A model generated the notes under the pieces. The model was not told the origin of the DNA and did no database searches. It worked only from the letters and a program-made list of their open reading frames with translations. Source: Candidatus Niyogiibacteriota bacterium (lineage in GTDB: Bacteria > Patescibacteriota > Minisyncoccia > JACROR01). From it: 38,536 bases of DNA. Positions within the stretch are counted from its first letter, which is position 1. Every line of letters begins with the position of its first letter. Below, piece after piece: positions 1-38,536 of the stretch. The stretch lies in contig JACROR010000029.1 in the NCBI GenBank assembly GCA_016214345.1, forward strand, positions 1 through 38,536. The letters run 5' to 3'. The position numbers were made by a program, and so were the translations under genes.

Positions 1-1
1 A

Positions 2-232
2 ATCAAAAATGCTTTTGAAATGACGGATTCCGTAACCGGCGATATTTATTGTGTGCGAATTTCCAACGGCGAATGGAACAAGTTTAAGGGCACTTGCGGG
101 GAATATGTGGCCACGCCAGCGCCGGTCGTAGAATCGGCGCCTATTGATATCACGACAACCACCCCAATTTCAACATTGAATGTTGAAATGGCCTCCACCA
201 CAGATAAATTTGCGCCGATTGATCAACCTTAA
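2..232 (+). CDS. C-terminal fragment of a protein truncated by the window edge; Thr/Pro-rich tail
   Basis: Reading frame is open to the left edge and stops with TAA at 230-232; followed by an inverted repeat. Confidence 0.5.
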   Translation: MKNAFEMTDSVTGDIYCVRISNGEWNKFKGTCGEYVATPAPVVESAPIDITTTTPISTLNVEMASTTDKFAPIDQP

Positions 233-238
233 TTATTG

Positions 239-301
239 CCAAGGTGCCACCCTGGGTTAGAGCACATTAATTGCATCAACATTGCCAGGGTGACACCTTG
301 G
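239..301. repeat. Inverted repeat CCAAGGTGCCACCCTGG...CCAGGGTGACACCTTGG (17-nt arms, 1 mismatch); GGTGCCACC-family palindrome, possible terminator
   Basis: Arms read directly; lies just after the stop codon at 232. Confidence 0.7.
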
Positions 302-324
302 AATTTGTTGCTTCAAATGTATAA

Positions 325-347
325 ATACATAGGTGCCACCTATGTAT
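325..347. repeat. Palindrome ATACATAGGTGCCACCTATGTAT
   Basis: Perfect 11-bp arms around one central base; shares the AGGTGCCACCT core with copies near 22.3 kb. Confidence 0.75.
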
Positions 348-432
348 GTGGATTTGCCTTGTTTGCCTTTAACAAAACGCGTTTATTGTGGTATCATTAA
401 AAAGTTATTAAGCATTAAATAGCCAAACAATC

Positions 433-891
433 ATGGATAACGATTTAATGTCAAAAAGGCCATATTGGAAAGAAGTTTTCAGATTTTATTTCGCGCCCGT
501 GTGGCAGTCGGCGCTTACCATTTTGTATCTTTTATTTTTTCTGTATTTCGCGATATTTTATTCGGGTAATGTCTGGACAGCGATTAAGTTTATATTGTAC
601 ACGCTTGCCCAGTCCGGCTCTTTGCTCGGTTTGGCGTATCTTTTTTGGGGCGTTATCTTTTTGATAACTTTGATCATTCCTTTTTCCGTGAGCGCGTACG
701 CCATGCTTTTATTGTATGATGTATGGATACAGAATTGGAGCAAAAAAGATAAAATATTTGGAACCGCTCTGCTCATTCTTTTAGTTCCCATAATTATAAT
801 TTTGATGGATGACGTGGTGAGGGTGGTCGCCAGCCAAGGTGTGCTGCGTTCATTTGTGGAAGCGAACAATTTGAATATAAGCGGTAAATAA
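433..891 (+). CDS. Hypothetical membrane protein, several TM segments
   Basis: 152-aa ORF with long hydrophobic stretches, followed by a terminator hairpin. Confidence 0.65.
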   Translation: MDNDLMSKRPYWKEVFRFYFAPVWQSALTILYLLFFLYFAIFYSGNVWTAIKFILYTLAQSGSLLGLAYLFWGVIFLITLIIPFSVSAYAMLLLYDVWIQNWSKKDKIFGTALLILLVPIIIILMDDVVRVVASQGVLRSFVEANNLNISGK

Positions 892-905
892 TACGCGTAT
901 AGAAT

Positions 906-938
906 AAAAATCCCCCCGCCATAGGCGGGGGGATTTTT
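906..938. terminator. Bidirectional intrinsic terminator between convergent genes
   Basis: AAAAATCCCCCCGCC-ATA-GGCGGGGGGATTTTT. Confidence 0.85.
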
Positions 939-949
939 ATTTATTTATT

Positions 950-2722
950 TTACACTTCAATCATTACCGATAGAACCATGGGCCGCTTTTCGGTTTTGGT
1001 GAATAAATACTGGCCTAATCGCTCTTTTAGGGTGTCTTTGACGTATTCCCAGTTAACGGGATGCATGTTGGCGGTGGTCTCTTCTATGATTTTGAGCGTT
1101 AATTGTCTGGCTTCATACAAGAGCTGTTTGGATTCACGAAGATATATGAATCCGCGTGAAATTATATCCGGAGATCCTTTGACTTTGCCCGTGGTGCTAT
1201 CTACCGCGGCGATCACCACGAAAATGCCGTCTTCCGCGAGCGCTTGCCGGTCGCGGAGCACCACCTCTTGCATGTCGCCCACGCCCAAGCCGTCCACCAT
1301 GACATAATTGGCGGGGACGCGCTCTTTGGTAAGTTTTACTTCCGTTTTGTAGGCCTCCACCACTTGTCCGTTATCTGCGAAAATAAGCTGATTGTCTTTC
1401 ATGCCGGTTTGTTTGGCGATTTTTCCGTGGATTTTGAGAAACGCGTGATTGCCTTCAATGGGCATTAAGTACCGCGGCCTTGTAAGATTTATCATCAATT
1501 TCAGATCTTCTTGTTTGGCGTGGCCTCCGGCGTGAATGTCCAACATTTTGTAATTTATGACCTCGGCTCCGTCACGGTAAAGTTTGTCCGTCAAATGCTG
1601 GACTGAGCGTTCATTGCCGGGAATCACCGATGAAGAAAACACCACCGTGTCGCTCGGCTGAATGCGAAGATATTTGTGCCGTTTGTCCACTATGCGCATT
1701 AAGACGGCGTTATCTTCGCCTTGCGCGCCTGTGGCCAAAATTATTACTTTGTGCGGAGGGTAATTGGGCGCTTCTTGCACGGGAATGATGGTTTTCTTGT
1801 TGAATTTCATGTAGCCCAGGCGTACGGCTATTTCAATGTTGGTTTTCATGGAATATCCTTCAATGACTACTTTCTTTTTGTGTTTTTCCGCCAGTTGTAT
1901 GATCTCGTTCAAGCGTCCGAGCAGCGACGCGAAGGTGCCGAAGATAAGGCGGCCTTTAGCGTCTTTTACGATGGTTTCTATTTCCACGGTGATGTCTTTT
2001 TCGGAAAACTGGCTGCCTGCTTCGCGGGCATTGGTGCTGTCCGACATCAAGAGAAGAACATTTCTTTTTCCCAGAGTTTTTATTTTTTCTATGTCGGTTT
2101 TACCGGCGATGTCGGACTTAAGGTCCAGCTTGAAATCTCCGGTATGGACTATGATCCCGACCGGCGTGGTGACAATGACTCCCACGGATGCCGGTATGTT
2201 GTGAGAGATCCCGTAAAATTCCAGTTGAAACGGACCAAGTTTTATTTTGCTTTTATTGTCTACTTCTTTGAGATTAAGGGGCGCTCCCGGGCTGTTGTCG
2301 TCTTGGCGTTTTTTGATTATAGCCAGAGTCAAATCCGTGCCGAAGAGCGGAATGTTCCTTCCCAGTCTGGGCATAAGATGCGGAATGCCGCCTATGTGGT
2401 CATAGTGCGCGTGCGTTATGATCACTCCTTTTATTTTGTGGCGCTTGGGTATGAGAGAGGCCACGTTGGGAATTATATAGTCAATTCCCGGCATGTTGTC
2501 TTCGGGGAATTGAAGCCCCATGTCAATTATTATGATGTCGCCGTGGTAGGAAGAGCCCGGTTCGTAGTATTCCAGATACATCATGTTTCTGCCCACTTCT
2601 TCCAGGCCGCCCAAGGGTACTACGCGCACATGCTTGTCTTTGCGCGTATTTGGAGCGTTGTAAAAACGGACTGGGTTTTGGCGCCTGACCGGAGAGTCGG
2701 CGCGTCCTCTGTTTGTTATCAT
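950..2722 (-). CDS. rnj: Ribonuclease J family (metallo-beta-lactamase/beta-CASP)
   Basis: VPLGGLEEVGRNM, THAHYDHIGG, HTGDFK, SDSTNA, DIHAGGHA, PIEGNHAFL motifs. Confidence 0.95.
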   Translation of the reverse strand: MITNRGRADSPVRRQNPVRFYNAPNTRKDKHVRVVPLGGLEEVGRNMMYLEYYEPGSSYHGDIIIIDMGLQFPEDNMPGIDYIIPNVASLIPKRHKIKGVIITHAHYDHIGGIPHLMPRLGRNIPLFGTDLTLAIIKKRQDDNSPGAPLNLKEVDNKSKIKLGPFQLEFYGISHNIPASVGVIVTTPVGIIVHTGDFKLDLKSDIAGKTDIEKIKTLGKRNVLLLMSDSTNAREAGSQFSEKDITVEIETIVKDAKGRLIFGTFASLLGRLNEIIQLAEKHKKKVVIEGYSMKTNIEIAVRLGYMKFNKKTIIPVQEAPNYPPHKVIILATGAQGEDNAVLMRIVDKRHKYLRIQPSDTVVFSSSVIPGNERSVQHLTDKLYRDGAEVINYKMLDIHAGGHAKQEDLKLMINLTRPRYLMPIEGNHAFLKIHGKIAKQTGMKDNQLIFADNGQVVEAYKTEVKLTKERVPANYVMVDGLGVGDMQEVVLRDRQALAEDGIFVVIAAVDSTTGKVKGSPDIISRGFIYLRESKQLLYEARQLTLKIIEETTANMHPVNWEYVKDTLKERLGQYLFTKTEKRPMVLSVMIEV

Positions 2723-2765
2723 TATGATTAAAATTTAGTTTATAATTTTTTTTAGTTTTTTATTG

Positions 2766-2858
2766 GTGTCGGAGGGGGGATTTGCCCGCCCAGGGCGGGT
2801 CCGCCCTGGGCGGAAACCCTTAAGCCTTGCGGTCACTAGCTCCCTTGTCCCGTTAGAA
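2766..2858 (-). pseudogene. tRNA-Leu-like 3' half interrupted by a GC palindrome
   Basis: Minus strand GGGAGCTAGTGACCGCAAGGCTTAAGGGTTT-[CCGCCCAGGGCGGacCCGCCCTGGGCGG]-GCAAATCCCCCCTCCGACA; matches the 3' part of the intact tRNA-Leu at 2862-2946. Confidence 0.7.
2786..2813. repeat. GC palindrome CCGCCCAGGGCGG-gt-CCGCCCTGGGCGG
   Basis: Perfect 13-nt arms with a 2-nt centre. Confidence 0.85.
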
Positions 2859-2861
2859 ATG

Positions 2862-2946
2862 TGTCGGAGGGGGGATTTGAACCCCCATGACCTTGCGGTC
2901 ACTAGCTCCTGAAGCTAGCGCGTCTGCCGATTCCGCCACTCCGACA
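2862..2946 (-). tRNA. tRNA-Leu (anticodon CAG)
   Basis: Minus strand TGTCGGAGTGGCGGAATCGGCAGACGCGCTAGCTTCAGGAGCTAGTGACCGCAAGGTCATGGGGGTTCAAATCCCCCCTCCGACA; loop TTCAGGA, long variable arm, T-arm and acceptor pair. Confidence 0.93.
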
Positions 2947-2950
2947 TATT

Positions 2951-3015
2951 TCTAATGGGATGAACTAGCGCGCCTGCCTGCCGGTAGGCAGGTCTGCTAA
3001 TTTCACCACCTGTCC
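2951..3015 (-). pseudogene. tRNA-Leu-like 5' half interrupted by a GC palindrome
   Basis: Minus strand GGACAGGTGGTGAAATTAGCAGAC-[ctgcctaccggcaggcagg]-CGCGCTAGTTCA; resembles the D-arm and 5' anticodon stem of tRNA-Leu. Confidence 0.65.
2973..2992. repeat. Short palindrome CCTGCCTGCCGGTAGGCAGG
   Basis: Self-complementary; related copies at 16.2, 24.5, 24.7 and 25.1 kb. Confidence 0.75.
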
Positions 3016-3016
3016 T

Positions 3017-4771
3017 TCATTTCAGCAGAAATTTCCATACTTTTTTGGTGTCTATGTACCACTGATTTACTTTCGCGAATCTTTCGGACGATGCTGTGAT
3101 GTGCGTTGTATCGTTACCTTTGAGGTAGTTTGGCGTGGCATATAGATAGTATGGAGAGTAGAGGAATATGGCCGGGATGTCTTCCAGTATTTCTTTTTGG
3201 AATGCTTCATATTTCTGCGCTTGTTTTTTGGGGTCGGATGTGGCGCGAGCGTCTTCCAGCAGGCGATCCACCGCAATATTGGCGTAAAGCGCGATATTCA
3301 ATCCCGGATCATTGCGTTGCGAAGAATGCCAAAAAGCGAAAGGGTCGGGATCGTAGCCCGCGACTTCTCCGAAGAGCAGCGCGTCGTAATCCCTGGGCCT
3401 TATGATATTTTTGTCAAAATCTCCTATGTCAAAAGTTTTAACTTCCGTTTTGATTCCAATGGCTTCCCACATGCTCTTTAACATTTCCGCCGTTGCCACC
3501 AAGTCGGGCGTCATGGAGGTGGAGAGTGTTATGGCAAGCTCCGTCGTGACCTTTTTATTGGTTTTTTCAAAAAAGCCGGATGAATTTTGTTTCCATCCCG
3601 ATTTTTCCAGAAGTTTTTTGGCCGCTTCCGGATCGTAAGTTTTTTCCTCGGTGGCGCCGGTATTCATGGAACCGAAAGTCCCCGGAGGAATGGGGTAGGA
3701 AATAATCGTTCCGTAGCCGTCCAGAATTTCGTTTACTATTTTTTCTTTATCGGTGGCCAGAAGCAGGGCTTTTCTTACGGAATAGTCGGCCAGCGTTTTA
3801 TTTTTATTTTGATTGAAAAATACGCCGAATATGCGGGACAGGGTCATGGTTCGCACGCCGCTTCCGCGGCGCAGCGCTTCAGTTACGTTCTTGGGCGATA
3901 TGGACCCCATGCTTTTAATGTTGTTGTTCAGGTAATTTGCCAATAGTTCCGACTCGGATTTATAAAAGTTAAGAACCATATTGGTTATGTACGGCTTGCC
4001 CAGAGCATAATCGTTAAATGATTCCAGCGCGTACGAGTTTATTATGCCGGAAGAATTTCTATAGATTTTTTTTATGCGATAAGGTCCCGCGCCTACCGGC
4101 TCAATGTTAAACTGACTCAGGCTTATTTGGTCCGGAGTGATATCCTCCCAAATATGTTTGGGCAATATTTGCAACGTGGCATTTTCCAAAAATGGGGTAT
4201 AGGGCTTTTTTAAAATGAATTTGATGACGCGCGGATCTTGGACTTCTACTTCCACGCCTTCCCAGTTGGCTCTTTTTGGGCTTTTGATGAGCGGCGTTTT
4301 AGCGGCCTTTATGGTAAAGGCCACATCTTCCGTGGTGATCGGTTGTCCGTCATGCCAAACCAGACCGTTTTTCAAAGTAAATGTGTAGGTAAGGCCATTC
4401 GGGCTTATGGCGTAACTTTCCGCCAATTCCGGCACTAACCTTCCTTGTCCGTCTGATTTCAGAAGTCCGGCATATATTAGTTGATCAATATCTTGATCCG
4501 CATCCGATATGGCTATTAGAGGATTCAAGAAGCGCGGCGTTCCCACGATTCCTTCATATATAGCGCCTCCGGGATAGGGCACTTCTACCGCCATTTTATT
4601 ATTCAAAATAAACAGCGCGCCCAGGACAGATACGACGAATACGCACACTAAAAGCAGAAAGGTTATTTTTTCTTTCGGCTTCAACGTGTGGATAATAATT
4701 TTAATTTCATTCAAGGACGGCAGATCCACGCGCTTTTTTAATGATGAGAATATTTCTTTTACGTTTAACAC
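3017..4771 (-). CDS. Oligopeptide/nickel-type ABC transporter substrate-binding protein (SBP_bac_5-like)
   Basis: N-terminal TM segment; VPELAESYAISPNGLTYTFTLKNGLVWHDGQPITTEDVAFTI; GTG start. Confidence 0.9.
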   Translation of the reverse strand: MLNVKEIFSSLKKRVDLPSLNEIKIIIHTLKPKEKITFLLLVCVFVVSVLGALFILNNKMAVEVPYPGGAIYEGIVGTPRFLNPLIAISDADQDIDQLIYAGLLKSDGQGRLVPELAESYAISPNGLTYTFTLKNGLVWHDGQPITTEDVAFTIKAAKTPLIKSPKRANWEGVEVEVQDPRVIKFILKKPYTPFLENATLQILPKHIWEDITPDQISLSQFNIEPVGAGPYRIKKIYRNSSGIINSYALESFNDYALGKPYITNMVLNFYKSESELLANYLNNNIKSMGSISPKNVTEALRRGSGVRTMTLSRIFGVFFNQNKNKTLADYSVRKALLLATDKEKIVNEILDGYGTIISYPIPPGTFGSMNTGATEEKTYDPEAAKKLLEKSGWKQNSSGFFEKTNKKVTTELAITLSTSMTPDLVATAEMLKSMWEAIGIKTEVKTFDIGDFDKNIIRPRDYDALLFGEVAGYDPDPFAFWHSSQRNDPGLNIALYANIAVDRLLEDARATSDPKKQAQKYEAFQKEILEDIPAIFLYSPYYLYATPNYLKGNDTTHITASSERFAKVNQWYIDTKKVWKFLLK

Positions 4772-4820
4772 ATTGAGTTAAGGCGGGCTTGGTGCGGCCG
4801 CGTCCGGTTTAACAACCAAT

Positions 4821-5045
4821 TTATTTAAGAAGCAGATTTATGAAGGCCGAGGCTAAAAATAGTATAGCTAATATTATGGTCGCGCAGAAAAGGATTTTTT
4901 CAAAACCGCGCCTGCTGGCGTACGAACCGCCGTCTCCGCCTCCGAAAGCGGAGCCAATTCCCGTTCCTTGCTTTTGTAGGAGAATCGCCACGATTAATAA
5001 TACCGAAATGGCTATTTGGATGTAGGGGAGAATTACTAACAGCAT
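4821..5045 (-). CDS. secG: Preprotein translocase subunit SecG
   Basis: 74 aa, two TM segments, QKQGTGIGSAFGGG motif. Confidence 0.92.
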   Translation of the reverse strand: MLLVILPYIQIAISVLLIVAILLQKQGTGIGSAFGGGDGGSYASRRGFEKILFCATIILAILFLASAFINLLLK

Positions 5046-5164
5046 TTTTATAGTATATTATTAAAAGTTAATGGAGTCAATGGCTTGTACAACTATAGAC
5101 AAGGCGGATATTTTATATTACGCTGATAAAAACCGAGTAACTTGAAAATTCAGAGGAGGTAATC

Positions 5165-6124
5165 ATGGAAACCGACCCTATTTTATTGCCTTGCGTTACG
5201 ATACCGCTTATTTTTTTGCCGGGCCAAACCGGGCAATTTACGGCCGTGTTTCAGGAAGAAGACATGCCCGTATTTCGTTTATTGTTGGATTGTTTCCAAC
5301 AGAAAAAGTCCGTCGTGTTGATGGTTCCGGAAGGCAAGTCGGCCACGCATTACTACGCTTTTAGCGCGGTGGCAATGTTGCAAGGCATGTCTCCGGCGCA
5401 AGTTGTGGCGGGTGAGAAGATGCGGTTTACTTTTAGGGTGATCGGGCGTTGCCAATTTTTAGGTTTTTCCACAAACTCGGAAAATTGCCGATTGGCGAAA
5501 GTGGCGATCTTGTCTGTTCCCGATATTGATGATGCCGCGTGGTTATCGGATGAGATGCGCGTTCTCCGTGACAACATACTGATGTTGTTAAATGATGTGG
5601 TTGACGCGTATGCCGCGTTGCCCTGGGAAGGGATTGGGGCTGTGGCGGAAACCAATGATTATTTGCGTGAAATTATTGAATCCACGGAAGCGTTAATGCT
5701 GCGGACTCAGCTTGCCATTGTAACCTTGAGATCCAATTCCGAACTTTCCTATCCAGAATATTATCACGCAGTGGCGGTGCAGTGGATGGCAAGCATTAAG
5801 GGTGATCATGCCAGACATGTTTTAGAAGCCAATGATGTAAAAGAGCAATTAGCGGGCATTCTTTTGATTCTGGATGAATTGTTGTTTAATTGCGCGCAGA
5901 TCGACGATGTCTTTAAGACAATGATAGACGCGATGTCATCCGGCAAGCCGCCTGTTAATAATAATCTTCCGGCTATGTTTGATAAAAATGGCCAGCCGTC
6001 CAAAAAGAGAGTTCAAAAAGATTTTTTGGCGGATTTGTTGGAAAAACTTGACGCTTGTGATAAACGCTTGATCGCGTTTTTAGATAAAATAGCGCGGAAG
6101 GAGGGAGATGATCGTCATGAATGA
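5165..6124 (+). CDS. Lon N-terminal substrate-binding-domain-like protein without ATPase or protease domain
   Basis: PCVTIPLIFLPGQTGQFTAVFQEEDMPVFRLLLD resembles the Lon N domain (LPLRDVVVFP...), then a helical region; no Walker motifs; strong SD (AGAGGAGGTAATC). Confidence 0.65.
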   Translation: METDPILLPCVTIPLIFLPGQTGQFTAVFQEEDMPVFRLLLDCFQQKKSVVLMVPEGKSATHYYAFSAVAMLQGMSPAQVVAGEKMRFTFRVIGRCQFLGFSTNSENCRLAKVAILSVPDIDDAAWLSDEMRVLRDNILMLLNDVVDAYAALPWEGIGAVAETNDYLREIIESTEALMLRTQLAIVTLRSNSELSYPEYYHAVAVQWMASIKGDHARHVLEANDVKEQLAGILLILDELLFNCAQIDDVFKTMIDAMSSGKPPVNNNLPAMFDKNGQPSKKRVQKDFLADLLEKLDACDKRLIAFLDKIARKEGDDRHE

Positions 6125-7352
6125 TCGTAAGCGTCGGATTCTTAACGCGTCGCCTGATGGTAAAAATGTCAAAAAGTATAAAGCAACGTTGGACCGATAT
6201 ATTGTCAGTCAAGAGCGCGCCAAGAAAAAGATTTTGGAAATCTTGTTGCGCAAAGATGCCGGAGTGAGCGCTTCCGACAAGCCGTTGGGAATCATCGCTC
6301 TCTTTGGTCCGAGCGGCGTGGGTAAAACCGAATTGGTAAAAACTCTGGCGCGCATTTGGTTTGACGATCCGTTGGCGTTGACGCTGATTGAGGGGCAGAA
6401 TTTCAAAGAACGCCATGAATTGTCCGCGCTTTTGGGGTCGCCTCCGGGATATATTGGCTTTGACGACGCATCCGGTGATCCCGCCAAAAGAAGTCCCGCC
6501 CTGCTTTCACAGGCCAAAATAGATCAACCGGGCAAACGGGCGTTTGCCGCCAAAGTTTCTAAATTGGAACAAGAAGTGGCTAAATTGGAAGCGCTTCCTA
6601 TTAATAAGGGCAATGCTTTGAAAGACGCGTTTGTGAGATCAGAAGCCGATGCTTTGCGGCAGGAGATTGCCGAGATCAAGTCTTGTTTGCGTGATGGTAT
6701 GCTCTCCATTGTTTTGTTTGACGAGGCGGAGAAGATGCATCCGGATGTTTTACAGGTTTTGTTGTCTATTTTGAATGAAGGGCGCGCGGTTTTGAAAAAC
6801 GGCGAGGTAACCGACTTTACCAGAACGGTTATCTGTTTGACGGGCAACGTGGCGCATAAAGAATTGAGTAAAATGGCGTGTGACACCCAATTGGGATTTC
6901 ATGCGTCGAATTCCGGCAAGGGCAAGCGCGATAAAAACAAAGAGGCTTTCAAGGTGGTTACCTCGGCTTTGAAAAAAGCGTTCGGAGCTCCACTTTTGGG
7001 GCGCATTGGCGACAAGAATATTATCGTGTGCCAACCACTGACTTATGATGAAATGGTGAATATTTTGGATGCCCGCGCGATCAGGGAATTGTTGGAAAAG
7101 CTTGCCAAGCATCCAAAAAAATTCACGCTTGTTATTGACGAGGCGGCTAAGAAACGCATCGCGAATGAGTGCTTCCGCAATCCGGACTTGGGCGCGCGCG
7201 CCCTGTCCAATCTGGTGGAAGAATGGATCTTGCGGCCGCTTACTTTTATCCTTGCTAAGGCGGAGGATGAAGGAGGGATCGCTGTCGGATCCAAAGTGTT
7301 CGTGGTTTTGGAAGAAAGCACGCAAAAAATAATCTTTGAGTGCGAAGAATGA
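6108..7352 (+). CDS. AAA+ ATPase resembling the D2 module of ClpA/ClpB/ClpC, with an insert before Walker B
   Basis: GPSGVGKTE, LLGSPPGYIGFDD, SIVLFDEAEKMHPDVLQVLLSILNEGR, TVICLTGN, LGARAL; overlaps the upstream stop; start may be ATG 6117. Confidence 0.9.
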   Translation: MIVMNDRKRRILNASPDGKNVKKYKATLDRYIVSQERAKKKILEILLRKDAGVSASDKPLGIIALFGPSGVGKTELVKTLARIWFDDPLALTLIEGQNFKERHELSALLGSPPGYIGFDDASGDPAKRSPALLSQAKIDQPGKRAFAAKVSKLEQEVAKLEALPINKGNALKDAFVRSEADALRQEIAEIKSCLRDGMLSIVLFDEAEKMHPDVLQVLLSILNEGRAVLKNGEVTDFTRTVICLTGNVAHKELSKMACDTQLGFHASNSGKGKRDKNKEAFKVVTSALKKAFGAPLLGRIGDKNIIVCQPLTYDEMVNILDARAIRELLEKLAKHPKKFTLVIDEAAKKRIANECFRNPDLGARALSNLVEEWILRPLTFILAKAEDEGGIAVGSKVFVVLEESTQKIIFECEE

Positions 7353-7360
7353 AAAAGCAA

Positions 7361-7395
7361 TCCCTCACCTTTTTGTATTACAAAAAGGTGAGGGA
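7361..7395 (+). terminator. Intrinsic terminator hairpin
   Basis: TCCCTCACCTTTTTG-TATTA-CAAAAAGGTGAGGGA then TTTTT. Confidence 0.85.
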
Positions 7396-7484
7396 TTTTT
7401 ATTTATAGTGTTTGCTTAATTATGGATTATTGGTTAGTGTGAAATTGATCGAAGTTTTTTGAAATTGAAAGATCAGGAGGTGGT

Positions 7485-8075
7485 ATGAATTCAGGGCAAG
7501 CCAGAAGGATGTTTTATAAAAAATTAGGCGTAATCGTGGATCTGGATGGGCGGAAAATAAGCTTGAACGGATTGATCGTGAAAGAAACCGGCTTTGTGTT
7601 TCATAAAGCCCTGCATGTTATGCAGTCAGAGTCGGTTGAAGAACCTATTACCATAAATATTTTACGAAGCGGCGGGGGTAGTTGCATTACTTCTATAATG
7701 ATATACGCCATGTTGCGTATTTGCGCGGCTCCCGTTAAAAGTGTGGTGCGTTATTATGCCAAATCCGGCGCGTGTTACATTTTTGAAGGAGCGTCGGAAC
7801 GCGTTATGATGTCAGGATCATTTGTGGAACTTCATTGGGCGGTTTTGCCGGGGTTTGACGACTGTTTGACGGTTGATGATATTAAGGTTGAATATGATTA
7901 TCTTTTGAGAATGAACAATCATATTTATAATATGATCCGCGAGCGTACCGGAATGCCCATGGGCGCCATCAAAAAACTCTGCAAGACTTCTGCGCCCATC
8001 AATCCAAAGCAGGCGATCCAGTTGGGTTTAGCCGACAAAATTGGCGGACGAAAATCTCGTAAGCATAAAAAATAA
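7485..8075 (+). CDS. ClpP/SppA-like (crotonase-fold) serine peptidase homologue
   Basis: NILRSGGGSCITSIMIYAML resembles ClpP INSPGGSVTAGMAIYDTM; YAKSGACYI; VELHWAV at the ClpP MIHQP position; TSAPINPKQAIQLGLADKI; strong SD (AGGAGGTGGT). Confidence 0.75.
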   Translation: MNSGQARRMFYKKLGVIVDLDGRKISLNGLIVKETGFVFHKALHVMQSESVEEPITINILRSGGGSCITSIMIYAMLRICAAPVKSVVRYYAKSGACYIFEGASERVMMSGSFVELHWAVLPGFDDCLTVDDIKVEYDYLLRMNNHIYNMIRERTGMPMGAIKKLCKTSAPINPKQAIQLGLADKIGGRKSRKHKK

Positions 8076-8165
8076 AAAAAGAGATATAAGCAATTTCGGT
8101 TATGCCGGAGTTGCTTTTTTATTGGCCTCGGGCTATACTGAAGAGTCAAATAAAAATTTTTGGTT

Positions 8166-11090
8166 ATGGCGCGCAAAAACAATCCAAAAGATTTTATACA
8201 CATACAAGGAGCGAGGGTTCATAACCTCAAAAATATTTCTCTTAGTATTCCTAAAAATAAACTCGTGGTTTTTACCGGACTTTCAGGTTCCGGTAAATCT
8301 TCTTTGGCTTTTGACACCATATACGCGGAAGCGGAGCGGCGGTTCGTGGAATCGCTGTCTTCTTACGCGCGGCAGTTTTTAGGCGTGCGTGAAAAGCCGG
8401 ATGTGGACAAAATAACCGGCTTGTCGCCGACCATCGCCATTGACCAGCGTTTGGTTTCCCGAAACCCCCGTTCCACCGTGGGAACCATGACTGAAATTCA
8501 TGATTATTTGCGCGTGTTGTTCGCCCGTTTTGGATCGCTTCATTGTCCGCGGTGCCGTGGCGCGGTCAAGCGTCAGGGCATAGAGGACATGGTTTCGCGC
8601 ATAAGGCGCGCCCCGTTAAATCCCCGCGTAGCGGGGGCGCCGTCGGCGCATTTAACAGGGCGCGCGAATTTTGGCCGTTATTTGATGATTTTAGCGCCCA
8701 TGGTTGTGGCGAAGCGGGGTGAACATAAAAAGGCGCTTTTTAGCATACAAAAGCAGGGATTTCTTCGCGTGCGGTTAGACGGCGGAATTATGCGCGTTGA
8801 AGAGGCGATAGATCTGGAATTGGATCCGGCAAAAAAGCATTCTTTGGAAGTTGTCATAGACCGTTTGATAATTGATAAGCATACGGAAAGAGGTCGGCTT
8901 TTGGAATCGTTGGGTGCGGCGCTTAAAGTTGGCAACGGAAGGGTGACCGCGCTTTTTTCCAAGAACGAATTTGACGATGCCGCGGATGAAGACAACATCC
9001 AAGAACTGGTTTTCAGCGAAAATTTCTCCTGCGTTAAATGCGGAGTTTCTCTGCCAGAGATTGAACCGCGGCTGTTTTCATTTAATAGTCCCCATGGAGC
9101 ATGCCGGAGTTGTACCGGTTTGGGCAACCGGTTGGAAGTAGAGCCGGAATTAGTTATTCCTAATAAAGATTTGTCGCTCGCGGAAGGGGCGATCCGGCCA
9201 TGGTCGCGTTTTGCTTACGGGGCCGCCAAAAAATCCTGGCATTGGTGGATGTTGGAGCATTTGGCGGAGAAACATAAATTCAGTTTGACTGTTCCGGTCA
9301 AAACTCTTTCGCCCAAAATAATAAATTTGATTTTGCGCGGAGAGCAAGACCTTGCGGGGGCGGACGAAGCAAAACCATCGGATAAATATGAAGGAGTGAT
9401 CCCTAATTTGGAGAAACGATGGAAAGAGGCTGATTCAGATTGGGCGAGAGGAGAGCTGGAGCAATATATGCGTTCTTGCGTTTGTCTTGATTGCCAAGGC
9501 CTTAGGCTCCATGCGGAAGCTCTTGCCGTAACTATTCCGGCGGGGGGTAAAAAATACGATATTGCCCAAATTTCGGATATGCCCGCGGAAAACGCTTTGA
9601 TTTTTTTTGAAGGCCTAATGAGAGAACAGTCTAAAAATAAAGCAGTCACGTCTTTACTTAAAGAAATTATTAAACGATCGCAATTTTTATTGGGCGTGGG
9701 ATTGGGATATATTTCGCTTGGCCGTTCCGCGGATACTTTGTCCGGCGGCGAGGCGCAGCGCGTGCGTTTAGCAACGCAGATAGGGTTGGGATTGTCCAAT
9801 GTGATATACGTACTGGACGAGCCGTCCGTGGGGCTTCATCCGGCTGATCATTCCAAATTGATTACTACCTTGAAAGAGTTGCGGGACGCGGATAATTCGG
9901 TATTCGTGGTGGAGCATGACCTGGAAACCATCAAAGAAGCGGACTGGGTGGTGGACATCGGGCCCGGAGCCGGTAAGCATGGCGGACAGGTACTTTTTGA
10001 GGGGACCTATGAAGAATTAAGGCGCGCGCCCACCCTAACCGGACATTATTTGTCCGGTAAAAAACGGATTAAAATAAATAAGCGAAGCATTGATAAAAAA
10101 TCGCCCAAGCTTACCATACGCGGCGCGAGTGAACATAATTTAAAAAATATCAACGTGGAAATTCCGCTGGGAAAGCTGGTTTGCGTTTCCGGCGTTTCCG
10201 GATCCGGCAAGAGTACGCTGGTAAATGACATTTTGGCGCGCGCGTTACGCCGTCATTTTAACGGATCGCGCGAAGTGCCGGGCAAACATAAATCTATTTC
10301 CGGACTGGACGCGATAGACAAGATGGTGATCATGGATCAGTCGCCCATTGGCAAAACTCCGCGTTCCAATCCCGCCACTTACACCGGAGCTTTTTCTTTT
10401 ATCAGAGATTTGTTTGCCGGAACGCGCGATGCCACGGCGCGGAAATACAAAGCGGGGGATTTCAGTTTCAACGTTAAAGGCGGACGCTGCGAGGCGTGCG
10501 AAGGGCAGGGAGTGAAAAACATAGACATGTATTTTTTGCCGGATATTTTCGTGGAGTGCGAAGAATGCCGCGGCGCGCGGTACAAGGCGGAGGTCTTGCG
10601 GATTATTTATAACGGTTTGAATATCGCGGAGGTTTTGGATATGTCATCCGCCGACGCGCTGCCGTTTTTCAAAGATTCCCCTCAAATAGTCGCGCGGCTG
10701 CAAACTTTGGTTGACGTGGGTTTGGGCTACATGAAATTGGGGCAGGCGGCGACTACGCTTTCCGGCGGAGAGGCGCAGCGCGTAAAATTGGCGGATGAAT
10801 TGGCGAAAAAAGAAACCGGCAAAACTTTATATATTTTGGACGAACCGACGACCGGACTTCATTCGGACGACATACAAAAACTTTTGACCGTGCTTTCCGC
10901 CTTGGTGGACAAAGGAAATTCCGTGCTTATCGTGGAGCACAATTTGGATGTGTTGCGTAACGCGGATTGGATAATCGATATGGGCCCGGAGGGCGGAGAG
11001 TTGGGCGGGGAGGTGGTGGGAGAAGGGGTTTTACCAGACATTATTAAAAATAAGAAATCTCAAACCGGCAGGTGGTTGCAAAAATATTAA
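8166..11090 (+). CDS. uvrA: Excinuclease ABC subunit A
   Basis: Two ABC modules: [46 protein letters not shown] x2; [12 protein letters not shown]; Zn-finger cysteines. Track start 8160 is TTG; ATG at 8166. Confidence 0.97.
8606..8665. repeat. In-frame three-helix-junction palindromic element (copy 1)
   Basis: Outer arms GCGCGCCCCGTTAAAT/ATTTAACAGGGCGCGC (15/16 paired) enclosing CCCCGC-gta-GCGGGG and GCGCCgtcGGCGC hairpins. Confidence 0.8.
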
Positions 11091-11169
11091 AATATGTTAG
11101 AATCATAACAAGATTGAACCGAAAAGTTTTTTGATAATTAAATAAAAATATACCGCAAAGGAGGTTTTT

Positions 11170-12039
11170 TTGGGGAGCAAAGTATTGGAAAAGCATCACC
11201 GGTATCCGACGTCTTCAGGCGGCACGGATGAGCCGTCAAATATCTCTTATGTTTCGTCTGGGAAACACGCGGCATGGCATTTGCTTTTTAAGAACTATAG
11301 TCCGGTGGAGATCGCCAATATTATCAATACCACTTGGTTGGACCCCGACTATATAATAGTGGTAACTAAGGCGGCGTTGGTTGATAATTCAGGCCAGAAT
11401 AATCAGTTTATTGTTCCGTTGTCTGAAAATGCCCGTGAACGCAGGAAACGCAGGCACGTAAGCCAGCATCATAGGCGTCCCAAATCTCTCGGTGGCAGTG
11501 GACATGCTTGGAATATTTCCGAGGTTGAACAAGAAGAGCACGCGGCATGGCATATTTTATTTTCTAATATGATTCCGGAAGAGATAGTTGCCGAGATCAA
11601 TGCCATGTGGCTGGATCGCGCGTTTAATTTTACGGCTACGCAGATCGCTGATGTGGATTCAAACAAGATGCCTTTCAAACGCAAAGCTTTTCTTCACCCG
11701 TGCTATATATGCGGAGAACATCACCAGTCCGAGAAAAAGGCCAAGCGATGCAAAAGGCGGGGATTTATTGTTCCGAGATACACCAAAGGAGAGCGTGTCC
11801 GGATAAGCATACCGAAAAAAGAGCCGGAATGCGGTGTAATAATCGGTTGGCATACAGAGGATTCGGCAAATCCCCACACTTACGAATTTTATACCGTTAA
11901 ATTGGATGGCGGCGAAACCAGAGGGGTTTTTGCTTACAATATGCAAGTTTTGGTGCGCGGCAAATGGATCAAGCGCCGCCAGGTAATGAAAAAATCTAAG
12001 CAAAAACGCGACAGGTGGCTTAGAAAAAAAGGTTTTTAA
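11170..12039 (+). CDS. Protein with two tandem HNH-like motifs and a C-terminal basic region
   Basis: KHHRYPTSSGGTDEPSNISYVSSGKHAAWHLLF and QHHRRPKSLGGSGHAWNISEVEQEEHAAWHILF, plus a CYICG...C motif; AAAGGAGG SD; TTG start. Confidence 0.7.
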   Translation: MGSKVLEKHHRYPTSSGGTDEPSNISYVSSGKHAAWHLLFKNYSPVEIANIINTTWLDPDYIIVVTKAALVDNSGQNNQFIVPLSENARERRKRRHVSQHHRRPKSLGGSGHAWNISEVEQEEHAAWHILFSNMIPEEIVAEINAMWLDRAFNFTATQIADVDSNKMPFKRKAFLHPCYICGEHHQSEKKAKRCKRRGFIVPRYTKGERVRISIPKKEPECGVIIGWHTEDSANPHTYEFYTVKLDGGETRGVFAYNMQVLVRGKWIKRRQVMKKSKQKRDRWLRKKGF

Positions 12040-12047
12040 ATAATATG

Positions 12048-12076
12048 AAAAGAGAAGCGTGTTCTGCTTCTCTTTT
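12048..12076 (+). terminator. Intrinsic terminator
   Basis: AAAAGAGAAGC-gtgttct-GCTTCTCTTTT. Confidence 0.8.
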
Positions 12077-12186
12077 TTATTTGATGGCGTCATTTGCCAT
12101 GCGGGTATTTGACACGCTTGGTATATGCGGTTAGATTGCTATAAGAGGTCGGCACTTTTCAAATACAATAAATGAAGGGAGAAGCC

Positions 12187-12939
12187 ATGGGTTATGTGGC
12201 GTTTTTTATTATCCTTGGGACGATAATATTTGTCCATGAATTCGGACACTTGCTTGCCGCTAAGGCGGTGGGTATACGCGTGGAAGTTTTTTCCATCGGA
12301 TTTTTGGGAAAAATATGCGGCTTTATTTGGAAGGGCACCGAATATCGGCTTGGGTGGTTTCCGTTAGGCGGCTATATCAAGCCGGATGAGGAGCGTTTCC
12401 GTAAAAGTTCTGTCTTGCGCCGGTTGCCAGTGATTATCGCGGGAGTAACGGCTAATTTTATTTTTGGTTTTTTGCTTTTGTTCGGTGTTTTTTTCAGCCA
12501 CTTGTCCACGAATATTCCTTTGGGAGAAAATGTCACATTTTTTGACAGAGTTTCCATAGCCGCGAAATATTCCGCTGTTTTTGGGTCGGATATTATGGTT
12601 AAAAACGCGGAGGGGCTCGTCAAAGATGTTCCCAAAGATCCTGTCAAATCTTTGGCCGGTCCCGTGGGTATTGCCATAATGACGAAGGATGCTTATGTTC
12701 GCGGCGCAGAGAACCTGATTATTTTTACCGCGGTGTTGTCTTTGGTGGTCGGTTTTATGAATATTTTACCCATACCGCTGTTGGATGGCGGAGCGCTTGT
12801 GTTGCTTTTGCTGGAAGCGTTGCGCGGCAAGCCGCTTGCCGCGAAGACGGAATCGGTTTTGCAAAACTTTGGTTTGGTTTTATTGGCTACCATTATAGGG
12901 GTAGCGCTTTATGCCGACATCTTCAGGATCTTGTCGTAA
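12187..12939 (+). CDS. M50 site-2 protease (RseP-like), apparently without a PDZ domain
   Basis: HEFGH, ...PIPLLDGG motif and TM segments; about 250 aa; GGGAG SD before ATG 12187. Confidence 0.88.
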   Translation: MGYVAFFIILGTIIFVHEFGHLLAAKAVGIRVEVFSIGFLGKICGFIWKGTEYRLGWFPLGGYIKPDEERFRKSSVLRRLPVIIAGVTANFIFGFLLLFGVFFSHLSTNIPLGENVTFFDRVSIAAKYSAVFGSDIMVKNAEGLVKDVPKDPVKSLAGPVGIAIMTKDAYVRGAENLIIFTAVLSLVVGFMNILPIPLLDGGALVLLLLEALRGKPLAAKTESVLQNFGLVLLATIIGVALYADIFRILS

Positions 12940-12946
12940 ATAAATA

Positions 12947-12975
12947 AAGTTCGTCTGCTTTGGCAGGCGAACTTT
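12947..12975 (+). terminator. Intrinsic terminator
   Basis: AAAGTTCGTCTGC-ttt-GGCAGGCGAACTTT. Confidence 0.8.
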
Positions 12976-13087
12976 TTGTTTTAAGTCTTTTGTTTGGATG
13001 TTAAATTTAGCGCATATATTCTTGCTAAAAACGCGGTTTTCTGATATTTTGAGCCTGAAATAAGGTCTTTAACAAAGGAGAAAAATA

Positions 13088-16000
13088 ATGAATGAGAATC
13101 ATGATCGGGTAGATAAGTTATGCGCAGAACTTAGCCGAAAGCTTTTTTGGGGCGCGGAACAATCTTTAAAGCGCCGCGGATTAAAGGGTAAGGCCTTGGA
13201 TGTGTTATTGGCGGAGTGTATGGCCAATGACGAGTTGCGAACCCAGTTGTTTCGTTTTATTGATGTTTTTCCCGCGTTAAAAAATGACCAAAGCATTGTC
13301 AGCCACTTTTTATCTTATCTGGGGCCGCATCAAGATCACTTTCCGTGGTTTATAAAAAAAGCTCTTTATTGCGCGGATAAGCCCATTGCTTGCCATGCCG
13401 TCGCCGGAACCATAAAATGGCTTGTAAAATTTTTTGCCGGCCATTTTGTGATAGACAGCGTGAACGAACAAGCCATAATTAAAAAATGTTTCAGTCTAAG
13501 ATCCAAGGGATATGACACGACCTGGGACATTCTTGGCGAAGATTCCCTTACTCAAAAAGAGGCGGACAACTTTACGCGAAGATATTTTGATTTGATTGAA
13601 CGCCTTGGTTCCATGCCGGCGCCTCGCGAGTTTACCAATAATATTTCTATAAAATTATCGTCATTGGTTCCGAAATTCCAATGGGATCCTATTGATTTTG
13701 ATAATTGCGCGCGCGCGGTTTCAAAAAAATTCAGGGAAGTTTTAAGGGCTGGCATCAGACAGCGCGTGACTATTAATGTTGATATGGAACAGTACGCGGC
13801 GCGCGATCTCACTTTGGCGATATTCAAGGATGCTCTTAGCGCGCCGGAGTTTGACGGTTTGGATGACGCGGGGATCGTGGTTCAGGCATATCTTAAAGAT
13901 TCCGCCGATTCTCTTGACGATCTGCTTTCGTGGATCAAAGAAAGAAAGATCAATATCACGATCAGACTGGTAAAGGGAGCGTACTGGGATCATGAAGTTA
14001 TAAATGCCGAACAGCAGGGGTGGCCCATTCCGGTTTTTACCGATAAAGCGGAAACAGACAGGCAATTTAAATTATTGACTGAAAAAATTTTACTTGCGCA
14101 AAAATCCGGCGTGCCGGTCAAATTTGCCGCGGGAAGCCATAATATTGACAGCCTGTCTTACGCCATTGCTTTAATGCGGGAACTTGGATTGGACGGCAAC
14201 AGAAATGAAATTCAGGTTTTGCACGGGATGGGCGATCATATCCGGGAAGCCGTGCTTGACGTCCTTCGCTCTGCTCAGGATCTTCGCCATGCTACGACAT
14301 GCCATGTGCGCGTCTATGCTCCATACGGAGAATTGGTGCCGAGCATGGCGTATCTGGTGCGCAGATTGCTTGAGAATACTTCACAGCAGTCATTTTTAGG
14401 CGTAAATTTTTTGAGCAAGAAAAAACACGATTCTGTTTCCGGGGCCGATGATGTTGAAAATCTCGGACGCGATGTTCCTAAAATAAACAAGCGCGCGTTG
14501 GTTCCCGACGGGTACAAGCCAGAGCCGTTAACGGATTTTTCCAAAAAAGAAAATCGCGACGCGATGCAAAAAGTTCTAACCAAAATACGCGGTGAGTTTA
14601 ACCAAAAATATCCGCTGATTATCGGCGAGGAGCGCGTTTTTACGGAAGATTTGATATGTTCAAAAAATCCGGCGTGTTTTGGCGAGGATAAGGCGATCGG
14701 ATATGTTTCTCGGGCTTCTCGCGAGCATGCTAAGCGCGCTCTAATTGCCGCCGAACGATCGTTTGCCGATTGGAACGCGGTGTCCGTTAAAGAAAGATTG
14801 TTAATTTTGTTGCGAGCGGCCGATATTATTCGTTCGCGGCGTCTGGATTTGGCGGCTTGGCAGATTTTTGAAGCGTCAAAAACTTGGCGTGAAGCCGATG
14901 CCGATGTCGCGGAAGCTATAGATTTTCTGGAATATTATGCTCGGATGGCGGAATATCTTATGGCTTATCAATCCACCGAAGAATTGCGTGGCGAAGCCAA
15001 CGAGTGCGGTTATGAGGGCAGAGGAATTACCATTGTGATTTCTCCGTGGAATTTTCCCATGGCGATTGCCGCTGGCATGTGTTCAGCGGCGTTAGTTTCC
15101 GGCAATACCGTGATTTTCAAACCCGCGAGCGCGACCGTTGTGTCGGGTTATAAAATAGCGGAAATATTTTTGGAAGCCGGCGTGCCATCAGGTGTTCTGA
15201 ATTTTCTTCCGGGTTCCGGCAATGAGTTGGGCGACACCCTCGTAAAATATAGAGGCACAACCAACATACTTTTCACCGGTTCAAAAAAAGTCGGATTCAA
15301 ACTTTTTAAAATGGCCGCTGACGCCGGAGAAGCGGAGCAGACTCATGTGCGCCGCGTGATCGCGGAAATGGGCGGCAAGAACGCGGTTATCGTTGATGAA
15401 ACGGCGGATTTGGATCAGGCGGTTTACAGCGTTATCAAGTCGGCTTTTGGATATCAGGGTCAAAAATGTTCCGCTTGTTCGCGAGTGATAGTTTTGGATC
15501 CAATCTATGACGAGTTTGTGGAGCGTTTGCGCGGAGCGGTTGCTTCTTTAAGGATCGGCATGCCCGATGGTCCGGGAACTGATGTGGCGGCGGTGATTGA
15601 TGAAGCCGCCTTCCATAACATCAAGCAGTATATAGAAATAGGAAAAAAAGATTCGCGGCTTGCGCATGAAGCCGATATCGGAGATGTCGCGGGCAAGGGT
15701 TGGTTTATCGGTCCGATAATTTTTACCGATGTTTTGCCGGAATCGATTATCGCCCAAGAAGAAATTTTCGGCCCGGTGCTCGCCGTGATCAGAGCCGCCA
15801 ATTTCAAGGAAGCCGTGCAGATAGCCAATAATTCCGTCTATCGGCTTACGGGCGGAGTTTATTCCAGAACGGATGAGCATTTGGATTATGCCCGTAAATA
15901 TTTTAAAGCCGGAAATTTATATATCAATCGCCACATTACTGGCGCGATTGTGGGCAGACAGCCGTTTGGAGGTTTCGGAGCTTCCGGTTCCGGTCCCAAG

Positions 16001-16096
16001 GCTGGCGGTCCGGATTATCTTATGCCTTTAATGGAATCACGGACTGTTACAGAGTGTTTAATTCGCCGCGGTTTTTCTCCGAAATTAAAAAATTAG
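13088..16096 (+). CDS. putA: Bifunctional proline dehydrogenase / L-glutamate-gamma-semialdehyde dehydrogenase
   Basis: PRODH motifs RLVKGAYWDHE and YAPYGELVPSMAYLVRRLLENT; ALDH motifs SPWNFPMA, FTGSKKVG, EMGGKNAVIV, GYQGQKCSA. Confidence 0.93.
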   Translation: MNENHDRVDKLCAELSRKLFWGAEQSLKRRGLKGKALDVLLAECMANDELRTQLFRFIDVFPALKNDQSIVSHFLSYLGPHQDHFPWFIKKALYCADKPIACHAVAGTIKWLVKFFAGHFVIDSVNEQAIIKKCFSLRSKGYDTTWDILGEDSLTQKEADNFTRRYFDLIERLGSMPAPREFTNNISIKLSSLVPKFQWDPIDFDNCARAVSKKFREVLRAGIRQRVTINVDMEQYAARDLTLAIFKDALSAPEFDGLDDAGIVVQAYLKDSADSLDDLLSWIKERKINITIRLVKGAYWDHEVINAEQQGWPIPVFTDKAETDRQFKLLTEKILLAQKSGVPVKFAAGSHNIDSLSYAIALMRELGLDGNRNEIQVLHGMGDHIREAVLDVLRSAQDLRHATTCHVRVYAPYGELVPSMAYLVRRLLENTSQQSFLGVNFLSKKKHDSVSGADDVENLGRDVPKINKRALVPDGYKPEPLTDFSKKENRDAMQKVLTKIRGEFNQKYPLIIGEERVFTEDLICSKNPACFGEDKAIGYVSRASREHAKRALIAAERSFADWNAVSVKERLLILLRAADIIRSRRLDLAAWQIFEASKTWREADADVAEAIDFLEYYARMAEYLMAYQSTEELRGEANECGYEGRGITIVISPWNFPMAIAAGMCSAALVSGNTVIFKPASATVVSGYKIAEIFLEAGVPSGVLNFLPGSGNELGDTLVKYRGTTNILFTGSKKVGFKLFKMAADAGEAEQTHVRRVIAEMGGKNAVIVDETADLDQAVYSVIKSAFGYQGQKCSACSRVIVLDPIYDEFVERLRGAVASLRIGMPDGPGTDVAAVIDEAAFHNIKQYIEIGKKDSRLAHEADIGDVAGKGWFIGPIIFTDVLPESIIAQEEIFGPVLAVIRAANFKEAVQIANNSVYRLTGGVYSRTDEHLDYARKYFKAGNLYINRHITGAIVGRQPFGGFGASGSGPKAGGPDYLMPLMESRTVTECLIRRGFSPKLKN

Positions 16097-16146
16097 TTAT
16101 TTTTTGTAGAGAGATAATTGTTTTTGCAGAGAATTAATTATTTTCA

Positions 16147-16176
16147 AAGAGATTCGTTAAGGCGAGTCTCTTTTTT
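16147..16176 (+). terminator. Intrinsic terminator after putA
   Basis: AAAGAGATTCG-ttaagg-CGAGTCTCTTTTTT (one G-T wobble). Confidence 0.75.
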
Positions 16177-16224
16177 ATTTTTCGGCTACCTGCCTGCCGA
16201 CAGGCAGGCAGGTAGCCGAAAAAT
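16177..16224. repeat. 48-nt hairpin ATTTTTCGGCTACCTGCCTGCC-gaca-GGCAGGCAGGTAGCCGAAAAAT
   Basis: 22-bp fully complementary arms with a 4-nt loop. Confidence 0.9.
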
Positions 16225-16287
16225 ATAGACGTTTAGCGTTGTTTGATTTTATGATTGCGGGGGTCTCATATGTTATGGACGAGTACA

Positions 16288-16314
16288 TCTATTTTTCAAA
16301 CTGGCTTGGATGTG
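16288..16314 (+). repeat. Direct repeat A, left copy
   Basis: TCTATTTTTCAAACTGGCTTGGATGTG; 23/27 identical to 16850-16876. Confidence 0.65.
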
Positions 16315-16376
16315 CTAATATCTTGGGCGTATAATTTGGTTTGGCGAAATTATATGAGATATGATAGTATCAAATT

Positions 16377-16601
16377 ATGAAACAGCAATTTACCGCAGTA
16401 TATAAAAAAAGCGGAAAATGGTATCTCGGATGGGTTGAGGAGCTTTCCGGCGTTAATACGCAAGGGCATACGCTTGCCGAGACGCGCAAAAATCTTAAAG
16501 AGGCGCTTTCTCTTGTCATTGAAGTGAATCGTCTAGTGAGCCGCGAAGATGCCGGCGCGCGCGCTCGGCGTGAACCGCTCATCATTCCTATCCCCGCATA
16601 A
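16377..16601 (+). CDS. hicB: HicB-family antitoxin
   Basis: FTAVYKKSGKWYLGWVEELSGVNTQGHTLAETRKNLKEAL HicB fold motif; directly upstream of hicA. Confidence 0.88.
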   Translation: MKQQFTAVYKKSGKWYLGWVEELSGVNTQGHTLAETRKNLKEALSLVIEVNRLVSREDAGARARREPLIIPIPA

Positions 16602-16796
16602 ATGAAACGACTTAATCTTATTAGACACCTTCGCAAAGAAGGGTGTACTCTTATGCGCGAGGGCGCGTCCCACAGCGTATTTTTAAATATTGTAACTCGA
16701 CGCACTTCGACCGTACCGCGACATATTGAGATCGATAATAATCTTGCCAGAAAAATTTGCCGCGATCTTGGCATTCCAAAATCAACTAAAAAATAA
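16602..16796 (+). CDS. hicA: HicA-family mRNA interferase toxin
   Basis: LIRHLRKEGCTLMREGASHSVFLN...STVPRHIEIDNNLARKICRDLGI; His in GASHSVF. Confidence 0.9.
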   Translation: MKRLNLIRHLRKEGCTLMREGASHSVFLNIVTRRTSTVPRHIEIDNNLARKICRDLGIPKSTKK

Positions 16797-16849
16797 AGGG
16801 TATTTGGCTTTGATCTCATTAGCGAAGAGGGGGCCGTCGGGTGCCATTT

Positions 16850-16876
16850 TCTATTTTTCAAACCGGCTCGGGCGTG
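16850..16876 (+). repeat. Direct repeat A, right copy
   Basis: TCTATTTTTCAAACCGGCTCGGGCGTG. Confidence 0.65.
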
Positions 16877-16906
16877 ACGGTGCTTTCGGATGCCGCGGAC
16901 ACGCTC

Positions 16907-16934
16907 TTGACACTTGCGGATATTTCCCTAAAAT
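16907..16934 (+). promoter_or_regulatory. Sigma70-type promoter for groESL
   Basis: TTGACA-N16-TAAAAT just upstream of CIRCE. Confidence 0.8.
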
Positions 16935-16939
16935 GGAGA

Positions 16940-16966
16940 TTAGCACTCTTTGGTCAAGAGTGCTAA
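16940..16966 (+). promoter_or_regulatory. CIRCE operator (HrcA-binding site)
   Basis: TTAGCACTC-N9-GAGTGCTAA exact consensus, upstream of groES. Confidence 0.97.
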
Positions 16967-16986
16967 AATAATAAAATTAATTTTTT

Positions 16987-17289
16987 ATGTCCAAATTAAG
17001 CATTAAGCCATTGGGCGATCGGGTGCTCTTGGAGCCCGTGGTGGAAGACGCCAAAACCAAATCCGGAATTGTGATACCGGATACGACGGAAAAAGAGCGT
17101 CCGGAGAAAGGCAGGGTGGTCGCCGTAGGAGAGGGTAAACGCCGCGAAGACGGAGGATTAATTCCCATGTCCGTCAAAAAAGGACAGACGGTTTTGTTTT
17201 CCAAATACGGTCCTAGCGAAATAAAGGTTGATCACAAAGAATATTTAATTGCCAAAGAAGACGATATTTTGGCGATTCTTGAAAATTAA
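16987..17289 (+). CDS. groES: Co-chaperonin GroES
   Basis: LSIKPLGDRVLLEPVVEDAKTKSGIVIPDT... 100 aa. Confidence 0.97.
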   Translation: MSKLSIKPLGDRVLLEPVVEDAKTKSGIVIPDTTEKERPEKGRVVAVGEGKRREDGGLIPMSVKKGQTVLFSKYGPSEIKVDHKEYLIAKEDDILAILEN

Positions 17290-17305
17290 TTTTTTTAGTT
17301 TTTAA

Positions 17306-17321
17306 TCCGCCAGCCGGCGGA
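17306..17321. repeat. Palindrome TCCGCCAGCCGGCGGA
   Basis: Exact copies at 18961 and 22366; variant at 26469. Confidence 0.8.
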
Positions 17322-17353
17322 CTAACCACTAAAAACTATAAACTAAGCACTAA

Positions 17354-19015
<1,662 letters not shown>

Positions 19016-19030
19016 TTATCGGTATGTCAG

Positions 19031-19065
19031 AAAACGCGCTTTGATGTTACATCAAGGCGCGTTTT
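19031..19065 (+). terminator. Intrinsic terminator after groEL
   Basis: AAAACGCGC(C)TTGATG-tta-CATCAAGGCGCGTTTT. Confidence 0.8.
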
Positions 19066-19082
19066 TGTTAGGGCTAAATAAA

Positions 19083-19108
19083 AAACAATCCCGCGCAGAC
19101 GGGATTGT
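19083..19108 (-). terminator. Terminator hairpin for the minus-strand gene at 19119
   Basis: AACAATCCCG-cgcaga-CGGGATTGTT. Confidence 0.7.
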
Positions 19109-19118
19109 TAGATATTTT

Positions 19119-19436
19119 TTAGATTTTCCATTCGCCGGCTTTTAGTATAAAAGTTCCGATCTCCTTGATCTCATGGACCCTCATTTTATTTACAAAGCTG
19201 TCGGTGGCAACTTCTATCTTTCCTTCCCGCCAATCCGGATTTATGTGATGCAAGTATTCGTGCACCAGACATTCCACCAGCAGAAAGTAAATATTAATGG
19301 TTAAGGTTTTTTTCTCAAAATCAATTTCGGCATATTGTCTTTTATTGAGCCATTTTATATGTAGATTAAAAGTTTTAGAATTTAAAAAATCTTTTAGATT
19401 TTCCACTGAAGCTTTTGGATTTTTTGGTTCTGGCAT
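19119..19436 (-). CDS. Small putative zincin-like protein (HExxH motif)
   Basis: LVHEYLHHINPDWREGK contains HEYLH; CCAAGGAGGTTCC SD upstream. Confidence 0.55.
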   Translation of the reverse strand: MPEPKNPKASVENLKDFLNSKTFNLHIKWLNKRQYAEIDFEKKTLTINIYFLLVECLVHEYLHHINPDWREGKIEVATDSFVNKMRVHEIKEIGTFILKAGEWKI

Positions 19437-19512
19437 TTGGAACCTCCTTGGTTGTAAATGTGCTAATTTTGTCTTATACTTAAATCTATTATTAGGCTAT
19501 AATATTTTCAAT

Positions 19513-20067
19513 ATGAATACAATCTTGACGGTGATAGCGGTTTTGGCGGGGGTTGCGGTATTGTGGCTGGTCTTTACTTATAACAGACTGGTGACTTTGC
19601 GGTTTCGCGCCAAAGAAGCGATCTCGGATATTGATGTGCAGTTGAAACGCCGCTATGATCTGATCCCCAATTTGGTGGAGGCGGTCAAAGGTTATATGGC
19701 GCATGAAAAGGGTGTTTTGGAAAACGTAACAGCGGCTCGCGCGAAAGTTGCCTCCGGAGGAGATGCTTTAGCTCGTAGCCATGATGAAAATGTTTTATCA
19801 AGCACTTTGAAAACTTTGTTCGCGGTGGCGGAAAATTATCCCGATCTCAAGGCCAATGCCAATTTTTTGGATCTTCAGCGCGAATTGGCGGACACGGAAA
19901 ACAAAATTCAGGCGTCGCGCCGATTTTACAATACGACGGTTCGCGATCTGAACACCAAGATAGAAATCTTTCCCGTTAATTTGGTAGTTGGAACATTTGG
20001 TTTTTCGCGTATGGATTTTTTTGAGGCGGAAGATGAAGAAAAAGAGCCGGTGCAAGTACGATTTTAA
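19513..20067 (+). CDS. lemA: LemA family protein
   Basis: N-terminal TM, YNRLVTLRFRAKEAISDIDVQLKRRYDLIPNLVEAVKGYMAHEKGVLENVTAAR; track start 19297 is upstream, ATG at 19513. Confidence 0.95.
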   Translation: MNTILTVIAVLAGVAVLWLVFTYNRLVTLRFRAKEAISDIDVQLKRRYDLIPNLVEAVKGYMAHEKGVLENVTAARAKVASGGDALARSHDENVLSSTLKTLFAVAENYPDLKANANFLDLQRELADTENKIQASRRFYNTTVRDLNTKIEIFPVNLVVGTFGFSRMDFFEAEDEEKEPVQVRF

Positions 20068-20069
20068 TA

Positions 20070-20975
20070 ATGGCTTCTCTTTATACTCATCAGGAATCCA
20101 ATATCCGTAAAACTTGGCTTTTGTTCGCCTTGTTTTTCGGTGTAGTGACGGCCGTAGGGTTTGTTTTCGGTCAGCTTTACAATAATCCCGGCATTTTGTA
20201 TTTTGCCGTGTTTTTTAGCGTGGCCATGAGCATAACGAGTTATTGGTTTTCCGACAGGATAGTTTTGGCGACAAGCCATGCTGATCCGGTCTCTAAACAA
20301 AACGCTCCGGAGCTTTATAACATCGTGGAAAATCTGGCTATTACCGCGGGATTACCCACGCCCAAGATTTATCTGATAAAAGAAGCGTCTCCGAATGCCT
20401 TTGCTACGGGGCGAGACGCGCAGCATGCTGTGGTTGCGGTGACTTCAGGATTGCTCGATATTTTGGATCGTTCGGAATTGGAGGGGGTTTTAGCGCATGA
20501 AATGTCGCATATAGGGAATAGAGACATGCTGGTGTCGACTGTGGCGGTGGTGCTGGTGGGATTCGTGGCGTTGCTTTCCGATATGTTTTTGCGAAGCATG
20601 TTTTGGGGATCGTTCGGAGGAGATCGGGATGACCGCGGACGAAACGGCGCGATCATTGTTTTGATCGGAATTATTTTGGCGATCCTGGCGCCGATCGCGG
20701 CGTCTTTGATGCAGTTGGCGATTTCCCGCAAGCGTGAATTTTTGGCTGACGCGTCGGGAGCGATGCTTACTCGTTATCCTGAAGGCCTCGCGTCGGCGCT
20801 TCAAAAAATTTCGCAAAATCATGCGCCCATGAAATACGCCAATAATGCCACCGCGCATTTATTTATCGCCAATCCGTTCAAAGGCGGAAGCGGTAAGCAT
20901 TGGTTCGCGGGACTTTTCTTGACCCATCCGCCGATTGAAGACAGAATAGCAATATTGCGCGGCATGAAGATTTAA
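20070..20975 (+). CDS. htpX: M48 metalloprotease HtpX
   Basis: VLAHEMSHIGNRD, SRKREFLADASGA, FLTHPPIEDRI. Confidence 0.96.
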   Translation: MASLYTHQESNIRKTWLLFALFFGVVTAVGFVFGQLYNNPGILYFAVFFSVAMSITSYWFSDRIVLATSHADPVSKQNAPELYNIVENLAITAGLPTPKIYLIKEASPNAFATGRDAQHAVVAVTSGLLDILDRSELEGVLAHEMSHIGNRDMLVSTVAVVLVGFVALLSDMFLRSMFWGSFGGDRDDRGRNGAIIVLIGIILAILAPIAASLMQLAISRKREFLADASGAMLTRYPEGLASALQKISQNHAPMKYANNATAHLFIANPFKGGSGKHWFAGLFLTHPPIEDRIAILRGMKI

Positions 20976-20991
20976 TTTAATATCTTGAGGT

Positions 20992-21342
20992 ATGGAAAAA
21001 GAAAAAATACCATTGGAAAATCCTGAAAAAGCGCTTGAAGTATTCCGTGAAAATATGCGGTAGATGCGCGATGAAGAAAAAAGCGGGAAGCGCAAAACGG
21101 CGCATTTTTTGGAGCATGAGAAATTAAAGCTGCCCGAATTAGATCCTGAAAAATTGGCAGAAAGAGATTTGGAAATATGGCATAAGTATGAAAGTGGCGC
21201 GTTAACGTCGGAGGAATTTAAAGCATACAGGAAGTATAATTACGAACATAGTTTTGGTAATTCTGATACCTTGGCGCAATATATTGCCAATTTAGTTTTT
21301 GATTGGGATTCGTATCATGAGAAGTTTAAGGACAAAAAGTGA
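20992..21342 (+). pseudogene. Small acidic/basic protein with in-frame UAG at codon 24, or two ORFs in a TAG-ATG arrangement
   Basis: ATG 20992 reads MEKEKIPLENPEKALEVFRENMR then TAG 21061, directly followed in frame by ATG 21064 (92 aa). Confidence 0.5.
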
Positions 21343-21378
21343 GAGGATAAAAAGTAAAAAATAATTAAATGGAAAGGT

Positions 21379-21413
21379 GACCTCAGCCCAGGGCTGACCA
21401 GCCTCGGGCTGAG
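21379..21413. repeat. Hairpin CTCAGCCC...GGGCTGAG
   Basis: Inverted arms read directly upstream of tRNA-Ser. Confidence 0.55.
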
Positions 21414-21506
21414 GAGTATCAAGGTACATGATTGCAACCGACTTGTCCAAAATTTTGAATATTTATGATAAAATTTTGGTAACAAGTCGCAGTCCCGCAT
21501 CAAAGC

Positions 21507-21593
21507 GGTGGGGTGTCTGAGTGGTTTAAGGAGCTTGCTTGGAGAGCAAGTGTACGAGAAATCGTACCGCGAGTTCAAATCTCGCCCCCACCG
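21507..21593 (+). tRNA. tRNA-Ser (anticodon GGA)
   Basis: GGTGGGGTGTCTGAGTGG...CTTGC-TTGGAGA-GCAAG...long variable arm...GAGTTCAAATCTC...CCCCACC. Confidence 0.94.
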
Positions 21594-21716
21594 CTTTGAT
21601 GCGGGAGAGGATGGTTTATTGCCACAAGTCCTTGACACCATAGTTTAAATGTGTTATGTCTAAAATAGTTTAAATAGTACATTGCCAAATAAAAAGAAAG
21701 AAAGAGGGGTGGCGCG

Positions 21717-22208
21717 ATGCGTTGGTGGAAAAGATTGTCGGAATGGCTGGAAGAAGAAGCCTATGGAAAAAATGTCTTCTTTATCATGGTTGCCGCGGTG
21801 GTGTTTTGCCTATCTTGGTCTGCTACAGCTTTGTTTCTGATTCGTTGTGTAAGCGCTGGAGCGGCGTTGGCCAGCATAGTGAATGTGCTTAGGTTAGATC
21901 TTTATTCCCCGTTCATTTTGTTTGCGCTCGCGTTTTTTGAAGAACTTTTATTCCGCCTGCCCTTGGCCTTATTTGTGCGTGTGGGGTGGTCCCTGAACAG
22001 AGTGCTTATCATAGCTATCGCGATATCCATGTATTTTGGGTTTAGTCATGGAGGCGTCTCTCATATTTTTGTTCAGGGGGTGGATGGGTTCATATTTTCC
22101 ATGGTTTTTCTCAAATGCGGGGGATGGCAGAAACATTACGCCAAAGCTCTGTTAGCTTCATCCACAACCCATTTTATGTATAATGGCGTGTTGATGTGTT
22201 TAGCGTGA
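21717..22208 (+). CDS. CPBP-family intramembrane metalloprotease
   Basis: FFEELLFRLPLAL, FGFSHGGVSH, THFMYNGVL motifs in a TM protein. Confidence 0.82.
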   Translation: MRWWKRLSEWLEEEAYGKNVFFIMVAAVVFCLSWSATALFLIRCVSAGAALASIVNVLRLDLYSPFILFALAFFEELLFRLPLALFVRVGWSLNRVLIIAIAISMYFGFSHGGVSHIFVQGVDGFIFSMVFLKCGGWQKHYAKALLASSTTHFMYNGVLMCLA

Positions 22209-22230
22209 ATGGTTGCGTCTCTAAAGTTTG

Positions 22231-22262
22231 ATGGACCGGCGGGTTTAATGCTCGCCGGTTTT
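22231..22262 (+). terminator. Intrinsic terminator
   Basis: ACCGGCG...CGCCGGTTTTT. Confidence 0.75.
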
Positions 22263-22303
22263 TCTTTTGAAAACAGCGCATGGGAGTCGGATTCCCACGC
22301 TTG

Positions 22304-22320
22304 CATAGGTGCCACCTATG
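22304..22320. repeat. Palindrome CATAGGTGCCACCTATG
   Basis: Same core as 325-347. Confidence 0.75.
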
Positions 22321-22327
22321 TATTCGG

Positions 22328-22350
22328 TTTCCAAGGTGCCACCTTGGAAA
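22328..22350. repeat. Palindrome TTTCCAAGGTGCCACCTTGGAAA
   Basis: Perfect arms; same core as 239-301. Confidence 0.75.
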
Positions 22351-22365
22351 CACTTCTAAAACCTA

Positions 22366-22381
22366 TCCGCCAGCCGGCGGA
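22366..22381. repeat. Palindrome TCCGCCAGCCGGCGGA
   Basis: Identical to 17306 and 18961 copies. Confidence 0.8.
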
Positions 22382-22450
22382 CTAATAGTCAGAGCCTATT
22401 ATTGTTGTGAATTTGCCGATATAAGACCAAATTGATTACAATTATTTTAT

Positions 22451-22954
22451 ATGAATTTTACTTTAATAGGCATGCCGGCTGCCGGAAAATCTTTTTTAGG
22501 AAAAAAATTAGCGGAGCGCGCGGGTTTTGCGTTTTTGGACATGGATGAGGTGATGGAAAAAGAATATGGCGAAAAGATAACCGCTATAGCCGCCAAACTG
22601 GGAGACGCTGAATTTATTAAAAAAGAATCCGAGGTGGCGATCGCCAACACGGCGCGTGAAAGCAATTTTGTAATTTCGACAGGCGGGAGCATGGTGTATA
22701 GCGACAACGCCATGCGGCATTTGCGGGAGATTTCAAAAATTATCTATCTTAGAGTCCCCCTATCCACGATAAAGGGGCGTATCGGCGGAGCGCCGCGCGG
22801 CATTATCGGTCTTCATGCAAAAACCTTAAAAGAGCTTTACGAGGAGCGGTGTATTTTATATGAGAAATATGCGGATGCCACTTTTGACGCGGATAGGGCG
22901 CCGGAAGCGGTCATTGATGACGCGGTGGAATGGATGCGCCGTTATACGGCATAA
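22451..22954 (+). CDS. Shikimate-kinase-like P-loop kinase
   Basis: MNFTLIGMPAAGKSFLGKKLAERAGFAFLDMDEVME, FIKKESEV, ISTGGS; lacks canonical RPL and FRxxE. Confidence 0.8.
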   Translation: MNFTLIGMPAAGKSFLGKKLAERAGFAFLDMDEVMEKEYGEKITAIAAKLGDAEFIKKESEVAIANTARESNFVISTGGSMVYSDNAMRHLREISKIIYLRVPLSTIKGRIGGAPRGIIGLHAKTLKELYEERCILYEKYADATFDADRAPEAVIDDAVEWMRRYTA

Positions 22955-22963
22955 ATCCATTGA

Positions 22964-23098
22964 CCCCTCACCCAGAGATGGCAATATTTTTGTATTTATT
23001 CAATCAAGTTCTTGTCGGATTTATAGGTTCAAAAAACTTCGAGCATGTAATTAAATAAAAATGCAAAAATAAATACATTGCCACTCCTGGGTGAGGGG
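22964..23098. repeat. 135-bp element with terminal inverted repeats
   Basis: CCCCTCACCCAGAGATGGCAAT at left; reverse complement of the right end is CCCCTCACCCAGGAGTGGCAAT. Confidence 0.7.
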
Positions 23099-23179
23099 TT
23101 GAATTTACGGCGGTTTTAAGGTAGATTGTAGTTAACCTCGCACATAATTTAATATGGGTAAAATTTTGTAAAATTTGGC

Positions 23180-25006
23180 ATGTCATCTTCCGTAGAACAA
23201 ATAAAATCTCGTTTGGATTTGGTGGATGTTATTCAGTCTTACATCAAAGTTCATAGGGCGGGCGCCAATTTTAAGGCGAACTGCCCTTTTCATAATGAAA
23301 AAACTCCGTCTTTTTTTATCTCTCCGGCGCGGGAAATTTGGCACTGTTTCGGGTGCGGCAAAGGGGGTGATCTCATCAAATTCGTTATGGAAATTGAAGG
23401 CGCGGAGTTTCCGGAGGCGCTCCGCATTTTGGCCAATCGCGCGGGCATAGTGCTGGAAACGGAAGACCCTCGGGCGCGCGACGAGCGGACGCGCGCGTTT
23501 GAATTGTTGGAAGACGCTACGGCTTTTTTTGAGGTGGAGTCCGCGAGACATCCCGAAATCGCCAAGTATTTGTCGGAGAGGGGGTTGGCCGCCGGCACGA
23601 TAAAAGATTTTCGCATTGGGTACGCTCCCGCGAGTTGGGACGGCACTCTTCTTTTTTTGAAGAATAAAGGGTACGCGGATGCCGAAATTGAGCGCGCGGG
23701 GCTTGCCATAAAGTCCAGTAAAAATGAATCCGGATATTATGATCGTTTTCGCGGACGCGTTATGTTTCCGATCTCCGATTCTACCGGGCGCGTGGTAGGA
23801 TTTTCCGGAAGAATATTTTCTCCAGTGGCGAAACAAGGAGGCGAAGAAGAGGCGAAATATATCAATTCTCCGCAAACGCTTTTGTACGACAAATCAAAGA
23901 TCCTGTACGGATTTGACCGCGCCAAAGTGGAGATAAGAAAAGAAAATACCTGTATTTTGGTGGAGGGGCAAATGGACGCGGTGATGTCCCATCAGGCGGG
24001 GATAAAAAACGCGGTGGCGGTTTCAGGAACCGCGCTGACCAATTATCAGCTGACCATGATAAAGCGTCTGGCGGATAATTTGATAACCGCGTTTGATATG
24101 GATGTTGCCGGAGGATTGGCAACCAAGCGGGGGATTGATTTGGCGTTGGGAGAGGGCTTTGAGGTGAAAGTGGCCGTAATAAGCGGCGGCAAGGATCCGG
24201 CAGATTTGGTGAAAGAAGACGCGGCATTGTGGCAAAAATCCGTGGCAAGCGCGCGGCATATTTTAGATTTTTATCTTGATATGCTCTACATTAAATATAA
24301 AAATGACGCGCGTGAAATGCGCAAAAAAACCGGCGAGCTGGTTTTGCCTTATATCGCGGGGATTCAAAGTGAAATTGACAAGGCGCATTGGGTGGGCGAA
24401 GTGGCCAAGCGGCTTAATTTGTCGGAACAGCCAATTTGGGATGAAGTGAAGAAATATAAAAATAATAATTTTGAAAAACCTTTTGCGTCGCAGGCCATGC
24501 CTGCCGGCAGGCAGGCGGGAGTGAAAGAATCCGAAAAAACCCGCAAACATCTTTTGGAAGAAAAAATTTTAGGGCTTGCCGTGTGGAATAATGCTCTGAT
24601 CGTCAAAGCCATGGAAGGAAGGGATGATCGGGTATTTTCCGACGCGGCAAAACCGCTTATCGTAAAAGTTATGGCAGGCCTGCCTGCCGTGGCAGGAGAC
24701 GGCATTGACCCTGTTAAATCCCCGCACGGCGGGAGCGCTGAAAGCGCATTTAACAGGGTTGACATGGGCGAACACAAAGATTATCTTGATCGTTTGGCGT
24801 TGGAGGCCGAATTATTTTACGCCAACACGGACAAAGATCTGGCCATGGAAGCAAGCGAGCTTATAGACGGACTGGAAAGAGAGCATGTCAAAGAAAGGCT
24901 GGTTTCACTCGCGGGGCGTATTAGGGAAGCGGAATCGAACAGGGACAATAAAATGTTGGACGCGCTGGCCATGGAATTCGGCGAGCTTTCTAAAAAATTG
25001 ATATAA
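23180..25006 (+). CDS. dnaG: DNA primase DnaG
   Basis: [30 protein letters not shown] zinc motif; [22 protein letters not shown]. Confidence 0.97.
24499..24512. repeat. In-frame palindrome GCCTGCCGGCAGGC in dnaG
   Basis: Encodes MPAGRQAG in a linker. Confidence 0.75.
24679..24696. repeat. In-frame palindrome CCTGCCTGCCGTGGCAGG in dnaG
   Basis: Encodes GLPAVAG. Confidence 0.7.
24709..24758. repeat. In-frame three-helix-junction palindromic element (copy 2)
   Basis: CCCTGTTAAAT-CCCCGCacgGCGGG-AGCGCtgaaaGCGC-ATTTAACAGGG. Confidence 0.85.
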
Positions 25007-25008
25007 AA

Positions 25009-26241
<1,233 letters not shown>

Positions 26242-26301
26242 GGCGATTGATAAAGAGCTGTTTTGTGATAAAATAATTTTGTTGTCGAAGGTTAGCAATA
26301 T

Positions 26302-26376
26302 TCCGGAGTAGCTCAGCGGTAGAGCAGCTCGCTGTTAACGAGAAGGTCGCAGGTTCGATCCCTGCCTCCGGAGCCA
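26302..26376 (+). tRNA. tRNA-Asn (anticodon GTT), encoded CCA
   Basis: TCCGGAGTAGCTCAGCGGTAGAGCAGCTCGCTGTTAACGAG...GGTTCGATCC...CTCCGGAGCCA. Confidence 0.95.
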
Positions 26377-26468
26377 AAACATGAGAACATCCCCTGATTG
26401 GAGATTTTTTTCATGTCTTTATTTTGTGGTGAATATGGATCGAACCGTAGGCGCGAATTTTTAAGGAG

Positions 26469-26484
26469 TTCGCCGGCTGGCGGA
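26469..26484. repeat. Palindrome TTCGCCGGCTGGCGGA (inverse copy of the TCCGCCAGCCGGCGGA family)
   Basis: Read directly; flanked by GAATTTTTA / TAAAAATTC. Confidence 0.65.
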
Positions 26485-26531
26485 CGGCTATAAAAATTCA
26501 GCGTTTCGAGCCGCGCGAGAGGCGAATTCCT

Positions 26532-26588
26532 GGCAGGACTGCGATTTCAACATACGGCAATGCCGTATGTTGAAATCGCAGTCCTGCC
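26532..26588. repeat. 57-nt perfect palindrome (28-bp arms, 1-nt centre)
   Basis: GGCAGGACTGCGATTTCAACATACGGCA-A-TGCCGTATGTTGAAATCGCAGTCCTGCC. Confidence 0.93.
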
Positions 26589-26623
26589 GCCGGAGCGCAG
26601 TATTTAACTAATAAATAAAAAAA

Positions 26624-26646
26624 TCCCGCGAGCTTTTGTCGCGGGA
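26624..26646 (-). terminator. Intrinsic terminator of thrC
   Basis: Minus strand TCCCGCGA-caaaagc-TCGCGGGA then T-run. Confidence 0.8.
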
Positions 26647-26665
26647 CACTCTTATTTTTATTTTT

Positions 26666-28015
26666 TTAAAGCTTTAAAATTTTTGCCACAGTTTCTGTTT
26701 CGCAGTCTTTGGCATCAATAATATTTTTTTGCAGATCGCGCGTGGCGCTTTCTGTAAATTTAATACCATGGGCGGTAGAGACTACCACCACGCTCGCGCC
26801 ATTTTTAATCCATCCTTTTTTAGCAGCCCCCCTTACTCCAGCGAGAGCTATTCCGGTCTGCGGACATACGAAATGTCCGTCCAACCCGCAAACAGCAACC
26901 GCTTTATTCAGGTCTCTTTCCTCGGCAATTTGCATGGCGCCGTCAAAATAAACCAATTCTCTCATTGCTTTGTCGCGGGATACCGGATCACCGATCCGAG
27001 CCGCGGTCGCGGTTGTTTCGCCCACCTTCATTGGCCGGAAATTTTTCTTCCAATTTTCAAGAAAGTTTTTTCCGCTGGGGCTGGTCATATTCCATGATTT
27101 GGCCAAAGGAGATGCCGCCCGTGACTGACATCCGAGTATGCGGGAAGTTTTTTTAAGCCCGAATCTCTTCATCAATCTCATGGCTTTGCCAAGCGAGCTG
27201 ACATTGCTGCCATTGCCAACCGGAACGGAAATCCAGTCAGGCAGATGCCATCCGAAAAATTGAGCGACCTGAAAAACTGTCGCCTGATGCCCTTCAATTC
27301 GCGAAGGGTTCAAGCTGTTGGCCGGATACGCTCCGAGCCTGACCAGTTCCTGCATAACACGCATGCAATCATCAAAACTGCCCGGAAGCGTAATAACTTT
27401 AGCGCCGTGCGCCAGAGGTTGCGCGAGCTGAGCGGCAGTCACCTTGCCTCTTGGTAAAATAACCGCGCACTTCATTCCGGCGCTCGCGGCATAGGCTGCC
27501 GCCATAGCTGACGTATCACCGGTAGAGGCGCAGGTAATGGCGCTAACCCCGGCTGTTTTGGCTACGGTTATAAGAACCGTACCGCCAAAATCCTTAAATG
27601 ATCCGGTCGGAGTTATGCCCTCCAGAATAAGCCAAAGGTTCATATCGGTCCCGATCCAATTCCGTAAATGCTTTCCGGCGCGCACAATCGGAACAATGCC
27701 TTCTTTCAGGGTAATGATATTTTCATTCGGAATAAAAGGCATTATCCATTCTTTGAAGCGCCAGACACCCGAATGAATTGTCGGGTCGTCGCTATGAAAA
27801 GCTATTTGAGCCGCGCGATCGTCAAATTTTTTAGTGTAAGCGTTTAAATTTTCTCCGTATACCAGCTCAAAATTATGCATTACATCATAAAGATTGCCGC
27901 AGCGCGGGCAGCGGAATTTTCTCTCTTTGAATAAATCCGTCTCGTAACCGCAACCGATGCATTTTAGCCAGGTCTGCTTGGAACTTGAGGTATCCATTTT
28001 TTTCTCCTTCGCCAC
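26666..28015 (-). CDS. thrC: Threonine synthase
   Basis: PLP motif GSFKDFGG; CASTGDTSAMAAAYAA; N-terminal zinc ribbon; start may be ATG 27997 after AAGGAG. Confidence 0.92.
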   Translation of the reverse strand: MAKEKKMDTSSSKQTWLKCIGCGYETDLFKERKFRCPRCGNLYDVMHNFELVYGENLNAYTKKFDDRAAQIAFHSDDPTIHSGVWRFKEWIMPFIPNENIITLKEGIVPIVRAGKHLRNWIGTDMNLWLILEGITPTGSFKDFGGTVLITVAKTAGVSAITCASTGDTSAMAAAYAASAGMKCAVILPRGKVTAAQLAQPLAHGAKVITLPGSFDDCMRVMQELVRLGAYPANSLNPSRIEGHQATVFQVAQFFGWHLPDWISVPVGNGSNVSSLGKAMRLMKRFGLKKTSRILGCQSRAASPLAKSWNMTSPSGKNFLENWKKNFRPMKVGETTATAARIGDPVSRDKAMRELVYFDGAMQIAEERDLNKAVAVCGLDGHFVCPQTGIALAGVRGAAKKGWIKNGASVVVVSTAHGIKFTESATRDLQKNIIDAKDCETETVAKILKL

Positions 28016-28096
28016 GTATTATTATATTTTTAAGATTTAGACAATAATGATTTCCACTAAAATCATACTCGCACTAATCAGATAGGTCAATATTGT

Positions 28097-28120
28097 GTAC
28101 TCGTCCATAACATATGAGAC
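28097..28120 (-). promoter_or_regulatory. 24-nt motif identical to one upstream of hicBA; lies before a TTGACC-N17-TATGAT promoter of thrC
   Basis: Minus strand GTCTCATATGTTATGGACGAGTAC, same as + strand 16263-16286. Confidence 0.6.
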
Positions 28121-28327
28121 TCCCGAGCCGGTAATGTAGATACAATATATCTCATTAATTGATTGAAGGCCTTAAAAAAGCCAGTAATTTTTCTGATAAA
28201 TCCAGCATGATTTTTTATTAAGGCTGTTAAGATTCTCGGATGTTAATTATTGGTTTTTTCAAAGCCTTTTTGTTTTTGATCGCCATAGTCTCGCTCAGAC
28301 CCGCTTTATTATGCTATAATTTATTTC

Positions 28328-28732
28328 ATGAATAAAAAATACATAATAATTTTAGCGATAGGATTGGTTTTGGCGGGGGTATTGGCGTTCGTTTATTTTG
28401 GCAGATCGCAAACCGCCGGTACCACTTATATTCCGGAATCTCCGTCAACGTCCGCTTCGCAGAGCGCGACCGAGATGCCTGTGGCGTCTGACGCTGTGGT
28501 GATAGAAAATTTCGCTTTCAGTCCGGCTACATTGGAGATCCAGTCCGGCCAAAAAGTCGTTTGGAAGCAGAATGATACCATCCCACACACGGTTGTTTCC
28601 GCGAATAATCTTTTTGCAAGCGGTACGTTGCGCAAGGGAGATGAGTTCAGCTTCGTGTTCAGTAAGGCCGGTGAATACGATTATCATTGCGGCATTCATC
28701 CTTCCATGATCGGTAAGATAATCGTTAGATAA
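28328..28732 (+). CDS. Exported cupredoxin-domain protein (type 1 copper)
   Basis: N-terminal TM; PHTVVS and YDYHCGIHPSMIGKIIV copper-ligand motif. Confidence 0.9.
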   Translation: MNKKYIIILAIGLVLAGVLAFVYFGRSQTAGTTYIPESPSTSASQSATEMPVASDAVVIENFAFSPATLEIQSGQKVVWKQNDTIPHTVVSANNLFASGTLRKGDEFSFVFSKAGEYDYHCGIHPSMIGKIIVR

Positions 28733-28734
28733 AT

Positions 28735-28926
28735 ATGGATCAATTGGACTTAAAAATCGAAGCCTTGGAAAAGAAAATAGACGCGCTCCAGCGTTCCATA
28801 GATAGACTGAATAAAATATTTTTATGGACGCTAATTATTACCGCCGCTTTATTTGTTTTGCCCTTGATAGGGCTTTTGTTCGCGATCCCTCAAGTTTTAT
28901 CAACTTACGCGGGCATTTTGCAATAA
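28735..28926 (+). CDS. Small coiled-coil plus TM protein
   Basis: LDLKIEALEKKIDALQRSIDRLNKI then hydrophobic segment. Confidence 0.6.
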   Translation: MDQLDLKIEALEKKIDALQRSIDRLNKIFLWTLIITAALFVLPLIGLLFAIPQVLSTYAGILQ

Positions 28927-28986
28927 TATTGGGTGAGGAGATTTATAAATTTTTCAGATCGTAATTATCGGGATATTATTATAAAT

Positions 28987-29118
28987 ATGATGGGATATGG
29001 CGGGGGTTGGGGCATGATGGGAGTGGGATTCGGAGGGCTTGGCCTCATCACCTGGATCGTGGTGTTGGTTGACCTCGTCTTGCTCGGCATTTGGCTCTGG
29101 CAACAAATTAAAAAATAA
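28987..29118 (+). CDS. Very small Gly-rich single-TM protein
   Basis: MMGYGGGWGMMGVGFGGLGLITWIVVLVDLVLLGIWLWQQIKK; in-frame ATG inside track ORF 28933. Confidence 0.5.
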   Translation: MMGYGGGWGMMGVGFGGLGLITWIVVLVDLVLLGIWLWQQIKK

Positions 29119-29263
29119 AGAATAGCGCGAATTTTGAGCGCGTTTAAGCATAGACTTGCCTGTTTGTGCTGATTTTTGTTATTTTGCGGCCGGTAAATAA
29201 AAAAATGAGGGATTTGGAAATGCCTTTTTGTTTTTAGGGAATATGGGAGTAAAATAAGAGTAT

Positions 29264-29767
29264 ATGATAGAAAAGAGTGACTTTGTCAAGTTTTCAGCCG
29301 CAATAATGGTTTCAGAGCTATCTGGAGCCCTTGGATCGGCTTTTGCCGGACCGGTTACTTCTGATTGGTATGCCGGATTGGTCAAGCCCGCGTTTACTCC
29401 GTCTGATTGGATTTTTGGGCCGGTGTGGATAACTTTTTACGCTCTTATGGGCGCGGCAGCTTTTTTAGTGTGGAAAAGAGGATTTTCACGACACAAGGAA
29501 GATGCCACTATTTGGCATAAGACCAAGGTGGCGCTCGCGGCTTTTGGCATTCAGTTGGTGTTTAACGCGCTTTGGTCAATATTATTTTTTGGTTTGCAAA
29601 GCCCGTTTTGGGCGTTGGCAGATGTTGCGATATTGTGGTTATCCATCGTTTGGATGATCTGGGCGTTTGACAGAGTGTATCGTTTCGCGGCGGCGCTTAT
29701 GTTGCCGTATCTTTTTTGGGTAAGTTTTGCCGCTTATTTAAATTACGCCATCTGGATGCTGAATTAG
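29264..29767 (+). CDS. TspO/MBR family protein
   Basis: WYAGLVKPAFTPSDWIFGPVWITFYALMG...FNALWSILFFGLQSPFWALADV. Confidence 0.93.
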   Translation: MIEKSDFVKFSAAIMVSELSGALGSAFAGPVTSDWYAGLVKPAFTPSDWIFGPVWITFYALMGAAAFLVWKRGFSRHKEDATIWHKTKVALAAFGIQLVFNALWSILFFGLQSPFWALADVAILWLSIVWMIWAFDRVYRFAAALMLPYLFWVSFAAYLNYAIWMLN

Positions 29768-29771
29768 TTTT

Positions 29772-30098
29772 ATGGAAATTATAAGTTTTGAGGAATTCAA
29801 AAAAATTGAATTGAGAGTGGCGAAAATAATTATGGCGGAAAGAGTGGAGGGCTCGGACAAGCTTTTGAAATTGAGAGTGGGGTTGGGCGGCGAGGAGCGG
29901 CAGATCATCGCGGGCATCGGCAAATCATATGAGCCGGAGAATTTAATCGGCAGGGAAATTGCCGTAGTGGCTAATTTGGAGCCACGTGCCTTGATGGGTC
30001 TGGAAAGTCAGGGGATGATTTTGTGCGCTTCGGATGAGAATGGTCCTGTGTTGGTGTGCCCGGAAAAAGAAGTCCTATCCGGCACGGAAATTAAATAA
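29772..30098 (+). CDS. Stand-alone tRNA-binding (EMAP/MetG C-terminal-like) domain protein
   Basis: FKKIELRVAKIIMAERVEGSDKLLKLRVGLGGEERQIIAGI...VVANLEPRALMGLESQGMIL. Confidence 0.9.
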   Translation: MEIISFEEFKKIELRVAKIIMAERVEGSDKLLKLRVGLGGEERQIIAGIGKSYEPENLIGREIAVVANLEPRALMGLESQGMILCASDENGPVLVCPEKEVLSGTEIK

Positions 30099-30116
30099 CG
30101 TGAAGCCAGCTTTTTA

Positions 30117-30150
30117 TCCCGCACCTTTTTATATAAAAAGGTGCGGGATT
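30117..30150. terminator. Bidirectional terminator
   Basis: ATCCCGCACCTTTTTATATAAAAAGGTGCGGGAT. Confidence 0.85.
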
Positions 30151-31125
30151 TTATTTTGCCGCGAGCTTTTCTTTGGCTATTTCGTTGAGGATTTTTTTGA
30201 CTTTAGACATGCTGTCCGCGTCGTATATGGAAATGGGCATAACCGAAGGGTTTAATTTTTTTAAAGTTGCCAGTTTTTTTTGTATGTCCGCGGGACTCGC
30301 GGCGTCGCTTTTGGAAAGAAAGAGATATTCTTTTTTGAGGAGGAGCTCTTTGTTATAAGCTTTTAATTCTTCGCGGATAACGTGATAGTCTTTTTTCGGA
30401 TCTTCCGATTCGGTAGAAATGAAATGGAATAATATCTTTGTCCTTTCAACGTGCCGTAAAAATTTTATGCCCAGCCCTTTGCCCGCGGACGCGCCCTCAA
30501 TGAGCCCCGGGATGTCCGCCAGAATCAATCCATAATACGCGCCCAAGTTTGGCTCCAGCGTGGTAAAGGGGTAGTTCGCGACTTTGATATTGGCTTGGGT
30601 CAATTCGTTAAGCAGACTTGATTTGCCGGCGTTGGGGAATCCCACGAAGCCCACATCGGCGATAAGTTTTAATTCAAAGCGCACCGTGAATTTTTCTCCG
30701 GGGAGCCCTTGTTGGAATTGTTTGGGGGTGGTGTTTCGTGAAGACCGGAAAAGAAAATTGCCTTTGCCGCCATGCCCGCCTTGCGCCAAAAGCAGGGGTT
30801 CTTTGGCGTCAATTATTTCTTGGATGCTTCCGTTATTTAAATTATGGATGACTGTGCCTATGGGAACTTTCAAGATAAGATCAACGCCGGTTCTCCCGTC
30901 GTTGAATTGGCTTTTGCCGTTCTCGCCGTTTTCGGCCTCCAAGCTTTTTTTAAAACGAAATTGCCGTAAAGCGCCTATGTCAAAAACCCCTTGGCAATAA
31001 ACGCTGCCTCCATTGCCGCCGCTGCCTCCGGTTGGGCCGAGGCTTTCCTTGTTCTTGTTGAAAGACACGGCGCCTCTGCCTCCGTCTCCTGCCGCCACAT
31101 TTATAGTAATGTCATCAATAAGCAT
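30151..31125 (-). CDS. obgE: GTPase Obg/CgtA
   Basis: MLIDDITINVAAGDGGRGAVSF..., GFPNAGKSSLLNELT, DIPGLIEGAS; start moved from 31179 to 31125 (TATAAT 9 nt upstream). Confidence 0.95.
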   Translation of the reverse strand: MLIDDITINVAAGDGGRGAVSFNKNKESLGPTGGSGGNGGSVYCQGVFDIGALRQFRFKKSLEAENGENGKSQFNDGRTGVDLILKVPIGTVIHNLNNGSIQEIIDAKEPLLLAQGGHGGKGNFLFRSSRNTTPKQFQQGLPGEKFTVRFELKLIADVGFVGFPNAGKSSLLNELTQANIKVANYPFTTLEPNLGAYYGLILADIPGLIEGASAGKGLGIKFLRHVERTKILFHFISTESEDPKKDYHVIREELKAYNKELLLKKEYLFLSKSDAASPADIQKKLATLKKLNPSVMPISIYDADSMSKVKKILNEIAKEKLAAK

Positions 31126-31200
31126 AGCTTTGCCATTATAATCCGAATATGAAAAAATGGATAGGTTGGAACAATGCACGGAATTTATTTTAAAATAAAA

Positions 31201-31225
31201 AAAACCGCCGATTATCGGCGGTTTT
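31201..31225. terminator. Hairpin AAAACCGCCGAT-t-ATCGGCGGTTTT
   Basis: 12-nt arms flanked by A and T runs. Confidence 0.75.
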
Positions 31226-31234
31226 ATTTTACAT

Positions 31235-32014
31235 TTAAATATTGGCGGAGCGCATTTTGTGGCGCAACGACGAGGTGCGATAATCTCTTGCCAGAATGTC
31301 TAATCGCCCCAGGTCTCTTTCCGTCATCTGCGGTTTATTGTAGAGGAATTTCCACGCCAAGATCATCAGATCAAAGCGGTTTTGCCCCAATATTTTGGTG
31401 AGCGACACCTGTTTTTTATCCAAAAATCCTTTGAGTTTGTCAGGATCTATATTTATGGAACTTGAACCGAAGTCAATGCGCACCCAAAGCGGATTTAGAT
31501 CCGTCTCATTATACTTAAACAGCTTGTGGATAATATTTTTAGATATCATGCCGTTGTCAGGGTCGGCGATATCCATTTGCATATCTATTCCAGCGCTATA
31601 AAATGCTCCGATAAATTCTCCCCATTCTTTTAGTGATACGGGAGATTTACTGCCGTCATTTTGGTAATATTCCCAGGGGAAACCTTCCATGCCCATCACC
31701 CATTCATAGAGGTAGCCGGTTTCTTTGTCATCCGCGCTAAATGAGCCTAACGGACGGGTTACATGCTGGGAAAGATAGATGCCCCGCAGTAAAAAATAGT
31801 CATCAAGTTTTTTTATAAGGGCGTGGCGCAGGAAAGATCTGATTCCGTGATCGGGCGTGACTGACCAAGGAACTCTCAACGCGGTAACCACGGTTTGTTC
31901 GGTCACGACGGTTCCGCCCATTCCCGGAAAACAAGTCCTTCGTTGTATGATAATTGACGCCTCACTGCCGCTACCGCCTTCGCATAAAGTTTCTACTACG
32001 TATTGAGAGCGCAT
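31235..32014 (-). CDS. Hypothetical protein, 259 aa
   Basis: Long ORF with AGGAGG SD on the minus strand; WVRIDFGSSSINID motif. Confidence 0.6.
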   Translation of the reverse strand: MRSQYVVETLCEGGSGSEASIIIQRRTCFPGMGGTVVTEQTVVTALRVPWSVTPDHGIRSFLRHALIKKLDDYFLLRGIYLSQHVTRPLGSFSADDKETGYLYEWVMGMEGFPWEYYQNDGSKSPVSLKEWGEFIGAFYSAGIDMQMDIADPDNGMISKNIIHKLFKYNETDLNPLWVRIDFGSSSINIDPDKLKGFLDKKQVSLTKILGQNRFDLMILAWKFLYNKPQMTERDLGRLDILARDYRTSSLRHKMRSANI

Positions 32015-32172
32015 GACTTATCCTCCTATTTTTTTTAAAGTACCGAATTTATAGTAACCCTTTTTATTTTAAAATCAAGACTTTGGTCGCGATGTTGACA
32101 ACGCAATATATCAACTATTTAATAATGAGAGGAATTCTTCTTTGACAAATTTTTGAGAGGCGGTGATGCTGG

Positions 32173-32763
32173 ATGAAAATTTTGGCGATACATGGTTTTT
32201 GGCGCAGTGGCGTTTTTTGGAAAAAGGCGACTAAGGTTCTGCAAGCGTTTGGTCATCACGTGATTACTCCGGATCTGGACTGGGAAAGAGATTGTGTGGA
32301 GTATATTATGCGGATGATCAGAACGGAAAGGCCCGATGTAATAATGGGCATGAATTTTGGCGGTTATACCGTGCAGAAAGTTCTTGAAAAATTAGACAAG
32401 CGAGAAGTAAGATGTTGCGTGCTTATCGCTCCGGTTGGTCCTCATGGGCTTGGTCTCCGCACTTTTTTGAAAATGTGCGTAAAAGGACCGGATCACGAAA
32501 TAGACGATCCGGAATTAATGGAAGAAAAAATAATAAACGCTTGGCATGCTTTGCCTTTTTGCGGAGGCGTTCGGAAATCAATTAGTGTGCCCACCTTAGT
32601 TATAAGCGGAGGCCGGGATAAATTCGTAAGTTTGGGGGATGCTTTGCGGATTGCCGTTTTTCATAACGCGAGTCACATGCATTGGCCGGAATTAAATCAT
32701 AATGAGCTGGGAAAAAATAGGAAAGTTATACAATATATCGCCCGCTGGATAGCGGAAAAATAA
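32173..32763 (+). CDS. Alpha/beta hydrolase-like protein with altered nucleophile elbow
   Basis: MKILAIHGF..., IMGMNFGGYTVQ, VISGGRDKFV, ASHMHWPE. Confidence 0.75.
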   Translation: MKILAIHGFWRSGVFWKKATKVLQAFGHHVITPDLDWERDCVEYIMRMIRTERPDVIMGMNFGGYTVQKVLEKLDKREVRCCVLIAPVGPHGLGLRTFLKMCVKGPDHEIDDPELMEEKIINAWHALPFCGGVRKSISVPTLVISGGRDKFVSLGDALRIAVFHNASHMHWPELNHNELGKNRKVIQYIARWIAEK

Positions 32764-32792
32764 AAAGCGCCGTATTTTTCGTACGGCGCTTT
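32764..32792 (+). terminator. Intrinsic terminator
   Basis: AAAGCGCCGTA...TACGGCGCTTT. Confidence 0.8.
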
Positions 32793-32880
32793 GTCTTGCT
32801 AAATCACGCGTTTTGTGATACATTGTTTCACAAGTGGTTTTTTGAAAATATAACAATCATTAAGGACAAGGAGGATTTGC

Positions 32881-33201
32881 ATGGAACCAAGAAGATATGG
32901 ACGCGGTCCGTTTAATGATGGATGGCCTATAAGTGAAAACAGCATGGTGCATATTTTTGGCGCTAATTTGAAGAAATTTTTAAAAGGAGATTTGGAGCTG
33001 GTTTTTGTGCGTAATGTGCCCGGAGCTGATATTGGGACGGTAATATTGCGGACGCAAAACGGCGTGCACAATTTGTTTAACATAACTGGCGTTCCGCGTT
33101 CTTGTTTTGTGGCTCTGGCTGAAAATATGGACCTTTCTAAAGTGGACGAATGCCATTACAGCGCTTCCAGTGTCATTACAACGCTTCCGGGTCTTGATTA
33201 A
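32881..33201 (+). CDS. Hypothetical protein, 106 aa
   Basis: AAGGAGGA SD; terminator-like hairpin follows. Confidence 0.5.
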   Translation: MEPRRYGRGPFNDGWPISENSMVHIFGANLKKFLKGDLELVFVRNVPGADIGTVILRTQNGVHNLFNITGVPRSCFVALAENMDLSKVDECHYSASSVITTLPGLD

Positions 33202-33253
33202 ATAGCAATAAATAACCGCGCGAGTTATCTCGGCGGTTTTTTTTATTTATTTT

Positions 33254-33276
33254 ACCTGGCTATGCGATAGCCAGGT
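33254..33276. repeat. Palindrome ACCTGGCTATGCGATAGCCAGGT
   Basis: 10-nt arms and 3-nt loop read directly. Confidence 0.75.
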
Positions 33277-33366
33277 AGCCATATCGTTTTGTATGAATAC
33301 GCCTGATTGTGAGCGTTGGTTTTTCGTGATATTGTTTTTATATAAGTTATTAATATTTTTTTAATT

Positions 33367-34311
33367 ATGAAAACCACAGCTAAAGATTTTTTCTTAAATT
33401 TGCTCGCAGTTGCGGCTCTTTATTTCTCCGCGGGATTTTTGGTTAATCTGCTTTTTGCTTACATTGATCTTGCTATCGTGGATCCCTTGCAGGGGTCGGC
33501 GATGTATCGTTTAGGATCCGTGCGTTGGGGAGTGGCCGCGCTAGTGGTAATCTTTCCGGTGTTCGTGTGGGCCTCTTGGTTTTTGAATAAAATTTTCGTT
33601 AAAAATCCCGAATCACGTAAATATAAAGTGCGAATCTGGCTTTTGTATTTGACGCTTTTTATAGCGGGTGGCGTGATAGTGGGGGATCTGGTGGCGGTGA
33701 TCTATAATTTTTTGGAAGGAGATCTGACGGCAAGATTTTTATGGAAAGTGGCGTCTATTTTGGCGGTGTCAGGACTAATTTTCAGTTATTATTTAATTGA
33801 GGTGCGCGCCGAAGGCGCTGTAAGCGCCGAAGAAGGCGGGAACAAGATTCAGCGATGGCTGGCGCGGATTTCCATGATCGCGATCGCGATCGCGATCATT
33901 GCCGGGTTTTTCGTCGCCGGCTCTCCTTTTGAACAGCGACTGCGCCGTTTCGATGACCGCCGCGTAAGCGATCTGCAATCCATTCAGTGGCAGGTGGTTA
34001 ATTTTTGGCAGAGCAAAGAGCGATTGCCCGATAATTTGGATGAATTAAGCGATAAAATAAGCGGATTTACTGCGCCACGCGATTCGGAAAACAATAGCGC
34101 GTATGAATACAGAAAAGCGTCTGATTTATCGTTTGAGTTGTGCGCGACATTTAATAGGGAGGGTAATGATGAGAGCGGGTCTAATGTTCCGATGCCGGCT
34201 AAAGCGCAATTTTCCGGAGAAATGCAGGGAAATTGGTCGCATGCGTCCGGTCGTGCTTGTTTTGAACGAACCATTGATCCTGATCTGTATCCTCCTTTTG
34301 CCAAGCCGTAA
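33367..34311 (+). CDS. Membrane protein, DUF5671-like N-terminal TM region with soluble C-terminal domain
   Basis: Four or more TM segments, then RRFDDRRVSDLQSIQWQVVNFWQSKERLPDNLDEL. Confidence 0.65.
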   Translation: MKTTAKDFFLNLLAVAALYFSAGFLVNLLFAYIDLAIVDPLQGSAMYRLGSVRWGVAALVVIFPVFVWASWFLNKIFVKNPESRKYKVRIWLLYLTLFIAGGVIVGDLVAVIYNFLEGDLTARFLWKVASILAVSGLIFSYYLIEVRAEGAVSAEEGGNKIQRWLARISMIAIAIAIIAGFFVAGSPFEQRLRRFDDRRVSDLQSIQWQVVNFWQSKERLPDNLDELSDKISGFTAPRDSENNSAYEYRKASDLSFELCATFNREGNDESGSNVPMPAKAQFSGEMQGNWSHASGRACFERTIDPDLYPPFAKP

Positions 34312-34320
34312 ACTGCTCCC

Positions 34321-34355
34321 GTTTTGTCCAAGAGCGAAGCGATTGGTAACAAAAC
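34321..34355. repeat. Compound hairpin GTTTTGT-CCAA...TTGG-TA-ACAAAAC
   Basis: Nested inverted arms read directly. Confidence 0.55.
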
Positions 34356-34532
34356 GCAGTCCAGCGAGGCCGAAGGCCGAGTCGCGGCTCCTACGCGCTA
34401 AGTTGTTGATGGCTGGCGGTCTCGTTTAATTTTTTTATGAAGCATATACGATTCATATTATTCTTGTTGGCTGTTTTGTTTTTGGCGGCTTTTTTTTAAT
34501 TTTATTTTTACAATATTCCTGAAACCGACAGC

Positions 34533-35954
34533 TTGTACCATTTTCGCCACGCGGCCATCTATAAAGATGTGGGTATTTTAGCGTCCGCTTTCCCGTGGGT
34601 GCAATATTCCGTGATCAATAAGTATTCCGCCGATATTTGGTATGGTTTTCATTTATTTTTGATACCGTTCACTTATTTTCCGGATCCGATTTTGGGGTTG
34701 CGTGTAGCGGGATTTGCCATAACTTCTTTTTTGTTGCTCGCGTTTTTTTGGTCGTTAAAGCGGCTTAAGGTGGCTGCAAAATTTCTCTGGCCGTTTTTGC
34801 TGTTTTTTTCTTCACCTCTGGTGTCGTACCACTTGATTATGGCGCGTCCGCACGTGGTTTCTTTGGGTTTGGGCGCGCTGCTTTATTCGTTTTTGGCCGT
34901 GGAGAATCTTTGGGGAATATTTTTCGCGAGTTTGGGAATAAGTTTTTTCCATTTAAGCCTTTTTTGGTCCGCGTTGCTTATTTTGGGAGTATTTTTCATA
35001 GTTAAATTTTTTGTGGAAAAAGTTTTGGTGTGGCAATCCGTTTTGGTTGCCTTGGCGGGGCTTGTGGCGGGATGGCTCTTGCGTCCCAATCCGTGGGGAG
35101 CCACCAAAATAGCTTATGTGCAGATTGCGCAATTAATGTTGGTAAAACAGGCGGGCATTCCTCTTCATTCCGGCATGGAATTGTATCCTCTGCCATGGGG
35201 AGACCTGGGTTTTTTCGCGTTGTTTTTGGCGTTATGGTTGGTGGCGATCTTGGTTTTCGTGCGGGCCAGGGTGGGGCGGCGGACGGAGAGCGCACGTCAA
35301 GTCGTTATTCTATGGAGCAGTTTTATTTTGTCGGTTATTTTTTGGCTGATGACTATGTTCGTGGCGGAGAGGTCGTTTGATTTTTGGGCCGTTTTTGGCG
35401 TAATCTTCATGGCTTCGGTATTTACATATTTATTGCGCGATAAAGTAAAAATATTCGTCGCGACCTTCGGCGCGGCAATTTTTATAATTATGGCGGTTTA
35501 CGGCATTTATCAGATAGGTAAATTTTTGAACACGGTTGGCACTGATGCCCGCCGATTCCAGCCGGCCATGGAGTGGCTGAAAAATCATTCAAAGTCGGGG
35601 GATGTGGTATTTAATGTTTCTTGGGATTATTTTCCGGAATTGTTTTTTTGGAATACGAAAAATTTTTATGCAAGTGGCATGGATCCTATTTTTCAGTATG
35701 TCTACAATCCTAATATGTATTGGGAGGCGTATTATTTGGAAACCGGCAAAACCGCGCAATACACTTGCGCGGCAACGGCCTGCGCTCCGAAAGAATTGGA
35801 GGAGACCTACACAGCGCTTACGCGCGATTTTAAGGTGAAATATTTATTTTTGGATAAGCATTTTGATGTTAATCTTTATGATTATTTTTCTACGGATAAG
35901 AGATTTATTTTGCGGTATGAGAATAGCAATGCCGCGGTTTTTGAGGTATTATGA
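34533..35954 (+). CDS. Polytopic membrane protein (GT39/oligosaccharyltransferase-like topology); 5' end uncertain
   Basis: About ten hydrophobic segments; DSLYHFRHAAIYKD near the N-terminus; the frame continues upstream to ATG 34437 but has TAA at 34497. Confidence 0.65.
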   Translation: MYHFRHAAIYKDVGILASAFPWVQYSVINKYSADIWYGFHLFLIPFTYFPDPILGLRVAGFAITSFLLLAFFWSLKRLKVAAKFLWPFLLFFSSPLVSYHLIMARPHVVSLGLGALLYSFLAVENLWGIFFASLGISFFHLSLFWSALLILGVFFIVKFFVEKVLVWQSVLVALAGLVAGWLLRPNPWGATKIAYVQIAQLMLVKQAGIPLHSGMELYPLPWGDLGFFALFLALWLVAILVFVRARVGRRTESARQVVILWSSFILSVIFWLMTMFVAERSFDFWAVFGVIFMASVFTYLLRDKVKIFVATFGAAIFIIMAVYGIYQIGKFLNTVGTDARRFQPAMEWLKNHSKSGDVVFNVSWDYFPELFFWNTKNFYASGMDPIFQYVYNPNMYWEAYYLETGKTAQYTCAATACAPKELEETYTALTRDFKVKYLFLDKHFDVNLYDYFSTDKRFILRYENSNAAVFEVL

Positions 35955-36973
35955 CGCCTATGGATTTAAGTTGTTTGGAAAAAATTTTAGAAGGAGAGCC
36001 AAAATACCGCTTAAAGCAGGCCAAAGAAGCGGTATTTCGGCGTTTGATAAATGATTGGTCGGAAGCGTCAAATTTATCCGCGCCGCTTAGAGAAAAATTA
36101 AATCAAACATGCCCGCTTCAGGTCAGGGGAGAGATCGTGGAGTCTGCCAGTAACGCCGAAACATTGAAAGCAATAATCACTTTACAGGACGGATTGAAAA
36201 TAGAAGGCGTTTTGATGCGGCATAAAAATAAACGAAACACCGTGTGCGTTTCTTCGCAGGTGGGCTGTCCTTTGGGATGCAGATTTTGCGCGACCGGAGC
36301 TATGGGTTTCCGACGCGATCTGTCGGCATCGGAGATCGTAGATCAGGTTTTATTTTTCGCGAGGTTTTTGCAAAAACGAGGCGAGCAAAAAATAACCAAC
36401 GTGGTTTTTATGGGTATGGGCGAACCATTTTTGAATTACGATAATGTGGTCGCGGCGATCAAAATTTTAAACGACAAAGACGGGTTGAGCATCGGAGCGA
36501 GAAAAATTTCCGTTTCCACGAGCGGCGTCATTGAAGGCATAAAAAAATTGGCGAATGAAAAATTTCAGGTCAATCTGGCGATCTCTTTGCACGCGCCCGA
36601 TGACGATCTGCGCTCGCAGTTGATGCCCATCAATCGTAAGTATCCGTTGAAAGAAGTTTTGCGCGCCGTTGATGATTATATTCGCAAAACTTCGCGCCAG
36701 GTAATGTTTGAATATATTTTATTGAAGGGGATCAATGATTCGGAGGAGGACGCGAAAAAATTGGCGCGGCTGATGCGCAGGTCTTTATATTTCGTTAACT
36801 TAATCGCTTACAATGTTGTTGATGGAAAAAATATGGAACCGTCTTCCGCGCAGGCGATTAAAAAATTCAAAAACATTTTGGAAAAAGCTGGCGTAGTCGT
36901 GAGCGAGCGCTACCGTTTTGGCCGCGACATCAAGGCGGCTTGCGGCCAGCTTGCCACTCCCTCCGGTTTTTAG
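35951..36973 (+). CDS. rlmN: 23S rRNA (adenine2503-C2)-methyltransferase RlmN
   Basis: Radical SAM GCPLGCRFCATGAMGFRRDL; NVVFMGMGEPFLNYDNV; C-terminal region typical of RlmN. Confidence 0.95.
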   Translation: MTPMDLSCLEKILEGEPKYRLKQAKEAVFRRLINDWSEASNLSAPLREKLNQTCPLQVRGEIVESASNAETLKAIITLQDGLKIEGVLMRHKNKRNTVCVSSQVGCPLGCRFCATGAMGFRRDLSASEIVDQVLFFARFLQKRGEQKITNVVFMGMGEPFLNYDNVVAAIKILNDKDGLSIGARKISVSTSGVIEGIKKLANEKFQVNLAISLHAPDDDLRSQLMPINRKYPLKEVLRAVDDYIRKTSRQVMFEYILLKGINDSEEDAKKLARLMRRSLYFVNLIAYNVVDGKNMEPSSAQAIKKFKNILEKAGVVVSERYRFGRDIKAACGQLATPSGF

Positions 36974-36998
36974 CAATAATCCAATAATAATTTTATTA

Positions 36999-37028
36999 AA
37001 ATACCCCGGCAATGACGGGGTATTTTTT
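36999..37028 (+). terminator. Intrinsic terminator
   Basis: ATACCCCG-gcaatga-CGGGGTAT then TTTTT. Confidence 0.85.
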
Positions 37029-37084
37029 TATCCACAGGTGGATCAATTTTTAGCTTACATATAATGGTAAGATAAAGATATAAA

Positions 37085-38536
37085 ATGACAGATGGCAAAC
37101 ACAAGACAGGCCGTTTGAAATTTAGTAAAACTCGGCGCATTTTTGTTATGTTGCGGGCTGTTTTTGTTATTTTAATGTTGCTGTTTTTCACGGGCGTATT
37201 TGCCGGTGATGTTATGGCGGTTTCCGGAGTGCCAAGCGTTATAAGTTATCAGGGTAGATTAAGCGATTCCAGCGACAATCTTTTGGGCGGTTCCGGCACG
37301 ACATATTATTTTAAATTTTCAATTTGGGATAATGCCACGATTAATTCCGGCAATCGGCTTTGGCCCGCTGCGGCGCCGAGTACCACCACCGCTAATGTAA
37401 AGAACGGAGTTTTCAATGTAAATATAGGCGACACCGCCAGCGGTTATCCTGACGCGCTGGTTTTTAATTTCAATACTAACTCGGCAATATATTTACAGGT
37501 TGAAGTTTCTTCAAACAATAGCACTTATCAAACTTTATCTCCGAGACAACGTATTGCCGCTTCGGCATTCGCGCAATTGGCGGGAGCGGTTAGCGGAACT
37601 TCCACTCCATCTTCTTTTGGAACTACCACGCCGATCGGCAATTCCGTTGTTACGATTGAAGCATCTTCTACGAGCGCCATCCCACTTTCATTGCGCGCCG
37701 CTTCAGGACAGATAGCGAATATTTTTCAAATTCAAAATTCCGCAAATTCTGATTTACTTTTTGTAAATTCTTCCGGTGGATTATTTGCGTCTTCCACTTT
37801 GCAAGTTACGGGAAATACAATTTTGTATGGAAATCTTGGGGTAGGTACCACGACTCCTGCCAAAAATTTTGCGGTGCAGGGTGACAGTCTTTTTTCCGGA
37901 GATATATTTTTTGCAAATTTGACGGCAACCGGTACTACCAGGTTGAACGGCAATACTTACGCCTGGCCGGCGTCTATTACTTCCGGAAATTTTTTGCAAA
38001 CCGATTCGTCCGGTAATTTAACTTGGGCAACTGCTAGCGGAGGCGGCGGTGGAGGAGGTTTTGATTCCGTTACTACCGAAGGAGGATTTATCCGCTTAGC
38101 TACCACTACCAATCGCGTGGGCATTGGCACAACCACCCCTTACGCCAAACTTTCTATCGGCCAAACGAATGGCGCGGGAATCGCCACCACCACTCTTGCC
38201 ATTCAGCCGGTATCGGGACAGACCGCGAACATAATTGATATTTTTAATACTTCGGGCAATTTAACGACTACTCTTGATGTTAATAATCTCTTAACCATAG
38301 GCGGTGGCATTATTTCGCGCGCCTCTTCTTCTATTACGTCAAGTTTGCATGTTTCGGGATTATTGAACGCTTCTTCCACCTTGCTGGTGGGAGGCGGCTC
38401 TGCCGCGACTTCCACTTTCACTTCCAACCTGGATACCGCGGCCAACTTGGAAGCCGACAGAATTCAAACCGTTTCCACCACCGCGTCTTCCACTTTCGCC
38501 AACGGCATTAATCTGACCAAAGGATGTTTCAGCATC
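37085..38536 (+). CDS. Large exported Thr/Ser-rich surface or tail-fibre-like protein; truncated by window end
   Basis: Signal segment VFVILMLLFFTGVFAGDVMA then VPSVISYQGRLSDSSDN; repeats GVGTTTP / GIGTTTPYAKLSI and SGQIANIF/SGQTANII; open to the window edge, so missing from the ORF track. Confidence 0.8.
   Translation, partial: MTDGKHKTGRLKFSKTRRIFVMLRAVFVILMLLFFTGVFAGDVMAVSGVPSVISYQGRLSDSSDNLLGGSGTTYYFKFSIWDNATINSGNRLWPAAAPSTTTANVKNGVFNVNIGDTASGYPDALVFNFNTNSAIYLQVEVSSNNSTYQTLSPRQRIAASAFAQLAGAVSGTSTPSSFGTTTPIGNSVVTIEASSTSAIPLSLRAASGQIANIFQIQNSANSDLLFVNSSGGLFASSTLQVTGNTILYGNLGVGTTTPAKNFAVQGDSLFSGDIFFANLTATGTTRLNGNTYAWPASITSGNFLQTDSSGNLTWATASGGGGGGGFDSVTTEGGFIRLATTTNRVGIGTTTPYAKLSIGQTNGAGIATTTLAIQPVSGQTANIIDIFNTSGNLTTTLDVNNLLTIGGGIISRASSSITSSLHVSGLLNASSTLLVGGGSAATSTFTSNLDTAANLEADRIQTVSTTASSTFANGINLTKGCFSI

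What the first reader, a model, noticed from the sequence alone, without database searches (positions are those of the whole stretch)
2766..3015. tRNA-Leu nested between two tRNA-Leu-like halves, each split by a different palindrome
Seen (minus strand): GGACAGGTGGTGAAATTAGCAGAC-[palindrome]-CGCGCTAGTTCA, then CCCATTAGAAAT, the intact tRNA-Leu(CAG), ATTTCTAACGGG, then GGGAGCTAGTGACCGCAAGG...GGGTTT-[palindrome]-CAAATCCCCCCTCCGACA. The outer halves look like one tRNA-Leu cut near the anticodon loop with a complete tRNA inside. One palindrome sits at the D-arm and the other at the T-loop. The outer acceptor ends do not pair (GGACAGG vs CCGACA), so the outer gene is probably a relic, or its halves come from two tRNAs.
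Basis: partly seen in the sequence, partly recalled or inferred. Interest (0 to 1): 0.72.

Follow-up and report, generated by a model that had tools for sequence, protein, structure and literature searches.

The report
tRNA gene nested inside another tRNA
A working leucine tRNA gene, wrapped in a short inverted repeat, sits inside the anticodon loop of an older leucine tRNA gene, and the same nesting recurs for many tRNAs across this bacterium's relatives, apparently because hairpin-forming elements carrying tRNA genes settle in the loops of matching tRNA genes.

Summary
On the minus strand at 2764-3015 an intact tRNA-Leu(CAG), flanked by 13-nt inverted repeats (12/13 paired), lies in the anticodon loop of an outer tRNA-Leu. 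The outer gene also carries a 20-bp palindrome at the end of its D-loop and a 30-nt hairpin in its T-loop. Removing the three inserts leaves canonical leucine-tRNA loops. The outer acceptor stem no longer pairs.

It is not a one-off. The closest relative held has the same nesting at the same locus with an outer tRNA whose stems all pair. Nested or hairpin-split tRNAs occur in many other genomes of the class, in other classes of the phylum, and several times in this genome (Arg, Gln, Tyr). One relative is doubly nested. Outer and inner are nearly always the same amino-acid type.

Best explanation: palindrome-bounded cassettes, some carrying a whole tRNA, insert into tRNA loops; the cargo tRNA takes over and the host tRNA decays. 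Anatomy, recurrence and the identity rule are shown; transposition, rescue by the cargo and loss of outer function are inferred. Copies without tRNA cargo have 4-nt flanking direct repeats; tRNA-carrying copies do not, and no transposase is assigned. No published description was found in the library searched.

The parts
2993..3015 (-). Outer tRNA-Leu, 5' part: acceptor 5' strand (GGACAGG), D-arm up to GCAGA
   Evidence: Read directly; aligns to tRNA-Leu positions
2973..2992 (-). Palindrome 1, CCTGCCTACCGGCAGGCAGG, inserted at the 3' end of the outer D-loop (GCAGA|CGCG)
   Evidence: About 17 dispersed copies in 375 kb of this genome; a palindrome at the same tRNA position in another genome, L164
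2961..2972 (-). Outer D-stem 3' strand, anticodon stem 5' strand and loop up to TTCA
2948..2960 (-). Left arm of the inverted repeat, TCCCATTAGAAAT
   Evidence: 12/13 complementary to 2860-2848; same arm in G001
2861..2945 (-). Inner, intact tRNA-Leu(CAG); the only CAG-decoding Leu tRNA found in this genome
   Evidence: ARAGORN score 122.9, Rfam 57 bits, inventory
2848..2860 (-). Right arm of the inverted repeat, ATTTCTAACGGGA
2844..2847 (-). CAAG tail after the right arm; recurs after tRNA-carrying inserts in other genomes
2815..2843 (-). Outer tRNA-Leu: rest of anticodon loop, anticodon stem 3' strand, variable arm, T-stem 5' strand
2785..2814 (-). Palindrome 2 hairpin, TCCGCCCAGGGCGGACCCGCCCTGGGCGGG, inserted in the outer T-loop (GGGTT|CAAAT)
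   Evidence: Read directly; related palindromes at about 8 places in the genome sample; T-loop hairpins also in L147, L148 and L150
2764..2784 (-). Outer tRNA-Leu 3' end with CCA; identical to the inner gene over 19 nt and unpaired with the outer 5' end
950..2722 (-). Ribonuclease J gene, downstream neighbour used as the anchor for comparing relatives
   Evidence: Pfam RNase_J domains; found in 56 of 57 relatives
3017..4771 (-). Solute-binding protein (SBP_bac_5) gene, upstream neighbour; ends 1 nt before the outer tRNA
   Evidence: Pfam

Best explanation
The locus is a layered insertion. A short cassette, an inverted repeat of the form YCCCGTTAGAA...TTCTAACGGGR enclosing a whole tRNA-Leu(CAG) gene, inserted into the anticodon loop of the resident tRNA-Leu gene before this genome and its family relative diverged. 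The insertion disabled the resident gene, but the cargo tRNA is of the same kind, so the cell kept a CAG-decoding leucine tRNA and the insertion was tolerated. Later, in this lineage, two other palindromes inserted into the D-loop and T-loop of the disused outer gene, and its 3' half was overwritten by the inner copy. The inner tRNA is the working gene; the outer one is a displaced relic. The same process has struck many tRNA genes in related genomes. Shown: the anatomy, the shared insertion in the relative, its recurrence, and the match in tRNA identity. Inferred: movement by transposition, selection through rescue by the cargo, overwriting by gene conversion, and loss of function of the outer gene.
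For: Same nesting at the orthologous site in G001 with a fully paired outer tRNA. Precise removal of inserts restores canonical loops; automatic excision gives ARAGORN tRNAs in 7 of 29 inverted-repeat-flanked cases and 0 of 87 shuffled controls. Recurrence in many class genomes, other classes and other tRNAs of this genome and G001. Identity rule: 18 of 20 scorable outers best match the inner tRNA's amino acid. The arm family is dispersed in G001 also without tRNA cargo, with 4-nt flanking direct repeats in 18 of 33 non-tRNA copies against 4.4 expected. All Leu isoacceptors are present without the outer gene. Outers occur in all states from paired to half lost.
Against: tRNA-carrying copies lack the 4-nt direct repeats (1 of 9). 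No transposase is tied to the arm family: G001 has no Y1 transposase, and two of three Y1 transposase regions examined in this genome are flanked by different palindromes. No donor copy of the cassette outside the tRNA was found. Several outer tRNAs pair perfectly, which a pure relic need not do. The search patterns favoured Leu tRNAs.
Confidence: 0.65

Rival explanations
1. Template switching or foldback synthesis at tRNA genes, which fold into hairpins as single-stranded DNA, duplicated the tRNA within its own loop and generated the inverted repeats, without any mobile element.
For: Identity rule follows naturally; many tRNAs in both genomes have their last 17-20 nt duplicated 100-200 nt downstream with an inverted T-arm copy in between; insertions sit at loop apices.
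Against: The same arm sequence occurs around different tRNAs and at non-tRNA sites with 4-nt flanking direct repeats; in G001 inner and outer differ in acceptor, variable arm and T-stem, so the inner is not a fresh copy of the outer.
Confidence: 0.2
2. The outer halves are functional: a split or intron-containing tRNA-Leu, or a structured RNA that helps process the inner tRNA or controls the downstream RNase J gene.
For: In G001 the outer pairs perfectly and the whole unit folds as a cloverleaf with the inner tRNA at the tip; several other outers keep paired acceptor stems; the tRNA-Leu(CAG) lies upstream of RNase J in most relatives examined.
Against: This window's outer does not pair and is not a tRNA by ARAGORN even after excision; no intron family; all Leu isoacceptors exist without it; no RtcB in G001 and five other genomes with nesting; most relatives have the plain tRNA at this locus.
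Confidence: 0.11
3. Ordinary tandem duplication and decay with unrelated palindromes, or a metagenome assembly artefact.
For: The genomes are fragmented drafts, and the outer gene of this window is degenerate.
Against: The same nested junctions occur at the orthologous locus of a different genus and in many independent genomes. Abutting inverted repeats are far above control. Tandem duplication does not put one copy inside a loop of the other.
Confidence: 0.04

Closest known systems
REPINs / BIMEs (inverted pairs of repetitive extragenic palindromes, moved by RAYT transposases; PMC3116915)
   Same: Short inverted pairs with a variable spacer, dispersed in the genome, predicted to form hairpins.
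   Different: Here some spacers are whole tRNA genes and insertion is inside tRNA genes; G001 has no Y1/RAYT gene; this genome's RAYT genes have other palindromes; dispersed copies have 4-nt direct repeats.
MITEs (miniature inverted-repeat transposable elements)
   Same: Terminal inverted repeats and short target-site-duplication-like direct repeats at the dispersed copies.
   Different: Interiors differ from copy to copy, no parent transposon found, tRNA-carrying copies lack the direct repeats.
Rickettsia palindromic elements and other palindromes found inside genes (from memory; GTAG/CGTC families in PMC3733652)
   Same: Palindromes inside genes, including the in-frame copy in this window's DnaG gene.
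   Different: Those families are not described as carrying a tRNA gene or nesting tRNA in tRNA in the papers read.
Split and intron-containing tRNA genes
   Same: A tRNA interrupted in the anticodon loop, with complementary extensions on the two halves.
   Different: The interruption is itself an intact tRNA, no intron family or joining route is apparent, and the outer gene is dispensable and decayed in this genome.
Genomic islands and phages that integrate in tRNA genes (from memory)
   Same: Target tRNA genes and leave the host with a working copy.
   Different: The unit is about 115 nt, has no integrase, sits in the loops rather than at the 3' end, and supplies a whole tRNA instead of a 3' end.

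Membership tests
REPIN / RAYT system | Short palindromic units in inverted pairs, dispersed | tested here: met
   G001 arm family
REPIN / RAYT system | Associated REP-associated tyrosine transposase (Y1_Tnp) | tested here: not met
   None in G001 or G284; six in this genome, with different palindromes around two of three regions examined
MITE | Terminal inverted repeats with target-site duplication | tested here: inconclusive
   4-nt direct repeats at 18 of 33 copies without tRNA; 1 of 9 with tRNA
MITE | Related autonomous transposon with the same ends | not tested
   No search for genes bounded by these ends was made
Intron-containing tRNA | Group I or II intron, or other known catalytic RNA, in the interruption | tested here: not met
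   Only tRNA above threshold
Split tRNA | The two halves form a complete tRNA | tested here: not met
   Acceptor unpaired in this window; ARAGORN finds nothing after excision. It is met in G001, where excision gives a tRNA with an 8-nt anticodon loop
Split tRNA | Joined mature product | not testable with these tools
   Needs tRNA sequencing

The most novel reading that the evidence does not exclude
A phylum-wide class of tiny mobile tRNA cassettes exists: hairpin-ended units carrying one tRNA gene that insert into the loops of the same tRNA gene and survive because their cargo replaces the gene they break, so that tRNA genes are repeatedly replaced from within, sometimes twice at one locus.
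Probability: 0.35. Interest if true: 0.9.

Novelty: new variant of a known kind. Interest (0 to 1): 0.74.

Why it matters
It would be an unreported way for essential single-copy genes to be replaced: the intruder brings its own copy. It would show that tRNA loops are insertion hot spots for palindromic elements, explain fragmentary tRNA annotations in these reduced genomes, and leave a layered record (inner, outer, doubly nested) of tRNA replacement. It also warns that tRNA finders overlook the outer genes.

Tried and rejected
Group I/II intron or known RNA family: none. Missing isoacceptor that would require the outer gene: all five Leu isoacceptors are present. RAYT-driven REPINs as the sole explanation: absent from G001, and different palindromes at RAYT genes examined. 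Target-site duplication at tRNA insertions: not seen, although clear at dispersed copies. A pattern for nesting in class I tRNAs gave few hits, probably because it demands an uninterrupted D-arm of one type. One pattern search was wasted by a trailing gap. Searches of the open-access library found no description of tRNA genes nested in tRNA genes or of such repeats in this phylum.

Full report
What is there. On the minus strand, between the stop codon of a solute-binding-protein gene (3017-4771) and the start codon of a ribonuclease J gene (950-2722; Pfam), lies a 252-nt unit, 3015-2764. Its parts are: an outer tRNA-Leu 5' part (3015-2993); palindrome 1, CCTGCCTACCGGCAGGCAGG (2992-2973); CGCGCTAGTTCA (2972-2961); arm TCCCATTAGAAAT (2960-2948); an intact tRNA-Leu(CAG) (2945-2861; ARAGORN and Rfam); arm ATTTCTAACGGGA (2860-2848); CAAG (2847-2844); the outer anticodon-stem 3' strand, variable arm and T-stem (2843-2815); a T-loop hairpin, palindrome 2 (2814-2785); and the outer 3' end with CCA (2784-2764). 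Taking out the three inserts leaves GCAGA-CGCG, TTCA-GGA and GGGTT-CAAATCC, the normal D-loop end, anticodon loop and T-loop of a leucine tRNA; the anticodon arm is one nucleotide short of the inner gene's.

Is it more than chance? Inverted repeats with a net score of at least 10 that abut both ends of a tRNA occur at 5 of 42 tRNAs sampled in this genome and in none of 1722 mismatched flank pairs; in the relative G001 at 5 of 24 against 0.3 expected. The outer 3' half shares two 19-nt blocks with the inner gene at 100%. Palindrome 1 has about 17 dispersed copies, and palindrome 2 occurs at about 8 places, in 375 kb of this genome (which lists each copy on both strands).

The sister locus decides the interpretation. 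RNase J was used as an anchor in 57 genomes. The only relative of the same family held, G001 (RNase J 79% identical), has the same layout at the same place: GCTGGGATGGCGG...CGCGCTAGTTCA | TCCCGTTAGAAGT | tRNA-Leu(CAG) | TTCTAACGGGA | CAAGGGAGCTAG...CTCCCAGCA. There the outer acceptor pairs 7/7, and the minimum-energy fold of the whole unit is an outer cloverleaf whose anticodon arm is extended by the inverted repeat and capped by the inner tRNA. The insertion therefore most likely predates the split of the two genera. In the window lineage the outer gene has since taken two more palindromes, lost its pairing and, I infer, had its 3' half overwritten by the inner gene.

The nesting recurs. A D-arm pattern search of 387 class genomes and inspection of loci found nested or hairpin-split leucine tRNAs in about 20 further genomes. 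G221 is doubly nested, a tRNA within a tRNA within a tRNA. G284, G208 and G367 carry hairpins in two or three loops of one outer gene. G200 has a complete tRNA in the T-loop of another. A search of the phylum found the same motif in other classes. The patterns favour Leu-type D-arms, so they do not measure frequency, and many hits are chance. In this genome tRNA-Gln, tRNA-Tyr, tRNA-Arg(TCT) and tRNA-Arg(CCG) are also nested, and in G001 tRNA-Val, tRNA-Ala, tRNA-Thr and tRNA-Pro.

The identity rule. Outer flanks of 29 inverted-repeat-flanked tRNAs were scored against tRNA panels (for cases in this genome and in G001, the other genome's tRNAs; for other genomes, both). Among the 20 whose best score was at least 60, 18 best match the amino acid of the inner tRNA (my count). 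One of the 18 (L087) and one exception (L035) are confounded by a neighbouring tRNA; the other exception, tRNA-Thr L073, matches its own inner gene well. Where an outer anticodon can be read it equals the inner one, for example Leu(GAG) in G367 and Arg(CCG) in this genome. Automatic excision of arm-tRNA-arm plus a short tail produced ARAGORN tRNAs in 7 of 29 cases and 0 of 87 shuffled controls; not all seven keep the inner anticodon.

The arms. In G001 the arm sequence forms dispersed inverted pairs at places without tRNA genes, with interiors of 7 to about 100 nt that differ from copy to copy. Across the loci fetched, 18 of 33 such pairs are flanked by exact 4-nt direct repeats (TTTA, TGAA, TTGA, TAAA, TTCA) against 4.4 expected and a maximum of 11 in 5000 shuffles, which looks like a target-site duplication. 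Copies that carry a tRNA do not show it (1 of 9) but repeatedly have TTCA before and CAAG after the arms (CTTG and TGAA on the other strand), at different tRNAs. I cannot explain this difference.

How it most likely works. Hairpin-ended elements insert in tRNA loops. If the element carries a tRNA of the same kind, breaking the single-copy host tRNA is harmless; the inner gene takes over and the outer gene decays. The two genomes inventoried have one tRNA per Leu isoacceptor, and the only CAG-reading Leu tRNA is the inner one, which fits. Outer genes in all states of decay fit as well. Shown: anatomy, orthology, recurrence, identity rule, dispersed family. Inferred: mobility, selection by rescue, loss of outer function.

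Rivals. A functional outer RNA is possible where the outer pairs perfectly, but this window's outer does not pair, no intron family is present and RtcB is missing in G001 and five other genomes with nesting (this genome does have RtcB). Foldback duplication without a mobile element would explain the identity rule and the odd 3' duplications, but not the recurrence of one arm family at unrelated tRNAs and elsewhere. Assembly error is unlikely given the orthologous locus.

Membership. The arms work like REPIN or MITE ends but are not filed as either: the RAYT association fails and no parent transposon was found. REPIN features were taken from PMC3116915 and GTAG/CGTC palindromes from PMC3733652. 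No published account was found in the open-access library, which is not proof of absence.

Noticed in passing
window 21493-21606 (+): The window's tRNA-Ser(GGA) (21507-21594) is also flanked by a perfect 12-bp inverted repeat, TCCCGCATCAAA/TTTGATGCGGGA, but no outer tRNA is recognisable around it.
   Followed up: partly
window 24496-24515, within the DnaG-like gene 23180-25006 (+): A copy of palindrome 1 lies in frame inside a protein gene and adds residues such as PAGRQAG.
   Followed up: no
L174:2867, L165:9223, L172:18885 (this genome); L195:16889, L195:17257 (G001): Many tRNAs have their last 17-20 nt repeated 100-200 nt downstream, with an inverted T-arm copy and further hairpins in between.
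   Followed up: partly
L175:16287-17028 and L183:12637-13376 (this genome): Y1 (RAYT-like) transposase genes flanked by their own palindromes, different from those in the tRNAs.
   Followed up: partly
L003-L020: A tRNA-Leu(CAG) gene lies within about 1.3 kb of the RNase J gene in most of the class relatives examined; the reason for this conserved linkage is unknown.
   Followed up: no
L137, L158, L220: In three genomes the outer tRNA's anticodon arm is entirely replaced by the inverted-repeat stem that carries the inner tRNA, while the other arms are largely kept.
   Followed up: partly
window 30118-30147: A perfect 15-bp palindrome, CCCGCACCTTTTTAT and its complement, between two genes.
   Followed up: no
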